Positions 1 to 64,000 of a stretch of 64,000 nt of DNA are shown piece by piece (the first letter of the stretch is position 1; each line of letters starts with the position of its first letter). The translations under genes were made by a program, and so were the position numbers. Origin of the DNA: Flavobacteriaceae bacterium (GTDB lineage Bacteria > Bacteroidota > Bacteroidia > Flavobacteriales > Flavobacteriaceae). The notes under the pieces are model-generated. The model saw only the letters and a list, made by a program, of their open reading frames with translations, made no database searches and was not told the DNA's origin. The stretch lies in the NCBI GenBank assembly GCA_013001285.1, contig JABDMU010000029.1, forward strand, positions 1 through 64,000. The letters are read 5' to 3'.

Positions 1-289
1 CACTTAAACCAATATTGGTCGTATTCGAGGTTCGGTCAGCAAACTGTCCTTGAAAAAGCTCGACGTTACCAACACTTAACCCTTGATTGATATTTGCACC
101 GAAACTTGGATAAAAACTCCCTTTGGAGGCAATAATATCCTGATCATTAGACAATAAAACGTTTTCGCCTTGTTTTACAGTAATGTTGTTTTCAAGTGCA
201 TGAGTAACACATTCTTGTAAACCCCATTTTTTCTGAGCATATCCAGACATGCTGATACATACGCAGAGTACTAATATATAATTCTTCAT
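1..289 (-). CDS. TolC-like outer membrane efflux protein (N-terminal part, cut by window edge)
   Basis: Only the first 96 residues are in the window; the rest lies beyond base 1. The start ATG is at 287-289. The product opens with a signal peptide ending near SGYAQ, followed by WGLQECVTHALENNITV, which is the usual opening of TolC-family outer membrane factors (the first helix of the efflux duct). It follows the HlyD-type adaptor by about 20 bases on the same strand, so it is the last gene visible in an ATPase, permease, permease, adaptor, channel operon and would supply the outer membrane exit. What is exported cannot be told from sequence. The family call is fairly safe from the N-terminus plus context. 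Confidence 0.8.
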   Translation of the reverse strand, partial: MKNYILVLCVCISMSGYAQKKWGLQECVTHALENNITVKQGENVLLSNDQDIIASKGSFYPSFGANINQGLSVGNVELFQGQFADRTSNTTNIGLS

Positions 290-308
290 AGTATACAATT
301 CGAAATTT

Positions 309-1424
309 TTAATCATCATCATCATTATTCTCATCAGAAGCCTTGTTCCAAACCTTGATCTTATCACCCATAGCAACGCCTTCAGTGATCTCTACTTCAA
401 TGCCATTAGATAATCCTAATTCAACATCTTTTTTCTCAAAGGAATTGTCTCCTGTTAAAATTTCAACGAAAGGTTGCTCCGTAATACGGTTGAATTGCAA
501 CAGAGCCTCTTTGATCACCATGACACTGTCCTTACTTTCAATCTCTATTTCAGCATTTGCACTATATCCTGCTCTAATATTTGTTGCAGGTTCAACGTCG
601 ACGTCTGCTTTAATCGTGAATTGTACAGCCCCATTTTCTTCTATTCCTTTTGGTGCAACGAAGGTCAATCGTGCTGGAAATTCTTTCTCATTTATTGCGC
701 CCAGGATGATCTTTATCTCCTTGCCTTCTTCTAATTTTCCAACTTCTGCTTCATCTACTTTTCCTTCAAAAATCATTTTGCTCATGTCAGCAATTGTAGC
801 AATAGTTGTTCCTGCATTGAAGTTATTACTCTCAATGACTTGATCACCTTCCCGTACAGGAATTTCTAAGATGGTTCCGGAGATTTGAGCCACAATATTT
901 GTATTGGCTCCAGATCCTCCAGATACCGAGCCACGTTTAATGATCTGAAAATCATTTTGTGCTTGGGAGAGTGATTCTCTAGCTTGATTCAAACTCAATT
1001 CGGTGTTTTCAAAATCTTGTTTTGATATGATCCCTTTTTCAAACAGGATCTTATTGCGATCATACAAGGTTTTGGCATTATCATATGATAATCTCGCACT
1101 ATTGATACGGCTATTGGCACTTGATAAACTTTGTTCATTAGGCACTACCCGAATCTTGGCAAGCATATCCCCTTTTTTCACGATGTCGCCTTCTTCAACC
1201 ATGATCTTATCAACAATACCTGAAATTTGAGGTTTTACTTCAATTTCTTCTTCTGGATTTAGTTTCCCTGTAGCTACTGTTTTGGTATCAAGAGATGTAT
1301 AATACGGTTCTTCAGTTTTGAAATCTACTATTTCTTCAGAATTAGATTCTCTAAAATATTTAAGAACCCATATTAATGCGAATAGCAATACAATTCCAAT
1401 TATGATTTTTACTGTTTTCTTCAT
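309..1424 (-). CDS. HlyD/MacA-family periplasmic adaptor of an ABC efflux system
   Basis: A 371-residue membrane fusion protein. It has an N-terminal membrane anchor (about residues 7-24), then a barrel-sandwich half, a coiled-coil hairpin rich in Ala, Asn, Gln and Leu (about 100-165), the second sandwich half and beta-barrel segments (about 175-350). The extreme C-terminus is strongly acidic, ending in a run of Asn and Asp. Family knowledge says such adaptors bridge an inner membrane pump and a TolC-type channel. It lies 20 bases downstream of a MacB-like permease and 20 bases upstream of a TolC-like gene, all on the same strand, which fits a MacA role. The substrate is unknown. Confidence 0.88.
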   Translation of the reverse strand: MKKTVKIIIGIVLLFALIWVLKYFRESNSEEIVDFKTEEPYYTSLDTKTVATGKLNPEEEIEVKPQISGIVDKIMVEEGDIVKKGDMLAKIRVVPNEQSLSSANSRINSARLSYDNAKTLYDRNKILFEKGIISKQDFENTELSLNQARESLSQAQNDFQIIKRGSVSGGSGANTNIVAQISGTILEIPVREGDQVIESNNFNAGTTIATIADMSKMIFEGKVDEAEVGKLEEGKEIKIILGAINEKEFPARLTFVAPKGIEENGAVQFTIKADVDVEPATNIRAGYSANAEIEIESKDSVMVIKEALLQFNRITEQPFVEILTGDNSFEKKDVELGLSNGIEVEITEGVAMGDKIKVWNKASDENNDDDD

Positions 1425-1444
1425 TTTAACTTTTGATTAGTTTT

Positions 1445-2683
1445 TTATTCTTCACGCAATGCGTCTATTGGTTTTATACTTGTTGCCTTAAAGGCGGGAA
1501 TTAGTCCTATTAATGTGCCGAGAATGATCAAGATCAATAAGGCTACAAATACTATGGCTATGGAAACTGAAGAATTGACTAAAGTAGCATCTTCACCTTG
1601 CCCAAAGGCACTATCAAGCCATATGAGAATCCAACCTCCTGAAATTATACCCATAAGTCCAGCAATTAAGGTTAAGAAAACGGCCTCTACAACAATTTGT
1701 CTCTTGATCTCAAAGGGAGTTGCACCCAATGCACGCCGCACACCTATTTCCTTGGTACGTTCCTTAACCGTGATCAGCAAAATACTGCCAATGGCAAAAA
1801 CACCAGCAATAAGGGTTGCAATGCCTACAAACCAGGTTAGAAACTGCATTCCAGTAAGAAAACCGGTTAATTTTGCAAATTGCTCTCCAAGGTTAAAGCT
1901 TCCAAAGGCACGTTTATCTTCAGGATGGATTTTATTTAAGTTCTTTAAAATAAGTTTCGAATCATCTTCAATTTGTTTGATATCATATTCGCCCTTACCA
2001 GTGATCATCATCCAACCAATTTGATTGCCTTGGTTGTAAACTTGCTGAAAGGTTTCAAATGGAATATGAATATCTGAGGAAGGCCCTCCAAAATTATCCA
2101 ATTCGAATACTCCGATGACGGCAAAATTCATATTATTAATTCGGATGAGTTCTCCGATGGGCTCGACGTCTTTTTCAAAAAGTTGCTTATAAATGTCTTC
2201 TGAAATAACAGCAACTTTTCTCTTGTTATCCATATCGCTTTGATTGATAAAGCGACCCTTTATTAATTTCTTTTTCTGAACTATATCAAGAAGTGGATAA
2301 TCTCCAGCAATATTATAAGTGCCGGACAGCATTTTTCTTACCACAAACCCCTGACTTTGATTTCGAGGTACTACAAACTCGATACCTTCAACATTATCTT
2401 GAATTTTTTGAGCATCAGATAATTTCAGAGTAACACGTTTACCTTCCTGGAACCCCTTAAATGGTTTGCTTGTACTTTGTCCCCAAATAAAGACGCTATT
2501 CGTTGCAAAATCTCCAAACAGGCGATTAAATGAATTTTCCATACCGCGAGCAGCGCCTAATAACCCTATAAGAAGTAATATACCCCACCACACGCCTATC
2601 ATTGTAATAAACGTTCTTAGCTTGTTTTTGCCCATACTATCAAAAACTTCCTGCCATGTATCTCTATCGAATAAAAACTTCAT
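1445..2683 (-). CDS. ABC transporter permease, MacB/FtsX type (second of two)
   Basis: A 412-residue permease with one N-terminal membrane helix (about 20-42), a large periplasmic domain (about 45-285, MacB_PCD type) and three C-terminal helices with the FtsX-domain signature KERTKEIGVRRALGATP (about 310). It ends with the typical tail PIDALREE. The start lies only 2 bases after the stop of a paralogous permease, and the ATPase is a separate gene, so this is a MacB-like pump in which the nucleotide-binding domain is not fused. Two different permease genes suggest a heterodimeric transporter. The family call is strong and the exported compound is unknown. Confidence 0.9.
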   Translation of the reverse strand: MKFLFDRDTWQEVFDSMGKNKLRTFITMIGVWWGILLLIGLLGAARGMENSFNRLFGDFATNSVFIWGQSTSKPFKGFQEGKRVTLKLSDAQKIQDNVEGIEFVVPRNQSQGFVVRKMLSGTYNIAGDYPLLDIVQKKKLIKGRFINQSDMDNKRKVAVISEDIYKQLFEKDVEPIGELIRINNMNFAVIGVFELDNFGGPSSDIHIPFETFQQVYNQGNQIGWMMITGKGEYDIKQIEDDSKLILKNLNKIHPEDKRAFGSFNLGEQFAKLTGFLTGMQFLTWFVGIATLIAGVFAIGSILLITVKERTKEIGVRRALGATPFEIKRQIVVEAVFLTLIAGLMGIISGGWILIWLDSAFGQGEDATLVNSSVSIAIVFVALLILIILGTLIGLIPAFKATSIKPIDALREE

Positions 2684-2685
2684 AT

Positions 2686-3915
2686 TTAATCGTTTCTTAA
2701 GGCTACAATTGGTTTAATTTTTGAAGCGCGTTTTGCAGGAACATATCCTGCTAATGCACCAGCTATGACTAGAACAACAGTTGCTGAAAACACAATTTGA
2801 GTTTTAACACCAGGGTTGGTAATAAAATATTCTTCTAATCCTGGACCAACCCAACTTAAAACGCCTACTCCAACTAATAGACCTAAATAACCGGCTAATG
2901 CTGTTACAACCACGGATTCTAAAATAATAATGGATACAATAGATCGTGGTGTTGCTCCAAGGGCCTTGCGTATACCAATTTCCTTGGTGCGTTCTTTTAC
3001 GATAAAGATCATAATGTTACTGATTCCAACAATACCTGCTATCAATGTTCCAAGTCCAATAACCAAAACAAGAAGAGATAATACTCCCGTAAATTGATTC
3101 ACGCCTTTGGTTTGTTGCGCCATATTCATTACACGAACGGCACGTTGATCTGTTGGTGCTACTGAAAATCTATTCTTCAATTTCTTTTCCAGGTCCAGAC
3201 CAAAATCGATGGCTTGATCAATTCCTAATTCTGGTTTATATGTAATGTTGATTTGATCTATATAATCGTTATTGCCATATACTTGTTGTGCCGTAGTTAT
3301 TGGCATGTAAATAAGTCTTTCTTCATTATCTCCACCATCATCGGTAAAGATGCCGACGATCTTGTATTGAATACCACTAAGATTTACATACTTTCCAAGT
3401 GCTTTTGTTTTTAAGAAAAGGTCTTCCTCAACAAGTCGTCCGATAACGACCACTTTTGTTTTGTTCTTAAGGTCATTCTGACTGATATATCTTCCCTCCT
3501 TGATCAGGGTCTTTTCAAGATACTGATGATCTGGATGTACTGCCCTTAAACTGTAACTGTTCTTTTCGCCTCTGAAAGATGCATTGACATTTCTATAAAG
3601 GCGCGCAGTGCTGTATTGCACTTTATCTTCAAAATCTTCATTGATATAATCAAAATCTTCATTCTTGAATTGAATACGTCTTCCCGCTTGAAGTCCTTTA
3701 TGAGCTTTGGTTGTATTCCCAGAATAAATGAACATAGCATTGGTGGCATCATCTACAAATGCTTCTTCAAATGTATTGACCAAGCCATTAACAATTCCGA
3801 AAAGAATGGTAAAAAGCATGATGGCAAAGGCCACTGTAAGACCAGACAAAATACTTCTTGTCCTGTTCTTATTCATGCTTTGCAATATCTCTCTCCAAAG
3901 ATCTAGATCAAACAT
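2686..3915 (-). CDS. ABC transporter permease, MacB/FtsX type (first of two)
   Basis: A 409-residue paralogue of the next permease with the same plan: an N-terminal helix (about 20-45), a periplasmic MacB-like domain, then three membrane helices with KERTKEIGIRKALGATP at about 310 and the tail PIVALRND. It overlaps the upstream ATPase gene by 8 bases (3908-3915), which suggests translational coupling. Together with the ATPase, the second permease, the HlyD-like adaptor and the TolC-like channel it would form a tripartite exporter or mechanotransmission complex. The substrate cannot be inferred. Confidence 0.9.
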   Translation of the reverse strand: MFDLDLWREILQSMNKNRTRSILSGLTVAFAIMLFTILFGIVNGLVNTFEEAFVDDATNAMFIYSGNTTKAHKGLQAGRRIQFKNEDFDYINEDFEDKVQYSTARLYRNVNASFRGEKNSYSLRAVHPDHQYLEKTLIKEGRYISQNDLKNKTKVVVIGRLVEEDLFLKTKALGKYVNLSGIQYKIVGIFTDDGGDNEERLIYMPITTAQQVYGNNDYIDQINITYKPELGIDQAIDFGLDLEKKLKNRFSVAPTDQRAVRVMNMAQQTKGVNQFTGVLSLLVLVIGLGTLIAGIVGISNIMIFIVKERTKEIGIRKALGATPRSIVSIIILESVVVTALAGYLGLLVGVGVLSWVGPGLEEYFITNPGVKTQIVFSATVVLVIAGALAGYVPAKRASKIKPIVALRND

Positions 3916-4609
3916 GTTGTCCTGCTCTTACTTGTTCAACTATCTTATCTTCCATAATAACACCATCACGCAATCTGACGATTCGTTTGCACATATGAGC
4001 AATATCTTCCTCATGAGTTACAATAAGTATTGTTTTTCCTTCATCATTCAAATGTTGAATGAATTCCATGATCTCATAGGAAGTGGTTGTATCTAACGCT
4101 CCTGTTGGCTCATCTGCCAATAATAATTTAGGATTAGCGGCTAAGGCTCTTGCAATAGCTACACGTTGTTTTTGACCACCAGATAACTCATTTGGTAGGT
4201 GATGTGCCCAATCAAGCAATCCCACTTTTTCAAGGTGAAATTTTGCCTTTTCTTGGCGCTCTTTTCGCTTTAACCCTTGATAATATAATGGCAATGCCAC
4301 ATTTTCAAGAGCATTTTTATAATTGATAAGGTTAAAAGATTGAAAAATAAATCCTAAAAACTTATTTCTATATACTGCTGCCTTTTTCTCATTAAGATTT
4401 TCAATGTGAACACCATCGAGTTCATAATCACCTTCATCGTGTTCATCAAGCATTCCAATAATATTAAGCAATGTCGATTTTCCTGATCCTGATGAACCCA
4501 TTATGGCCACCATCTCACCGTCGTTCACAACAAGATCGATTCCTTTTAAAACATGTAGGCTAGAATCGCCTATGGGATAGGACTTATGAAGTTTACTTAT
4601 TTTCAGCAT
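3908..4609 (-). CDS. ABC transporter ATP-binding protein, MacB/LolD type
   Basis: A 233-residue nucleotide-binding subunit with every core motif visible: Walker A GSSGSGKSTLL (about 38-48), Q-loop FIFQSFNL, signature LSGGQKQRVAIARAL (about 142), Walker B LLLADEPTGALD and the switch histidine in IVTHEED. This length and motif set is that of the MacB/LolD/FtsE group, which drive FtsX-type permeases rather than classic importers. It is the first gene of the five-gene efflux operon. The upstream gap (4610-4704) contains an imperfect promoter-like element CAAAGGTC at 4657-4664 (minus reading GACCTTTG, one base off TAnnTTTG) and an inverted repeat at 4669-4682. Confidence 0.93.
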   Translation of the reverse strand: MLKISKLHKSYPIGDSSLHVLKGIDLVVNDGEMVAIMGSSGSGKSTLLNIIGMLDEHDEGDYELDGVHIENLNEKKAAVYRNKFLGFIFQSFNLINYKNALENVALPLYYQGLKRKERQEKAKFHLEKVGLLDWAHHLPNELSGGQKQRVAIARALAANPKLLLADEPTGALDTTTSYEIMEFIQHLNDEGKTILIVTHEEDIAHMCKRIVRLRDGVIMEDKIVEQVRAGQHV

Positions 4610-4668
4610 AGTTAGTGTGTTTACCGTTCCTTCAAAAAACGATACATATTAGACTGCAAAGGTCGCGT

Positions 4669-4682
4669 TTTGTTACAACAAA
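4669..4682. promoter_or_regulatory. Inverted repeat upstream of the efflux operon (possible operator)
   Basis: The arms TTTGTT and AACAAA are separated by two bases. The element lies about 60 bases upstream of the ATPase start codon and just upstream of an imperfect -7 element. A repressor site is only a guess; in AT-rich DNA a six-base-arm repeat can arise by chance. Confidence 0.25.
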
Positions 4683-4704
4683 TATTTATTATTATGTTAA
4701 ATTA

Positions 4705-4917
4705 CTACGAATCCCTATATTTTCGATAGATAAAATACCCCAATCCTCCTATTAATAAATATGGGAAAAGCATTAAATATTTTATCCCATTGTTGACACT
4801 TTTGCCAATTTCTTGATTTTCTCCGCTCTCAAGAACAGCACGACACATAGCACATTGCGCCTCCACAAATGAAATTGAGAGAACGACTGCTATAAATATG
4901 ACGATGGTTTTCTTCAA
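4705..4917 (-). CDS. Small membrane protein with a CAMC motif, in the oxidase assembly cluster
   Basis: A 70-residue product. No ATG is available; the frame opens with TTG at 4917, four bases after the stop of the DUF420 gene, and gives a clean signal-like N-terminus (residues 1-20) ending near VEAQ. Next comes CAMCRAVLESG, a closely spaced cysteine pair, then a second membrane helix (about 47-64) and a basic tail. I do not recognise a named family. A short two-helix protein with CxxC at the membrane surface, next to Sco and DUF420 genes, could handle copper or heme or carry redox-active cysteines, but this is inference from position only. Confidence 0.65.
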   Translation of the reverse strand: MKKTIVIFIAVVLSISFVEAQCAMCRAVLESGENQEIGKSVNNGIKYLMLFPYLLIGGLGYFIYRKYRDS

Positions 4918-4921
4918 AGGT

Positions 4922-5449
4922 TCAATAATATGGTGAAATCATTATAAAAACAAGCACTCCTGAAATGGCAACATATAACCAAAGTGGGAAGGTAATGCGT
5001 GCAATTTTTTTATGGCTTTCAAAATTCTTTGTAATAGCACGAACATAAGTGATCAGTACAAAAGGAATGACAATTATAGATAATAAAATATGAGTTATTA
5101 GAATAAAATAATACATATACTTGATGATGCCATCACCTCCAAAAGAAGTAGACTCACTAGTCATATGATACGCAATATACATGAGTAAAAAGAGCACTGA
5201 ACAGCCTATTGCCGTCTTCATCAGGCGCTCATGCAATTTTTGTTTCTTATTCTTGATCGCCCAAAATGCACTAATTAAAATGATTGCAGTCAGTGCATTA
5301 ATGGTAGCATAAATTGGTGGTAAGAAGGTTAAAGGTTCAACACCTGGGATTTTTATACCGAATAAGGCAGCAACAACTAAGGGAATAACTACTGATAGCC
5401 CTACGATCCATCGATTGTATTTTCTTTCCTCTGTTGATCTTTCTGTCAT
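4922..5449 (-). CDS. DUF420 family membrane protein (CtaM-like oxidase assembly factor)
   Basis: A 175-residue protein with about five hydrophobic helices, including one at about 15-32 that ends before the conserved PGVEPLTFLPP stretch. This pattern is characteristic of DUF420 proteins, whose Firmicutes member CtaM is, as I recall, needed to mature heme-copper oxidases. His residues in membrane segments (AYHMTSE, ILITHILLS) could bind heme or metal. Its start overlaps the Sco stop by one base (TAATG), so it is translationally coupled to a known copper chaperone family. The DUF420 assignment is fairly sure; the assembly role is by analogy. Confidence 0.8.
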   Translation of the reverse strand: MTERSTEERKYNRWIVGLSVVIPLVVAALFGIKIPGVEPLTFLPPIYATINALTAIILISAFWAIKNKKQKLHERLMKTAIGCSVLFLLMYIAYHMTSESTSFGGDGIIKYMYYFILITHILLSIIVIPFVLITYVRAITKNFESHKKIARITFPLWLYVAISGVLVFIMISPYY

Positions 5450-6093
5450 TAGTCCTTCAATAATTTTGAGATATCTTCTTTTAATTCTTGGATCTGATTA
5501 GGTGAATTTTCTTCATCTAAGGCACGATAATAAATTATTGGGTTTCCAAATTCATCATGTCGTGATCTTATGCGACCTTCTTTATCAATAAGTGCAAATA
5601 AGCCTGAATGCGAAAAATCACCATCTTCATTCATGGTTGAATCTGCATAAAGATTAAATCCTTCATTTGATAATTTTAATATATCGGTTTTATCTCCGGT
5701 TAAAAAATGCCAATTTGGATGCGAAACCTTGTATTTCTTAGCATAGGCCTTAAGTACTTCTGGGGTGTCAATTTCTGGTGTGATTGTAAAGGAGGCTATT
5801 CCAAAATTAGGATTTCCAAAAAAATCATTTTGAACCTCTACCATTCGCCTATTCATGATAGGGCAAATACTTGGGCAGGTTGTAAAAAAGAATTCTACAA
5901 CATATACTTTCCCGGCATAATTATCATTCGAGATGGTCTCATTATCCTGATTTATAAATTCAAATGCAGGCGCTTCACCTATGATGACCAGGTCTGATTT
6001 CTTAAAATTATCTACAATTTTAGGCACTGCCCAAATTCCAAAAATGAGAATTATAAATGCAATCCCAACGTAGGAGTAATTAGTTTTTTTCAT
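5449..6093 (-). CDS. Sco family copper chaperone (SCO1/SenC/PrrC)
   Basis: A membrane-anchored thioredoxin-fold protein. The anchor is residues 7-24. The copper site is present: the two cysteines of TTCPSICP and the distal histidine in GDFSHSGLF. Sco proteins deliver copper to, or reduce, the CuA centre of cytochrome oxidase subunit II, which fits the neighbouring oxidase genes. A GTG three bases upstream (6096) would add one residue; I prefer ATG at 6093, giving 214 residues. The gene overlaps the preceding Cys-less Sco-like gene by 14 bases and shares one base with the DUF420 gene, so all three are probably translated together. Confidence 0.92.
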   Translation of the reverse strand: MKKTNYSYVGIAFIILIFGIWAVPKIVDNFKKSDLVIIGEAPAFEFINQDNETISNDNYAGKVYVVEFFFTTCPSICPIMNRRMVEVQNDFFGNPNFGIASFTITPEIDTPEVLKAYAKKYKVSHPNWHFLTGDKTDILKLSNEGFNLYADSTMNEDGDFSHSGLFALIDKEGRIRSRHDEFGNPIIYYRALDEENSPNQIQELKEDISKLLKD

Positions 6094-6799
6094 CACCTTT
6101 TAGATCTTCTGCTCTTCTAGCTGTAGAGTCATATTTTCCTTTTCTCTTTTGTCTGTATTCGGTAAATAGGATCCGAATGTCTTCACTCATTTTATTTTTT
6201 AACTCAGCTACTTCAATACAATTGTATGAGTATAATCCGTAGGCAGTTAAATTCTTAGCCTTCTCATTATCTTCTCTATCGTCAAGTCGGCCACGCTGGT
6301 TGAGCTCTTGATCGATAATAAAAACTTCTTCGGTAGCTAAATCAGAGGCCAATCCTGATTTGGTCAATAAGCTATTATAAATTTCATCTATTTCAGAAGC
6401 GTTTGCAGAAACAAAATGCCAATATTTTAATGCCTCATATTGATACAATTCTTTCTTCAGTGCCTCTGTACTTTCTTCACTTCCTTCGGTAACGATAGCA
6501 ACGATTTGAAAGCGCTTAAAACCCATGAACTTATCGTAAATAAGCTCTTTAAGGTTTAAGGCAGAAATTGCTTTTTTCATGGGATCTTTTCCTAAAAAAG
6601 TCAATACCGTAATATTATCTTTAAAATCAATATCGCTTTGATCTTCAGAAAGCAAATCTGAAATATCCTTCACATTTTCATTGACGATCTCTAAACTATT
6701 ATAATTATGTGTAGAGGGATACAACATAATTAGAAATATCACTGGAAGAAAGAACAGCAACCCTAAGATCAAAGGTTTTTTTATAGATGAAAAACTCAT
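6080..6799 (-). CDS. Sco-like thioredoxin-fold membrane protein lacking the copper-site cysteines
   Basis: A 239-residue protein with one N-terminal helix (about 9-27), then a soluble domain that aligns by eye with the next gene (Sco). TVLTFLGKDP sits where Sco has YVVEFFFTTCPSICP, both share WHF in the middle, and VFIIDQELNQRGRLDD matches Sco LFALIDKEGRIRSRHD. The Cys pair and the copper His are absent; the one Cys is in YNCIEV near the end. It is therefore probably a degenerate Sco paralogue that may act as a partner or scaffold. The tail is highly charged. A TAnnTTTG element at 6804-6811 lies so close to the ATG that the transcript could be leaderless. Confidence 0.8.
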   Translation of the reverse strand: MSFSSIKKPLILGLLFFLPVIFLIMLYPSTHNYNSLEIVNENVKDISDLLSEDQSDIDFKDNITVLTFLGKDPMKKAISALNLKELIYDKFMGFKRFQIVAIVTEGSEESTEALKKELYQYEALKYWHFVSANASEIDEIYNSLLTKSGLASDLATEEVFIIDQELNQRGRLDDREDNEKAKNLTAYGLYSYNCIEVAELKNKMSEDIRILFTEYRQKRKGKYDSTARRAEDLKGDEKN

Positions 6800-6803
6800 G
6801 GTG

Positions 6804-6811
6804 CAAAAATA
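6804..6811 (-). promoter_or_regulatory. Candidate -7 promoter element for the Sco cluster
   Basis: On the minus strand this reads TATTTTTG, a full match to the Bacteroidota -7 consensus TAnnTTTG. It follows the terminator of the upstream oxidase genes and ends four bases before the ATG at 6799. I see no good TTTG at the expected -33 distance, so confidence is limited. Confidence 0.4.
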
Positions 6812-6837
6812 AAAAAGACGGTTGTTATAACCGTCTT
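6811..6837 (-). terminator. Intrinsic terminator after the subunit III/IV genes
   Basis: A 9-bp perfect stem AAGACGGTT/AACCGTCTT (6815-6823 with 6829-6837) with a 5-base loop, followed on the minus strand by a run of six T. It lies between the stop of the subunit IV gene and the start of the Sco-like gene, so it separates two transcription units that together serve the oxidase. Confidence 0.85.
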
Positions 6838-6856
6838 GAACTCTTTTTATTATTTG

Positions 6857-7237
6857 TTAAAAATCACGTTTAACAAATTCTGTGGCATAAACGCTTTCAA
6901 CATATCCACCTTCTTGTAAAAGGATAAATAGTAAGTAGCAAATAAGAAAAACTGCAGTCCATACAACAAGACGTCTTAACCATACTGTTTCATCACGCAT
7001 GTGCATGAAATCCCAAGTAATGTAGTAAGCTTTCACTAAGGTAAGTATGATGAAGATCCAGTTTAATATTTTCATTCCAAGGAATGGTGCCATTAAGCTT
7101 GCAGGTTTATAAATACCTAAGATCACTTCAACTGCTGTTACAATAGTCAGCAGGATCAAAACACCCCAGATTTTGGTCGTATTTGATTTAAACTTAATTA
7201 AGCCTCTTAATATTTCTAATTTGTGTGCGTCTGCCAT
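6857..7237 (-). CDS. Cytochrome c oxidase subunit IV (bacterial small subunit)
   Basis: A 126-residue protein with three predicted membrane helices (about 22-40, 48-70 and 88-107) and short charged ends, the size and layout of the bacterial subunit IV (COX4_pro) found beside subunit III. It probably stabilises the catalytic subunits and has no redox centre of its own. It lies 21 bases after the long subunit III gene and is followed by a strong terminator, so it closes the ctaB-coxC-coxC-coxD-type operon. Sequence signatures in this family are weak; context carries much of the call. Confidence 0.85.
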   Translation of the reverse strand: MADAHKLEILRGLIKFKSNTTKIWGVLILLTIVTAVEVILGIYKPASLMAPFLGMKILNWIFIILTLVKAYYITWDFMHMRDETVWLRRLVVWTAVFLICYLLFILLQEGGYVESVYATEFVKRDF

Positions 7238-7258
7238 TTTTATTTTCTAATTATAAAA

Positions 7259-8239
7259 TTATACTAAATAGAAGAATGTGAATACGAATACCCATACCAA
7301 ATCTACAAAGTGCCAATAAAGTCCCACTTTCTCAACCATTTCATAGTTCTTTCGTCTTTCATAGGTTCCAATGATCACATTGAAAAAGATGATGATATTG
7401 ATAACCACACCTGAAAACACGTGGAATCCGTGAAATCCTGTTATAAAGAAGAAGAAGTCAGCAAATAGTGGTGAACCATATTCATTCACCTTTAGGTTAG
7501 CGCCTTCAACTACAAGTCTTCCATTTTCTTTAATTTGTCTCAGCGATTCAGTGCGTGACAACACTGTTTTTTCGCCTTCTTCATTGATAGTTTGAGTTCG
7601 TACCAAAATATCAGAATTCGCTTCCAACCCGGTTATGATCTCTTCCATAGTATATGTTGGTTGTGTCCCTTCAGACATGAACCAAATACCATTTGTTTCT
7701 TTATGTGCTACTCTTTCTTTGTCTTCAACAGTTGCAAAATCTCTCAGTGCCACTCGATGGCCTTCATTATCTACAAACTGTAAGATATTACCGCCTTTTG
7801 TTTGGATGGCACCATAATCACCTTTAATGAACGTTGCCCATTCCCAAGCTTGTGAACCAACAAATATTAAACCACCAATAATGGTCAAGAACATATAAAG
7901 GATCACTTTATTCTTTTTCATATGGTGTCCTGCATCAACGGCAAGTACCATTGTTACGGACGACATGATCAGGATAAAGGTCATAAAAGCCACATAAATC
8001 ATTGGCAATTCTTGACCGTGCAAAAACGGAACGTGGGTAAATACCTCATCGGCAATTGGCCAATAATCAATGAATTTAAATCTTGAAAATCCATAAGCTG
8101 CTAAAAACCCTGAGAATGTTAAAGCATCTGAAACAATGAAGAACCACATCATCATTTTACCATAACTGGCTTTCATTGGTTGGTTGCCACCTCCCCAAGT
8201 TTTGCCTTCAGTTCCAGAACTTACTGCAGTCGTATCCAT
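7259..8239 (-). CDS. Cytochrome c oxidase subunit III, long form with a hydrophilic insert
   Basis: A 326-residue subunit III. Recognisable family stretches are MMMWFFIVSDALTFSGF (about 29-45), GSQAWEWATFI (about 128-138), the helix with FITGFHGFHVFSG (about 265-277) and the final YWHFVDLVWVFVFTFFYLV. Between residues about 141 and 257 there is a polar insert of more than 100 residues that the shorter neighbouring subunit III lacks. The N-terminus has a Gly-rich segment. It is the third gene of the operon, 44 bases after the shorter paralogue. The catalytic subunits coxA and coxB are about 23 kb away. Confidence 0.93.
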   Translation of the reverse strand: MDTTAVSSGTEGKTWGGGNQPMKASYGKMMMWFFIVSDALTFSGFLAAYGFSRFKFIDYWPIADEVFTHVPFLHGQELPMIYVAFMTFILIMSSVTMVLAVDAGHHMKKNKVILYMFLTIIGGLIFVGSQAWEWATFIKGDYGAIQTKGGNILQFVDNEGHRVALRDFATVEDKERVAHKETNGIWFMSEGTQPTYTMEEIITGLEANSDILVRTQTINEEGEKTVLSRTESLRQIKENGRLVVEGANLKVNEYGSPLFADFFFFITGFHGFHVFSGVVINIIIFFNVIIGTYERRKNYEMVEKVGLYWHFVDLVWVFVFTFFYLV

Positions 8240-8283
8240 AAACGAATTTTAATTTTAGAATTGCACAAAAATAATCATTTTAT

Positions 8284-8865
8284 TTATCTAAAGAAATATA
8301 AAAAGAAAAACAAGTATAACCATAATAAATCTACAAAATGCCAAAAGGTTGCAGCCAGTTCAAAACCTAGCATTTTACCTACATGATACTTTTGTTTAAA
8401 ATGATTATAAATTACGACCAAAAGGCAAATTAAGCCGGCAATAACGTGCAATATATGCAAGCCAGCTATGACATAAATATAGCTCATGGTCACATTACTT
8501 GAAGCTCCAGTAAAATAATATCCCCCTGCAATGATCTCATCAAATCCTTTTAATTGGGAGCCGATAAAAATAATTCCAAGTACAAATGTTGCCAAAAGAA
8601 AAACGGTCGTGAGCTTACGATCTCCTTTTTTTAAGGTCCTTTTGGCAAGTATAATTGTAAGGCTACTTATTACAATTACTATAGTACTTAATGTAAACGC
8701 TTCCGGAAGTTCAAAGTTCTTTAACCAATCTTCTCTCGAACTACTTACTATAAATGCACTCGTTATCCCTGCAAAAGACATGATAAGTGAAATGATACCA
8801 AACCAAAGCATCATTTTCTTTGCCCTTATTGTTTTTTCTTCAGTTGTTCCTTGAGTTAAATCCAT
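8284..8865 (-). CDS. Cytochrome c oxidase subunit III, short form
   Basis: A 193-residue heme-copper oxidase subunit III of ordinary bacterial length with five predicted helices. Family signatures are KKMMLWFGIISLIMSFAG (about 17-34), FIGSQLKGF, AGLHILHVIAGLI and the end FWHFVDLLWLYLFFFLYF. Its start follows the ctaB stop after a single base, so the two are co-transcribed and probably coupled. Two adjacent subunit III paralogues of different length are visible here. Whether both assemble into one oxidase or serve different ones is not clear, since the window encodes a single coxA/coxB pair. Confidence 0.92.
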   Translation of the reverse strand: MDLTQGTTEEKTIRAKKMMLWFGIISLIMSFAGITSAFIVSSSREDWLKNFELPEAFTLSTIVIVISSLTIILAKRTLKKGDRKLTTVFLLATFVLGIIFIGSQLKGFDEIIAGGYYFTGASSNVTMSYIYVIAGLHILHVIAGLICLLVVIYNHFKQKYHVGKMLGFELAATFWHFVDLLWLYLFFFLYFFR

Positions 8866-8866
8866 T

Positions 8867-9763
8867 TTATCTTATAAACTTATCTAATACATAAACTATT
8901 TGGATCAATGTAATGTAGAGTACACTGGCCAACATAAGCTGGCGTGCTGCTTTTTCAGTCATTTTTTTAAATAACTGAATGGCATAATACAACATGACCA
9001 ATCCTACTAAAAATACAATTATAGCACCCACAATGGTAAGCCTCAACTCGCCAGTAAATCCTAGTACGGGAATCACCGAAACAATTATGGTCCACACCGT
9101 ATAAAGTATAGCTTGAACTGCAGTGGCTTTATCGCGCTTTCCTGTTGGTAACATATTAAACCCTGCTTTTTGGTAATCATCGTGTAGAAACCATCCTATG
9201 GCCCAAAAATGAGGGAATTGCCAAAAAAATTGCAACATAAACAAGGTTCCTGGCTCTATTCCAAAATCATCGGTTGCAGCGACCCATCCTAACATAAAAG
9301 GGATCGCCCCTGGAATAGCCCCCACAAAAACTGATAATGGTGTTTTGGTTTTTAATGGCGTATAGGCACTGGTATAAAGGAAAATTGAAATCGCTCCAAA
9401 CATAGCGGTTTTAGGGTTGATAGAATACAATATTCCAATCCCTAAAAGGGTTAAAATACAGGCTAAAATAAACGCAGAACGCACCGAGATTCGTCCAGCC
9501 GGTATTGGTCTGTCTTTTGTACGCTCCATCAAAGCATCATAATCCCGTTCTATGATTTGATTGAAAACATTTGAAGCACCTACCATGAAATAACCTCCAA
9601 GTGCTAAAAGCACTACAGTTGAAAAGTTGACGATATCGGCACCTAAAAAATAACCAGCAATGGAAGAGAACACCACACTAAGTGACAACCCCATTTTGGT
9701 AATTGCTTTAAAATCTTGAATTGTATTTGATACTGAATAAGAAGACCTGGCCGTGCTTGTCAT
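8867..9763 (-). CDS. ctaB: Protoheme IX farnesyltransferase (heme O synthase)
   Basis: A 298-residue UbiA-superfamily prenyltransferase with about nine membrane helices. The first aspartate-rich motif is visible in NQIIERDYDALMERTKDRP (about residues 67-85), as in CtaB/CyoE, and a second conserved region includes DDYQKAGFNMLP (about 195). It attaches a farnesyl group to heme B to make heme O, the precursor of the heme A used by aa3-type oxidases. It is the first gene of the subunit III/IV operon, behind a good promoter at 9798-9829. A heme A synthase gene, often its neighbour, is not in the window. Confidence 0.95.
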   Translation of the reverse strand: MTSTARSSYSVSNTIQDFKAITKMGLSLSVVFSSIAGYFLGADIVNFSTVVLLALGGYFMVGASNVFNQIIERDYDALMERTKDRPIPAGRISVRSAFILACILTLLGIGILYSINPKTAMFGAISIFLYTSAYTPLKTKTPLSVFVGAIPGAIPFMLGWVAATDDFGIEPGTLFMLQFFWQFPHFWAIGWFLHDDYQKAGFNMLPTGKRDKATAVQAILYTVWTIIVSVIPVLGFTGELRLTIVGAIIVFLVGLVMLYYAIQLFKKMTEKAARQLMLASVLYITLIQIVYVLDKFIR

Positions 9764-9797
9764 TAAATTGTGCTTATAGCGCTTGTCGTTGCGATGG

Positions 9798-9829
9798 CAA
9801 AGATACTTCTTAATTAGGTTTTGAGCAAT
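9798..9829 (-). promoter_or_regulatory. Promoter of the ctaB-cox operon
   Basis: Minus strand: -33 element ATTG (9826-9829, one base off TTTG), 20-base spacer, -7 element TATCTTTG (9798-9805, perfect TAnnTTTG). The predicted transcript start is about 30 bases before the ctaB ATG at 9763. It overlaps a possible plus-strand promoter for the divergent gene. Confidence 0.65.
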
Positions 9830-9848
9830 GTAATTAAAACTAAATTTA
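9820..9848 (+). promoter_or_regulatory. Candidate promoter of the metallo-hydrolase gene
   Basis: Plus strand: TTTG at 9820-9823, 17-base spacer, TAAATTTA at 9841-9848 (one base off TAnnTTTG). This would give a leader of roughly 55 bases before the ATG at 9911. Another partial -7 match, TACCTTTA, lies at 9879-9886. Confidence 0.4.
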
Positions 9849-9910
9849 TTTTAATATCTAGATGAATTCAAGATTTATTACCTTTAAAAAAATCCTCAAA
9901 ATTCAGAATT

Positions 9911-10777
9911 ATGAAATCCATTAAATCATCTTTTTTATCTGTTTTTCTTGTCCTCAGCCTTGTAACTTGTGCTCAGGATATGTCTGAGGTTCAAATTACA
10001 GCCACAAAAATGTCAGGAAATGTCTACATGTTAACTGGTGCCGGCGGAAATATAGGTGTGTCAGTTGGTGATGATGGCGTATTTATTATCGATGATCAAT
10101 TTGCACCTGTCACTGCTAAAATCCTTGAAAGCATTCGTAAATTAAGCGACAAGCCCATTCAATTTTTAGTTAACACCCATTATCATGGCGATCATACAGG
10201 TGGTAATGAAAATATGGCGAATGAAGGTGCCACTATCATGGCTCATGATAATGTTAGAAAGCGACTGGAAGAAAGTAATGATGCTTCTGCTGGGTTACCT
10301 GTGATCACCTTTAATGACCAACTGAGTTTGCATATTAATGGTGAAAAGGTTTCTGTTTTTCATGTGGACAATGCACATACCGATGGTGATGCCTTAATTT
10401 ATTTTACCGAAAGTAATGTGCTTCATACTGGCGACACCTATTTCAATGGGCGTTATCCATACATCGATTTAGAATCTGGTGGTAGTGTTGATGGTTACAT
10501 TGCGGCAGCAGAGCGGACATCAATGCTGATTGATGATGATACTAAAATTATACCTGGACATGGAGCGGCTTCCAATAAAGCGGAATTTAAGAGCTTTTTA
10601 AAAATGCTAAAAACGCTTCGGACCATAATCTCCGATGAGATAAAAAAAGGAAAAACTGAAGATGAGGTCGTGAATAATACATTCTTGACCAAAACTTATG
10701 ATGACCTTAATTACAGTTGGAGATTTATTACTTCGGAAAAGATCAGACGAACTTTTTATCGAAGTCTTAAGGACTAA
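9911..10777 (+). CDS. Secreted metallo-beta-lactamase-fold hydrolase
   Basis: A 288-residue MBL-fold enzyme with a signal peptide (residues 1-21; LSLVTCAQ could also be a poor lipobox). The zinc ligands are all visible: HYHGDH (about 89-94), a further His in DNAHTDGD, Asp in HTGDTYFNG and the final His in IIPGHG. The Asp in TGDTYF resembles glyoxalase II-like MBL enzymes rather than class B1 beta-lactamases, which use Cys there. The substrate is therefore open: a periplasmic thioester, lactone or beta-lactam hydrolase are all possible. It is the only plus-strand gene in this part of the window and its stop abuts the stop of the convergent glutaredoxin-like gene. Confidence 0.85.
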   Translation: MKSIKSSFLSVFLVLSLVTCAQDMSEVQITATKMSGNVYMLTGAGGNIGVSVGDDGVFIIDDQFAPVTAKILESIRKLSDKPIQFLVNTHYHGDHTGGNENMANEGATIMAHDNVRKRLEESNDASAGLPVITFNDQLSLHINGEKVSVFHVDNAHTDGDALIYFTESNVLHTGDTYFNGRYPYIDLESGGSVDGYIAAAERTSMLIDDDTKIIPGHGAASNKAEFKSFLKMLKTLRTIISDEIKKGKTEDEVVNNTFLTKTYDDLNYSWRFITSEKIRRTFYRSLKD

Positions 10778-11398
10778 TTATTTTAACCCTTCAAGAAATT
10801 GCTGAAGGTCATTATGACTATGGGACACCTCACCATTCACCATGATAACTGGAGTTTTCACTTTTAAACTCAGGCCTTTCTCTCTAATGGTCTTCCACAT
10901 GAGCTTAAGGTTTTCTTCATTTTTTGAAATGTCTACAATTTTAAAATCGATATTATTTTCCATCATAAAATTGGTTGCAAAACTGCAACGTGTGCATTCT
11001 GTATCATCAAAAATGACGATCCCTTCATTAATTTTGGTATAATCTTCTAAGAGGTGAGCATTTTTCTCTTTTAATTTTTTCGTTTTCTCTTCCGAAGTGA
11101 TCACGGGTTTTTTTGAATAGGCCAACTTATAGCTGTAAACATAGTCATAAGTAAGGTCAATAAAGTTTATTTTGCTTTTAGGCGCCAGCGTCTTGGTTAT
11201 TGGTTTTGAATACCCCTTTAAACCTTTCACTTCTTTTAGGGTGAGAACGACTTCTTGAGTAACCTCTGAATTATTAAAACAGATCACCGATAAGGTTTTG
11301 TCATTGTCCTCGATCTTGAATTCAATGTCTTTTTGTTGTGAGAAGGCAGAAATTGAAACGAAAAAAATGAGGGCAATTCTAATAATATACTTTGTCAT
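10778..11398 (-). CDS. Secreted protein with a C-terminal glutaredoxin-like domain
   Basis: About 206 residues from ATG 11398; a TTG two codons upstream (11404) is less likely. A signal peptide (MTKYIIRIALIFFVSISAFSQ) leads to an N-terminal beta-rich region (about 22-110) of no family I recognise, then a glutaredoxin/thioredoxin-fold domain with the redox pair in DDTECTRCSFATNFM, the cis-Pro region VKTPVIMVNGEV and the final helix. It would act in the periplasm on disulfides or as a carrier. It converges tail to tail with the MBL-fold gene with no gap between the stops and no visible terminator there. Confidence 0.75.
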   Translation of the reverse strand: MTKYIIRIALIFFVSISAFSQQKDIEFKIEDNDKTLSVICFNNSEVTQEVVLTLKEVKGLKGYSKPITKTLAPKSKINFIDLTYDYVYSYKLAYSKKPVITSEEKTKKLKEKNAHLLEDYTKINEGIVIFDDTECTRCSFATNFMMENNIDFKIVDISKNEENLKLMWKTIREKGLSLKVKTPVIMVNGEVSHSHNDLQQFLEGLK

Positions 11399-11430
11399 GA
11401 TCAAAAATTGAAGGCGTGAAGATAATTAAT

Positions 11431-11460
11431 TGATTTGACTTTTTTTAAAAAAGTCTATCA
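11431..11460 (-). terminator. AT-rich hairpin after the RemB-like gene (possible terminator)
   Basis: The inner arms are GACTTTTTT (11437-11445) and AAAAAAGTC (11447-11455), and outer TGAT/ATCA (11431-11434 with 11457-11460) can extend the stem. It lies just past the stop of the RemB-like gene but no clear T-run follows on the minus strand, so termination is uncertain. Confidence 0.35.
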
Positions 11461-11485
11461 GAAACACTTTATGAGGATGAGTTGA

Positions 11486-13597
11486 TTAAAAATCGAAATA
11501 CCAATTAAACAGGTCAGTACGTAGCCCGAGGCTAAACCAAAGTGTACTATTTTTAAATGTTGCTTCAGTTTGTGCTTCAGGGTTAAAATTTCGATAACTC
11601 AAATAGGCGAATAGTCTTAAATTAGTTGTTGGATTCAAAACATAGCCCGATTGCAATTCGGCGTGAAACACATTTGTACCATTCCCTTGACCAACTGTTA
11701 TTCCCGTATCGCTAGGTCTATTATTCTCACTTGTATAAATATCTCCTCCATAAGCGAAATCGTCTTCTGTGGTATTGAAATCAAATCCGCGCTTTCCAAA
11801 AATAAACTTAGCATCGGCAAACCAGCGTTTATAATTATAACGTCCTAATATAATCGCTTCGCTAAAATTAGAACCCCACAAATGCGCCATGGACTGGTTG
11901 TTATGGCCATAATTTAGCACGATCGTGTTGTGCGAATAGGTATACGGACGCACGCGATTATACTCGAACTGAAGCATCAGATTTTTTACATCAAATGGGT
12001 TGTAATATTTAAATCCTAATTGATATCCAAACTTATTCTTCCAGCTTTTTTCGCCGCCTTTAATATCGCTCAACGAAAATTCATCTAAAATAAATTGGCT
12101 ATATAAATGTACTTTGTCATTCCATTTGTATTTAGCCGAAGCACCAACAATGGCATTACCGGCATCTTGACCCGTTTCAAATTCGATAGCTCTAAAAAAT
12201 ATTATGGGATTCAGATAATTTATATCGAAGCCTCTATCATTGGTATTGGCCCAGATCACCGATTCGAATAATCCAATATTCAAGCGTTTGGACACATTCC
12301 AACTTAGGTAATGATTCGCAATATACTTTGTCAAGAAAGCACCATCTTCGGTGACTTCAGGTCGTACATCTTTCAACCAGGTCCACGTATTTGTATACTG
12401 AATTTTCCAAAACTTGGTATTCAATTTTAAATACGGTGAAGGGCTTGCGACATCACTAACAAAAAGCGAGCGATAGCCATCACCAATAAATGTTTTACCA
12501 TGCCCGAACTGAATGTTCATAAAGTCAACTGGAGCATAACTCAAATAGGCTTCAGCAACCGGATAATCATAAGCATCATCCTTAAACGCTTTTGCGATGC
12601 CCCTTCCTGGAATTATGGCAGGGTCAGGTCCAAAGGCCTTTAAACTTTCGGCATACTGATTAAAGTATTGAGCAAAACGCCCTTGACTTTCATAAACCGA
12701 TGCCGAAAATCCTAGTTTTTTACCCAATCCACCTTGAACATAAACGCCTCGCGTATTATTAAAAGTTGAATTGAAATCGGCATCAGAATCTTTTCCTACC
12801 TGCAAATCGAAAATTGGATCAATTGTGAACCAGTATTTATCGCTTTCAATGGCCACCAAATGTTCATTAAATAGTTTTCGCCCACCCCAACTTGTTGTTG
12901 ATTTCATCAAGGCCTTATTCTCCTCTTCAAAATTATAATAAGGATTTACGGTTTGATATACATAGGGTTTAGAAGCTGTATGGCTATTGGTTCCAATCAA
13001 ATTTAATTGTCGCTCAAACTTAGAATAGTATTGATGTGTAAATGGAATATTGACCTGGCTTTTATAAGCGCTGTTGTCATAGGGTTTTAATGAGGAGTTC
13101 ACACTGTCAATTTCAGTTTTTGCACGACGCTCAATTTCAGATATGACATTGGTTTTTCCATCAGCCTCGTTAGCCTTCTGCCGTTGTCCTGGAGCAACTA
13201 AAGGAATGGCTATTTCATAAGAATATTGTTTATAGGTTGGTTTCCCATTATAAGTTGCAGGTGCAATTTTTGGCATTTCAGCAAAAAGAAGTTGAGCTGC
13301 GGTTTTAAGCTCATCATAAACGGCATCTACATACAAAACAACAAAGTTTCCTTCCCGGTCAATTTCAAACAACACCACCATTTTCCCAGAATAGTTCTCA
13401 TCTGAAACAATTTGTGGCACCTTTAAATTAGCGTAAACACGTTGCGATAATTCGTTAAAAAAACAAGACCTTAAATTTTCTATGGATTGAGATTCGCATT
13501 CTGGAAACACCGGAGGTTTTTCAAACTCATTTTGATCTTGTGCAAACGTAATATTTGATAATGTAAAAAGACATATCAGAAGGAAGATTTTCTTCAT
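11486..13597 (-). CDS. remB: RemB-like gliding motility surface protein (TonB-type domain plus outer membrane barrel)
   Basis: A 703-residue exported protein with signal peptide 1-19. Residues about 25-140 (PPVFPECE through EIAIPLVAP) are a TonB C-terminal-like domain closely similar in pattern to the two TonB genes upstream, including the paired cysteines. From about residue 200 the protein is rich in alternating aromatic strands and repeated turns ending in YFDF, which suggests a 14- to 18-strand outer membrane barrel of the Wzi or LPS-assembly kind. In Flavobacterium johnsoniae, as I remember it, remB lies four genes after sprA; the order here (sprA, gcvH, vanZ-like, two tonB, this gene) matches apart from the extra tonB. 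The gene name rests on that synteny. Confidence 0.65.
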   Translation of the reverse strand: MKKIFLLICLFTLSNITFAQDQNEFEKPPVFPECESQSIENLRSCFFNELSQRVYANLKVPQIVSDENYSGKMVVLFEIDREGNFVVLYVDAVYDELKTAAQLLFAEMPKIAPATYNGKPTYKQYSYEIAIPLVAPGQRQKANEADGKTNVISEIERRAKTEIDSVNSSLKPYDNSAYKSQVNIPFTHQYYSKFERQLNLIGTNSHTASKPYVYQTVNPYYNFEEENKALMKSTTSWGGRKLFNEHLVAIESDKYWFTIDPIFDLQVGKDSDADFNSTFNNTRGVYVQGGLGKKLGFSASVYESQGRFAQYFNQYAESLKAFGPDPAIIPGRGIAKAFKDDAYDYPVAEAYLSYAPVDFMNIQFGHGKTFIGDGYRSLFVSDVASPSPYLKLNTKFWKIQYTNTWTWLKDVRPEVTEDGAFLTKYIANHYLSWNVSKRLNIGLFESVIWANTNDRGFDINYLNPIIFFRAIEFETGQDAGNAIVGASAKYKWNDKVHLYSQFILDEFSLSDIKGGEKSWKNKFGYQLGFKYYNPFDVKNLMLQFEYNRVRPYTYSHNTIVLNYGHNNQSMAHLWGSNFSEAIILGRYNYKRWFADAKFIFGKRGFDFNTTEDDFAYGGDIYTSENNRPSDTGITVGQGNGTNVFHAELQSGYVLNPTTNLRLFAYLSYRNFNPEAQTEATFKNSTLWFSLGLRTDLFNWYFDF

Positions 13598-13653
13598 ATG
13601 ATGTGTAATGCAATTAATTTTGTGAAAGATACTATTTTTAGAGTAATCGCACT

Positions 13654-13686
13654 AAAAAACCGCTACCATAATTATGACAACGGTTT
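13654..13686 (-). terminator. Intrinsic terminator after the downstream tonB gene
   Basis: Arms AAACCG and CGGTTT (13657-13662 with 13681-13686) enclose a second small palindrome CATAATTATG. On the minus strand the hairpin is followed by six T. It lies 20 bases past the stop of the 264-residue TonB gene. A weak promoter-like TATCTTTC for the RemB-like gene follows it on the minus strand. Confidence 0.6.
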
Positions 13687-13705
13687 AGAAATTGAATAGG
13701 TATTT

Positions 13706-14500
13706 TTAGTAATTGACCTTTACCGTTATAGGTAGGCTGTACATCACTTCCACATTTTTATTACCCTGTTTTGCTGGCGACATTTGTGGAATCATATGAG
13801 CAACTTTCAAAGCCTCCCTTTGCACTCTAGTATGCGAGTGCCTTACTTTAATTTCGCCAATTGCTCCAGCTTTATCAATCTTAAAGTAAACCACTATACG
13901 TTGAATGCCTGACAAGCCAAGATCAGCCATAATAGCTGAGTCGAATTTTCTATTGACCAATTTGTCCAACTTCAATTGCATGCAATCAATACGATCCTGA
14001 TTTGATGCCAAACCTTCACATCCTGGATAAATAGGAACTTGCTCTACTCCTAGTACAGAATAGGTCTTGTCATCAGGTTTATCAATGAGTGGAAAAATTT
14101 CATCTGGGTTAATTACCGGTCCATTTGTAGTAGGATCTGTAAATATGGGGTCAACATCTTTCAGGGAGACGTCATCCGGAACAATTGTGGGATCAACAGA
14201 AATGATCTTTCTTTTGTTTTGTTTTACTTTTTTTTCGTGTTTGATAGACTCATCTGCGATCTTAATGATTGAGGCAAAGACATAAGGGTCTTCCTGAAGC
14301 GGTTCACCAGTTGATATTTCGATATCAACTGTTTTAAATTGCATTTCGAGTAATGTGTAAGTTGCTAACAAGGTTAAGATCAAGCCAACCTGAAAGTAAA
14401 GCGTTGAGTTTTTTCTTAAATTTGCGTCATGTTTGTGCGGCTTTTTCACGATTTTATCGTTCTGACCAACGATACCGTGATTTTTCTTAGAAATATTCAT
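13706..14500 (-). CDS. Energy transducer TonB (second copy)
   Basis: A 264-residue TonB-family protein with a cytoplasmic N-terminus of about 35 residues, one membrane helix (about 36-54), a linker without the usual long Pro run and a C-terminal TonB domain (about 155-264). The C-terminal domain begins with VPIYPGCEG and contains a second Cys (DRIDCMQLKL), the Gly-containing GLSGIQRIVVYFKIDKAG strand pair and ends YSLPITVKVNY. It transmits proton-motive energy to TonB-dependent receptors. It is similar to the next gene upstream, so the two are probably old duplicates. It has a separate terminator and may have its own promoter after the hairpin at 14555-14586. Confidence 0.85.
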   Translation of the reverse strand: MNISKKNHGIVGQNDKIVKKPHKHDANLRKNSTLYFQVGLILTLLATYTLLEMQFKTVDIEISTGEPLQEDPYVFASIIKIADESIKHEKKVKQNKRKIISVDPTIVPDDVSLKDVDPIFTDPTTNGPVINPDEIFPLIDKPDDKTYSVLGVEQVPIYPGCEGLASNQDRIDCMQLKLDKLVNRKFDSAIMADLGLSGIQRIVVYFKIDKAGAIGEIKVRHSHTRVQREALKVAHMIPQMSPAKQGNKNVEVMYSLPITVKVNY

Positions 14501-14554
14501 AATTATTAATTTAGAATGTTAATGTTATGAACTAGTCGCAAGAAACATACCAAA

Positions 14555-14586
14555 AAAAATCCCGTTACTCAGGTAACGGGATTTTT
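14555..14586 (-). terminator. Strong intrinsic terminator after the upstream tonB gene
   Basis: An 8-bp GC-rich stem CCCGTTAC/GTAACGGG (14561-14568 with 14573-14580), tetraloop TCAG, extended by flanking A/T pairs and followed on the minus strand by a run of eight T. It separates the two tonB genes into different transcripts. Confidence 0.9.
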
Positions 14587-14610
14587 ATATTACAAAATAT
14601 TTTAATTTTC

Positions 14611-15333
14611 TTAATCTTGAACTTGGAATAAAATTGGTAACGAATAAGGAACGATTACGGCCTTTCCTCTTTGTTTTCCAGGTTTCATTTTAGGCAATGA
14701 TTTCACGACGCGCTCTGCTTCCTGAGCTAATCTTGGGTGTGGTGCTCTTGCGCGTACATTGACTATGTTTCCATTTTTATCGATTTTAAAGGCAACAATA
14801 ATACGTTGTCTACCTGTAAGACCAAGATCTCCTGCTAAGTCTGTGTTAAATTTTTTATTTACAAAAGCTTTAACCTTATCAGACATACATTGTCTTTTTT
14901 GACTATTTGATCCTGATTCACATCCAGGAAAGATTGGCACATTTTCAATAACTGAAAAAGGAACCTCAATATCTTCTTCGACCTCTTCAACTTCCAACTC
15001 TTCAATCTCAATAATTTCTTCTTCTTGATCAGTTTCGGTTGATTCAATCACCGTCTCTTCGATTTCTTCCTCGTCTTCTACAATCTCGATCTCTTCTGGA
15101 GCTGCAGGTGGTGGAGGTGGTGGAGGTGGTGGAGTTTGTAACTGCTCAGTAATTGGAATTTCTTCATCTTCTAACTCATCCAAATTCAACTGACCAATAT
15201 CAATCGCGTCTTTATCATAGGTTTTGTAATTAATTCCCATGTAGGCAACTGCCATCATAATAACAAGACCAACAGCAAAAAAGAGTGAACTGTTTCTTTT
15301 GACATCTGCTTGCGGATTTTTCTTAGGTTCCAT
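14611..15333 (-). CDS. Energy transducer TonB with proline run and acidic linker
   Basis: A 240-residue TonB with one membrane helix (about 16-32), a run of nine Pro (about 69-77) and then a 60-residue linker made largely of Glu, Ile and Val (about 80-140) instead of the Lys-Pro repeats of proteobacterial TonB. The C-terminal TonB domain runs from VPIFPGCESG to the end, with Cys in the CE and RQC positions and GLTGRQRIIVAFKIDKNG. The Pro run is encoded by a GGT/GGA repeat near 15109-15132. It probably serves SusC/TonB-dependent receptors. It lies 68 bases after the VanZ-like gene and ends at a strong terminator. Confidence 0.9.
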   Translation of the reverse strand: MEPKKNPQADVKRNSSLFFAVGLVIMMAVAYMGINYKTYDKDAIDIGQLNLDELEDEEIPITEQLQTPPPPPPPPPAAPEEIEIVEDEEEIEETVIESTETDQEEEIIEIEELEVEEVEEDIEVPFSVIENVPIFPGCESGSNSQKRQCMSDKVKAFVNKKFNTDLAGDLGLTGRQRIIVAFKIDKNGNIVNVRARAPHPRLAQEAERVVKSLPKMKPGKQRGKAVIVPYSLPILFQVQD

Positions 15334-15401
15334 AATTAATGTTTTTCAAGATTCGTAAAAATAACCATTTATTATCTAAAAATGCAAGGGTTTGTAGATA
15401 T

Positions 15402-15800
15402 TTAACTTAAGTTCTTCTCTCTATTCAGAACAACAAAAGTTGCAATTATAGTACCTACTATGTTTGCCAAAGCATCTAAAAGATCACCAACTCTATTGAC
15501 TATGAGTTTCCCTTGTATAGCTTCAATAACTATACCAAATACAATGCAGGCAAGTGCAATGTTTAGGATTCTCTTTTTTCCAGAACCACTGCCAACAGCA
15601 AAATACCATAGTACCATTAATATAAAATAAGCTGCTAAATGATAAAATTTGTCATCATAATCAGTGCCAAAAGAAGGCATGTTATTCACCCTGACCAAGC
15701 TTAAAGTAATAAGTACCAATGTGTAAATTACGGCAACTGGAATTGCTAGTTTATTAAGCACCAATGATAGCTTTGTAGTCGTCTGCCGATAACAGATCAT
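15402..15800 (-). CDS. VanZ-like family membrane protein
   Basis: A 132-residue protein with four predicted helices (about 17-35, 50-65, 72-90 and 107-125). The conserved VanZ-like pattern is visible: [16 protein letters not shown] with the Asp and His, then [10 protein letters not shown] with the Glu, and a [13 protein letters not shown] segment. Function in the family is unclear beyond a link to teicoplanin resistance in one member. The frame opens inside the end of gcvH, overlapping it by 47 bases; no later ATG would keep the first helix, so the long overlap appears real and implies coupling. It is part of the sprA-gcvH chain. Confidence 0.85.
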
Positions 15801-16134
15801 CTAATTGTGAAACATCAGAGCATTTTACTTTTATCATCCAACCTTCACCGTAAGGGTCAGCATTTACTTTTTCAGGTTCATCCTCTAAGGAGTCATTAAA
15901 TTCAATAATCTCTCCTGATACGGGTAAGAATAGATCTGAAACTGTTTTAACCGCTTCTACCGTACCAAACACTTCCTCGGCTTCTAGAGTTTCATCAAGC
16001 GTTTCAACTTCTACATATACAATGTCACCAAGCTCGCTTTGAGCAAAATCAGTGATTCCAACTGTAATGACATCGCCTTCAATTTTTATCCATTCATGGT
16101 CTTTCGTATATTTTAAATCAGATGGGATATTCAT
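15754..16134 (-). CDS. gcvH: Glycine cleavage system H protein
   Basis: A 126-residue lipoyl carrier protein. The opening [21 protein letters not shown] and [16 protein letters not shown] are characteristic, and the lipoylated lysine is in [16 protein letters not shown] (about Lys 63). It shuttles the aminomethyl group between the P, T and L proteins of glycine cleavage, none of which is in this window. It lies 29 bases after sprA and overlaps the VanZ-like gene. Finding gcvH alone beside sprA agrees with what I remember of flavobacterial gene order, and there is no glycine riboswitch in the short gap. Confidence 0.96.
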
Positions 16135-16163
16135 AATGTAATTTTATATAGTGTTATTAAAGT

Positions 16164-19100
16164 TTAGTTTCCAAAGTTATATCTTAGTGTAAATCCTGAC
16201 CTTATGGTTGTTTGTGGAAAGGCTGTTGAAATAGCATATTCTGAGAACGTGTAATCAAAATAAAATAGGCCTGTTAAATTTTTGCTGAAGGCATAATCGG
16301 CTGAATATCTTAAACTCCAAATAGTTTGACCAGCAGTAATTTGATTGTTCTCAAGGTCAAGATACCTAATTATAGTCTTATTATTTCGAACAGAAATATC
16401 GGCCTTCATGTTCAGATCACTCTTTATTATTTGCGTTGGTCCTGCCAGTTTTGACCTCAACTTCACATCCTTTATGCGATATCCTAGACCCAAAATATAT
16501 TCATTCCCTTGGATCTCAGTCAATAAATTGTTATCAAAACTCATCGATAATAAACGATCTTTTTTGATCTCGGCAAGAATCTTTAATGAGTTTTTCATTT
16601 CCATATCGAAACGCACCAACGGACTAAACTGCTCCATTAAATTGATGTTGCTATATAATTTTCCGTTTTTATAGTTTCCTGCTTGATCAAAAACATCAGG
16701 ATCCTGGGCATTATAAGGCAGTTCTTGATCTGCTGCTTCATAATCGAGGTTTGTTCTAAATTGATTGATTGTATAGGACGAATTATATCCATGAGTCAAT
16801 GAAAATCGTTTAAAATGTTTCTTGAACCACTTCATTTTCATAAAACCGGTATACTTTAAATTCCAGCTAGGAATTGGTACATCTCTAAACGCTCGTAAAC
16901 TTACTTTATCAACATTCGATCCAGTATAAGCAGCCAAGAATGCAGGTAAAAGTACCGCTTGGTTTGTTTTTCCATATCCTAAAGGAAAACCATTAAGATC
17001 ACCATTTTCAAAGTTATTCGGATTGGTAAAGTCCACACCAGAACGTTCAGCCAAACGTCTCGCGATAATCAATCTATTCACTCTAAATTCATCAAATGCT
17101 TCCGAGCTATTTTCGTCACTTGTACTAAACGCAGTACGGATTAAATTGGTTGATATATTGAAGTTCCCAAAAGTGTTTTGAATCAATGAATTATAGGTGT
17201 CACTGAAGCCGTCATTATTGGTATCTAGGGTGTTAAAATTCTCTGTGAAATTTTCTGAATAAGAGCGCCCTCCAGTAAAATCGATCTTGAGATCGTTCAA
17301 AGGTTCAACTCCAATGGCATAGTCTAAATTACTATTATGAACTTCTGAATATTGTTGATTGAACTCAGGAAATACGGTTAACCACCCGTTACGAGCAGCA
17401 ACTTGTCTTATATCACGCTGACTTCCGAAAGTAAATCCGAAAGTAGGTTTTAAGGTCCCAATAAAACCAGGTGTTTGTAAATATCCTGGCAGAAAGGTTC
17501 CGTTATTTTCGGAATAATTAAATTGCACCCGTTTCACCATGGTTAGAACATCAACCATGGTATTAAATACCTTACTCGTTTTCTTTGGTGGTGGTTGTGT
17601 AGTGTTTCCTTGTGGGTTGCCTGTTGCAGGAGGCCCTCCACCTTTTCGAGGCGTTCTCCCTGATGTTGAAGTTCGTTTTACCAGTCCAAGATAACGGTAT
17701 AATTTCGCCATATCTAAAGTGGTATTCAAATTATGTGTATTGGCATTTTGAACTGTATTTCCTAAATTATAAAACGTCGTGTTTCCACTTTCATCTGTAA
17801 TAGGTAAATTACCAAAAAGATCAGATCCCTTTTGCCACTGAAAATCTCCCGTATAGCCATAAGTTGCCCTTATAAAACTAAATGTTGGTATCTTATTTAT
17901 TGGGATCTCATAATTTATTCCAAGTTGTTGAAACTGCCTATTTGGGTCTCCAAAATCAAAGAAACCATCCCATATTCCGAGAGTAGGGTCTTGCTCTCCA
18001 TTTAAAATATCATCAACAAAATAATTTCTTACGATGTTATTATTTGCTGCTGTGAAGTTTAAGTTCAAAGCATCAGTAATATCATAGTTGATGGTATATT
18101 GAAAATCAAAAGTGTAATTTCTTCGAAACAATTCTTCAATCGAAATATTGTCGCCACCTAGATCGATCTCTCTAAATTTTTGGCTATTAAATTGTCTTAC
18201 GAAATCTGTGTTAAGTGTAAAACTCGTTGGCAAAAGATTGAAGTTGAAATCTTTTAATATTTTTAAATACTTCCCTCTGAACAAAGAATCATTTTCTTTA
18301 AATGGTTCAATTTTAATCGGATCAAAACTATGCGTATAATTGGCGCCAACCCTTAAGTTTTGATCTAATGAGCGCTCTATTTCAAAATCGCGATGCTCAA
18401 TTTGATTATAGGAATAATTAAATGTGAAGTTCTCCACATCGTAAAAACGTGGTGTTTTATCACCTGTTCTTTGTTTTCTAATACCAATAAAATTGATGCT
18501 TTGTCGCTTCGTATAGTCTTCAGATTGCCTTAAAATAGCATCGCGTTCGTCATTACTTGTTGCTGTATCTAATCTGCTTTGAAGCTTAACATCTTTATAT
18601 TGTTGGTCATATTCAGGAGTGATCAATTCTTCGCTTTGTCCGTAATTGAATGGGATTTGAATCCCCCATTTTTTCGGTAGTAATTGGCCGAGATTTATAT
18701 TGGTAACAACATCATATTGCTTGATATCTTCACGGCTTCTTTCATTTGGTCCTTGCTCAATGGTTCCAAAACCAGTAGTGCTTTGTCTTCCTGTGGCGCT
18801 AATATTCATGAAGTCAGCAATATTCGAATCCATACTTACAACTGCTGCCCAACCACCTTCATTATCCATATCTGAAAGGCGTAATTCATTAAACCAGACT
18901 TGACCACATACGTCCATGTTATCATCACGAACATTTTTTACACCAACCATTAACGTTCTAACATCACCAAAATTAGGATTTCCTTTTATGGCTACACGTT
19001 GTTGTCCGATAACATGAGGTGAAAATTCAGGCACTGGATTTTCATCGAGTCCACCATCGATCACATTATAATATGTTGGATCTTCATTTGAAAGTGATCC

Positions 19101-22100
19101 GGCTAGAATCCCTATCGATTTTATTTTTTCAAGTACTTCAATAGGAAGATCGATTTCATTCACATTGGGCCAGACACTTTCAGGGTCTAAGGAAGAGCCA
19201 ACTGAAACTTGAAGGGGCACCTCTATTTGGTAAAAGTTTTGGGTAAAGTCATTACCCATTCTAATAAAACCTACCATATCACCATCAGTCAGTCCAGGTG
19301 TGTCACCTTCTTCGGCGTGAATAAACATGCGTAATTTTTTAAATTGACGCATGTCAACGTTAATATTTTTAAAGACAGCTCTAGAATCTTCTGGCTCAAG
19401 TTCACAAGCATTAACAACAAGAGATTGTTCATTTTGTCTTACAATGGTATTGTTATTGTTGAGTTGTTCGCGCTCAACTCCTGGAGGAGAAACATAACTC
19501 CCATCGTTTTCTTGAATTCCAATGATCCCTACCGAAAATTCAGTGTTATCATTATCATTATTTGGTTCATCATCAAGTGCCAATCTGTATCGTCTCCAAT
19601 CACTTCTAACGAGGTCAAGTGTGGCAAAACGCAACACTGTATTTTGATTGAATTCTTTTAAAAAGAGTCGTGCAAATCGAATAGATCTAAAATCAGAAAT
19701 ACCTCCAATTTGATCTGTTGGTTCGGCCAATGGAATTCTAAACTGATACCATTTTGTAGTTGCATTATCCCCATTTGGCAAAGACACTGTCCCCTCTTTT
19801 CTGTCGACTATATACACATTATTGAGATCAGCCAAACTCGCCGGAGTGATATCCATTTCATACTCGAAATAACTATCAATGGTATTCATGGTATTATCTC
19901 TATTGATATCTTCAACGTCAGGCTGAGTGGTTGATCCACGATTTGTATCGGTAAAAGTATCAGGAGAATTTCCTTCTAGCCCATTATATTGTTTATAACG
20001 CTCAAAAATATTTCCTTCAGTATTTAGAAAATAAGTATAGTTATCATTTGAAGGATCATCTAAGAGTTGGTAATCCCCAAAATCAGCATTTAAAGCAGGG
20101 TTCTTTTCATCATCATCACTGTAGCCATCATAACCAACATCTTGATTACTTCGTTCTTGTCCTAACGTCGAAAAAGCATATATCAAAGATTGGTTTTGAG
20201 GATAAACCGTTTCATAATCTCCAGGCGGAAGTACACCAATGACATTACCGTCTTCAGGTAATCCGTTCTCATATAATTTTCGACCATCACGCAGTACATC
20301 TTCAGAAATATTTCCAAGGTTGATCGTAAGTTTTCCACCTGGGTTGGCTGGGTTATCCAAGAAAGGATCTAATAACCAAAATTCGATGTATTCAACATTA
20401 GATTGCTCAAAATCTGTTGAGGTTAATTGTCTTGTTATCCCGGCCCAGGCTGTATTTGGATCTTGTCCGTTAACAGAAGCTGGATCGTAATTGTAAGGTC
20501 CTCTTTCATTTGGATAATAAACAAGATCAAGAGCATTAATAATAGTTGTTTGTCCTTGAACAAGATCGACTTGAGGAAATATTTCATCAATAAAAACACG
20601 TCGCGTATACAAATCAGAAATATCATCATCTGTGATGCCGCTAGGGCGTTGATTGCTATAAAAAATTGGATCCACAGAATACCAGTTTAAAAAAGCACGA
20701 TCATATCCACTTTCAATTCCTAAAACATCGTTTCCTGCATTCCCAACACCCTGAGGTCTACTCGATAAGAACCATGATTGTGGTGATAAAAGATCGATGG
20801 CGTTTTGAGTGCCTTCAAAATCATCTACATAAGAGGTTGCTTCACCTTGAAAGTTGGTGCCTTTTGGCGAACCTGGTAAGAGATAAGCAAACTCACCTCG
20901 AACTGAGAGATTTGAAGCTACATCGGTATCTATATTTGGCAATTTGTTCACCAATCGTGATAAAAATGGGACTTCAGTTGAGAAGTTTCCATTAAAACCA
21001 AAAATTGAATTGTTTATTGGTTCTGTTCCCAAGTTTGCTTTTTGGGTAATTGGTCTTTCATTTAAGTTGAGGTAGGTAGCTCCTAAAACAAAATTTTCAT
21101 TGAACTGGTGTTCAACATTTATACCTGAAAAACGTCTGGTTTGCTGACCAAAAACCGCATTATTTTCAACAGATATTTGAATTGGTGTATTAGATGCCTG
21201 AAGTGCTGGGTCTAGTATTTGAACGGTTCCTATTTGGTAATTGACCGTATAATCTACACCTTCAACTAGTACGCGTCCACCAGCTGTTACTTTCACCGAT
21301 CCTCTGGGTACGTTAAAGGCTCCAATAGGAATTCCTGAACCCCCTTCAGATTTGTAACGTCCTTTAATTTGAAATTTATTCTTTTCGCCGTCCTCTAATG
21401 CAGCAGTTTTGGTTTGTTTGTATAATTTATCATATACGTATTTGACCTGATTGTCATTATATTGTGCTGTATCTTCATAATCGGCTGCATTATCAGAAGG
21501 ATTATTATCGATGTCTAACTTATCGAAAAGGAAACGTCCAAAAGGTTCAACTTTAGTGAAAACGATCTTACCATATTGTTGGAAGACAGTTATCCCAGGA
21601 ACAAAATCGAAAAAGCCATCACCATTGGTTTGAGGGTCATTATTAAAATTTAATCTATCAAAATTAAATACCCTCAGCAGCGGTGTTTCCTGAAGCGGAT
21701 CTTCTGTTGGCCCTGGATCAGGAAAAGGCGTACCGTCAACCGGTGTAATATAATTAAGCGGTGATGATTCGGTATAAAAAATATTTAATCTGAAATCCTC
21801 CTGACTGAGTTGAAATGCTCCAGTATCATAAATATTCTTCATCATAAGATCCCAAATTGGCTGGTCTACATTGGTCACCGCACTCTTCAGCATTTTAACA
21901 ATGAGGTTATTGTTATTGATGATTTGAATCCCATTATTATCATTGCTGACCTCAGTTGCATCGACACCATCATTAGCAAACTCTCCAACTTGGTACACCT
22001 CATTTCCAACTGTAAACTGAAACGCAACAGCAAGGATCTCGTCATTTTGCAATCGTTGATTTAAGGAAATATAACCTAATTGAGTATCTAATGTATATTC

Positions 22101-23393
22101 TTGCCCTTGTTGAAGTTTACGTGCATTTTCAAGTTTCCCATAATCAAATCCTTCATTGACGCCAGGCACTAAAATTCCTGATTGCACCGTTGCTATATCT
22201 CGCACAAGATCGGTGAGTTGTGATCCTGCGCCACCTACATTAGTCGGATCGAAAGCGTTGTTGCCGTTATCTGGCAATGCATTGGGTCCTGCAAACACAT
22301 TTACTGCCGATCCTGTGACACCAGATTCTCCCAAATCTTGGAAAGCCACGACATTTCTTACATTATCGGTTTGGTTATTTCTATTGGTCACCCATACCTC
22401 GATACGCGTTACTTGGACATTAGAGTTGATAAATGGGTAGTTCAATAAAGCCTTATCATATTGGTCTCTAAAATATTGCGCTAAGAAAAAATGTCTGTTT
22501 TCGTCGTATTCCAGGCCAAAGAAATCAAATTCTTCAAGAGTGCCACCTCCTTGTGCTACTACAGTACGTGATTGTGATTTTTGTTCAGAAAAAATACCTG
22601 TGATCTTGGTTTTTCCAAATTGAAGTTCGGTTTTTACACCAAATAAACTTTGTGCTCCTGTAATAAGCGAGCTATTTAATGGCATGCTGACGTTACCAAC
22701 TTCAATCTTTTGAATGATATCATCCTCAGTTGGTGTGTATTCTAATTTTATCAGGTTTTGAAAATCGAAAGTCGATTGAGTATCATAGGTGGCAGTCACT
22801 TGTAATCGAGTTCCAACCTTTCCGAGAAGACTTAAGCTAATTCTTTGATCAAAATCGAAGGTGAAATTACTTCGGTTTCTAGGGCTAAATGAAGGATTGT
22901 CCTGTTTGGTAAATAGTACGCCAAGGTCCATTTCTACTGTACCTTGCGGTATGACTTCTATCGTATTTCCGCCAAAAATAGATTCGAAAAAACTCGAATT
23001 AACATAAAATTCCGGGATTAAATTTTTCTGAAGTTCTTCTGACCCTTCCTTTTTTCCATCTTTAGCATCGATCTTTTGCTTGTAATAATTTCTTAGGCTT
23101 TCCTCTAGCACTAATTGTCTGTATTCTTCAGGCGTTAAAATTATGGGATAATTAATGTTGAAATTACCAATGGTCTCAGTATATATATATCGGTTTGTAA
23201 CGGGGTCATACGTGTATTTTGAAACAATACTACTAGGATTTGGTAGGCTTAAATTGCCAAAAGCATAGCCTGTACTTGTGGAATCCTGTTCAGTTTCTTG
23301 ACCATAAACAGTTGCTCCCATGACAAACATGAGAACTAGAAGCACATAAGTTGAAATAGTTTTTGTAAAAATATCGTTGGTTATAATATTCAA
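16164..23393 (-). CDS. sprA: Type IX secretion translocon and gliding protein SprA
   Basis: A 2409-residue outer membrane protein, the size expected for SprA, the giant single-chain barrel that forms the type IX secretion pore. It has a signal peptide ending near ATVYGQ, many alternating beta-strand stretches, and repeated SprA-type signatures such as GTTIINALDLVYYPNERGPYN broken up through the middle; the chain ends in strands finishing SGFTLRYNFGN. A Gly/Pro-rich linker with GGGPP lies near residue 1910. There is no ATG at the right place: the frame opens with TTG at 23393, directly after an in-frame stop, and this gives a proper signal peptide, whereas the first ATG would remove most of it. 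The gene begins seven bases after ruvA. Confidence 0.95.
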   Translation of the reverse strand: MNIITNDIFTKTISTYVLLVLMFVMGATVYGQETEQDSTSTGYAFGNLSLPNPSSIVSKYTYDPVTNRYIYTETIGNFNINYPIILTPEEYRQLVLEESLRNYYKQKIDAKDGKKEGSEELQKNLIPEFYVNSSFFESIFGGNTIEVIPQGTVEMDLGVLFTKQDNPSFSPRNRSNFTFDFDQRISLSLLGKVGTRLQVTATYDTQSTFDFQNLIKLEYTPTEDDIIQKIEVGNVSMPLNSSLITGAQSLFGVKTELQFGKTKITGIFSEQKSQSRTVVAQGGGTLEEFDFFGLEYDENRHFFLAQYFRDQYDKALLNYPFINSNVQVTRIEVWVTNRNNQTDNVRNVVAFQDLGESGVTGSAVNVFAGPNALPDNGNNAFDPTNVGGAGSQLTDLVRDIATVQSGILVPGVNEGFDYGKLENARKLQQGQEYTLDTQLGYISLNQRLQNDEILAVAFQFTVGNEVYQVGEFANDGVDATEVSNDNNGIQIINNNNLIVKMLKSAVTNVDQPIWDLMMKNIYDTGAFQLSQEDFRLNIFYTESSPLNYITPVDGTPFPDPGPTEDPLQETPLLRVFNFDRLNFNNDPQTNGDGFFDFVPGITVFQQYGKIVFTKVEPFGRFLFDKLDIDNNPSDNAADYEDTAQYNDNQVKYVYDKLYKQTKTAALEDGEKNKFQIKGRYKSEGGSGIPIGAFNVPRGSVKVTAGGRVLVEGVDYTVNYQIGTVQILDPALQASNTPIQISVENNAVFGQQTRRFSGINVEHQFNENFVLGATYLNLNERPITQKANLGTEPINNSIFGFNGNFSTEVPFLSRLVNKLPNIDTDVASNLSVRGEFAYLLPGSPKGTNFQGEATSYVDDFEGTQNAIDLLSPQSWFLSSRPQGVGNAGNDVLGIESGYDRAFLNWYSVDPIFYSNQRPSGITDDDISDLYTRRVFIDEIFPQVDLVQGQTTIINALDLVYYPNERGPYNYDPASVNGQDPNTAWAGITRQLTSTDFEQSNVEYIEFWLLDPFLDNPANPGGKLTINLGNISEDVLRDGRKLYENGLPEDGNVIGVLPPGDYETVYPQNQSLIYAFSTLGQERSNQDVGYDGYSDDDEKNPALNADFGDYQLLDDPSNDNYTYFLNTEGNIFERYKQYNGLEGNSPDTFTDTNRGSTTQPDVEDINRDNTMNTIDSYFEYEMDITPASLADLNNVYIVDRKEGTVSLPNGDNATTKWYQFRIPLAEPTDQIGGISDFRSIRFARLFLKEFNQNTVLRFATLDLVRSDWRRYRLALDDEPNNDNDNTEFSVGIIGIQENDGSYVSPPGVEREQLNNNNTIVRQNEQSLVVNACELEPEDSRAVFKNINVDMRQFKKLRMFIHAEEGDTPGLTDGDMVGFIRMGNDFTQNFYQIEVPLQVSVGSSLDPESVWPNVNEIDLPIEVLEKIKSIGILAGSLSNEDPTYYNVIDGGLDENPVPEFSPHVIGQQRVAIKGNPNFGDVRTLMVGVKNVRDDNMDVCGQVWFNELRLSDMDNEGGWAAVVSMDSNIADFMNISATGRQSTTGFGTIEQGPNERSREDIKQYDVVTNINLGQLLPKKWGIQIPFNYGQSEELITPEYDQQYKDVKLQSRLDTATSNDERDAILRQSEDYTKRQSINFIGIRKQRTGDKTPRFYDVENFTFNYSYNQIEHRDFEIERSLDQNLRVGANYTHSFDPIKIEPFKENDSLFRGKYLKILKDFNFNLLPTSFTLNTDFVRQFNSQKFREIDLGGDNISIEELFRRNYTFDFQYTINYDITDALNLNFTAANNNIVRNYFVDDILNGEQDPTLGIWDGFFDFGDPNRQFQQLGINYEIPINKIPTFSFIRATYGYTGDFQWQKGSDLFGNLPITDESGNTTFYNLGNTVQNANTHNLNTTLDMAKLYRYLGLVKRTSTSGRTPRKGGGPPATGNPQGNTTQPPPKKTSKVFNTMVDVLTMVKRVQFNYSENNGTFLPGYLQTPGFIGTLKPTFGFTFGSQRDIRQVAARNGWLTVFPEFNQQYSEVHNSNLDYAIGVEPLNDLKIDFTGGRSYSENFTENFNTLDTNNDGFSDTYNSLIQNTFGNFNISTNLIRTAFSTSDENSSEAFDEFRVNRLIIARRLAERSGVDFTNPNNFENGDLNGFPLGYGKTNQAVLLPAFLAAYTGSNVDKVSLRAFRDVPIPSWNLKYTGFMKMKWFKKHFKRFSLTHGYNSSYTINQFRTNLDYEAADQELPYNAQDPDVFDQAGNYKNGKLYSNINLMEQFSPLVRFDMEMKNSLKILAEIKKDRLLSMSFDNNLLTEIQGNEYILGLGYRIKDVKLRSKLAGPTQIIKSDLNMKADISVRNNKTIIRYLDLENNQITAGQTIWSLRYSADYAFSKNLTGLFYFDYTFSEYAISTAFPQTTIRSGFTLRYNFGN

Positions 23394-23399
23394 AATATG

Positions 23400-23981
23400 T
23401 TATAAATTTTTTAAGGCCTGCTTTATAATTATTTCTGCACTGGCTTCTGGTTGGGCAGATACAATTTTGTCCACAACACGTTCGGACTGCTTTTTAGCAA
23501 ATCCTAAAACCTCTAAAGCAGATAACGCCTCATCTTTATTAGTATTGTTCACAGATAGAGATGCTTCGTCAATTTGATAAACTTTTAAAATCTTATCCTT
23601 TAAATCAATTATCACACGTTGAGCTGTTTTTAGCCCAATACCTTTAACAGATTGGATCAAGGCAACATCTTCAGAAGCAATTCCTTCCTTCACTTGATCG
23701 GGAGTTAATGAAGACAACATGGTTCTTGCCGTATTGGCTCCAATACCACTAACTGAGATCAAAAGTCGAAATATTTCTCGTTCAACTAAGGAAGCAAAAC
23801 CAAATAATGTATGGGCATCTTCTCTAACTTGAAAATGAGTAAATAATTTTAGGTTTTCTTGATCTGGAATTTGAGAATACGTATGCAGAGAAATGTTAAG
23901 AAAATATCCAACGCCATTTACATCGATCACAACATTGGTAGGATTTTTTTCTGTGAGCTTTCCCTGAATATGTGTTATCAT
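23400..23981 (-). CDS. ruvA: Holliday junction branch migration protein RuvA
   Basis: A 193-residue RuvA of normal length: an OB-fold N-terminal domain (about 1-62, MITHIQGKLTEKNPTNVVIDVNG), two helix-hairpin-helix motifs (VSGIGANTARTMLSSL about 79 and VKGIGLKTAQRVIIDL about 114) and a C-terminal UBA-like domain (about 145-193) that contacts RuvB. It binds four-way junctions and loads RuvB. The partner ruvB is about 7 kb away on the same strand. The stop lies seven bases before the sprA start, so ruvA probably heads the surface-protein transcript or shares it. Confidence 0.96.
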   Translation of the reverse strand: MITHIQGKLTEKNPTNVVIDVNGVGYFLNISLHTYSQIPDQENLKLFTHFQVREDAHTLFGFASLVEREIFRLLISVSGIGANTARTMLSSLTPDQVKEGIASEDVALIQSVKGIGLKTAQRVIIDLKDKILKVYQIDEASLSVNNTNKDEALSALEVLGFAKKQSERVVDKIVSAQPEASAEIIIKQALKNL

Positions 23982-24055
23982 TAACTTTTAATTGTTATCG
24001 AATCAAATGTAATAAAATTATTATACATTCTAACGTGATTTTCTAACTGAAAAAC

Positions 24056-26341
24056 CTAGTTAATTGCGCTTCTTTTTTGCTTTTTTTGAGCATCAATTAC
24101 GGCAATTGCGGTCATGTTTACAATTTCATCAACACTGGCGTCTAATTGTAAAATATGGACTGGCTTCTTCAACCCCATCATTATTGGACCAATATTATCA
24201 GCTTTATTTAATTCCTTTAGGAGTTTATAGGTGATGTTTGCTGAATCTAAATTTGGAAATACTAGGGTATTCACTTTATGTCCGGCTAATTTCGAAAAAG
24301 GAAAAACATCTTCACGCATTTCATTGTTCAAGGCAAAATCGGTTTGAAGTTCTCCATCGATTTTCAACTCTGGAAAATTCTCATGTAAATAGGAAACTGC
24401 TCTTCGTACTTTAGAGGCATTATTATGAACAGAAGATCCGAAATTTGAATAGGAGACCATAGCCATGACAGGTTCCATACCGAACATACGAACAGTTAAT
24501 GCAGTCATTTGGGCAATTTTTACGAGATCTTCTGATGAAGGATCAATATTTATGGAAGTATCACTTAAAAAAAGTGGACCGCGATCAGTCATTAAAAGAT
24601 TTGTTGTTGCGATTCGTGTTGCACCTTCATCCAATCCAATTAATTCTAATATTGGCTTTACTACTGTAGGGTAAGCACGAGAAAATCCAGTTACTAAAGC
24701 ATCGGCGTCTCCTTCATTGACCATCATTGCAGCATAATAATTACGCTCTCTCATTAGTTTTTTTGCTGAAATTAGGGTAATCCCTCGTCTTTTTCGTTGT
24801 TGCCAATAGACTTCAGCATATTTATCTTTTCTAGCCTCTTCCTCGTCGCTTTTAGGGTCAATAATAGGAACTTCGGCTTCAAATTCTATTTCTTCCTTCA
24901 GCTTTTCAATAGTCTTACGGCGACCCAATAAAATAGGAATTGCTATGCCTTCTTCATATACAATTTGAGCTGCTCTTAATACATTTAAATGATCAGCTTC
25001 CGCAAAAACCACACGTTTTGGATTACGTTTTGCTCGGTTATGCATTAAACGTACAATTTTGTTGTCTCCGCCAAGGCGCTGTAAAAGCGATTCGGTGTAA
25101 ACCTCCCAATCTTGAATAGGCTCTGTAGCAACACCACTTTCAATAGCGGCTTTTGCAACTGCAGGTGGAACAACACCAATCAACCTCGGGTCAAACGGTT
25201 TTGGTATAATGTAATCCTTCCCAAAGGTTAAACGTGTTTCTGCGTAAGCAACATTAACCTGCTCCGGAACTGGTTCTTTAGCCAAATTGGCCAAAGCGAT
25301 TACGGCTGCTTTTTTCATAGCCTCGTTTATGGCAGTTGCACGAACGTCAAGAGCTCCTCTAAATATAAAGGGAAATCCAAGTACATTATTCACTTGATTT
25401 GGATGATCACTTCGCCCACTGGCCATGATAATATCCTCTCTTGTGTTTAATGCAAGATTATATTCAATTTCCGGATCTGGATTGGCCATGGCGAAAACAA
25501 TAGGATCTTTAGCCATAGATTTCAGCATCTCGGGTGTGACAATATCAGGAGCCGATAGGCCTATAAAGACATCGGCATTTTTCATGGCTTCATTTAAGGT
25601 GTCAATACGTCTAGAAGTCGCAAATTCGGATTTTTGCTTACTTAGGGATTCACGATCATCTCTTATCACGCCTTGGCTATCAAGCATCACCATGTTCTCC
25701 TTTTTCGCACCAAAGGATTTATACAATCTTGAGCAAGAAATGGCAGCTGCTCCTGCGCCACTAACTACAATCTTGACGTCTTCAATTTTCTTATCGGCTA
25801 TTTCAAGCGCATTAATTAAAGCGGCACAGGATATTATTGCCGTTCCATGTTGGTCATCATGCATGACAGGAATATTTAATTCCTCTTTTAATCTTTTTTC
25901 AATTTCAAAAGCTTCAGGTGCCTTAATGTCTTCAAGATTAATCCCGCCAAATGTTGGTGCAATATTTTTAACCGTTTGGATAAACTCTTCTACATTTTCA
26001 GTGTCAATTTCTATATCGAATACATCAATATCAGCAAAGATTTTGAAGAGCAACCCTTTGCCTTCCATTACAGGTTTTGAAGCCTCTGGGCCAATATTTC
26101 CTAAGCCAAGGACTGCGGTTCCATTAGAAATTACAGCCACAAGATTTCCTTTTGTAGTATACTTGTAGGCGTTAGATTTATCCTTTTCGATTTCCAAGCA
26201 AGGCTCTGCCACACCGGGAGAATAGGCTAAAGAAAGATCTCTTTGTGTTGCATATTTCTTTGTTGGAACAACTTTAATTTTTCCAGGCACTGGTTTGGCG
26301 TGATAGTTCAGGGCTTCGGAACGTCGTATTGGCTTGCTCAT
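24056..26341 (-). CDS. maeB: NADP-dependent malic enzyme with phosphotransacetylase-like C-terminal domain
   Basis: A 761-residue two-part enzyme. Residues about 1-420 are the malic enzyme: YSPGVAEPC, the metal and catalytic region MHDDQHGTAIISCAAL and the nucleotide fold VVSGAGAAAISC. Residues about 430-755 are a phosphate acetyltransferase-like domain (VVFAEADHLNVLRAAQIV onward) usual in MaeB, where it is regulatory rather than catalytic. It converts malate to pyruvate and CO2 while making NADPH. It has its own promoter (26370-26400). Most of the plus strand opposite it is open in a shadow frame, which is not a gene. Confidence 0.95.
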   Translation of the reverse strand: MSKPIRRSEALNYHAKPVPGKIKVVPTKKYATQRDLSLAYSPGVAEPCLEIEKDKSNAYKYTTKGNLVAVISNGTAVLGLGNIGPEASKPVMEGKGLLFKIFADIDVFDIEIDTENVEEFIQTVKNIAPTFGGINLEDIKAPEAFEIEKRLKEELNIPVMHDDQHGTAIISCAALINALEIADKKIEDVKIVVSGAGAAAISCSRLYKSFGAKKENMVMLDSQGVIRDDRESLSKQKSEFATSRRIDTLNEAMKNADVFIGLSAPDIVTPEMLKSMAKDPIVFAMANPDPEIEYNLALNTREDIIMASGRSDHPNQVNNVLGFPFIFRGALDVRATAINEAMKKAAVIALANLAKEPVPEQVNVAYAETRLTFGKDYIIPKPFDPRLIGVVPPAVAKAAIESGVATEPIQDWEVYTESLLQRLGGDNKIVRLMHNRAKRNPKRVVFAEADHLNVLRAAQIVYEEGIAIPILLGRRKTIEKLKEEIEFEAEVPIIDPKSDEEEARKDKYAEVYWQQRKRRGITLISAKKLMRERNYYAAMMVNEGDADALVTGFSRAYPTVVKPILELIGLDEGATRIATTNLLMTDRGPLFLSDTSINIDPSSEDLVKIAQMTALTVRMFGMEPVMAMVSYSNFGSSVHNNASKVRRAVSYLHENFPELKIDGELQTDFALNNEMREDVFPFSKLAGHKVNTLVFPNLDSANITYKLLKELNKADNIGPIMMGLKKPVHILQLDASVDEIVNMTAIAVIDAQKKQKRSAIN

Positions 26342-26369
26342 TGATTTTTTTTTCGTCTAGTTGAATTTA

Positions 26370-26400
26370 CAAAGGTAAGAGGTTGTCTGAATTACAGAAA
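26370..26400 (-). promoter_or_regulatory. Promoter of maeB
   Basis: Minus strand: TTTC at 26397-26400 (one base off TTTG), 19-base spacer and a perfect -7 element TACCTTTG at 26370-26377. The start of transcription would be about 22 bases before the ATG at 26341. Confidence 0.6.
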
Positions 26401-26408
26401 TTTTGTTG

Positions 26409-27335
26409 CTATTCTTTTAAGAATTCGATATTTCTTTTAAGGCCAGAAAACTTCGTGCGCTTTACTGCACTTTTTTTAAATACTTTTGAAAATACTTCTT
26501 GACTGATCTCTTCCCAATCGTTTTTGGTCATGCTCAGAAGATCTGGATGCGGATTGAACAAGGGTTCATTATGCGGTTTTGAAAATCGGTTCCAAGGGCA
26601 AACATCCTGACATATATCACAGCCAAACATCCAATCGTCAAATTTACCTTTATAACTCTCTGGTAAATTCTCTTTTAATTCAATTGTGAAATAGGAAATG
26701 CATTTGCTTCCGTCAACTACATATTGATCTACAATAGCTTCCGTTGGGCAGGCATCTATGCAGGCAGTACACGAACCACAATGGTCTGTGGTGGCCGAGT
26801 CGTATTCAAGATCAAGATCTACGATCAATTCCGCGATAAAATAGAATGAGCCTACTTGTTGTGTCAACAAATTACTGTGTTTTCCAATCCATCCCATTCC
26901 GCTTTTTGCTGCCCATGCTTTATCCAGTACAGGTGCTGAATCTACAAAAGCACGGCCATGGACTTCGCCAATTTCCTCTTGTATAAAATTTAGCAACTGC
27001 TTTAATTTGTCTTTAATCACAAAATGATAATCGGTACCATAGGCATACTTGCTTAGTTTTGGAGCTTCGGGATCTTTTTGTCCTTCGGAAGGGAAATAAT
27101 TCAGCAACAAGGAAATGACGCTTTTAGAATCGGGGACGAGCAACGTCGGGTCAAGGCGTTTATCGAAATGGTTTTCCATATAAGACATTTCGCCATGCAT
27201 ATTCTTATTGAGCCAGTTTTCCAAACGCGGTGCTTCTTCTTCTAAAAATTCTGCTTTGCTAATACCGCATGACAAAAAACCGAGGCGTTTAGCTTCGGTT
27301 TTTATAAGTTGTGTATGTTTATTTCTTAATTGCAT
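26409..27335 (-). CDS. queG: Epoxyqueuosine reductase
   Basis: A 308-residue QueG. The N-terminal cobalamin-binding half contains [19 protein letters not shown] (about 146-164). Two ferredoxin-type [4Fe-4S] clusters follow: [15 protein letters not shown] (about 188) and [13 protein letters not shown] (about 240). It catalyses the last step of queuosine synthesis, reducing epoxyqueuosine in tRNA with GUN anticodons. Its stop lies 67 bases before maeB and its start 49 bases after the lipoprotein gene on the same strand. I found no preQ1 riboswitch in the gap. Confidence 0.95.
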
Positions 27336-27384
27336 TAACGATTTGTATCGCTAAGTTACAATTATCTATTAGAAATCGTTCATT

Positions 27385-28050
27385 CTAATTAGAAGGTGGG
27401 TGAATGGCAAATTCTATATCGCCACATTCTCCAACTTCATCAGGAATTTCAGTAAAAGGTGCAATCGCAAATGGATCTAAACAGCCACCTTCATAGGAAT
27501 TAATTTGTTCTGAAACCATGCCCGGAATTTTAGGTCCGTGACTTCTTAAAACGAGATGAACTTCGGCACTAAACGTTTTGCCTGAATGCAATCCACCGGC
27601 AGGAGGAAGTCCAAATAAAGTGTTAATCGAAGCAGAGTCATCATCAGTATTTAAATGGCCAGAAAAGTTTCCCTTGCCACTATTTCCAACGACATGCCCA
27701 GCTGCATATAAGACTTCAACGCCAACCGCTTCCGCATTTGCGAAATCGGAGTCCGTACATTCGCCTGGAACTTCACATTTTTCAGGATTGTTCCAAATAA
27801 CCCACCATATGGTATAGGCATAACCAGGTGCTAATCCAGTAGTTTTGTAATTTACGGTGAGACCGCTTTTGGAACGGTGCAAAGTTGAGGTTCCCGTGAC
27901 TTCACCTAAAATAGGATTAATGATGTCGACACTTGATTTTTCAGATGCCCTAATTTCGTCTGGAGCAAGATCATTAGAAATTGGTTCGGTACTGCAGGCA
28001 ACTATCAATACGAGGATAGCCATTGCCAGAAATTTTAATAAGAGTTTCAT
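27385..28050 (-). CDS. Lipoprotein of unknown function
   Basis: A 221-residue predicted lipoprotein. The signal peptide ends in IVACSTEP with the lipid-bearing Cys at about 19. The rest is largely beta-rich: GEVTGTSTLHRSKSGLTVNYKTTGLAPGY looks like one half of a small sandwich, followed by a Trp-rich strand (TIWWVIWNNPEKC) and a His/Gly-rich loop (AAGHVVGNSGKGNFSGHL). Four Cys after the lipid site occur in two pairs and could form disulfides. It faintly recalls CHRD-type domains but I cannot place it. It is preceded by a long intergenic stretch and followed by queG. Confidence 0.7.
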   Translation of the reverse strand: MKLLLKFLAMAILVLIVACSTEPISNDLAPDEIRASEKSSVDIINPILGEVTGTSTLHRSKSGLTVNYKTTGLAPGYAYTIWWVIWNNPEKCEVPGECTDSDFANAEAVGVEVLYAAGHVVGNSGKGNFSGHLNTDDDSASINTLFGLPPAGGLHSGKTFSAEVHLVLRSHGPKIPGMVSEQINSYEGGCLDPFAIAPFTEIPDEVGECGDIEFAIHPPSN

Positions 28051-28413
28051 AAAAATATATATTTGATTGGTTTAAATTCAAAATGCTTAGATCTACTCTA
28101 TTTTATTCTAGCTATTAATTAAGGTGAAATTCGTATTGATAAAGGGAGAAATTCTATCTCAATATTTCTTAATAAATACTGAAATACAACAATTTACATT
28201 TGGACTTAGGGAGTGTGATTGTGCGGCGCATCATAAGAGGGCACATACTTAAGGAGAACTATAAGGTACGAAAAAAAAACCACATTGTAGTTATTAACTA
28301 TTTGACTTTCAAGTTTTTGCAAAAAATGATTTCATATAGAGTAAGGATAAGTTTGCTTTTTCTGTAAAGAAAAAGTTCTTTATAAAGTTAAGCGTATTGG
28401 AAAGAATTTAGTT
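28051..28413. other. Intergenic stretch between the lipoprotein and P450 genes
   Basis: 363 AT-rich bases with no convincing gene. There is a short GC-richer patch near 28215-28245 inside a 22-codon minus-strand frame, which I do not accept as a gene. A weak hairpin (CTTTTTC/GAAAAAG, 28356-28375) lies past the P450 stop but lacks a T-run. The promoter of the lipoprotein gene should lie at the low end, but I see no clear TAnnTTTG. Confidence 0.5.
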
Positions 28414-29754
28414 CTATTTTGCCTTTGAAGAAAACTTCATCTCACTTCCTACGGGTTTAAGAGTGATAAGCGGATTATAATTAATTTCGGACGTTGTTGT
28501 ACTTATATCAAATCTTTTAATAATCTCAAAAATCGTTAGCACCATTTCATAAATAGCGAAATTATTTCCTATACATAATCTTGGCCCTGCTCCAAAAGGA
28601 ATATAAAATTCTGATTTATGTAAATTTGGATTTTCAGAAAATCGTTCCGGAATAAAGGCTTCGGGCTGATTCCAAAAACTCTTGTTTCGATGCAATTCAA
28701 AAATTGAAATACCAATCATGGTCCCTTTTTTAATAAAATAATCCCCAAGCCGATCATCCGCTAATGCTTCCCGGTCTGTGATCCATGCTGGCGGATATAA
28801 GCGTAAACTTTCATCAATACAGTTCTTCACATATGAAAGCTGGGGTATTGATTCTAGAGGTCCTAAATTCTTTGTGCTCACTGCAGTTACCTCGGCTTCA
28901 ACCTTTTCTAAAATAGCAGGATGTTGAGCCAATAAAGTTAAGGTAAAGGTTAATGCATTGGCCGTTGTTTCATGACCTGCTACAAATAAAATTAGAATTT
29001 CATCAATGAGTTGGGTGTTGGTCATTGAGGAACCATCTTCATACTGTGCTTCAAGAAGCATTTGTAATAGATCATCATGCTCTGCTTCAGTTTGCCTTCG
29101 TTGATTAATAATAGATTCAATAATTGTCCGACTTTCCTTCACTAAAGCCATATGATATTTGATACTTCCATTTAGATACAACCAGAGTTTTTTATGTGGT
29201 TGCCTGATCTCTTTTACTATAAATTTTTGAAGTTCTTCAATGATGAATTGAAGTCGGTTAAGCGTTTGTCCTTCCGCAGAAAAATTAAAAAGTGATTTTG
29301 CAACAATCTCAAAAGCCAATTTATTCATTATTGGATAAAGGGGAACTGTTATGCCTGTTTCAATTTTTGAAACCTGCTCGACGATAGACGCATTAATAAT
29401 ATCAACGAGATTTTTAATCTTTTCCTTATGAAATCCAGGTTGAATTAGTCGGCGTTGTTGCAACCAATAGTCGCCGTTAGAAGTTAACAATCCGTAGCCA
29501 ACATACTTTGAAAGAAATTTGGTCTGGATCTTAGATTTTTGATAAAGCTTATGGTGTTTTTGAAGTATGTGTTTTGAATGTTCGGCATCACGTGTTAACA
29601 TCACCGTGTTTTGAAACCACGGTTTTACCGAAAACGAATCGTTATAAAGATCAAACCATTTTTTATGATAGGGAATAGGATTTTTAGCAATGGCAGCTGA
29701 TTGGATAAGAAATTTTGAAAAAGGAACTCTATTTGGGAAGTTATACTTCGACAT
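28414..29754 (-). CDS. Cytochrome P450 monooxygenase
   Basis: A 446-residue soluble P450. The core signatures are present: oxygen-binding I-helix FVAGHETTANAL (about 254), ExxR in CIDESLRLYP, and heme loop FGAGPRLCIG with the thiolate Cys at 394. The N-terminus lacks a membrane anchor. It would need a ferredoxin and reductase, neither encoded nearby. Its ATG shares one base with the ruvB stop (TAATG), so it appears translationally coupled to ruvB, although a functional link is unlikely. The substrate is unknown; the close resemblance to long-chain hydroxylase-type bacterial P450s is only an impression. Confidence 0.93.
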   Translation of the reverse strand: MSKYNFPNRVPFSKFLIQSAAIAKNPIPYHKKWFDLYNDSFSVKPWFQNTVMLTRDAEHSKHILQKHHKLYQKSKIQTKFLSKYVGYGLLTSNGDYWLQQRRLIQPGFHKEKIKNLVDIINASIVEQVSKIETGITVPLYPIMNKLAFEIVAKSLFNFSAEGQTLNRLQFIIEELQKFIVKEIRQPHKKLWLYLNGSIKYHMALVKESRTIIESIINQRRQTEAEHDDLLQMLLEAQYEDGSSMTNTQLIDEILILFVAGHETTANALTFTLTLLAQHPAILEKVEAEVTAVSTKNLGPLESIPQLSYVKNCIDESLRLYPPAWITDREALADDRLGDYFIKKGTMIGISIFELHRNKSFWNQPEAFIPERFSENPNLHKSEFYIPFGAGPRLCIGNNFAIYEMVLTIFEIIKRFDISTTTSEINYNPLITLKPVGSEMKFSSKAK

Positions 29755-30776
29755 TAAAATAAACCGCCTTGGGTGCCTCCTTTTATCTTACCAAGATGCT
29801 TATATGCCAATTCAGTGACCTCACGACCTCTTGGCGTTCTCATGATAAACCCTTCCTGAATTAAAAATGGTTCATACACTTCTTCAATTGTTTCTGCACT
29901 TTCGGCAACAGCTGTTGCTAAGGTAGTTATACCAACAGGTCCTCCTTTAAATTTGTCAATTAGAGTGGTCAGGATTTTATTATCCATTTCATCTAAGCCA
30001 TGCGCATCTACATTTAAAGCTTGTAATCCATATTTTGCAATCTTGATGTCTACCTTCCCATCTCCTTTTATTTGGGCAAAATCACGAACTCTTCTCAACA
30101 GCGCATTTGCAATTCTTGGCGTCCCTCTGCTTCGTCCAGCGATCTCAATAGCGGCTTCCATTGAAATAGGAACTTGAAGAATATGGGCACTTCTTTGAAC
30201 AATAGTCGACAACAATTCTTTCGAATAATATTGTAATCGGTTACTTATTCCAAAACGCGCTCTCATTGGTGCCGTCAAAAAGCCTGATCGTGTAGTGGCT
30301 CCTACCAATGTAAACGGGTTTAAATTAATTTGAACGGTTCTTGCATTTGGACCAGATTCAATCATGATATCGATCTTATAGTCCTCCATAGCAGAATACA
30401 AGTACTCTTCAACAATTGGACTTAAGCGATGGATCTCATCAATGAACAACACATCACGATCTTCTAAATTAGTTAATAATCCGGCCAGATCACCTGGTTT
30501 ATCTAAAACCGGTCCTGAGGTAACTTTTATTCCTACGCCTAATTCATTGGCAAGTATATGCGCCAAGGTTGTTTTACCCAATCCAGGAGGACCATGAAAT
30601 AAGGTGTGGTCGAGGGCATCAGTACGTTGATTAGCAGCCTGTACGAAAACCTTTAAATTCTCTAAAATTTGATCTTGTCCTGTAAAGTCTTCAAACGAAA
30701 GTGGCCTAAGCGCTCTTTCGAATTCATGTTCTTCAGTAGAAAAATTTTCGTCTGTTGGATTGAGATTATCGTTCAT
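29754..30776 (-). CDS. ruvB: Holliday junction branch migration helicase RuvB
   Basis: A 340-residue AAA+ motor. Walker [13 protein letters not shown] (about 63), Walker [11 protein letters not shown], sensor [10 protein letters not shown] followed by the arginine-finger region [14 protein letters not shown], then a C-terminal winged helix with [17 protein letters not shown] use ATG at 30776; a TTG three codons upstream (30785) would fall inside the -7 promoter element at 30783-30790. It pumps DNA through Holliday junctions with RuvA. The stop overlaps the P450 start by one base. It lies directly behind the terminator of the respiratory operon. Confidence 0.96.
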
Positions 30777-30782
30777 TTCACA

Positions 30783-30790
30783 CAAATATA
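30783..30790 (-). promoter_or_regulatory. Candidate -7 promoter element of ruvB
   Basis: On the minus strand this reads TATATTTG, a perfect TAnnTTTG, six bases before the ATG at 30776. A TTTG lies 15 bases upstream of it inside the cox terminator hairpin, slightly closer than the usual spacing. If used, the ruvB transcript would have almost no leader. Confidence 0.4.
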
Positions 30791-30793
30791 AAG

Positions 30794-30819
30794 AAAAAGC
30801 CTTTCCAAAATGGAAAGGC
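30794..30819 (-). terminator. Intrinsic terminator of the act-cox operon
   Basis: An 8-bp stem GCCTTTCC/GGAAAGGC (30799-30806 with 30812-30819) with a 5-base loop and TTTTTCTTT on the minus strand after it. It lies 29 bases past the coxA stop and just upstream of ruvB. Confidence 0.85.
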
Positions 30820-30847
30820 CTTTGATATATTATATAACTTGATTTAG

Positions 30848-32641
30848 TTAATGTTGTAGTTCTTCTTCACCATCTTTCAAGGGTACGTTTTGAGGAACAA
30901 AATCTTCCTCATGACCTGGCTTGCTATAATCGTAAGCCCAGCGATACACGTGTGGAATTTCACCTTCCCAGTTTCCATGAATATGTTTTATTGGAGCCGT
31001 CCATTCTAAAGTATTAGATCGCCAAGGGTTTTGAACCGTTTTCTTTCCGTAGAAAATACTGTAAAAGAAGTTCCATAAGAACACCAATTGGAAAACACCT
31101 CCAACTAAAGCAAACATGGTTATGATAACGTTAGCATCTGCAGTATCATCAAACAATGGGAAGTTACTATTGGTATAATATCGACGTGGTAATCCAGCCA
31201 TTCCAATGAAGTGCATTGGGAAGAATACGCCATAAGCACAGACCGCTGTCACCCAGAAATGTATGTAACCAAGGTTTTTGTTCATCATGCGTTTAAACAT
31301 CTTCGGGAACCAATGGTAAATCCCTGCGAACATTCCATATAAGGCCGAAATTCCCATTACTAGGTGGAAGTGTGCCACTACGAAATACGTATCATGTACG
31401 TTGATATCTAAAGCACTATCTCCTAGAATAATTCCTGTAAGACCACCCGTGATGAATGTTGAAACCAAACCAATAGAAAACAGCATTGCCGGATTCAGTT
31501 GGAGGTTTCCTTTCCATAATGTGGTGATATAGTTAAATGCTTTTACCGCTGAAGGTATAGCAATTAATAATGTCGTAAATGTAAATACAGATCCAAGGAA
31601 TGGATTCATCCCTGAAATAAACATATGGTGACCCCAAACAATTGTTGATAAAAATGCAATTGCTAAAATTGATGCTACCATGGCGCGATAGCCAAAAATT
31701 GGTTTTCTCGAATTGGTTGCAATAACTTCAGAAGTAATCCCTAATGCTGGTAGCAATACAATATAAACTTCGGGATGACCTAAGAACCAGAATAGATGTT
31801 CGAACAAAACAGGAGATCCTCCTTGATAATGTAAAACTTCACCCTGAATAAAAATATCTGAAAGGAAAAATGACGTTCCAAAGCTTCTATCCATGATCAA
31901 TAACAATGCAGCTGATAATAACACTGGGAAAGACACTACACCAATTACAGCTGTAATAAAGAATGCCCAGATCGTTAAAGGCAATCGCGTCATTGACATG
32001 CCTTTTGTTCTCAAATTGATTACCGTAACAATATAATTCAGTGATCCTAATAATGATGAGGCAATGAAAATAGCCATAGAAACCAACCATAAGGTCATAC
32101 CAGCTCCAGATCCACTTTGCGCTAATGGAAGTGCGCTCAACGGTGGATAGATCGTCCACCCTGCTGCTGCAGGACCAGCTTCCACGAATAATGATAATAT
32201 CATAAAAACACTAGACAAAAAGAATAGCCAGTAAGACACCATATTTAAAAACCCAGATGCCATATCACGAGCTCCAATTTGTAAAGGAATTAAGAGGTTA
32301 CTAAAGGTTCCACTTAAACCAGCTGTTAGTACAAAGAATACCATGATGGTACCGTGAATAGTAACTAAAGCTAAGTAGATATCTGCATCCATAACACCGT
32401 CTGGTGCCCATTTTCCTAACAACGCTTCAAACATGACATTAGGCTCTTCTGGCCATGCAATTTGCATACGAAACATAAGTGACATCAATACACCAATAAC
32501 ACCCATTATTGTACCAGTGATTAGGTATTGCTTTGCGATCATTTTATGATCCTGACTAAAAATATATTTAGTTACAAAGGTTTCCTTATGATGATGATGT
32601 CCGTGATCGTCGTGTTCGTGAGTATCTGCGTGTGCTGACAT
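30848..32641 (-). CDS. coxA: Cytochrome c oxidase subunit I
   Basis: A 597-residue catalytic subunit with 12 or more helices. Copper B and heme ligands are visible: [17 protein letters not shown] (His-Tyr cross-link site, about 283-299), GHHMFISGM (CuB histidines) and [15 protein letters not shown] (heme a3 and a histidines). It reduces oxygen to water and pumps protons. The N-terminus is His-rich ([15 protein letters not shown]). It ends the eight-gene act-cox operon, 33 bases after coxB. The polar C-terminal tail is typical of the oxidases paired with alternative complex III. Confidence 0.97.
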
Positions 32642-32674
32642 AATCTAAATTGTGTTTATAAACTTTTTAATTAC

Positions 32675-33745
32675 TTAATTTTGAACGAGTGAGTTTTTGA
32701 ACATCTTTTGTTCTTTTAACCAGGCTTGATATTCTTCTTCACTTTCAACAATAATCTTCATTTGCATGTTATAATGTGATTTTCCACATATTTTATTACA
32801 AAGAAGAAGATAGTCAAACTCATAACGGTCTAAGGCTTCCTCACCATTCTCAATTAATTTCTTGCTTTTTTCTGTTCTAATTCTGTTAATGTTGGCCACT
32901 TTATCAATCATTTGAGGCGTTTGTCTCATTTCTTCGGTGGTCATTGTTGGTGTAAATGCAAATTGCGTTACCATTCCCGGGACACAATTCATTTGTGCTC
33001 TAAAGTGAGGCATATATGCTGAATGCAATACATCTTGTGAACGCATTTTAAAAATAACCTGTCTTCCAACTGGGAGATGAAGTTCGGTTGTGATTACATC
33101 GTCTTGCGCATAAGGATCTGACTCGTCTAATCCTAAAATGTTAGCTTTATCAAGATCGATCAATCTTACGTTAGCTTTTCCAAGGACATTATCTTCACCA
33201 GCATAGCGTGCCTTCCAATTGAACTGCTGAGCATATAATTCAACTACAATATGATCATCTTCCTTCTCGTAGTTCATGATGTCAGACCAAGTAAAAAGGC
33301 CATATATAATAAGTCCAGCTAAAACAATCACAGGTATGATGGTCCAGATGAATTCCAATTTATCATTATCAGCATAGAATAATGCCTTTCTTCCTTTTTC
33401 TCCTTTGTATTTAAATGCAAAATAATGCAGTAGGAATTGGGTAATGGTTTGAACAATGAAAATAATGACCATTGAAATGATCATTAAATTGTCAAGTCCA
33501 GGTCCATGAGCTGAGGCAGAATTCGACATTAATGGTAAATCGCCATAAGCCATAAAGCTCACAATAGTAATGGCATAAATAAAGATTAAGAAGCCAATCA
33601 TCAAATAACCCTGAATACGATTATCATTATCATTTGCGACCTGCGAATTTTCAGTATGAGCAGTGGCCAAATCAAATATCTTCACCATTTGCCAAACAGC
33701 TACTGTAATACTTACTAAAACTAAAATTGTCAATAAAGCAGTCAT
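32675..33745 (-). CDS. coxB: Cytochrome c oxidase subunit II
   Basis: A 356-residue subunit with three N-terminal hydrophobic stretches (about 3-22, 47-66 and 83-105), another helix near 133-152, and a periplasmic cupredoxin domain. The CuA site is seen as His in SAYMPHFRAQMNCVPG and the cluster CNKICGKSHYNM (Cys, Cys, His, Met). The usual Glu after the first Cys is Lys here. There is no CxxCH, so it lacks a fused cytochrome c and must accept electrons from ActE/ActA or a soluble carrier. It lies 30 bases after actF. Confidence 0.95.
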   Translation of the reverse strand: MTALLTILVLVSITVAVWQMVKIFDLATAHTENSQVANDNDNRIQGYLMIGFLIFIYAITIVSFMAYGDLPLMSNSASAHGPGLDNLMIISMVIIFIVQTITQFLLHYFAFKYKGEKGRKALFYADNDKLEFIWTIIPVIVLAGLIIYGLFTWSDIMNYEKEDDHIVVELYAQQFNWKARYAGEDNVLGKANVRLIDLDKANILGLDESDPYAQDDVITTELHLPVGRQVIFKMRSQDVLHSAYMPHFRAQMNCVPGMVTQFAFTPTMTTEEMRQTPQMIDKVANINRIRTEKSKKLIENGEEALDRYEFDYLLLCNKICGKSHYNMQMKIIVESEEEYQAWLKEQKMFKNSLVQN

Positions 33746-33775
33746 TCTTATTTTATTTCTTCTTTAGTTAATTAA

Positions 33776-35131
33776 TTAATAATGGAAATATTCACTTTCC
33801 TTAATAAATGGATTTCTTTCAGCCTTCAATGGCGCCTTTGAAAGGGCATAGAAAACTATTAAAATAAACAGTCCTAAGAAAAGTAATACTGCACTTATTT
33901 CAGGCAATCCAATAAACCATCTGTCTCCAACTGTAGCTGGCATGATCATATTGAACACATCAATATAATGTCCGAGTAAGATCACAATTCCTGCCGTTAC
34001 AATGAACCAAGGAATACGTTTGTAATCGCTATTCATCAATACTAAGAAAGGAAAGATGAAGTTCATGACCAGCATTCCGAAGAATGGCAATTTATAATGT
34101 TCAATTCGTGTTGCAAAATAGGTAACCTCTTCAGGTATATCTGCATACCAGATCAGCATGAATTGGGAGAACCATAAATAGGTCCAGAAAATACTTATTC
34201 CGAACATAAATTTAGCCAAATCATGCAAGTGGCTATCGTTTACAAAATCTAAATAACCTCTGGATTTCAAATATATGGTTACCATTGCAATTGCGGTAAT
34301 TCCACTTACAAACATACTTGCAAAGACATACCATCCGAATAATGTACTGAACCAATGTGGATCAACACTCATGATCCAATCCCACGACATCATAGATTCG
34401 GTGTAAATATAGAATACCAAGAATCCGGCAGCAATTCGAAAACTTTTCTTGAAGTTTTTATTATCGTCTGAGTTGTCTTGAGCTAATGAGAATTTACGAG
34501 CAAAATAACGATATAGGCTCCATCCACCTATAAAGAACAGCGCTCTGATAATAAATGCGGTTTTATTTAAAAACCCTGATTTTCCTTGAATTAACTCATC
34601 GTGGGCAACTACTTCAGGATCCATCCAGATAAACAAATGATCTCCAGCCCAAAGTGCAATTCCAAGAACGATCAATGCACCGGGGAGTAAATAATAAGTA
34701 ATGGCTTCCATGACTCTAAAGAGTACTGGAGACCAACCAGCTTGAGATGCAAATTGAACGGCATAAAAAGCCAATGCACCAAGAGCAATCATCATAAAGA
34801 AAAAGGCAGCTACATATAATGCAGAATACGGTCGATTATGAATTTGATGCATCACATGTTCAGCATGTTCATCATCATGATGTTCGGTATCAACTGGAGA
34901 TGCTTCAGAACTGTGATCACCTTCAGAACTATGATCATCAGCAACTACCTCATGAGTATCCGCATCGCTAGCATGTCCGCCACCATGATCAGCTGCTTCT
35001 TCAGCCAACATGACCTTCACATCTTCAACAGTTGTATTGTGAGCATTCATATAACTATAGCCCCAACCCACTATTCCAAGTATGACGAGAACTATAGCTC
35101 CTAATTTTAGTTTGTTTGAAAACGTATACAT
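33776..35131 (-). CDS. actF: Alternative complex III membrane subunit ActF
   Basis: About 451 residues from ATG 35131. A longer frame to 35206 begins inside actE and has no anchor there, so I take the shorter start, which gives MYTFSNKLKLGAIVLVILG as the first helix. A His/Asp/Glu-rich periplasmic segment (about 45-105) follows, then roughly ten membrane helices with WDWIMSVDPHWFSTLFGWYVF, a hallmark of the ActF/NrfD-like quinol subunits. It contributes to the membrane part of the complex that oxidises quinol. It lies between actE and coxB. Confidence 0.92.
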   Translation of the reverse strand: MYTFSNKLKLGAIVLVILGIVGWGYSYMNAHNTTVEDVKVMLAEEAADHGGGHASDADTHEVVADDHSSEGDHSSEASPVDTEHHDDEHAEHVMHQIHNRPYSALYVAAFFFMMIALGALAFYAVQFASQAGWSPVLFRVMEAITYYLLPGALIVLGIALWAGDHLFIWMDPEVVAHDELIQGKSGFLNKTAFIIRALFFIGGWSLYRYFARKFSLAQDNSDDNKNFKKSFRIAAGFLVFYIYTESMMSWDWIMSVDPHWFSTLFGWYVFASMFVSGITAIAMVTIYLKSRGYLDFVNDSHLHDLAKFMFGISIFWTYLWFSQFMLIWYADIPEEVTYFATRIEHYKLPFFGMLVMNFIFPFLVLMNSDYKRIPWFIVTAGIVILLGHYIDVFNMIMPATVGDRWFIGLPEISAVLLFLGLFILIVFYALSKAPLKAERNPFIKESEYFHY

Positions 35132-35157
35132 TGTGTATATAACTTTATCTTTTCTTA

Positions 35158-35712
35158 CTATTTTAAATCTTCTTTTAACTGAAGTACATAAGCTGTAACT
35201 TGCCAACGTTCTTCTTCATTCAATTGAGCAGCATAGGAACCCATAGCGTTTCTACCGTAATAAATCACATGATAAATGCTTCCTTCAGTTATAGCTCTTC
35301 CTTCATCATCGTAACTTGGCACCCCAAGTATTTTCTCGCGTTTAACTAGATTGCCCTGACCATCACCTTTATTTCCGTGACAAATACCACAATAAATTTC
35401 ATACAATTCCTTACCACGTGCCATATCGATTTGGGTAGAGTCTAATGGATTTTTCAATTCTACTTTCGCCATTTCGTAAGCCTCATTGGTGTTTTCGTAA
35501 TCGTACAAACTAAATCCTCTTGCTATGGTACCATCTGCTGGCAACATAGCAGATTGCTCTCCTGGAAACACATCATATTCACCATACGTTTCATAACCTA
35601 CAGGTTCATACATATTAGGCATGAACTGATAGTTAGGTCTTGTTTTTTTCTGACAAGAATAAACTGATCCGAATACGATTGCTAGAACTACTATTTTAAT
35701 CAGAACTTTCAT
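35158..35712 (-). CDS. actE: Alternative complex III monoheme cytochrome c ActE
   Basis: A 184-residue lipoprotein cytochrome c. The signal peptide ends in SVYSC (lipid Cys about 20), the heme site is CGICHGNKGDGQG (about 109) and the axial Met is in GRNAMGSYAAQL. It probably carries electrons from the ActA/ActB core to CoxB. One base separates it from actD (stop 35714, start 35712), so the two are coupled. This length is usual for the family. Confidence 0.93.
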   Translation of the reverse strand: MKVLIKIVVLAIVFGSVYSCQKKTRPNYQFMPNMYEPVGYETYGEYDVFPGEQSAMLPADGTIARGFSLYDYENTNEAYEMAKVELKNPLDSTQIDMARGKELYEIYCGICHGNKGDGQGNLVKREKILGVPSYDDEGRAITEGSIYHVIYYGRNAMGSYAAQLNEEERWQVTAYVLQLKEDLK

Positions 35713-35713
35713 A

Positions 35714-36247
35714 TTAATGCTCTTCTTTATCTACAATATTAATTTCTACAGCCCCTGTTTCACCAAGTAAACGTGTTAAATCAGCTTCATTATTATGAAC
35801 AGCAACCTCCATAAGAAAATGATCATCTGTTGTTCTTGGATCAGGGTTTTCAGCTTTTTTGAAAGGCCACATTCTACTTCTTAAATAAAAAGTGATCACC
35901 ATAAGGTGGGCCGCAAAAAACACTGTCATTTCAAACATAATTGGTACAAATGCAGGCATGTTCTCGATGTAACTAAAACTTGGTTTTCCGCCAATATTTT
36001 GAGGCCAATCTTGAATCATGATAAAATTCATCATGACGATAGCAACTGTTAAGCCTAAACAACCATACATAAACGATGTGATGGCAATTTTGGTAGGTTC
36101 TAATCCCATAGCCTTGTCCAATCCATGTACTGGAAATGGTGTATATATTTCTTCAATGTGATGTCTTTTAGCTTTAACAGTTTTCACTGCATTCATTAAG
36201 ACGTCATCATCAGTATAAATAGCTTGAATTACTTTTGAAGATTCCAT
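35714..36247 (-). CDS. actD: Alternative complex III subunit ActD (DUF3341)
   Basis: A 177-residue protein with two central helices (about 55-75 and 95-118) and cytoplasmic ends, the DUF3341 layout. The pattern YTPFPVHGLDKAMGLEPTKI at about 36-55 is conserved in ActD. Its role is structural, bridging ActB and the membrane subunits. It lies nine bases after actC and one base before actE. Confidence 0.93.
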   Translation of the reverse strand: MESSKVIQAIYTDDDVLMNAVKTVKAKRHHIEEIYTPFPVHGLDKAMGLEPTKIAITSFMYGCLGLTVAIVMMNFIMIQDWPQNIGGKPSFSYIENMPAFVPIMFEMTVFFAAHLMVITFYLRSRMWPFKKAENPDPRTTDDHFLMEVAVHNNEADLTRLLGETGAVEINIVDKEEH

Positions 36248-36256
36248 GTGCTATCT

Positions 36257-38002
36257 TTAGTTTATTAATTTTCTAGCTTGACCTGCCCAATCATCACGTT
36301 CGGCTCTTCCTGGGAATGAACCGGTTAACGAATCTAACAGATCATATTCTTTTTTAGTCATTTTACTTACCTGCAAGAAGGTATAGATTCCAATAGAATT
36401 CAATACACCTTCCATTTTAGGACCTACACCACTAATTCTCTTAAGGTCATCTGCCGTCTGAGTTGTTGGATCAAAGGTTCCAATACTTTGTAATAATGAA
36501 TTTTTTTGCGATTCTGAATCACCTTCTGGTGTCATGCTCTTAGGTATTTCTACTTCATCTGAAGATGATACCTTTATTCCAGAAGTACGATTGTCGGCTC
36601 CAGTACCTACCAAACTATTTCCTGCCTCACGAATACGTTTATAGCGTTCACCAGAAGATTTCAAAATTGTTTTCACTTCTGCCTGCGCAATTACAGGGAA
36701 GGTCCTAGCATATAGGAGGAATAAAACAAAGAAGAAACCAACGGTACCAATGAAGATTCCAATCTCAACGTATGTTGGTGAAAACATGGTCCAAGAAGAT
36801 GGTAAATAATCTCTATGTAATGAGGTTACGATGATCACAAAACGTTCGAACCACATTCCAATATTCACAACAATTGATATGAAGAATGAGAACATAATAC
36901 TCGTTCTTAATTTCTTAAACCACATGAATTGAGGTGAGAACACATTACAGGTCATCATCGCCCAATATGCCCAAGCATAAGGACCAGTTGCTCGATTTAG
37001 GAATGCGTATTGTTCATATTCAACACCTGAGTACCAAGCGATGAAAAGCTCGGTAATATAGGCCACACCTACAATTGATCCGGTGACCATAATCACAATA
37101 TTCATTAATTCAATATGTTGAACGGTAATATAATCTTCTAAATTACATACTTTACGCATTATAATCAGTAAGGTCTGTACCATTGCAAATCCAGAGAAAA
37201 TTGCTCCAGCAACAAAGTATGGTGGAAAGATTGTAGTATGCCAACCAGGTACGATTGAAGTAGCAAAGTCCATTGATACAATCGTATGAACTGAAAGTAC
37301 AAGTGGCGTTGCTAAACCTGCAAGCACAAGAGATACTTCTTCAAACCGCTGCCAATCTTTAGCGCGACCTGACCAACCAAAACTCAATATTGAATATATT
37401 TTTTTCTGAAAGGGTCTAACAGCTCTATCACGTATCATCGCGAAATCAGGCAATAACCCTGTCCACCAGAATACAAGAGAGACCGATAGATATGTTGAGA
37501 TCGCAAATACATCCCATAGTAGAGGTGAATTGAAGTTCACCCAAAGCGAGCCGTACTGATTAGGAATAGGTAATACCCAGTAACCTAACCATGGGCGACC
37601 CATGTGAATAATTGGAAACAATCCTGCTTGAATCACAGAGAAAATAGTCATGGCTTCAGCCGATCGGTTGATGGCCATTCTCCACTTTTGACGGAACAGT
37701 AATAATACGGCCGAGATCAAGGTTCCGGCGTGACCAATACCAACCCACCAAACGAAATTGGTAATATCCCAAGCCCATCCTACGGTTTTGTTCAATCCCC
37801 AAGTTCCGATCCCTGTTGATATCGTATATATTATACAGCCAATTCCCCATAGAAAAGCGATAAGTGCGATTGAAAATACTATCCACCATGCGCGATTTGC
37901 TTTTCCTTCAACAGGTCTAGCCACATCAACAGACACGTCGTGATATGATTTTTCGCCTGTAACTAAAGGTCTTCTTATAGGTGCTTCGTAATGAGACGCC
38001 AT
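36257..38002 (-). CDS. actC: Alternative complex III quinol-binding subunit ActC (NrfD family) with C-terminal HhH extension
   Basis: A 581-residue protein. Residues about 40-455 are the NrfD/PsrC membrane domain with about ten helices and typical stretches NFVWWVGIGHAGTLISAVLLL and SWTMFSPTYVEIGIFIGTVGFF; this part binds and oxidises quinol. After a polar Ser/Thr-rich linker (about 455-515) the chain ends in a compact helical module (about 518-581) with DLKRISGVGPKMEGVLNSIG and the tail FPGRAERDDWAGQARKLIN, a helix-hairpin-helix-like domain seen in various unrelated proteins. ActC is usually about 450-480 residues, so the tail is an added domain of unknown role. Confidence 0.93.
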   Translation of the reverse strand: MASHYEAPIRRPLVTGEKSYHDVSVDVARPVEGKANRAWWIVFSIALIAFLWGIGCIIYTISTGIGTWGLNKTVGWAWDITNFVWWVGIGHAGTLISAVLLLFRQKWRMAINRSAEAMTIFSVIQAGLFPIIHMGRPWLGYWVLPIPNQYGSLWVNFNSPLLWDVFAISTYLSVSLVFWWTGLLPDFAMIRDRAVRPFQKKIYSILSFGWSGRAKDWQRFEEVSLVLAGLATPLVLSVHTIVSMDFATSIVPGWHTTIFPPYFVAGAIFSGFAMVQTLLIIMRKVCNLEDYITVQHIELMNIVIMVTGSIVGVAYITELFIAWYSGVEYEQYAFLNRATGPYAWAYWAMMTCNVFSPQFMWFKKLRTSIMFSFFISIVVNIGMWFERFVIIVTSLHRDYLPSSWTMFSPTYVEIGIFIGTVGFFFVLFLLYARTFPVIAQAEVKTILKSSGERYKRIREAGNSLVGTGADNRTSGIKVSSSDEVEIPKSMTPEGDSESQKNSLLQSIGTFDPTTQTADDLKRISGVGPKMEGVLNSIGIYTFLQVSKMTKKEYDLLDSLTGSFPGRAERDDWAGQARKLIN

Positions 38003-38031
38003 AATAGTTTTATAATTGTTTCTTAATTAAT

Positions 38032-41000
38032 TTATGCTTCGTTTGTATTTCTTACCAAGGCTTGATACATCACATTAGGTTTTGTACCTACACTTGCCAG
38101 TAAGCGATACGCTCTTTTATCATCTTTAAGTTTCGTGATATCATCTTTTTCATTATTAATATCACCAAATACTAATGCACCTGAACTACATGCCGCAGAG
38201 CAGGCCGTTTTAAATTCATTAGGGTTGACTGGTCGTCCATCTCGTTTGGCATCTAGAATGGTCTTCTGAGTCATTTGAATACACATTGAACATTTCTCCA
38301 TCACGCCTCGAGATCTCACTGTCACATCTGGATTGATCACCATACGTCCGAGATCATCATTCATATGGAAATCAAATTCATCATTTTCATTATATAGGAA
38401 CCAGTTAAATCGTCGTACTTTATATGGACAGTTATTTGCACAATAACGGGTACCAACACAACGGTTATACGCCATATGATTCTGTCCTTGTCGACCATGT
38501 GATGTAGCTGCTACAGGGCAAACCGTTTCACAAGGTGCATGATTACAATGTTGACACATGATTGGTTGGAAGGCTACCTGCGGATTATCTGCTGGACTTT
38601 CCATTTCACCAAAGTCATTCATTGAACTGCCAATACCTTTAATATTCTTCTTTTTTGCTGTGTCACCAACAAATGTTTCCTCCGAAGAGTAGTATCTGTC
38701 AATACGTAGCCAATGCATATCTCTACTGCGTCGTATTTCTTCTTTACCAACTACTGGCACATTATTTTCGGCATGACATGCAATAACACATGCACCACAT
38801 CCCGTACAAGCATTTAAATCTACTGATAGGTTGAAATGATGTCCGATAGAGCGATCAAATTCATCCCAAAGATCCACTTTTGGAGATGTTACTGGCGTTT
38901 CTTTATGATCTAATGAAACTACTGGTACTGCATTCCAGGCATCTTTATCCTCAGTATTATAAGTTTTAAGGCTAGCTTCTCTAATAATATCACCACGTCC
39001 CATTAAGGTATTGTGCAGTTGCACACATGCAAATTCATGTCTTCCTTCTGCAGCTTCAACAGTTACAGTTTGAACAGGGTTGAAGTTTGCATATAATGGG
39101 TATGCGTTAACCCCAGTTTGTAATTCATACTTCAAACCTTCGGTTCTACCATAACCAAGCGCCATGGCGAAAGTTCCTTTTGCTTGACCTGGTTGAATAA
39201 TAACTGGTACTTTTACTGTTACGCCATTTGCGGTAACATTTGCGTATTTCCCATTTAATCCACCAGTAGCGTCATGACTACTTTGCGAAAAGAAATTACT
39301 TGGTTCTAAGTATAAGTTCAGTTCTTTGGCATCAGCTTCCGAAACTGCTAGGAAGTTATCCCAAGTAGTTCTTGCCAATGGATCAGGAAATTCCTGTAGC
39401 CATGGGTTATTTGCTTGTTGACCGTCGCCCATACCTGTCATTGGATATAGGGTCAGTTCGTAGCCGTTGGCTGTAGAAGCCGCAAGTGCTCTGGCGGCAT
39501 TTCCTGAATTTGAAGGGACTGCATCTGTAGCAGTATCTTCGGTTGTATCTTCAGTTGTATCTTCAGTTGTCGTTGAAGTAGATCCTTCAAAAACACCATC
39601 ATGTAAAGCTTGATTGAATGAGCTTCCGTTAAGAATATTTGTATTCCAATTGTCTTTTACATAATCATGGAAAGATTGGTCTTTTCCTAAAATACTCAAT
39701 AGTACATCTTGAAATTGCTTAGTGTCAAATAATGGGCGAATGGCAGGTTGCATTAAACCGTATTGTCCTTTTACCATTTCGACATCGCCCCAAGATTCTA
39801 AATAATGAGGTGTTGGAGCTATATAATTTGTTTGAACTGCTGTTTCATCCGCTTTCATTGAAAACGCGACTGAAAGTTCAGTTTTTGAAAGTGCTTGGTT
39901 AAAATCTGCTGCATTTGGAAGCGAATAACTTGGGTTAACACCACATATTAAAAGTGCCCCAACTTTTCCAGAGTTCATGTCATTGATAAGTTGAAGAACA
40001 GCTTTATCATTTCCTTGTCTGGTTAACACCGGATTTGCTGTATCACAAATATCACTTCCCAAAGTTTCATTTATATCGAGTACGATTTGTTGAGCATTCA
40101 CATCTTGAATACCTGAAACAAGCACAGCTTTACTTCCAGCTTTAACTAATTCTGAAGCTGCCATACTCACAGCTTCTTTTATATGTTCTGGAAGATCGGT
40201 TGAAACCGCGCTCCCATTTATTTTTCCATATAATTCTGCTAAAACTTTGCGTTGTTGTGTTGGGGTTAATGGCACGCGTTTATCGGCCTTTGCCCCAGTT
40301 AAGGTCATATTCGATTCGAAATGAATATGGTATGACATTTTTCCATGATCCGGAATTCTAGATTTGGCATAGCCAGCATCAAAGCCGCCACCTTGCCAAT
40401 CGCCTAAGAAATCAGCGCCAACAGAAACAATAGTTGCTGCATTTGAAAAATCATAATTTGCTAATCCTCTGGTCCCGTATTTATTTTGAAATGCATCTAA
40501 AGCTGATGATTCAGAAATAGCATCATATACAACATGGCGAACATTGCCGTAATATTCTTTGAATTCAGAAATTAATTTTGAGGTTGAAGGGCTAGCAAAA
40601 GTTTGGGTAAGGAGTACTATATCTTTAGAACCGCCTTTTAGTCGATTAAGTACAGTAGCTAGTTCAGCTTCTAACTCAGTCCAAGATGAATTTTCACCAC
40701 CTTTCATCGGGCCAGCAACTCTAAGACTATCATAAAGATCAAGAACAGAAGCCTGAACTCTGGCATTGGAATTGCCATGAGATTTTGCCAATTTATTGTT
40801 TTCGATTTTAATCGGTCTGCCTTCACGTGTTTTAACTAAAATACTGGCAAAATCATAACCATTTGCAATTGCAGTTGCATAATAATTAGCAACACCTGGA
40901 ACGATCTGATCTGGTTGAACTACGTAGGGAATCGATCGATTTACAGGTCCTTCACAAGCTGCTAATGAAGCAGCTGCAGTACTGAAACCAACATATTTTA

Positions 41001-41169
41001 AGAAATCACGTCGCGTTGTAGAAGAAGATTCAAGGGTTTCCTTATCTCCTAAAAATTCATCAACTGGGATTTCCTGAACGAATTCCTTATGCTTAAGGGC
41101 CTCAACAGCAGAACTTTGTTTTGGGTTTAGCTCCTCAACACTTTTCCAGTATTTCTTGCTTGATGACAT
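38032..41169 (-). CDS. actB: Alternative complex III iron-sulfur subunit ActB (TAT-signal molybdopterin-like)
   Basis: A 1045-residue fusion. A twin-arginine signal TTRRDFLKYVGFS with lipobox LAAC lies unusually far in (about 52-72). Residues about 75-760 form the molybdopterin oxidoreductase-like domain, which in this family holds no cofactor. Residues about 780-1030 carry four cysteine clusters: CTGCGACVIACHAENN, CQHCNHAPCETVCP, CVGTRYCANNCP and CSMCIQ paired with CSAAC, giving one [3Fe-4S] and three [4Fe-4S] centres by family knowledge. A Thr/Glu/Asp tandem repeat (39533-39568) lies between the two halves. It conducts electrons from quinol towards the hemes. Confidence 0.95.
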   Translation of the reverse strand: MSSSKKYWKSVEELNPKQSSAVEALKHKEFVQEIPVDEFLGDKETLESSSTTRRDFLKYVGFSTAAASLAACEGPVNRSIPYVVQPDQIVPGVANYYATAIANGYDFASILVKTREGRPIKIENNKLAKSHGNSNARVQASVLDLYDSLRVAGPMKGGENSSWTELEAELATVLNRLKGGSKDIVLLTQTFASPSTSKLISEFKEYYGNVRHVVYDAISESSALDAFQNKYGTRGLANYDFSNAATIVSVGADFLGDWQGGGFDAGYAKSRIPDHGKMSYHIHFESNMTLTGAKADKRVPLTPTQQRKVLAELYGKINGSAVSTDLPEHIKEAVSMAASELVKAGSKAVLVSGIQDVNAQQIVLDINETLGSDICDTANPVLTRQGNDKAVLQLINDMNSGKVGALLICGVNPSYSLPNAADFNQALSKTELSVAFSMKADETAVQTNYIAPTPHYLESWGDVEMVKGQYGLMQPAIRPLFDTKQFQDVLLSILGKDQSFHDYVKDNWNTNILNGSSFNQALHDGVFEGSTSTTTEDTTEDTTEDTATDAVPSNSGNAARALAASTANGYELTLYPMTGMGDGQQANNPWLQEFPDPLARTTWDNFLAVSEADAKELNLYLEPSNFFSQSSHDATGGLNGKYANVTANGVTVKVPVIIQPGQAKGTFAMALGYGRTEGLKYELQTGVNAYPLYANFNPVQTVTVEAAEGRHEFACVQLHNTLMGRGDIIREASLKTYNTEDKDAWNAVPVVSLDHKETPVTSPKVDLWDEFDRSIGHHFNLSVDLNACTGCGACVIACHAENNVPVVGKEEIRRSRDMHWLRIDRYYSSEETFVGDTAKKKNIKGIGSSMNDFGEMESPADNPQVAFQPIMCQHCNHAPCETVCPVAATSHGRQGQNHMAYNRCVGTRYCANNCPYKVRRFNWFLYNENDEFDFHMNDDLGRMVINPDVTVRSRGVMEKCSMCIQMTQKTILDAKRDGRPVNPNEFKTACSAACSSGALVFGDINNEKDDITKLKDDKRAYRLLASVGTKPNVMYQALVRNTNEA
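39533..39568 (-). repeat. Three 12-base direct repeats inside actB (TTED repeats)
   Basis: Three consecutive copies of GTATCTTCAGTT on the plus strand (the first has one change) encode Thr/Glu/Asp-rich repeats in a linker of ActB. In-frame units allow length change without frameshift. Confidence 0.85.
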
Positions 41170-41196
41170 ATTATAATTGAATTAGCTTCTTAATAA

Positions 41197-42486
41197 TTAA
41201 TAGTGACATTTCCCACATTCTAGACCACCCATTTGAGCAGCTGTTAATTGGTCAACGCCGTATTTTTTTGATAACTCTTCGTGTATTTTTGTGTAATAAC
41301 CATTGTCTTTTACTTGAACATTGGTTTCTCTATGACAATTGATACACCATCCCATTGTTAATGGCGAATACTGATACATGATCTCCATTTCTTCAACAGG
41401 TCCATGACAAGTTTGACATTCAATTCCTGCTACAGACACGTGCTGTGAATGATTGAAATAGGCAAAGTCTGGTAAGTTGTGAATACGCACCCATTTGACA
41501 GCTTGAGTTTCACCAGTATATTCTTGATTGGCATCATCCCATCCTGTTGCTGCATATAATTTTGCTATTTCCGCATCATAAAATTCTTTGGTGTATTCGG
41601 CTGTAACTTCTCCGTTATATTCATAAATAGATTTATGACAGTTCATACACACGTTAAGTGCAGGAATACCTGAGGTCTTACTAACTCGGGCAGAAGAATG
41701 ACAAAATTTACAATCTATTTTATTATCTCCAGCGTGAATTTTATGAGAGAAATGAATTGGTTGAACTGGCTGATAACCTTGATCTATACCAATTTGCATA
41801 AAATATCCAAAGGCATAATATCCACTTGCCAGTAAAAAAAAGATAGCGAGCACAAGCATTAAGAATTGATTCTGAATAAATGCACTCCACAACGATTTTC
41901 CTTTTTCAGCTTCAGGTATGTCTACATTATTTGCTGAGGCAAATCGGCGAAGAGTTTTGTTTACCAAAACTAATCCGATGGCCAATAAAGCAAAAAGCAC
42001 TACAAGTGCTCCTAAAATCAATTCATTTGAAATTCCTCCTTTAGCTGAAGTGTTGGTTTGTGCAACAACATCGCTTCCTCCCGCAGGTGCAGCTTTTTCC
42101 TGAGCCGTATATGCCAATATATTTGAAATGTCCTCATCGGTTAATTGAGGCATTGCTGTCATCGCAGCATTATTATATTCGGCATAAATTTTATTAGCGT
42201 AGGCATCACCAGATTTGATCATTGCTGCACTATTTCTGATCCAAGCAGCGATCCATTCACGATCTAGTCCTTCTTCCTCACTTAATCTAGCTTCCACATT
42301 TCGTAAAGCTGGTCCGGTCATTTTCTTATCCAGATTATGACAAGCCGCACAATTGGTGTTGAATAAAGTTTTTCCTTTGGCTGGATCACCTTCCTGAGCG
42401 AATAATGAGGTTGAAAATGTTAATAAAAATATTAAACTTGAAAGTAGTATTCTTGAGTTCAAAAAGCGGCGAATCACCTGTTTCAT
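41197..42486 (-). CDS. actA: Alternative complex III multiheme cytochrome ActA with fused cytochrome c domain
   Basis: From ATG 42486 the protein has 429 residues: signal peptide ending SLFAQ, a monoheme cytochrome c domain (CAACH near the start; Met in TAMPQLTDED), a membrane helix (about 155-175), another anchor, and then the pentaheme ActA domain with CKFCH, CMNCH, CQTCH, CINCH and CGKCH. Six CxxCH motifs in all. The open frame extends to 42576, but a promoter -7 element (42565-42572) covers its first codons, so that start cannot be used; ATG 42531 remains possible. It is the first gene of the act-cox operon. Confidence 0.93.
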   Translation of the reverse strand: MKQVIRRFLNSRILLSSLIFLLTFSTSLFAQEGDPAKGKTLFNTNCAACHNLDKKMTGPALRNVEARLSEEEGLDREWIAAWIRNSAAMIKSGDAYANKIYAEYNNAAMTAMPQLTDEDISNILAYTAQEKAAPAGGSDVVAQTNTSAKGGISNELILGALVVLFALLAIGLVLVNKTLRRFASANNVDIPEAEKGKSLWSAFIQNQFLMLVLAIFFLLASGYYAFGYFMQIGIDQGYQPVQPIHFSHKIHAGDNKIDCKFCHSSARVSKTSGIPALNVCMNCHKSIYEYNGEVTAEYTKEFYDAEIAKLYAATGWDDANQEYTGETQAVKWVRIHNLPDFAYFNHSQHVSVAGIECQTCHGPVEEMEIMYQYSPLTMGWCINCHRETNVQVKDNGYYTKIHEELSKKYGVDQLTAAQMGGLECGKCHY

Positions 42487-42564
42487 ATCATTAGTAGAAT
42501 TATCTTCTAAACTTTGGTACGATTTTTTCATAAAAGAAAAATAATCGGTTATAAAAATCTCACG

Positions 42565-42594
42565 CAAAAGTAACATTTAAAGTCGATTTTGAAA
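42565..42594 (-). promoter_or_regulatory. Promoter of the act-cox operon
   Basis: Minus strand: TTTC at 42591-42594 (one base off TTTG), 18-base spacer, perfect -7 element TACTTTTG at 42565-42572. Transcription would begin near 42558, downstream of the ATG at 42576 and upstream of those at 42531 and 42486, which decides against the longest actA frame. Confidence 0.65.
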
Positions 42595-42649
42595 ATGTTA
42601 GAGAAGCGTTAATTGCTAATTTATAAACGTTCTAAATAATAAAAATGGC

Positions 42650-42678
42650 TTTGTATAAGTTATTATAATTTACATTTG
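42650..42678 (+). promoter_or_regulatory. Promoter of the SPOR-domain gene
   Basis: TTTG at 42650-42653, 17-base spacer, TACATTTG at 42671-42678: a full match to the Bacteroidota consensus. The predicted start is about 12-15 bases before the ATG at 42697, and the -7 element overlaps the alternative TTG codon at 42676. Confidence 0.8.
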
Positions 42679-42696
42679 CATAAATATAAGAATACC

Positions 42697-43068
42697 ATGA
42701 AAATATCACTAACATTTTTGGCTCTAATTTTTTCTTTTTTCACCACGACAATTTTGGCCCAAGAAGGCACAGTAAACATCAATCAGAATTCTGAAATTGA
42801 CAAGCTTCTAGAGCTTAAAAAAGATGTGAATGCGAAAGAGAAGAATTATAGAATTCAAATTTACAATGGCAGTCGTTCTGGTGCAGAAAATGCAAGTGAG
42901 AATTTTAGAATGAATTATTCGGGTTGGACTGTAAGTATGCAATACGAAACTCCAAATTATAAAATCTGGGTTGGAAATTTTAAAACCCGATTAGAGGCTG
43001 ATCGAGCATTATTGCGGGTAAAACGAAAATTCACTAATGCCTTCATTTTCAAGCCAAAAAAAGATTGA
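42697..43068 (+). CDS. Secreted SPOR-domain protein
   Basis: A 123-residue protein from ATG 42697. The open frame can be read from TTG 42676 but that codon lies in the promoter -7 element. It has a signal peptide (MKISLTFLALIFSFFTTTILAQ) and a single SPOR repeat (about 48-123, YRIQIYNGSRSGAENASENFR to KFTNAFIFKPKKD). SPOR domains bind glycan strands lacking stem peptides at division sites. It is a lone gene between the divergent act operon and the convergent infB, and it shares a two-way terminator with infB. Confidence 0.88.
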   Translation: MKISLTFLALIFSFFTTTILAQEGTVNINQNSEIDKLLELKKDVNAKEKNYRIQIYNGSRSGAENASENFRMNYSGWTVSMQYETPNYKIWVGNFKTRLEADRALLRVKRKFTNAFIFKPKKD

Positions 43069-43085
43069 TAACTTAAATAAGACAT

Positions 43086-43117
43086 AAAAAAAGCGACTTT
43101 CTCAAGTCGCTTTTTTT
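43086..43117. terminator. Bidirectional intrinsic terminator between the SPOR gene and infB
   Basis: An 8-bp stem AGCGACTT/AAGTCGCT (43092-43099 with 43104-43111), loop TCTC, flanked by seven A on one side and seven T on the other, so it works in both directions for the two convergent genes. Confidence 0.92.
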
Positions 43118-43132
43118 ATGTTGTGATTTATT

Positions 43133-45814
43133 CTATTTCAATTTTTTCTTGATCTCAACTTCTTGGAATGCCTCAATAATATCATTCTCTACAATATCGT
43201 TAAAATTCTTTATCTGCATTCCACAATCATAGCCTTTGGCTACTTCTTTGACATCATCTTTAAATCGTTTTAAAGAGGTCAATTCACCTGTATGAATAAC
43301 AACTCCGTCACGAATTATTCTAATACCAGAATTTCTAAAAATCTTTCCTGTTAACACCATACATCCTGCGATGGTTCCAATTTTTGAAATCTTAAATGTT
43401 TCTCGAACCTCAGCAGTTCCTGTAACTTCCTCTTTTAATTCTGGAGACAACATGCCTTCCATGGCATCTTTAAGGTCGTTTATGGCGTCATAAATTATCG
43501 AGTACATTCTGATATCGATTTCCTCCTGGTCTGCAATTTGTCTTGCATTCCCCATTGGTCGGACATTAAATCCAATTATGACAGCGTCTGAAGCTGTAGC
43601 TAATAAAACATCACTTTCAGTAATTGCGCCTACACCTTTATGTATGATATTTACTTGAATTTCTTCGGTTGATAATTTCTGGAAGGAATCGGTCAAGGCT
43701 TCAACAGATCCATCAACGTCACCTTTTAGAATAATATTCAATTCTTGGAAATCACCTAAAGCAATTCGACGTCCAATTTCATCTAGTGTAATATGACGCT
43801 GAGTTCTTACAGATTGTTCTCTTTGTAATTGTGTTCGTTTCACAGCGATTTGTTTCGCTTCTCGTTCATCTTCAAATACATTGAACTTATCACCAGCCTG
43901 TGGCGCACCATCTAAACCTAAGATTGAAACCGGAGTAGACGGTCCAGCAGATTCTACTTCTTTACCACGTTCGTCATGCATGGCCTTTACTTTTCCACTA
44001 TTCTTACCAGCTAAAACGTAATCGCCTATTTTTAAAGTTCCTGCTTGAACTAATATAGTTGAGACATAACCACGACCTTTATCTAAAAAGGCTTCAACCA
44101 CAGTTCCACTTGCTTGTTTATCGGGGTTCGCCTTAAGCTCGAGTAGTTCGGCTTCTAACAACACTTTTTCCAAAAGTTCCTTAACACCCGTTCCTGTTTT
44201 GGCTGAAATATCATGAGATTGAATCTTTCCACCCCAATCTTCCACCAGTAAATTCATACTGGCTAAACCTTCTTTTATCTTTTCAGCATTTGCCGTTGGT
44301 TTGTCAATTTTATTAATGGCAAAAACTATTGGAACTCCAGCAGCCTGAGCGTGAGCGATGGCCTCTTTTGTTTGTGGCATGATATCATCATCTGCTGCAA
44401 CAACAATAATTGCAATATCTGTTACTTGAGCACCACGTGCACGCATTGCTGTAAAGGCCTCGTGACCAGGAGTATCTAAAAAGGCAATCTTCTGACCTGA
44501 ATCTAAGGTTACACCATAAGCGCCGATATGCTGTGTAATACCACCCGATTCACCTGCAATAACATTCTCTTCACGTATATTATCTAGAAGGGATGTTTTA
44601 CCATGATCAACATGTCCCATTACAGTTACAATAGGAGCTCTTGGTTGTAGATCTTCAGGATTATCTTCTGCTTCTTCAATAGATTCTTCAATGTCAGCAG
44701 TAACGAACTCGACTTCGAATCCGAATTCTTCTGCAACAATTGATAAGGTTTCGGCATCTAAACGCTGATTCATGGTTACCATCATACCTAAAGACATACA
44801 TGCTGAAATAATTTCAGTTACTGACACATTCATCATGGTAGCCACCTCACTTGCTGTAACAAACTCTGTCACTTTAAGCAATTTGCTTTCCGCTTCAATG
44901 GCCGCCATTTCATCTTCAGTTTTCTGACGATGTTGATCTCTTTTATCACGACGGTATTTTGCAGCTTTACCTTTATTTGATTTCCCTTGAAGTTTTTCAA
45001 GAGTTTCTCTTACTTGTTTTTGAACTTCTTCTGCACTAGGTTCCTCTTTAACAACCTGTGGACGGTTACGTCTTGACTTGAAATTACCATCTCTTCTACC
45101 GCCTTGACCTCCAGATTGAGAGCCAACTTTACTGATTCTTCGACGTTTCTTTTTTGCCTCAGTCTGATCATTAGAACTTTTTTCTTTCTTCTTTTTCTCA
45201 GGTTTTTTGAACTTTGTTAAATCAATTTTCTCGCCAGTAGATTTTGGTCCACTTAATTTTTTGTACTGAGTGGTCATCTTTTCATCTTTGACCTCTTCAA
45301 CTTCTTTTTCTTTAACTGACTCCTTTTTTTCTGATTCATCAGTTTTGGCAATGACTTTTTCTTCAGTTGCTTTTGGAGATTTCGAAACCGTTGATTCTTC
45401 CTTAACAGGTTTTACCTTCTCCTTAGTTACTTCTTTCTTAGTCGTTGTTTTTTTTGATTTATCAAGGTCGATTTTCCCAACTTGTTTTGGACCAGAAAGC
45501 GTTTGCTTGGCTTTTACTACTTCAGTTTCAACGGTTTTAACTTCGGCAGGTTGTTTTTCTTCAAGCTCTCGTTCTCTTGCTAAACGCAAGGCTTCTTTCT
45601 CCTTTAATTTAGCTTCACTAACTACTTTTGATGCCACTTTTTTGTTAGCATCAGTTTGGAATTCATCAGATAGAATTTCATAAACTTCTTCTGAAATTTT
45701 CGTAGTCGGACGCTTTTCTATTTCAATGCCTTTGCTTTCTAAATATTCAACAGCACGATCGATAGAGATATTTAATTCCCGTAAAACTTTATTTAATCTA
45801 ATTGTTTCAGCCAT
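43133..45814 (-). CDS. infB: Translation initiation factor IF-2
   Basis: An 893-residue IF-2. The N-terminus has the IF2_N fold ([19 protein letters not shown]), followed by a long Lys/Glu-rich disordered region (about 60-290) with basic RRR and GGQGG segments. The GTPase domain begins near 390: G1 [13 protein letters not shown]3 DTPGHEAF, G4 NKIDKP and G5 SAKTG, followed by the beta-barrel and C2 domains. It places initiator tRNA on the ribosome. It is the last gene of rimP-nusA-infB, 105 bases after nusA. Confidence 0.97.
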
Positions 45815-45919
45815 AAATTGCCTTTAAAAATCTTCGATAGAAACCAATGGTTCCTTATAATTTTGTCTAAAAATAGTATTTCCTTTGGATATCACTATAA
45901 TTAGAAGTTTATTATATTT

Positions 45920-47152
45920 TTATTCTTCGAATTCTTCTTTAAGAATTCTTATAACATCTAAAATTGTTTCTTCTTCAAGATCAGTACGTTTCACTAGGTC
46001 TTCAACTTCTTGTTCAAGAACACTTTTTGCTGTATCTAATCCAGCCTTAGAAAATTCTGCGATAATCCAAGCTTCGATCTCATCTGAAAATTCAGACAGT
46101 TCAACATCTTCTTCGACGCCTTCTCTAAACACATCAATTTCGTAACCTGTAAGTTTACCTGCCAACCTGATATTGTGACCGCCTCGTCCAATGGCTTTAC
46201 TCACTTCTTCCGGTTTAAGCATGACCTCAGCACGTTTATTTTCTTCATCTAATTTAATGGACGTCACACGAGCCGGACTTAAGGCTCTTGAGATATACAA
46301 TTGAATATTGTTGGTATAATTGATCACATCAATGTTTTCATTTCCAAGTTCACGTACAATACCATGAATTCTCGATCCTTTCATTCCAACGCAAGCACCT
46401 ACTGGGTCTATTCTGTCATCATAAGAATCAACAGCCACCTTAGCTTTTTCGCCAGGAATTCTCACGACATTTTTTACTGTAATCAGACCATCAAAAACTT
46501 CAGGGATCTCCTGTTCGAATAATTTCTCAAGGAATTCTGGAGCTGTTCTTGACATTATGATCGAAGGTTTGCTCCCTTTCAATTCAACACTCTCAATGAT
46601 GCCACGAACATTCTCTCCTTTTCTAAAGAAATCTGAAGGGATTTGTTTGTCCTTTGGCAGAATAATTTCATTGCCATCGTCATCTAACAAAATGATAGCA
46701 CGATGACGGATATGATGCACTTCTGCAGAATAAATATCACCTTCCAGATCCTTAAATTGTTTATAGATGTTGGTGTTATCATGTTCATGTATTTTTGAAA
46801 TCAGATTCTGACGCAGTGCTAAAATAGCACGACGACCAAGGTCCATTAACTTAACTTCTTCAGACACATCTTCTCCAACTTCAAAATCTGGTTCAATTTT
46901 TCGGGCGTCACTTAAAGAAATTTCCTGATTTGGCTCTTCAACCTCTCCATCAGCAACCACTACTCTATTTCTCCAAATCTCTAAATCTCCTTTATCAGGA
47001 TTTATAATGATATCGAAATTATCATCATCACCAAATTTCTTTTTCAATGCATTTCTAAATACGTCCTCCAGAATGGCCATGAGTGTGACACGATCTATTA
47101 ATTTATCATCTTTAAATTCTGAAAATGAATCGATTAACGCAAGATTCTCCAT
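45920..47152 (-). CDS. nusA: Transcription termination/antitermination protein NusA
   Basis: A 410-residue NusA with an N-terminal polymerase-binding domain (about 1-125), an S1 domain (about 130-200), and KH domains (GACVGMKGSRIHGIVREL about 245 and VSKAIGRGGHNIRLAGKL about 310). The C-terminus is acidic and short, without the two 50-residue repeats of E. coli NusA, as is common outside proteobacteria. It stimulates pausing and hairpin-dependent termination. It lies 12 bases after rimP, in an operon whose leader contains a terminator-like hairpin. Confidence 0.96.
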   Translation of the reverse strand: MENLALIDSFSEFKDDKLIDRVTLMAILEDVFRNALKKKFGDDDNFDIIINPDKGDLEIWRNRVVVADGEVEEPNQEISLSDARKIEPDFEVGEDVSEEVKLMDLGRRAILALRQNLISKIHEHDNTNIYKQFKDLEGDIYSAEVHHIRHRAIILLDDDGNEIILPKDKQIPSDFFRKGENVRGIIESVELKGSKPSIIMSRTAPEFLEKLFEQEIPEVFDGLITVKNVVRIPGEKAKVAVDSYDDRIDPVGACVGMKGSRIHGIVRELGNENIDVINYTNNIQLYISRALSPARVTSIKLDEENKRAEVMLKPEEVSKAIGRGGHNIRLAGKLTGYEIDVFREGVEEDVELSEFSDEIEAWIIAEFSKAGLDTAKSVLEQEVEDLVKRTDLEEETILDVIRILKEEFEE

Positions 47153-47164
47153 AATTATCTCGGA

Positions 47165-47629
47165 TTAAAATTTTATTTTAACTTTTGCTTTTTCTATTGT
47201 TTCGTAATCTAGTTTTGCTTCTTTTGAAACCGTTACTTTACCTTTTCCAACAGGCTTAGGTTCTCTTGTTTTCCAATTTAAAGTAATGGCCTTTTCATCA
47301 GCATCAACTAGTTGTCCTTCATATTTTTTTTGATCCTTGGTCTTAACCTCCAAAGTGCGACCAATGTTTTTTTTGTATTGTCTAAGATGAGTTAGCGGTG
47401 TTGCTGCTCCAGCAGATGCCACCTCTAAAGAAAAGTCAAATTCTTCACGATCTAAATTGTGTTCAATCCCTCGACTGATAAAGACGCAATCATCAACTAC
47501 AACGCCATGGTCACCGTCAATTACAATATTAATTGCATTGTTATTTGAAACACTAAAGTCAATTAAAAACAAGTCTTCTCTTTCGGCCAAACTTTGCTCT
47601 AACAACTCCCTAACTTTCTTCTCAAACAT
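47165..47629 (-). CDS. rimP: Ribosome maturation factor RimP
   Basis: A 154-residue RimP of usual size: an N-terminal alpha/beta domain (about 1-75, with VVDDCVFISRGIEHNLD) and a C-terminal SH3-like barrel (RTLEVKTKDQKKYEGQLVDADEKAITLNW). It assists 30S maturation. It starts at ATG 47629, 15 bases after a hairpin with a T-run, and is followed by nusA. The leader, not the coding region, is the unusual part. Confidence 0.94.
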   Translation of the reverse strand: MFEKKVRELLEQSLAEREDLFLIDFSVSNNNAINIVIDGDHGVVVDDCVFISRGIEHNLDREEFDFSLEVASAGAATPLTHLRQYKKNIGRTLEVKTKDQKKYEGQLVDADEKAITLNWKTREPKPVGKGKVTVSKEAKLDYETIEKAKVKIKF

Positions 47630-47639
47630 TTTTTTGTAT

Positions 47640-47665
47640 AAAAAGAGGGGACTTCTCGTCCCCTC
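47640..47665 (-). promoter_or_regulatory. Terminator-like hairpin (attenuator) in the rimP-nusA-infB leader
   Basis: An 8-bp GC-rich stem GAGGGGAC/GTCCCCTC (47645-47652 with 47658-47665), 5-base loop, directly followed on the minus strand by five T and then ATACAAAAAA before the rimP ATG. It lies downstream of the promoter at 47691-47723, so it is inside the transcribed leader of about 55 bases. Confidence 0.75.
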
Positions 47666-47690
47666 AATTATTCTTTTTCCTACAGCGCTG

Positions 47691-47723
47691 CAAATATACG
47701 ATATTTATATTGATTTATACAAG
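47691..47723 (-). promoter_or_regulatory. Promoter of the rimP-nusA-infB operon
   Basis: Minus strand: CTTG at 47720-47723 (one base off TTTG), 21-base spacer, perfect -7 element TATATTTG at 47691-47698. The predicted start is near 47684, within the palindrome CAGCGCTG (47683-47690). Confidence 0.65.
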
Positions 47724-47779
47724 CTATTAAAACTCAAATTTTATTGTTATTTTTAGGGAAACTAACATAATCCTATAGA

Positions 47780-48604
47780 ATGAAAAAAATACTTGTACCT
47801 ACCGATTTTTCAGAACAAGCTGAAAATGCGCTTCATGTTGCTGCCCAATTAGCTAAAAAACATGATGCTGAAATATTTTTATTACATCTTCTTGAGATTC
47901 CTCTTCATCAGGTTGATGCCCTGAGTACACATAGTGATCTTCCAGAAGCAATGTTTTTTATGAAGTTAGCTCATAAGCGTTTTGAAGATGTCATGGCCAA
48001 AGATTATTTAAAAGATGTGACTGTTCATGAAACTGTTGAATTTCAACAATCGTTTACTTCACTTATAGATGTATGTAAAGCAAAAAATATTGATCTCATT
48101 GTCATGGGATCTCATGGTGCTAGTGGATTTAAAGAAATGTTTATTGGATCCAACACTGAAAAAGTTGTTAGAACTTCAGACATTCCTGTTCTGGTCATTA
48201 AAAATGCACATCAGGAATTTCAAGTGAATGATTTTGTTTTTGCTTCCGATTTTAAAAAGGATAATAAGAAAACCTATAAACAAGCGGTCTCAATTGCGAA
48301 ATCATTTGAGGCCAAAATGCACTTGGTCATGGTGAATACGGCATCAAATTTTTCAACTACAGAGAAAGCCAAAAAAAGAATTTCAGAATTTACAAAGGAT
48401 ACTGATTATGATGAATATTCAGTTAATATTTATAACGATGAATCTGTTGAACAAGGCATATTAAATTTTTCAAAAAGCATCAATGCCGATCTCATTGGTA
48501 TAAGTACACATGGCCGCCAAGGCATTGCTCATTTTTTTAATGGAAGCATTAGTGAAGATCTCGTTAATCATGCCAAACGTCCTGTAATTACCTTCAAAAT
48601 ATAA
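47780..48604 (+). CDS. Universal stress protein, two tandem Usp domains
   Basis: A 274-residue protein with two Usp domains (about 1-145 and 146-274). The first has the ATP-binding loop GSHGASGFKEMFIGSNTEKVV, matching G-x2-G-x9-G-S/T; the second has STHGRQGIAHFFNGSISEDLV with a similar pattern. Such tandem proteins are cytosolic nucleotide-binding stress factors of unclear action. It diverges from the rimP operon across a 150-base region and ends at a clean terminator at 48630-48657. I see no perfect promoter for it in the shared gap. Confidence 0.9.
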   Translation: MKKILVPTDFSEQAENALHVAAQLAKKHDAEIFLLHLLEIPLHQVDALSTHSDLPEAMFFMKLAHKRFEDVMAKDYLKDVTVHETVEFQQSFTSLIDVCKAKNIDLIVMGSHGASGFKEMFIGSNTEKVVRTSDIPVLVIKNAHQEFQVNDFVFASDFKKDNKKTYKQAVSIAKSFEAKMHLVMVNTASNFSTTEKAKKRISEFTKDTDYDEYSVNIYNDESVEQGILNFSKSINADLIGISTHGRQGIAHFFNGSISEDLVNHAKRPVITFKI

Positions 48605-48771
48605 ATTTCAAGAATTTGAAAATCAATACCCCAACATTTAAAATGTTGGGTTTTTTTGTTGGTATACTTGGGCTTACTTCGACTGCGCTAAGCATAAACT
48701 TCTCGCCCTATCTTGAATTGCTCTAAATGAAAAATCCCAACCATTTTTCATGATCAGGATTTCCTTTTTTG
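48605..48771. other. Intergenic stretch with a GC-richer patch between usp and tRNA-Gln
   Basis: No gene is seen. After the usp terminator there is a GC-richer segment (about 48661-48712, containing TTCGACTGCGCTAAGC) that differs in composition from its surroundings and recalls dispersed intergenic repeats of flavobacteria, though only one copy occurs here. A further hairpin, TGAAAAAT/ATTTTTCA (48728-48735 with 48743-48750), could end the tRNA transcript. Confidence 0.45.
48630..48657 (+). terminator. Intrinsic terminator after the universal stress gene
   Basis: A 10-base perfect inverted repeat CCCAACATTT/AAATGTTGGG (48630-48639 with 48641-48650), in practice an 8-bp stem with a short loop, followed by seven T. 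Confidence 0.9.
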
Positions 48772-48844
48772 TTGGCCTACTAGGGCTCGAACCTAGACTC
48801 TTCTGGACCAAAACCAGACGTGTTGCCAGTTACACCATAGGCCA
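48772..48844 (-). tRNA. tRNA-Gln (anticodon TTG)
   Basis: A complete cloverleaf on the minus strand: acceptor arms TGGCCTA (48838-48844) and TAGGCCA (48773-48779), D stem GTGT/ACAC, anticodon stem TCTGG/CCAGA with loop TTTTGGT, T stem CTAGG/CCTAG with TTCGAGC, discriminator A. The anticodon TTG is at 48809-48811 and reads CAA. CCA is not encoded. A consensus promoter lies just upstream. Confidence 0.97.
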
Positions 48845-48861
48845 TTGCTGTAATGCGGTTG

Positions 48862-48892
48862 CAAATTTAGAACAAAGTTTTAGTTGCACAAA
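48862..48892 (-). promoter_or_regulatory. Promoter of tRNA-Gln
   Basis: Minus strand: TTTG at 48889-48892, 19-base spacer, TAAATTTG at 48862-48869: both elements match the Bacteroidota consensus exactly. The start would be about ten bases before the mature tRNA end at 48844. Confidence 0.85.
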
Positions 48893-48994
48893 CATTTTTA
48901 AAAGAAAATAAGAGCAATTACTTAACGTTTACTTAAAAACTTTAAGCATAATGTATTTATTGTTAAATTCGCCTCGAGAAATACTTCATGATAT

Positions 48995-51900
48995 ATGACA
49001 TTTAAAACATTTAGTCGTTGGAACACTATTTTGGGCTGGTTAGTTTTTTTAATTGCCTTGATCACCTATAGTTTAACTGTTGAACCAACGGTGAGTTTTT
49101 GGGATGCCGGAGAATATATTTTAACCTCTGCCAAATTACAAGTAGGACATCCCCCAGGAGCACCATTTTTTCAAATGATGGGTGCTTTTTTCTCTCTGTT
49201 TGCCACTGATCCTTCTCAGGTTGGTTTCATGTTAAATATGATGAGTGCTGTGGCAAGCGCTTTTACAATTCTCTTCATGTTTTGGTCCATTACCCTGCTT
49301 TTACGTAGTCTTCTCAAATTAAACACTGAATTTAAACCGAATCAAGGTGAAGCCATTTTAGCTTCAGCTTTGGTTGGTAGTTTAGCCTTTACTTTTACTG
49401 ACTCTTTTTGGTTTAATGCCGTTGAAACTGAGGTCTATGCCATGGCCACGCTCATAATGGCGGTCATGTTTTATTTAGGATTACGCTGGGAGCAAGATAT
49501 GGGCAAACCAAGAGCTAATAAATGGCTCATCCTCATTTCCTTTATTGTGGGCTTATCTTTTGGAGTACACTTTATGGGATTGTTAACAATTCCAGCTATT
49601 GGACTTATTTATTATTTTAAAAATTACAAGACCGTTACAGTAAAGAATTTTATCATCGCCAATCTTGTGGTCGTTGGTATACTCGCATTTATTTTTAAAC
49701 TACTACTGCCGTCAACATTGAGTATTTTCAGTTGGACCGAAGTTACGATCGTAAATACCTTCGGATTACCATTTCATTCAGGGACTGTGGTTTGTGGGCT
49801 AATTGTTATTGCTTTGTTTTATTTCGGCTTAAAAAAGACGCGTCAAAAGAATTTTAAAATTGCGAATACAATACTGCTATGCGTCATGTTTATCTTGATT
49901 GGTTTTTCTTCATGGTTAATGTTACCCATTCGAGCTAATGCCGATGTTGTTATTAATGAAAATGACCCTTCAAGTGCACGTGAACTTTTGGCCTACTATA
50001 ACCTGGAACAATATCCGAAAACACATTTATTTTATGGCCCGCAATTCACGAATCAATTCTCTGGACTTGATGACGATAAGCCATACATTGATGACAAACC
50101 AAAATATGAGAAAGATTATGAAAAAGGAGAATACGTTATAGTTAATGATTATAAAGGTGCTTTAACAAACTACAATAACGATCATGCTTCAATACTTCCT
50201 AGAATGTGGAGTGAAGAACATGCCGAAAATTATGTGAAGTTATTTACAGGTTTTCTTGATTTTGAGATCAAACAGGAATACCGCATGCAAAATGAACTGC
50301 GATCTGTTGTCAATGAATTCAAACAGAAAATGGCACAGGGAATGATCGATTACGACGACTATAGCAAATTCCTAACCCAATTCAGACAATATCTTGATGT
50401 TGAAAAACCGTCTTTTGGTAAGAATATAGCTTATATGCTTGAATATCAATTTGGCTATATGTATTGGCGTTATTTTATGTGGAATTTTACTGGTCGGCAA
50501 GATGACATCCAAGGAAAATATGACATGCATGGCAATTGGTTGAGCGGTATTAACATGGTAGATGAAATGGTTCTTGGAATGAGTCAAGACAACTTGCCAA
50601 GCGATGTGCTTAACAACAAAGCTCGAAATACGTATTACTTCCTACCTTTGATCCTCGGATTAATTGGATTAATGTTCCTATTTAACGTCAATCGAAAGTG
50701 GTTCTGGGTGCTAATTGTATTTTTCCTATTTACCGGAATGGCGATTCAGTTCTATACGAACGTAAGACCATTTGAACCTCGAGAACGCGATTATTCTGTT
50801 GTAGGTTCATTTTATGTTTTCGCACTATTTATAGGTTTTGGTGTGTATGCCGTTTATAATTCTCTTCAAAAGTATACTCAACATAAGTTGATCGTACCCG
50901 GAATTACCTTAATTTGTTTATTACTGGTTCCAGGAATATTGGCTTCAAATAATTGGGATGATCATGATAGATCAGGAAAACGCACCGCTCATGCCATGGC
51001 AATTAAATACCTGGAATCTTGCCAACCCAATGCTATTTTATTTTCTATTGGCGACAATGATTCATTCCCTCTATGGTACGCGCAGGAAATTGAAGGCATA
51101 CGAACCGATGTTCGGGTTGTTAATACAAGTTTATTTCAAACCGATTGGTATATAGATCAGATGAAACGGAAGGCTTATGAAAGTGAGCCAGTTCCGTCAA
51201 AACTAACTCATGATAAGTACAGATTTGGCACTCGAGATTATATCATGAAAGAATTGATCACACAGGATACTTTAGATATACATGAGTTTTTGAATTTTGT
51301 AACTAGTGACAATCCTAAAACGAAATACAAATACATTCTTAAGCAAGAAGGTTACACTGAAGCTGATATAGCAGGAATGTTAGAAACACAGCAAATTACG
51401 CGTCAAGCCTTAAATTATAATTATTTACCAACCGAATTTGTTAGCGTTCCAGTGAATAAGGCCAATGCTCTAAAAAATGGTATTGTAAAACAAAAAGATG
51501 CGGACAAAATGGTCGATACACTTTATATGAAAATTACTGGTGGTGGGCTGATAAAAAATAGATTGCTCATGCTAGACATTTTAGCAAATAATAATTGGGA
51601 ACGACCTATATACTTTACAGGAGGTGCCTTTGGTGATGATGATTATATCTGGCTCAAAGATTACCTGCAACTAGATGGCATGTGTTATAAATTGGTGCCG
51701 ATAAAAACACCTGTTGACAAAGCAAATCCATTTGACATGGGACGTGTTGATAGTGACTTTATGTACGAAATGGTGAAATCCTGGGATTGGGGAAATAGCG
51801 GAAGTCAAGACATATATCATGATGTTGAAAGTAGAAAAAATGGAATTACATATCGCGGAAACCTTGCTAGGCTCATTGAAAAATTAATCAATGAAGACCA

Positions 51901-52342
51901 ATTGGAAAAAGCTGAGGAAATCGCCGATCTTGCTATGGAGAAAATGCCGGTAAACACTTTCGGATATTATACATTATTAGAACCTTATGTCATTGCATAT
52001 TACGATGTAAATGCTATTGATAAAGCAAGAAAACTGTTTAAAGATGTTTCGGAAAAATATCAGGAAACACTGACGTATTACAGTGGATTAACCATTGACA
52101 ATCAAGAGATGTTATTTGAAGAAATATATATCGATATAGAACGGTACAGAGGTCTGGTAGATGTGCTGGTCATGGAAGAGGAAGATTCCGATTTTGTTGA
52201 AGCCGAGATGAAGAAATTCAATAGTTATTTAAGATTATTTAGTCATTTTATGGGTGATGATGATCTTGATGATCTCAATGAGGCCCAAAGTCAGGAGCCA
52301 GATGATGCCTTAGAGGAAGACAATACTGATCAAAATCCGTAG
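48995..52342 (+). CDS. DUF2723 membrane protein (putative protein O-mannosyltransferase-like)
   Basis: A 1115-residue protein. The first 310 residues and a block at about 545-645 contain about 12 membrane helices; the conserved DUF2723 opening TVEPTVSFWDAGEYILTSAKL with the acidic WDAGE (about 29-49) and GHPPGAPFFQMMG are present. The Asp/Glu near the N-terminus resembles GT-C glycosyltransferases, which use lipid-linked sugars in the periplasm. Long soluble regions follow, with an SIGDNDSFPLWYAQE stretch and TPR-like helices near the end, and a very acidic tail. It may glycosylate exported proteins; that is inference. It lies two bases before a polysaccharide deacetylase gene. Confidence 0.88.
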   Translation: MTFKTFSRWNTILGWLVFLIALITYSLTVEPTVSFWDAGEYILTSAKLQVGHPPGAPFFQMMGAFFSLFATDPSQVGFMLNMMSAVASAFTILFMFWSITLLLRSLLKLNTEFKPNQGEAILASALVGSLAFTFTDSFWFNAVETEVYAMATLIMAVMFYLGLRWEQDMGKPRANKWLILISFIVGLSFGVHFMGLLTIPAIGLIYYFKNYKTVTVKNFIIANLVVVGILAFIFKLLLPSTLSIFSWTEVTIVNTFGLPFHSGTVVCGLIVIALFYFGLKKTRQKNFKIANTILLCVMFILIGFSSWLMLPIRANADVVINENDPSSARELLAYYNLEQYPKTHLFYGPQFTNQFSGLDDDKPYIDDKPKYEKDYEKGEYVIVNDYKGALTNYNNDHASILPRMWSEEHAENYVKLFTGFLDFEIKQEYRMQNELRSVVNEFKQKMAQGMIDYDDYSKFLTQFRQYLDVEKPSFGKNIAYMLEYQFGYMYWRYFMWNFTGRQDDIQGKYDMHGNWLSGINMVDEMVLGMSQDNLPSDVLNNKARNTYYFLPLILGLIGLMFLFNVNRKWFWVLIVFFLFTGMAIQFYTNVRPFEPRERDYSVVGSFYVFALFIGFGVYAVYNSLQKYTQHKLIVPGITLICLLLVPGILASNNWDDHDRSGKRTAHAMAIKYLESCQPNAILFSIGDNDSFPLWYAQEIEGIRTDVRVVNTSLFQTDWYIDQMKRKAYESEPVPSKLTHDKYRFGTRDYIMKELITQDTLDIHEFLNFVTSDNPKTKYKYILKQEGYTEADIAGMLETQQITRQALNYNYLPTEFVSVPVNKANALKNGIVKQKDADKMVDTLYMKITGGGLIKNRLLMLDILANNNWERPIYFTGGAFGDDDYIWLKDYLQLDGMCYKLVPIKTPVDKANPFDMGRVDSDFMYEMVKSWDWGNSGSQDIYHDVESRKNGITYRGNLARLIEKLINEDQLEKAEEIADLAMEKMPVNTFGYYTLLEPYVIAYYDVNAIDKARKLFKDVSEKYQETLTYYSGLTIDNQEMLFEEIYIDIERYRGLVDVLVMEEEDSDFVEAEMKKFNSYLRLFSHFMGDDDLDDLNEAQSQEPDDALEEDNTDQNP

Positions 52343-52344
52343 TT

Positions 52345-52977
52345 GTGAATTTTGTGCCAGTAAAAATGCCTGCGCTTTTCACACATGTTTTTCCTAATTT
52401 GGTTTGGCATATTCCAAGTTCAGAGAGAGTCATCTATTTAACTTTTGATGACGGACCAACACCAGAAATTACGGATTGGACCTTAAAGGTACTTGATGAC
52501 TATAATGCGAAAGCAACGTTTTTTTGCATAGGGAAAAATGTGAAATCTCATCCAGCTTTATTTTCTAAAATATCGACTGGAGGCCATGGAATTGGGAATC
52601 ATACTTTTAATCATATTAAGGGCTGGAAAAGCTCCCATCAGGATTATTTGGATAACGTAAGTAAAGCATCTGAATATATAAATTCGAAGCTATTTCGACC
52701 GCCTTATGGTCAAATTCGTCCAAAACAAGCAGCAGCGCTAGTAAAAAAAGGATATCGGGTCATTATGTGGAATATCCTTTCACTTGATTGGGATGCTTCG
52801 ATCTCTAAAGAAAAGTGTGCTGAAAATGTAATAAAAAATTCGCAATCTGGCGATATCATAGTTTTTCATGACAGTTTAAAGGCCGCTACAAATTTAAGAT
52901 ATGCACTTCCGAAGGTGTTGCAGTATTTTTCGGAGGAAGGGTTTAAGTTTAGACGTATTCCTGGATCAATCCAATAA
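52345..52977 (+). CDS. Polysaccharide deacetylase (NodB/CE4 family)
   Basis: A 210-residue NodB-homology domain. Motif 1 LTFDDGPTPEIT (about 33) has the catalytic and metal Asp, motif 2 GNHTFNH gives the metal histidines, motif 3 is RPPYGQIRP, and the later motifs VIMWNILSLDWD and IIVFHDS are present. It would deacetylate GlcNAc or similar units. There is no signal peptide, so it may act in the cytoplasm or be anchored peripherally. The start is GTG at 52345, two bases after the DUF2723 stop; a later ATG would cut the conserved PVKMP opening. The end overlaps the thioredoxin-like gene by 29 bases. Confidence 0.9.
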   Translation: MNFVPVKMPALFTHVFPNLVWHIPSSERVIYLTFDDGPTPEITDWTLKVLDDYNAKATFFCIGKNVKSHPALFSKISTGGHGIGNHTFNHIKGWKSSHQDYLDNVSKASEYINSKLFRPPYGQIRPKQAAALVKKGYRVIMWNILSLDWDASISKEKCAENVIKNSQSGDIIVFHDSLKAATNLRYALPKVLQYFSEEGFKFRRIPGSIQ

Positions 52978-53245
52978 GTGTATTGGCATCGAGTTCACCA
53001 CTTTGGCGCCATTTCATTTCACCGCTTTTATAAATGATCAATGTTGGCAGCCCTTTAATGCGTAGTGCTTCGGCTAATTCCTTATTTTTTTCAACATCAA
53101 TTTTTATCACTTTGGCTTTATCGCCTAAGGCCGCTGCTACGTCTCTTAAAACTGCATGCATTGCGGCAGACTCATCGCTCCATTCAGTGAAAAAATCTAA
53201 CAAAACTGGAATTTCAACATCTATGAGTTCTCCAAATTTTGACAT
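52949..53245 (-). CDS. Thioredoxin-fold protein without the redox cysteines
   Basis: A 98-residue thioredoxin-sized protein. The fold markers are intact: FFTEW before the active site, KVIKIDVEKNKELAEALRIKGLPT with the cis-Pro, and IIYKSGEMKWRQSGEL. The active site reads WSDES where thioredoxin has WCGPC, so both cysteines are Ser and there is no Cys in the chain. It cannot do dithiol chemistry and is more likely a binding or chaperone protein. The 3' end overlaps the convergent polysaccharide deacetylase. A -7 element TATATTTG lies about 32 bases upstream. Confidence 0.88.
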   Translation of the reverse strand: MSKFGELIDVEIPVLLDFFTEWSDESAAMHAVLRDVAAALGDKAKVIKIDVEKNKELAEALRIKGLPTLIIYKSGEMKWRQSGELDANTLIGLIQEYV

Positions 53246-53276
53246 AGTTTAAAGTTTTAAGTCAAATGTCCTGATA

Positions 53277-53284
53277 CAAATATA
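53277..53284 (-). promoter_or_regulatory. Candidate -7 element of the thioredoxin-like gene
   Basis: The minus strand reads TATATTTG, a perfect TAnnTTTG, placed so that transcription would start about 25 bases before the ATG at 53245. The -33 region is poor. Confidence 0.45.
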
Positions 53285-53298
53285 ACATTTCCTGTTAA

Positions 53299-54534
53299 TT
53301 ATGAAGGTTTTAGTCCTTTTTTCAATTCTATTACGGTAATTTCGGGCCAGATGCCCACACGGCCTGGAAAGGCCAAGTATCCAAAGCCACGGTTCACATT
53401 TATATATTGACCAAACTTTTCATAGATCCCAGCCCATTGTTTATAGCGCCATTTTACAGGACTCCATTTAAAAATACCTGGAATTTCAATTCCAAATTGC
53501 ATGCCATGCGTATGTCCACTTAGGGTTAAATGATAATGTAGATCATGATCAACAACTTCGGCTTCCCAATGCGATGGATCATGACTTAACAGGATCTTAA
53601 AATCATCTTTATCAATGTTGCTTATTGCAGCATTAAGATCACCAGCTTTTTTAAAACCGCCTTTCCCCCAATTTTCAACGCCAATAATAGCAATACGCTC
53701 GCCATTTTTTTCAATGAATCGATGTTCATTTAAAAGTAAATCGAAGCCAATATCTTTTTGAAGGTCCTTAAGCGCATTCAAATTTGAAGATTTAGCTTCC
53801 TCCGTTTCCCAACGCAAGTAATCACCATAATCATGATTTCCGAGTACTGAATACATACCATCTTTGGCTTTAAGCTTTTTAAAGATGTCGACATATGGAT
53901 GCATTTCTTCTGCCTTGTTATTAACCATGTCGCCTGTAAAAACAATAGTATCGCTTTCTTGTTGGTTTATAAGATCAATAGCATAATCAACCTTCTTGAT
54001 ACTATCAAAACTTCCTGAATGAATATCGCTAATTTGTGTAATTCTGTAACCATCAAAGGCATCAGGAAGATCTTCATAGTACAAATTGTAATTCAAAACC
54101 TTAAAATTGTATTTGCCTTTAGAAATCCCGTAGATAAAAGACGTAAAAGGTATGGCAGCAATGCCCAGCGCAATTTGTGAAACAAACTTTCGACGCCCTT
54201 CAAACATACTTCCATTAGTAGTTGTACTTCCAGAAAATTTATTGAAAATTCCTTCAAATAATCTAAACACATCTTCTCCAAGCATCATAACCAACAGCAT
54301 TGCCTTCGGAAGAAAAAGTGTGATTAAAAATGCAAAAGCATAGCCATGTGCCTGAGAAAAACCATCACTTCGATTAAATCCGAAATACATGAAAATAAAA
54401 TTGCCAAGAACAATTAGACTCATGACCCAATATGAAAATTGTGCCAAGCCATTTTTTGTTATTGTTTTAAAAGCCTGGAAAGCGTAAATGTCAATTGCAA
54501 TGAAGATTAATAGAAAGATAATCCAACGCAGCAT
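53299..54534 (-). CDS. Membrane metallophosphoesterase (YkuE-like)
   Basis: A 411-residue protein with three N-terminal helices (about 2-18, 33-52 and 68-87) and another near 120-135, then a calcineurin-like phosphoesterase domain (about 160-411). Metal motifs are all present: ISDIHSGS, FTGDMVNN, LGNHDYGDY, LLSHDPSHW and LSGHTHGMQFG. Similar proteins hydrolyse lipid phosphates such as UDP-diacylglucosamine-type or cyclic nucleotide substrates; the substrate here cannot be stated. A -7 element lies directly upstream at 54551-54558. Confidence 0.92.
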   Translation of the reverse strand: MLRWIIFLLIFIAIDIYAFQAFKTITKNGLAQFSYWVMSLIVLGNFIFMYFGFNRSDGFSQAHGYAFAFLITLFLPKAMLLVMMLGEDVFRLFEGIFNKFSGSTTTNGSMFEGRRKFVSQIALGIAAIPFTSFIYGISKGKYNFKVLNYNLYYEDLPDAFDGYRITQISDIHSGSFDSIKKVDYAIDLINQQESDTIVFTGDMVNNKAEEMHPYVDIFKKLKAKDGMYSVLGNHDYGDYLRWETEEAKSSNLNALKDLQKDIGFDLLLNEHRFIEKNGERIAIIGVENWGKGGFKKAGDLNAAISNIDKDDFKILLSHDPSHWEAEVVDHDLHYHLTLSGHTHGMQFGIEIPGIFKWSPVKWRYKQWAGIYEKFGQYINVNRGFGYLAFPGRVGIWPEITVIELKKGLKPS

Positions 54535-54550
54535 AGCCTAGTTTTTCCCG

Positions 54551-54558
54551 CAAAGATA
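54551..54558 (-). promoter_or_regulatory. Candidate -7 element of the metallophosphoesterase gene
   Basis: The minus strand reads TATCTTTG, a perfect TAnnTTTG, about 17 bases before the ATG at 54534. No clear TTTG is seen at the -33 distance. Confidence 0.4.
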
Positions 54559-54575
54559 TTAAATCAGAAATCTGA

Positions 54576-57038
54576 CTATCTTATTAAATTGTTAAACGTT
54601 TTAATTTTCAATGCATCAATCTGAGTCGATTTTGATTTAAAATGTACAATCTTGGCCTCATTGGGTAACAGATCAAAGAAGTTGTCACTGAATTTACCAT
54701 GAACATTTGTGCTTAAAAAGACATCTTTTTGAAACACGTTGGATTTTAAATGAATCTCAAAACCATTGTCTACTTTTACGATTTTCTGCACAATTGTGGC
54801 TGTGGGTAAAATCAAATCTTTTGGTTTTGCTAAATAGAATATTGATGTTTCGGAATTGAAACTAGCCACAACCATATGTTTATTTGGGTTGATTTTTAGT
54901 TCTTTCAAATCAAGGCTATGTACCCTTCGCGAAGTTCCTGCCTGAGCTGTGACCTCTTTTGATTCTTCATGTATGATCTTTCCATAAAAATCCTGAATCG
55001 TTAAGGTGAGCATACCTTGATCATCTCTTAACTCATCATTAACAATGAAGGTCGATAAATTATCTTCCGAAAGTTCTGAAGAGATCAATATGTTCTTAAA
55101 TGATCGTTTTGCTTTATAATGCAGAGCCTTCCAATTACCTAAAAAATCGATACTTGACCATGAAACGGCAGGCCAACAATCATTAAGTTGCCAATATAAT
55201 GTTCCCATATTGTATGGTCTTGCTCTTCGATGCGCTTCAATGCCTTTGCCGATCCCATAAGCTTGTAACAATTGACTTAAATAAATATAATCTTCTGGAT
55301 TCTTCGACAGTGGAAAATCCCGTTGCATATATGCTTCTATAATTTGAAAACCGCGTGAATGTTTTTGATGATTTTTAAATCCATTAGTCGAAATATCTAA
55401 AGTGTCTAATTGATTCATATAGGAAATAGTCTCCTTACTCGGGAATGACTGAAATCCGAATTCACTCATAAATCGTGGCACATTTTTTTCAAGATGTTCA
55501 AATGGATAGCCATCATGCCAAATCCACCAATCGTGAGCATCGCCTTCAAATTTATATTTAGGATTTCCACGGCCATACTTCGGTGAACTTTCCCAATAAT
55601 CAGTATCCGTTAAATTGGCAACTGTATTTGGCAGAATTGAATCGAATACCTTTAAATAGTTCTTCCAGATTTCAACTTTTTCTTCATCACTTCTGTTAGC
55701 TTGCCATCCCCATCGGTGCCAGCCTTCAGAGTTTTCATTATTGCCACACCATAAAGCGATCGATGCATGTTTTCGTAATCGTTTGACATTATATTCGGCT
55801 TCCAACCTAACATTTGTTAAGAATTCTTCATCACCAGGATACATAGCACAAGCAAACATGAAATCTTGCCAAATTAATATGCCCTTCTCATCACACAGAT
55901 CATAAAAAATCGAATTCTCATAAATACCACCACCCCAAACTCGAAGCATATTCATATTGGCCTCAACAACATCCTCTAGCAATTGATTGTAATCCTCCTT
56001 TTTAACTTTATTTTGCAAGCTATTTTGAGGAATATAATTCGCACCTTTTACATATACAGGAACATCATTCACTTTAAAATAAAAAGATTCTCCAAGACTG
56101 TCTTTTTCAGTGACCAAATCAATTGATCTCAATCCTTTTTTAAACTTAAGGGTATCCAGTATTGTCTTTTTATAACGAAGGATAAATTTTAGTTCATATT
56201 GGTAGGGATCACCAAGATTATGGGGCCACCATAGTTTCGGATTGTTTATTGTGAATTCATAGCTTCCGGTAGTGTTTAATTGATGAGTGGAATTTATGGT
56301 GTCGTTGACTAAAATATCTAAATACTTGTTTTCAAGATGTTCAGCTGCAACAGCAACATGGGCTTTTAATTTAGCTTCGTTAGACTCTAAGGTGTTTTGT
56401 TGAATATAAACATCTCTGATCTTTGCATCATTCCAACCTAATAAGCTTACCGGCCGCCATATGCCACTCGTATTAAGTTTCGGTCCCCAATCCCAGCCAT
56501 ATTGAAATTGGGCTTTTCTTGTAAAAATACGATTCCCTTCAGGCAAGGCATATGGTAATTTTGCCTTTGCTCTTTCTTCATGAATACCTGTGTTTTCAAA
56601 CACTATTTTGAGATCGTTTTTGGACTTCAACAATGGTTTTACCGGAATACTATAGGATCGAAATGCGTTATTGGTATTTAAAATAAGACTGTCATTTAAA
56701 AAAACCTCAGCATATGTGTCAAGACCATCAAAGGTCAGTTCAATATGCTGCTTATCAAGTAGCGCTTCGGAACATGAAAATTGAGTTTTATACACCCAGT
56801 CTTTTTCGAAAACCCATTGTACATTTTTTTCATTATCTCCAATAAAAGGATCTGTAATCACTTCGTTTTCTAGAAGGTCTGAGATAACATTTCCTGGAAC
56901 CTCCGCTGGGATCCAAACCGAATCACCTAACATTTTAAATTGCCAAGAACTATTTATGATTATTTTTTCTGGAGTGTCAAACTTTTCCTTACAGCCAAAA
57001 ATCAATACAAACAGAAATAATACAATTTTAGGCCTCAT
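54576..57038 (-). CDS. Beta-mannosidase lipoprotein (glycoside hydrolase family 2)
   Basis: An 820-residue GH2 enzyme with a lipoprotein signal (LFVLIFGCKEK, lipid Cys about 16). The GH2 sugar-binding domain (about 25-190), immunoglobulin-like domain (about 195-300) and TIM barrel (about 300-640) are in order. The acid/base Glu is in WCGNNENSEGWHRWGW and the nucleophile Glu in RFMSEFGFQSFP; the second pattern is the beta-mannosidase type. Beta-mannose is the core sugar of N-glycans, which fits the GH20 and GH92 neighbours. The start overlaps the cutC end by 11 bases. Confidence 0.92.
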   Translation of the reverse strand: MRPKIVLFLFVLIFGCKEKFDTPEKIIINSSWQFKMLGDSVWIPAEVPGNVISDLLENEVITDPFIGDNEKNVQWVFEKDWVYKTQFSCSEALLDKQHIELTFDGLDTYAEVFLNDSLILNTNNAFRSYSIPVKPLLKSKNDLKIVFENTGIHEERAKAKLPYALPEGNRIFTRKAQFQYGWDWGPKLNTSGIWRPVSLLGWNDAKIRDVYIQQNTLESNEAKLKAHVAVAAEHLENKYLDILVNDTINSTHQLNTTGSYEFTINNPKLWWPHNLGDPYQYELKFILRYKKTILDTLKFKKGLRSIDLVTEKDSLGESFYFKVNDVPVYVKGANYIPQNSLQNKVKKEDYNQLLEDVVEANMNMLRVWGGGIYENSIFYDLCDEKGILIWQDFMFACAMYPGDEEFLTNVRLEAEYNVKRLRKHASIALWCGNNENSEGWHRWGWQANRSDEEKVEIWKNYLKVFDSILPNTVANLTDTDYWESSPKYGRGNPKYKFEGDAHDWWIWHDGYPFEHLEKNVPRFMSEFGFQSFPSKETISYMNQLDTLDISTNGFKNHQKHSRGFQIIEAYMQRDFPLSKNPEDYIYLSQLLQAYGIGKGIEAHRRARPYNMGTLYWQLNDCWPAVSWSSIDFLGNWKALHYKAKRSFKNILISSELSEDNLSTFIVNDELRDDQGMLTLTIQDFYGKIIHEESKEVTAQAGTSRRVHSLDLKELKINPNKHMVVASFNSETSIFYLAKPKDLILPTATIVQKIVKVDNGFEIHLKSNVFQKDVFLSTNVHGKFSDNFFDLLPNEAKIVHFKSKSTQIDALKIKTFNNLIR

Positions 57039-57744
57039 CTTTTATTGCATCTAGGATACCTCTTATTATTTTCTCATCGGAATATCGCATTTCATCATCT
57101 TCAAATAATTTTCCATCTTTAGAAACACATTCGCCTATTTTACAGAGCGCCGCAGCATGAATCTCATTAAATCCAGCCTCTTTAAATTTTATTGCGTTAG
57201 ATGGATTGATGCCGCCACCAGGCATGATCTCTATTTTGTTATTTGCAATCACTCTTAGCTCCTTTAATAAATCAAGACCCTTGTAGGCATAATATTCTTG
57301 TCCAGAGCTTAATAATCTATCGGCTCCCAAGTCAATCAAATCGATTACGGCTTTTTTGGGATCAGTAAGAAGATCGAAAGCGCGATGAAATGTAAACGGT
57401 AAAGGAAGAGACATTTCTATCAAAGCTTTTGTTTGTTCAATATGCACAGCATAATCTTGAGTTACTGATCCAGATACAATACCAGCACATCCCATTTCTT
57501 TTGCCAATAAGAGATCTGATGTCATCATTTCAAATTCGTCATCTGAATATGTAAAATTGCCTGGTCGAGGCCGAATGAGCACAAAAACAGGAATGTTAAG
57601 ATCAGCCAAAACCTTTTTTATCAATCCAAAGGATGGTGTTAGACCACCAACTTCAAGATCGACACAAAGTTCAATACGATGCGCTCCAGCATTTTGAGCT
57701 GCAATAGCCGATTGATATGAATTTGCACAAACTTCTAAGATCAT
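57028..57744 (-). CDS. cutC: CutC family TIM-barrel protein
   Basis: A 238-residue protein with CutC signatures ILEVCANSYQSAIAAQNAGAHRIELC, GGLTPSFGLIKKV, VFVLIRPRPGNFTYSDDEFEMM and IMPGGGI. The name comes from an old link with copper tolerance in E. coli which, as I recall, is doubted; the chemical activity is unknown. Here it sits two bases after a GH20 hexosaminidase gene and overlaps the beta-mannosidase gene by 11 bases, and there is no copper gene near it. A role with sugars or sugar phosphates is therefore worth considering. It has no signal peptide, so it acts in the cytoplasm. Confidence 0.92.
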   Translation of the reverse strand: MILEVCANSYQSAIAAQNAGAHRIELCVDLEVGGLTPSFGLIKKVLADLNIPVFVLIRPRPGNFTYSDDEFEMMTSDLLLAKEMGCAGIVSGSVTQDYAVHIEQTKALIEMSLPLPFTFHRAFDLLTDPKKAVIDLIDLGADRLLSSGQEYYAYKGLDLLKELRVIANNKIEIMPGGGINPSNAIKFKEAGFNEIHAAALCKIGECVSKDGKLFEDDEMRYSDEKIIRGILDAIKDEA

Positions 57745-57746
57745 AT

Positions 57747-60029
57747 TTAATTGATACTAATTTCGTCAATAAAGGTCCATGCTTTATTGCCAGCACCTTG
57801 TCTTTTTTCTGGGATAATTCCAAAATTAGGGATTTTAAAAATTATCGTCTTAGCACGAATCTTTTCAAATTCTTCATTGATATTGGCAATAATTGATTCT
57901 CCAGCATTAATTTTAATTAATTTAGATATGACTTGGTCTTCAGTAATAAATTCAATAATTATTTCCTTTGGTGCATAGATCCATTGTCCTTGTCCGTTAT
58001 GGAATCGCGTCTTTATACTAGTGACCTCAATATCGTCTTCAAAATCAATAGTGATCCTTAAATCATCGCCCCAAAATCCTAGCCATTCTTTATCACCATA
58101 ACGATTATCACTTCCAACAATCCCATTAATAAGTCCGTTTTTTCCACTTCCTGAATAGGCACTGTGCGGTTCTACGTTTAATTTAATTTTTTGACCAACA
58201 GCTTTATGAAAATTGATGTTCTGTTCAAATGTTGCTCCTAATTTTTTTTCTTTTTTGAAAACTGCTGCTCTTATATCTGTATCAGAATCGATCCAGATTT
58301 GTTCATCATATAATGAAGATTCAAAAGTGGGTTCGGTGCCATCAGTTGAAAACCGTATGTCCTTATTTTTTGTTAAGGTTTCCAACTTATAAAATACACC
58401 GTCTTGAGTTGAAACTAAATGTCCCTCAACTTCGTATAAGTGATTGGCATAATTAATATTCAATGCTTCTAATCGTTCGTGAAAATTTTCTAATCTTTCC
58501 ACGAAATGACTGTAATTTTTCTGATCTTCATTAGACCAGAGCACCTCACACATAGCCAATATTCTTGGGAAGGCCATGTATTCAACTTTAGCATCGGTAG
58601 GCATGTATTCTGTCCAAATATTTCCCTGTGCTCCTAAAACGTATTTCGATTCCTCCTGATTTAATTCTTCAGGAATCGGATTGAAATGATATACTTTTTC
58701 TAGCGGAAGAAATCCACCTATAGCAAGAGGTTCATTTTCATTATCAGATTGGTAATAATCGAAATAACAATGTGAAGTGGGTGTCATAATAACCTGATGC
58801 TTTTTTTTCGCAGCTTCAATTGCACCATTCATGCCACGCCATGACATGACTGTGGCATTCGGCGCTAACCCGCCTTCCAAAATTTCGTCCCACCCAATTA
58901 TTTGTCTGCCTTTACTATTTAAATAAGACTCGATTCTAGAAATGAAATAGTTTTGCAGTTCATGTTCATCTTTAAGCCCTTCTGATCGAATCCTTTTTTG
59001 ACATTCAGAACAAGCCTTCCAATTTGTTTTTGGTGCTTCGTCTCCTCCAATATGAATGTACTCACTTGGAAACAAAGCAATAACTTCGTCAAGAACAGCT
59101 TCTAAAAATTCGAAAGTTTGTTCTTTACTGCAATAAATATGTTCAAAAACACCCCATTTTGTAGCCACATCCACTTGTCTACCTGTACACCCTAATTCTG
59201 GATAGGCTGAAATTGCGGCTTGCGAATGGCCAGGCATTTCAATCTCGGGAATGATTGTTACATGTCGCTTCAATGCATAAGCAACAATTTCTTTTACTTC
59301 TTCTTGAGAATAATAGCCTCCATAACGTTGGCCATCAAATTGATGAGGCTGATCACTGTAATGTCCGATCAGGGTTTCATTTCGGAATGCAGCGATCTCG
59401 TTGAGTTTCGGATATGTTTTGATTTCTATCCGCCAGCCTTGATCCTCGGTAAGATGCCAGTGAAACGTGTTCATTTTCAGCATGGCCAAAGCATCTATGT
59501 ATTTTTTAATGAACGCAACTGAATACATATGCCGTCCTACATCCAGATGCATTCCACGATATTTGAATCGAGGATAATCTTCGATGATCTGACACGGAAT
59601 TTTTATAGGTTCGACATTAGCGCCTCCCTTTTCTAAATCTGAAGGCATTAATTGTCTTAACGTTTGTACTGCATAAAAAGCGCCTTGATCACTTGTTGCC
59701 TTTATTTTTATTTTATTTGCTGTGATCTCTAAAGAATAGCCTTCCGAATTTTTTATGTTGGGGTCAAGAATAAACTCAATATTGGCATTATCTTCATTCT
59801 TTAATACGCTTCCTTTAGCAATAAAATTTTTCAAAAAATTGCCAGAAATATTAAATTCATCAGGAAAATTGATCGTGGTAGAACCATCCAATTTAAATTG
59901 TCCTTCATTAAGAATTTGACTTTGTGGCAATGGAATAACATAAGAATTTAAGCGAACATCGTTGGTCTTTTGACAGCAAAATAACAACTGTATAAAAAGG
60001 GTAAGACCAACTATTTTCTTGATAGGCAT
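57747..60029 (-). CDS. Beta-N-acetylhexosaminidase lipoprotein (glycoside hydrolase family 20)
   Basis: A 760-residue GH20 with lipobox LLFCCQK (about 19). An N-terminal GH20b-like domain (about 25-145) is followed by the TIM barrel with YRGMHLDVGRHMY, HWHLTEDQGWRIEI and the catalytic Asp-Glu pair in HIGGDEAPKTNW. Then comes a chitobiase-type domain (FSTDGTEPT, about 565-625) and a C-terminal carbohydrate-binding discoidin-like region (about 640-760, ending in WTFIDEISIN). It removes terminal GlcNAc or GalNAc. It is the first gene of the minus-strand glycan operon and diverges from the GH92 gene with only 41 bases between. Confidence 0.94.
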   Translation of the reverse strand: MPIKKIVGLTLFIQLLFCCQKTNDVRLNSYVIPLPQSQILNEGQFKLDGSTTINFPDEFNISGNFLKNFIAKGSVLKNEDNANIEFILDPNIKNSEGYSLEITANKIKIKATSDQGAFYAVQTLRQLMPSDLEKGGANVEPIKIPCQIIEDYPRFKYRGMHLDVGRHMYSVAFIKKYIDALAMLKMNTFHWHLTEDQGWRIEIKTYPKLNEIAAFRNETLIGHYSDQPHQFDGQRYGGYYSQEEVKEIVAYALKRHVTIIPEIEMPGHSQAAISAYPELGCTGRQVDVATKWGVFEHIYCSKEQTFEFLEAVLDEVIALFPSEYIHIGGDEAPKTNWKACSECQKRIRSEGLKDEHELQNYFISRIESYLNSKGRQIIGWDEILEGGLAPNATVMSWRGMNGAIEAAKKKHQVIMTPTSHCYFDYYQSDNENEPLAIGGFLPLEKVYHFNPIPEELNQEESKYVLGAQGNIWTEYMPTDAKVEYMAFPRILAMCEVLWSNEDQKNYSHFVERLENFHERLEALNINYANHLYEVEGHLVSTQDGVFYKLETLTKNKDIRFSTDGTEPTFESSLYDEQIWIDSDTDIRAAVFKKEKKLGATFEQNINFHKAVGQKIKLNVEPHSAYSGSGKNGLINGIVGSDNRYGDKEWLGFWGDDLRITIDFEDDIEVTSIKTRFHNGQGQWIYAPKEIIIEFITEDQVISKLIKINAGESIIANINEEFEKIRAKTIIFKIPNFGIIPEKRQGAGNKAWTFIDEISIN

Positions 60030-60070
60030 TTTAGTATATTAGATGCTTTAAAGTTAGGAATCTATTTTTA
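60030..60070. promoter_or_regulatory. Compact divergent control region of the glycan locus
   Basis: Only 41 AT-rich bases lie between the start codons of the GH20 and GH92 operons, so both promoters must overlap each other or reach into the genes. Minus-strand TAACTTTA is one base off the -7 consensus; I see no good plus-strand match. Confidence 0.4.
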
Positions 60071-63004
60071 ATGAAATTATATCCATTCTTCATTTTTCTT
60101 ATTATTATTTCTGTATCGGGATGTTTGAGTTCAACCGATAAAACCCCTGCCCAAAAAGACCAGCAATTAATCTCCTATGTCAATCCGTTTATAGGAACCG
60201 GAGGTCACGGTCATACTTATCCAGGAGCAACAATGCCATTTGGTATGATGCAATTGAGTCCTGATACACGACTAGATGGTTGGGATGGATGCTCAGGCTA
60301 CCATTATAGCGATGACTACATCTATGGATTTTCACACACACATTTAAGTGGAACTGGGGTTTCTGACTATGGTGACATATTATTAATGCCAACAAATGAG
60401 ATCGTTTTTAACAACGGTTCCGATGGCAAAAAAGGATATCGCGATCATTTTTCGCATGATAATGAAATTGCCGAACCTGGGTTTTATAAAGTGCACTTAG
60501 ATTCAACCAATATCGATGTAGAATTGACCGTTTCTAAAAGAAGTGGAATGCATAAATATCAATTCCCATCGGCAGAAAATCAAGTGGTTATATTAGATCT
60601 AATTCATCGTGATAAAGTGTTGGATGCAAAAATTGAAAAGATCTCTGATACTGAAATTCAAGGGTATCGCTTTTCGGATGCTTGGGCAACCGACCAACGC
60701 TTATTTTTCTATTTCAAAACATCTCATCCATTTACCGACATGTTGCAGTCGCCTCCCAAATATGGCATGCCAGGGGGTAGAAAAACAGCCTTAACTTTTA
60801 TTAATCCCAATAACGAACCTGTTTATATTAAAATTGGTATCTCTGCGGTTGATGTGGCAGGAGCCAAAAAGAATCTCGAAGCAGAAATTGCGGATAAATC
60901 ATTTGAACAGGTAAAAAAGGAAGCTCAAGATCTTTGGGAAAAACAACTAGAAAAGATAATAATTGAGAGTGATAATTTAGATTATAAAACTAATTTCTAT
61001 ACTGCGCTTTACCATACCATGCTTGCTCCTAATCTTTATCAAGATGTGGATGGCAAATATCGTGGAATGGATCTCAATATTCACCAAACAACTGCATTTG
61101 ATTATTACACTGTTTTCTCTCTTTGGGACACCTACAGAGCGGCTCATCCACTTTACACAATTATTGAACAAGAACGAACCAATGATTTCATTAAGACCTT
61201 CATTTCAAAATATCAAGAAGGAGGTATCATGCCAATTTGGGATCTTTCTGCAAATTATACAGGTTGTATGATCGGTTATCATGCCGTTCCAGTAATTGCA
61301 GATGCCTATTTAAAAGGCATTAAAAATTATGATGTTGAGAAAGCATTTGAAGCCATGAAACATAGTGCTTCACAAAATAAATTGGGTCTGGAATCCTATA
61401 AAAAATACGGGTTTATTCCTGTTGAGGAGGAAAGCGAATCGGTATCTAAAACCTTAGAATATGCCTATGACGATTGGACCATTGCTCAAATGGCTAAATC
61501 TCTAGGAAAAAGTGATGATTATAAATATTATTTACAACGCGCCCAGAACTATAAGAATGTTTTCGATCCTGAGACGCAATTCATGAGAGGCAGATTTCGA
61601 AATACCTGGTTTTCACCTTTTGATCCTTATGAGGTCAATTTTAATTATACCGAAGCTAATGCTTGGCAATACAGTTATTACGTTCCTCAAGATGTTTCTG
61701 GTTTTATGAATTTATTAGGAGGCAAAAAACAGTTGATAGCGCATTTAGATAAGTTATTTACTGCAGAAGCAGAAACCTCAGGAAGAGATCAGGCTGATAT
61801 CACGGGATTAATAGGGCAATACGCTCATGGCAACGAACCAAGTCATCATATGGCATACCTTTATAATTATGCTGGTAGACCTGATAAAACGATGGAGAAA
61901 GTTCATAAAATATTGACAGAACTTTATCAAAATGCGCCTGATGGGATTTCGGGAAATGAAGACTGTGGCCAAATGAGTGCTTGGTACGTGTTTAGTTCTT
62001 TAGGGTTTTATCCGGTTACACCAGGATCAAATGACTATATAATTGGCACACCTTTGTTTAAAAAAGCAACCATCAATCTTGAAAGCGGAAAGCAATTCAC
62101 CATTAATGCTCATAATTTAAGTAGTACTCATATTTATATTGAGAGCGCTCGACTTAACAACAGTAAATTAGAAAGCACATTTATTACCCATGAGGATATA
62201 ATGAACGGTGGCGTCTTAGACTTTTATATGACCGATAATCCGGCAATCTGGGGAAGTCGCGAGGGTAGCGAACCTATTTCTTCAATAGATGAGCAACTTA
62301 TTGTGCCTATGCCATATATTGCTGAAGGTCAGGTGGCGTTTAAAGGTGAAACAGAAGTTGTATTAAAAAACAGTGACAAAGAGGCATTAATTTTTTATCA
62401 ATTGAATGATCAGGAATTTAAACAATATCAAGAGCCAATTAAGATCAAGGAGCCATTGGAGTTATCTGTTTATTCTGAAAAAAATGGAGTAAAAAGTGCC
62501 ACTATGACGACGCAATTTTATAAGATCGATCCTAACATTAGTATCACCCTTGAAACTGAATATGCTAACCAATATAATGCAGGCGGTAATGATGCACTAA
62601 TAGATGGCATTCTTGGCACACTGGATTTCAGAACAGGTACTTGGCAAGGCTATTGGGATGAAGATCTCATCGCGACTATCGATCTTGGTTCAATAAAACC
62701 AATTTCAAATGTTTCGGTAAACTTTTTACAAGACCAAAGATCTTGGATCTTTTATCCAACCGAAGTTAGCTGTTTTGTCTCAACGGATGGTATAAATTTT
62801 AAACTCTCTGAGAAAGTGCTCATTAATTCAACCTTGCAGTCTGAAAATTCAGAAATTAAAACCATTTCATTTAAGCAAGATCCTACAAATGGCCGTTATA
62901 TAAAGATCATTGCAAAAAAATTAGGCGTCCTACCAGTGTGGCATCTGGGATATGAGCATGATGGGCGGAGTTGGATATTTGTTGATGAAATCAGAATAAA
63001 TTAA
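60071..63004 (+). CDS. GH92 family alpha-mannosidase lipoprotein
   Basis: A 977-residue exo-enzyme with lipobox IISVSGCLSS (lipid Cys about 18). GH92 signatures: NPFIGTGGHGHTYPGATMPFGMMQLSPD (broken here for length at about 36-64), YDYTVFSLWDTYRA-like FDYYTVFSLWDTYRAAHPL and the catalytic region GNEDCGQMSAWYVFSSLGF. These calcium-dependent enzymes strip alpha-mannose from N-glycans. After residue 715 come the same two modules as in the neighbouring GH20: a chitobiase-type sandwich and a discoidin-like domain ending SWIFVDEIRIN. It starts the plus-strand operon with a VOC protein and an MFS sugar transporter. Confidence 0.93.
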   Translation: MKLYPFFIFLIIISVSGCLSSTDKTPAQKDQQLISYVNPFIGTGGHGHTYPGATMPFGMMQLSPDTRLDGWDGCSGYHYSDDYIYGFSHTHLSGTGVSDYGDILLMPTNEIVFNNGSDGKKGYRDHFSHDNEIAEPGFYKVHLDSTNIDVELTVSKRSGMHKYQFPSAENQVVILDLIHRDKVLDAKIEKISDTEIQGYRFSDAWATDQRLFFYFKTSHPFTDMLQSPPKYGMPGGRKTALTFINPNNEPVYIKIGISAVDVAGAKKNLEAEIADKSFEQVKKEAQDLWEKQLEKIIIESDNLDYKTNFYTALYHTMLAPNLYQDVDGKYRGMDLNIHQTTAFDYYTVFSLWDTYRAAHPLYTIIEQERTNDFIKTFISKYQEGGIMPIWDLSANYTGCMIGYHAVPVIADAYLKGIKNYDVEKAFEAMKHSASQNKLGLESYKKYGFIPVEEESESVSKTLEYAYDDWTIAQMAKSLGKSDDYKYYLQRAQNYKNVFDPETQFMRGRFRNTWFSPFDPYEVNFNYTEANAWQYSYYVPQDVSGFMNLLGGKKQLIAHLDKLFTAEAETSGRDQADITGLIGQYAHGNEPSHHMAYLYNYAGRPDKTMEKVHKILTELYQNAPDGISGNEDCGQMSAWYVFSSLGFYPVTPGSNDYIIGTPLFKKATINLESGKQFTINAHNLSSTHIYIESARLNNSKLESTFITHEDIMNGGVLDFYMTDNPAIWGSREGSEPISSIDEQLIVPMPYIAEGQVAFKGETEVVLKNSDKEALIFYQLNDQEFKQYQEPIKIKEPLELSVYSEKNGVKSATMTTQFYKIDPNISITLETEYANQYNAGGNDALIDGILGTLDFRTGTWQGYWDEDLIATIDLGSIKPISNVSVNFLQDQRSWIFYPTEVSCFVSTDGINFKLSEKVLINSTLQSENSEIKTISFKQDPTNGRYIKIIAKKLGVLPVWHLGYEHDGRSWIFVDEIRIN

Positions 63005-63007
63005 GCT

Positions 63008-63373
63008 ATGGCATTTAATTATTTAATACCCATGTTGGAAGTTGAAAATATGAATGAAACTATTGCGTTTTATGAATCCACATTAGATTTTAAATGTGTT
63101 GGAAGAGATGGTAATTCCTGGGCTGTTATTCAAAAGGATGACATTTCTGTTATGTTTTCTGCACGATTCAATAAAGAAGAATATCCACATACCATGTTAA
63201 CCGGAAGTCTGTACATTTATACCGATGATATTGATGTGATCTGGCAAATTTTAAAAGACAAAGTGACCATATGTTATCCCATTGAAAATTTCGCTTATGG
63301 GATGCGTGAGTTTGCTATTTTCGATTGCAATGGGTATCGCATACAATTCGGACAAGAACTCGATAAAAACTAA
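63008..63373 (+). CDS. VOC (glyoxalase/bleomycin resistance) superfamily protein
   Basis: A 121-residue single VOC domain, opening FNYLIPMLEVENMNETIAFYESTLDFKCVG and closing EFAIFDCNGYRIQFGQEL, the two halves of the beta-alpha-beta-beta-beta repeat. It resembles bleomycin-resistance and dioxygenase-like members but the metal-ligand set is incomplete: the usual first His is replaced in LIPMLEV, while the Glu at FGQE is kept. It lies three bases after GH92 and two bases before the MFS transporter, so it is within the glycan operon. A role such as sugar isomerisation is speculation. Confidence 0.85.
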   Translation: MAFNYLIPMLEVENMNETIAFYESTLDFKCVGRDGNSWAVIQKDDISVMFSARFNKEEYPHTMLTGSLYIYTDDIDVIWQILKDKVTICYPIENFAYGMREFAIFDCNGYRIQFGQELDKN

Positions 63374-63375
63374 AT

Positions 63376-64000
63376 ATGAATCAACAATCCTATCGCTCAT
63401 CGTTTATTCTGTTAACCGTTCTCTTTTTTCTCTGGGGCTTTATAACCGTTTTAGTAGATAGTTTGATTCCGCGACTCCGTGAATTATTTACATTGAGCTA
63501 TTTTCAGGCAGGTATGGTACAATTTGCTTTTTTTGGAGCATATTTTTTACTTTCAATTCCTGCCAGTTATATTTTATCAAAAATTGGGTATAAAAAAGGT
63601 ATTCTATTAGGCTTGCTCACAATGGCAACGGGGTGTTTATTATTCTATCCGGCAGCCTCATATCGCATTTTTGGGGTTTTTATGCTGGCTTATTTTATTC
63701 TCGCTGGCGGTATGACCATTTTACAAGTTGCAGCAAATCCTTTTGTTGCTGTTTTAGGAAGTGAGGAAGGCGCTTCAAGTCGCTTAAATTTATCGCAAGC
63801 ATTTAATTCCTTGGGGACAGCAATTGCACCAGCTATAGGCGCATTATTTATATTGAGTGATACTATTAAAACCGAAGATGAAATAGCCTCATTGACAGAT
63901 GTTGCTAAGGAATCTTATTTGGCTTCTGAAGCGGCGGCAGTCCAAAAACCGTTTATTGGATTGGCCATTTTTATTGCCTTGATTGCGGGAATTTTTCTTT
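63376..64000 (+). CDS. Sugar MFS transporter, FucP/GluP type (5' part, cut by window edge)
   Basis: The first 208 residues of a major facilitator protein; the rest lies beyond the window. Five or more helices are visible. The opening LTVLFFLWGFITVLVDSLIPRLRELFTLS and the internal LAGGMTILQVAANPFVAVLG with SRLNLSQAFNSLGTAIAP are typical of the fucose/glucose/galactose:H+ symporter family of Bacteroidota. It probably brings the mannose or GlcNAc released by the GH92, GH20 and GH2 enzymes into the cell. It starts two bases after the VOC stop, in the same operon. Confidence 0.92.
   Translation, partial: MNQQSYRSSFILLTVLFFLWGFITVLVDSLIPRLRELFTLSYFQAGMVQFAFFGAYFLLSIPASYILSKIGYKKGILLGLLTMATGCLLFYPAASYRIFGVFMLAYFILAGGMTILQVAANPFVAVLGSEEGASSRLNLSQAFNSLGTAIAPAIGALFILSDTIKTEDEIASLTDVAKESYLASEAAAVQKPFIGLAIFIALIAGIFL

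Follow-up and report, generated by a model that had tools for sequence, protein, structure and literature searches.

A cutC gene in a probable N-glycan degradation cluster of a Flavobacteriaceae bacterium and its association with glycosylasparaginase

Why does a gene named for copper homeostasis lie between two glycosidase genes? Could its product act on the sugars that such enzymes release? The window, the 64,000-nucleotide stretch of Flavobacteriaceae DNA analyzed here, carries cutC on the minus strand (57028..57744). It encodes a TIM barrel protein of 238 amino acids (PF03932, E 4.2e-63), the single CutC match in the source assembly. On the same strand, a gene for a GH2 beta-mannosidase with mannosidase Ig domains and a lipoprotein-type N-terminus (54576..57038) shares 11 bases of its 5' end with the 3' end of cutC (57028..57038), an overlap that may reflect translational coupling of the two genes. 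A GH20 beta-N-acetylhexosaminidase gene, also with a lipoprotein-type N-terminus (57747..60029, minus strand), lies 2 bases from the other end of cutC. The arrangement agrees with a preliminary description of this DNA, which also reported no copper gene nearby; this holds for the seven proteins scanned in the stretch.

A divergent operon on the plus strand opens with a GH92 alpha-mannosidase gene (60071..63004) and continues beyond the window. Three bases downstream of GH92 lies the gene for a glyoxalase/VOC-type protein (63008..63373, PF00903; L099:9009-9374), then that for a FucP-type MFS sugar permease, truncated at the window end (63376..64000) and covering 63376-64683 of the contig. Just beyond base 64000, a glycosylasparaginase (AGA) gene (contig 64680-65687) overlaps the permease gene by 4 bases. 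The AGA belongs to PF01112 and scores 365 bits against glycosylasparaginases versus 127 bits against isoaspartyl peptidases; the beta chain of 1ayy can be aligned with it, starting at query residue 194. On account of its place in the cluster itself and of yecM, which precedes cutC in E. coli, the VOC gene was considered as a partner of cutC; it was dropped: among the sample genes its protein matched only the window copy and one further locus (L005). No SusC-like TonB receptor or SusD was present among ten proteins scanned, seven in the stretch and three in its extension. The stretch is best explained as a cluster for degradation of the N-glycan core, organized in two divergent operons.

Does the beta-mannosidase point to the function of CutC? 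We drew on two sets of cutC loci. The named set, biased to close relatives, comprised 80 loci, of which one (L107) lost cutC in gene calling; it overlaps the systematic sample, apparently at two loci (L148 = L041, L160 = L006). The order GH20-cutC-GH2 recurs in 11 of the remaining 79, in related genera, and is beyond chance. An overlap of cutC and GH2 is kept in all 11, at 8, 11, 17 or 71 bases and exactly 11 in six, lengths that rest on mechanically called gene starts. The systematic sample comprised 95 Bacteroidota loci (94 plus the window), or 94 after loss of cutC from L083 in gene calling. Here a GH2 mannosidase gene is near cutC in 11 of 94 loci and GH20 in 8, versus 47 with AGA within six genes; a place for CutC in the mannose branch was ruled out on these counts. 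The preliminary description had held that a cutC mostly apart from glycosidase genes would speak against a sugar role, and by GH2, GH20 and GH92 alone this is what we found (17 of 93 systematic loci within six genes). Once AGA is added, the count becomes 52 of 94, and the link shifts to that part of the glycan where GlcNAc is joined to asparagine.

AGA, rather than GH2, is the principal partner of cutC. In 34 of the 94 loci it is the gene immediately before cutC, in the same orientation, and 17 of these pairs overlap or are separated by at most 20 bases. One locus (L021) has the order PNGase F-type gene-AGA-cutC-GH92. The association extends to whole genomes: of 92 genomes that carry cutC, 83 also have an AGA-like gene, versus 55 of 204 that lack cutC, an odds ratio of 25 that ignores shared ancestry and comes from the genome search alone, whose threshold lets in matches of about 175-220 bits, possibly not all AGA. 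The same search overlooks AGA genes adjoining cutC in some genomes (G091, for example); a stricter AGA set favors cutC genomes because AGA genes found at cutC loci were added to it. As controls, GH92 and multicopper oxidase give odds ratios of 7.7 and 4.1 with cutC, and co-occurrence of cutC and AGA persists within GH92-positive as well as within GH92-negative genomes. Because cutC is so often accompanied by an AGA gene, CutC is probably an amino-sugar enzyme.

Could these neighborhoods reflect nothing but conserved gene order or shared regulation, with no function in common? Such associations do exist: in 10 of 94 loci argS is the second gene from cutC, a conserved order of apparently unrelated genes, and a metallophosphoesterase gene follows cutC in many Flavobacteriaceae loci. 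In eight Flavobacterium-family loci cutC sits beside argS and AGA is encoded elsewhere in the genome. Against such an explanation, 11 of the 20 family codes and 30 of the 57 genus codes include loci with AGA near cutC, and its nearness requires at least 14 changes on the CutC tree (93 rows, without L095, whose cutC is broken into two pieces; the window is scored as AGA-near there, and without AGA in the other neighbor counts because the gene lies beyond the window end). Amino-sugar neighbors moreover recur in other phyla by way of different genes. We regard gene order alone as very improbable.

Is CutC, then, a copper homeostasis protein and a mere passenger in glycan operons? The family name says so. 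Worms and human cells become more sensitive to copper when CUTC is silenced, and the human protein is a weak copper binder (PMC11083455). In our alignment of 195 CutC sequences, C27 is cysteine in 192, compared to only 147 for C6, which we align to a member of the cysteine pair proposed in the human protein; the window CutC carries both C6 and C27. Multicopper oxidase genes occur above chance in cutC genomes (58 of 92 versus 60 of 204 without cutC), at an odds ratio far below that of AGA. Among unlabeled direct neighbors, a Cu/Zn superoxide dismutase domain appears in 3 of 117, a Pfam tally that covers 117 of 133 such neighbors and the 25 commonest of 112 families, which single copper neighbors may escape. 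The copper effect of cutC overexpression in E. coli has been attributed to the sigma-E response (PMC6338753), and the sigma-E RNA MicL originates in the cutC region (PMC8216713). Gene context lends little support to a copper role, which we consider hardly more probable than gene order alone.

Does the amino-sugar link hold outside Bacteroidota? Of 67 plasmid records matching CutC, 24 were picked non-randomly; Escherichia, Salmonella or Klebsiella account for 15 of the 67, one of which was examined. Amino-sugar genes lie near cutC in 14 of 18 hand-picked annotated records, one of them from Bacteroidota, with two contexts assigned on a BadF kinase, one on a ROK gene and one on a SIS gene with a sugar PTS, all of putative GlcNAc specificity. 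No such gene was seen in the fetched stretches of E. coli, Cetobacterium, E. gallinarum and Entomospira. Six of the 24 lack annotation in the stretch; with profiles of our own, four of them show GH20, BadF, M81 or amidase genes, and the other two (L195, L198) none. Amide hydrolase genes other than AGA adjoin cutC, an amidase gene in S. meliloti and an M81 gene in Loktanella, Peteryoungia and Palleronia; M81 and cutC overlap by 4 bases in a Cloacimonadota locus (L155) and in Streptantibioticus (L200). ROK-CutC and CutC-BadF pairs also occur. An Alkalihalophilus (Bacillota) plasmid combines asparaginase II, a peptide ABC importer, an aminopeptidase, CutC, an alpha-fucosidase, a ROK kinase and fucose genes, a set that parallels the alf-2 pathway of L. 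casei for Fuc-GlcNAc-Asn. That CutC belongs to this GlcNAc-asparagine or an amino-sugar pathway we hold to be highly probable. The earlier suggestion that CutC acts on a product of N-glycan breakdown is supported for a GlcNAc derivative, in view of AGA as the most frequent neighbor, the L021 locus and the amino-sugar contexts elsewhere; its emphasis on mannose and the beta-mannosidase is not.

Which reaction might CutC catalyze? It could be a general enzyme of GlcNAc catabolism with no link to glycosylamines: an isomerase, an epimerase (GlcNAc-6-P to ManNAc-6-P, for example, perhaps of NanE-like type) or an anomer-converting enzyme beside a kinase. Near alphaproteobacterial cutC genes lie ROK, NagA, NagB, SIS, GH20 or Gfo/Idh genes, partly without an amide hydrolase; asparaginase, amidase and M81 are absent from the fetched amino-sugar stretches of both Paracoccus, Asticcacaulis, Sphingomonas, Pseudoalteromonas, Kozakia and Listeria. 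The fold is compatible with this: beyond CutC itself, structure searches returned only commonly shared barrels, the best being MJ1099 (4rc1, 4u9p; Z 21.7, 209 residues, 2.5 A, 18% identity), which we take to be MfnB, an enzyme making a furan from sugar phosphates, and the second hexulose-phosphate synthase (Z 20.6). A G176-x-G178 loop after strand 7 in the 195-sequence alignment resembles known phosphate loops. Against a general role stand the specificity of the Bacteroidota link for AGA, beyond GH92, and the completeness of the ordinary GlcNAc route of kinase, NagA and NagB, in which we know of no open step. We judge it a possible reading, though doubtful. E4, E25, D124 and H196 are invariant and R23, R58 and H120 almost so. 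Thirty positions are conserved in 93% or more of the 195 sequences, and lysine occupies none of them; the best-kept lysine of the window CutC, K82, is lysine in 120. Class I aldolases and MfnB work through a Schiff base, a mechanism that the want of a conserved lysine makes unlikely for CutC and that was set aside.

CutC might instead repair a side product of amino-sugar metabolism, such as 2,3-dehydrated 6P-chromogen I formed from GlcNAc-6-P by a SIS protein. SIS or MurQ-like genes accompany CutC in six records, and MJ1099 is the closest fold outside the family. The MurQ relative NagS produces 6P-chromogen I, leading to toxicity, and is reportedly confined to Streptomycetaceae (PMC12680351). 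As metabolite repair also leaves the AGA link in Bacteroidota unexplained, we think it improbable, if less so than a copper role.

We propose instead that CutC clears the glycosylamine made by AGA. GH92, GH2 and GH20, probably exported by virtue of their N-termini, would remove mannose and GlcNAc, and an exported AGA would sever the last GlcNAc from asparagine; a twin arginine signal is found in 83 of 96 AGA-labeled sequences, two of the 96 being isoaspartyl-type. What AGA releases would be 1-amino-GlcNAc, the glycosylamine of GlcNAc, in place of GlcNAc itself; this compound persists longer in neutral or alkaline solution than in acid. CutC begins at the first barrel strand, so it has no signal peptide and is presumably cytosolic; with AGA mostly exported, the glycosylamine would need import. 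The FucP-type permease may import a product, and CutC, encoded in the GH20-GH2 operon, would process it intracellularly, hydrolyzing 1-amino-GlcNAc to GlcNAc and ammonia or, where a ROK or BadF kinase has acted first, the 6-phosphate to GlcNAc-6-P and ammonia. From the observed gene arrangement, the local and genome-wide link to AGA, the amino-sugar neighbors in chosen records, the fold and the polar residues, we infer that CutC is an enzyme that meets its substrate in the cytosol and acts as proposed. Hydrolysis of AGA-derived 1-amino-GlcNAc is, by itself, about as doubtful as a general GlcNAc role. We offer the account as a whole, from cluster to pathway to hydrolysis, tentatively, at somewhat short of even chances. 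It is rather unlikely that, from bacteria to animals, CutC hydrolyzes GlcNAc glycosylamines from glycosylasparaginase and PNGase-type amidases, its copper name a historical accident. Counter-evidence to the glycosylamine reading includes the need for import, the 55 genomes with an AGA-like gene but no cutC, the eight Flavobacterium-family loci with cutC by argS and AGA elsewhere, the amino-sugar stretches that show no asparaginase, amidase or M81 gene, the four cutC contexts that show no amino-sugar gene, the use of Fuc-GlcNAc-Asn by L. casei with a step held to be spontaneous, and a barrel common to many sugar-phosphate enzymes of differing reactions.

In titles and abstract openings of the open-access literature we found no paper tying CutC to AGA or GlcNAc catabolism, nor any biochemistry or genetics that probes CutC for a reaction on sugars; as the search was limited to open access, this is weak evidence of novelty. 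PMC10434189, PMC3146418 and PMC5111406, which contain the word CutC, list it solely as a copper gene. For a protein found from bacteria to humans and named for copper, the AGA link and the amino-sugar neighbors in several phyla point to a pathway and to a few candidate substrates, obtainable by purchase or synthesis. Should the glycosylamine reading be true, a supposedly spontaneous step of N-glycan breakdown would have an enzyme, with a bearing on animal glycoprotein turnover.

How does the cluster compare with known systems? The window CutC shares sequence and full-length fold with its family: it scores 212.9 bits against PF03932 (cut-off 23.3), and its AlphaFold2 model (pLDDT 92.4), a CutC-type TIM barrel, matches human CUTC (3iwp, Z 36.7 over 235 residues, about 40% identity) and Shigella CutC (1twd, Z 36.1). 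It differs in its place in an N-glycan cluster and in scoring 193.3 bits, below the cut-off of 311, on the NCBIfam equivalog 'copper homeostasis protein CutC' (NF008603). MJ1099, the nearest barrel outside the family, is set apart by its low identity and, if it works through a Schiff base as MfnB does, by the lack of lysine among the conserved CutC positions. What we take to be the Elizabethkingia glycosylasparaginase (9gaa, 1p4k) is a close homolog of the cluster AGA, at the same 365 bits, and so a counterpart of CutC's partner, not of CutC. The alf-2 system of Lacticaseibacillus casei likewise joins a glycosylasparaginase and an MFS permease for N-glycan remnants, but CutC does not figure among the alf-2 genes that are named (PMC6960285). 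There, 1-amino-GlcNAc is called 'not metabolizable' and is held to decay without an enzyme, and L. casei uses Fuc-GlcNAc-Asn with this step regarded as spontaneous (PMC6960285). Its AGA, AsnA2, is described there as lacking a signal peptide (PMC6960285), whereas the AGA of our cluster carries an export signal.

Which enzyme of N-glycan breakdown does CutC accompany? In the window, cutC (57028-57744) lies between a GH20 gene upstream (57747-60029; 2-base gap) and a GH2 beta-mannosidase gene downstream (54576-57038; 11-base overlap), all on the minus strand, which confirms the arrangement first described; the overlap suggests translational coupling of cutC and the GH2 gene. A metallophosphoesterase gene (53299-54534, minus) follows 41 bases after GH2; in Flavobacteriaceae such a gene often adjoins cutC, whether or not GH2 is present. 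Divergent from this operon, on the plus strand, are a GH92 gene (60071-63004), a VOC/glyoxalase gene starting 3 bases past it (63008-63373) and, after 2 more bases, a gene for a FucP-type permease (FucP match, 1.6e-63). The contig sequence extends the cluster past the end of the window, where a glycosylasparaginase (AGA) gene (contig positions 64680-65687, plus) overlaps the permease gene by 4 bases. Its product scores 365 bits against glycosylasparaginase structures versus 127 against isoaspartyl peptidases, and carries a twin arginine in its N-terminus. By the established functions of their families, GH92, GH2, GH20 and AGA would together take an N-glycan core apart as far as asparagine. The GH2 and GH20 proteins both have a lipoprotein-type signal at the N-terminus. 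CutC itself, a complete PF03932 protein (4.2e-63, profile search) and the sole match in the 2.88-Mb assembly, has no signal in its sequence; in the model its N-terminus is the first barrel strand. E. coli encodes a VOC protein, YecM, directly before cutC, a likeness to the VOC gene of the AGA operon that is possibly chance.

We sampled 296 genomes spread evenly over Bacteroidota, 92 of which have cutC, and fetched up to 20 kb around each of 94 cutC genes. Neighbours were counted at 94 loci with a recognised cutC, the window included and one fetched locus dropped. AGA lies within six genes of cutC in 47 of the 94 loci, compared with 11 for GH2 mannosidase, 8 for GH20 and 5 for GH92, and in 34 it is immediately upstream on the same strand; half of these direct pairs (17/34) overlap or are at most 20 bases apart. 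The preliminary description had tentatively cast CutC as an enzyme acting on a product of N-glycan breakdown, for example a mannose or GlcNAc derivative, beside a beta-mannosidase: the kind of role is retained, but the partner indicated by these counts is AGA, and the sugar GlcNAc. Loci with AGA nearby come from 11 of the 20 family codes and 30 of the 57 genus codes. On a tree of 93 CutC sequences the AGA-near state changes at least 14 times, so AGA nearness was not inherited as a single block. The order PNGase F-type gene-AGA-cutC-GH92 occurs at one locus, and at two others (L003 and L033) a gene of the NagB/PIG-L cluster directly follows cutC; both domains are clear in L003, whereas the NagB domain of L033 is under the cut-off. 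In a second set of 79 named loci, biased to close relatives and overlapping the first, AGA is within seven genes of cutC in 44, any of AGA, GH2, GH20 or GH92 is present in 59, and the exact GH20-cutC-GH2 order with overlap recurs in 11.

Two observations run counter to the AGA link: AGA is absent near cutC in half of the loci, and eight loci from the window's family place cutC near argS, with AGA at another site in the genome. Does the association hold across whole genomes? A single genome search over the 296 genomes found an AGA-like gene in 83 of 92 genomes with cutC versus 55 of 204 others (odds ratio 25, shared ancestry ignored). The controls gave, likewise ignoring shared ancestry, 63/92 versus 45/204 for GH92 (odds ratio 7.7) and 58/92 versus 60/204 for a multicopper oxidase domain (odds ratio 4.1). 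With shared ancestry again ignored, the AGA link is seen both inside GH92-positive genomes (56/63 with cutC, 15/45 without) and inside GH92-negative ones (27/29 versus 40/159).

In all, ten loci from the window's family (L055, L056, L058, L062, L065, L068, L071, L072, L075 and L081) have argS two genes beyond cutC, and six of them have fabH directly before cutC; E. coli cutC is likewise near argS. Of the ten, L056 and L065 additionally carry AGA immediately upstream of cutC, and the genomes of the other eight all have an AGA match elsewhere. Three genomes (G150, G138 and G253) carry two cutC genes each (L014/L074, L018/L077, L028/L042). AGA is the immediate neighbour of only one copy in each genome, and the second copy may serve a different function.

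In hand-picked plasmid records, amino-sugar or sugar-kinase genes also lie near CutC outside Bacteroidota. Sixty-seven plasmid records have a CutC match; from these 24 were hand-picked, 18 of them annotated in the relevant stretch. Amino-sugar or sugar-kinase genes are near CutC in 14 of these 18 hand-picked records, or 13 of 17 once the Bacteroidota record (Hymenobacter, AGA-CutC) is set aside, and none are near it in Cetobacterium, E. gallinarum, Entomospira and E. coli. Layouts include MurQ-ROK-CutC-Gfo/Idh-ABC (Qingshengfaniella), amidase-ROK-CutC by NagA, SIS and GlcNAc kinase genes (S. meliloti), CutC-BadF (Asticcacaulis, Pseudoalteromonas), GH20-M81-MFS-CutC (Loktanella, Peteryoungia), CutC-GntR-SIS-NagA (Sphingomonas), ROK-M81-ABC-CutC (Palleronia), NagA, ROK, CutC, GH20 and NagB (Kozakia), asparaginase II-ABC-aminopeptidase-CutC-fucosidase-ROK (Alkalihalophilus) and, the weakest case, PTS-SIS-CutC (Listeria). 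Two Paracoccus records have SIS and ROK with NagA or a NagA-type gene, one also NagB. Genes for M81, an MlrC-like metallopeptidase, overlap cutC by 4 bases in a Cloacimonadota locus (L155, 3254-5403) and a Streptantibioticus plasmid (L200, 3189-6244), and three Alphaproteobacteria also have M81 close to CutC.

Could CutC be a copper protein after all? Cu/Zn superoxide dismutase, the sole copper protein among the 25 commonest families, accounts for 3 of 117 direct unlabelled neighbours. According to the respective reports, the advantage that cutC overexpression gives E. coli under copper is attributed to the sigma-E response (PMC6338753), the sigma-E RNA MicL arises from the cutC region (PMC8216713), and human CUTC binds copper weakly and is judged an unlikely chaperone (PMC11083455). 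However, the last of these also reports that worms and cells become more sensitive to copper when CUTC is silenced, which counts against dismissing a copper role.

The AlphaFold2 model of CutC (pLDDT 92.4) matches CutC structures with Z scores of 28.5 to 36.7, followed by MJ1099 (21.7), hexulose-phosphate synthase (20.6) and many further barrels with Z of about 17 to 19, most of them from sugar-phosphate enzymes; this likeness to other barrels is no evidence of function. E4, E25, D124 and H196 are invariant in 195 CutC sequences, and R23, R58 and H120 nearly so; cysteine occupies C27 in 192 and C6 in 147. No lysine is among the 30 positions kept in at least 93% of them. In the model, the conserved polar residues are placed in or shortly after barrel strands, the usual active-site region of barrel enzymes.

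What reaction might CutC perform? We propose that it would hydrolyse the GlcNAc glycosylamine, or its phosphate. Its neighbours comprise sugar kinases and unrelated amide hydrolase families (AGA, PNGase F type, asparaginase II, amidase and M81), among which asparaginase II, amidase and M81 are candidate GlcNAc-Asn hydrolases. Our search of the open-access literature found no paper tying CutC to AGA or GlcNAc catabolism, which is weak evidence of novelty. Three loci of one genus code (L012, L026 and L029) have a 455-amino-acid gene after cutC, a candidate M20 peptidase; that family has five members in the direct-neighbour tally, and PepV from the alf-2 cluster of L. casei is likewise annotated M20. 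In the L. casei pathway, as described in PMC6960285, AGA releases 1-amino-GlcNAc; this product is said to be not metabolizable and to break down spontaneously, aided by acid. Several alf-2 functions recur in the cluster of Alkalihalophilus, an organism named for alkali, with CutC added. Hydrolysis of the glycosylamine or its phosphate by CutC would join the amide hydrolase and kinase neighbours, the Alkalihalophilus cluster and the 1-amino-GlcNAc reported for L. casei.
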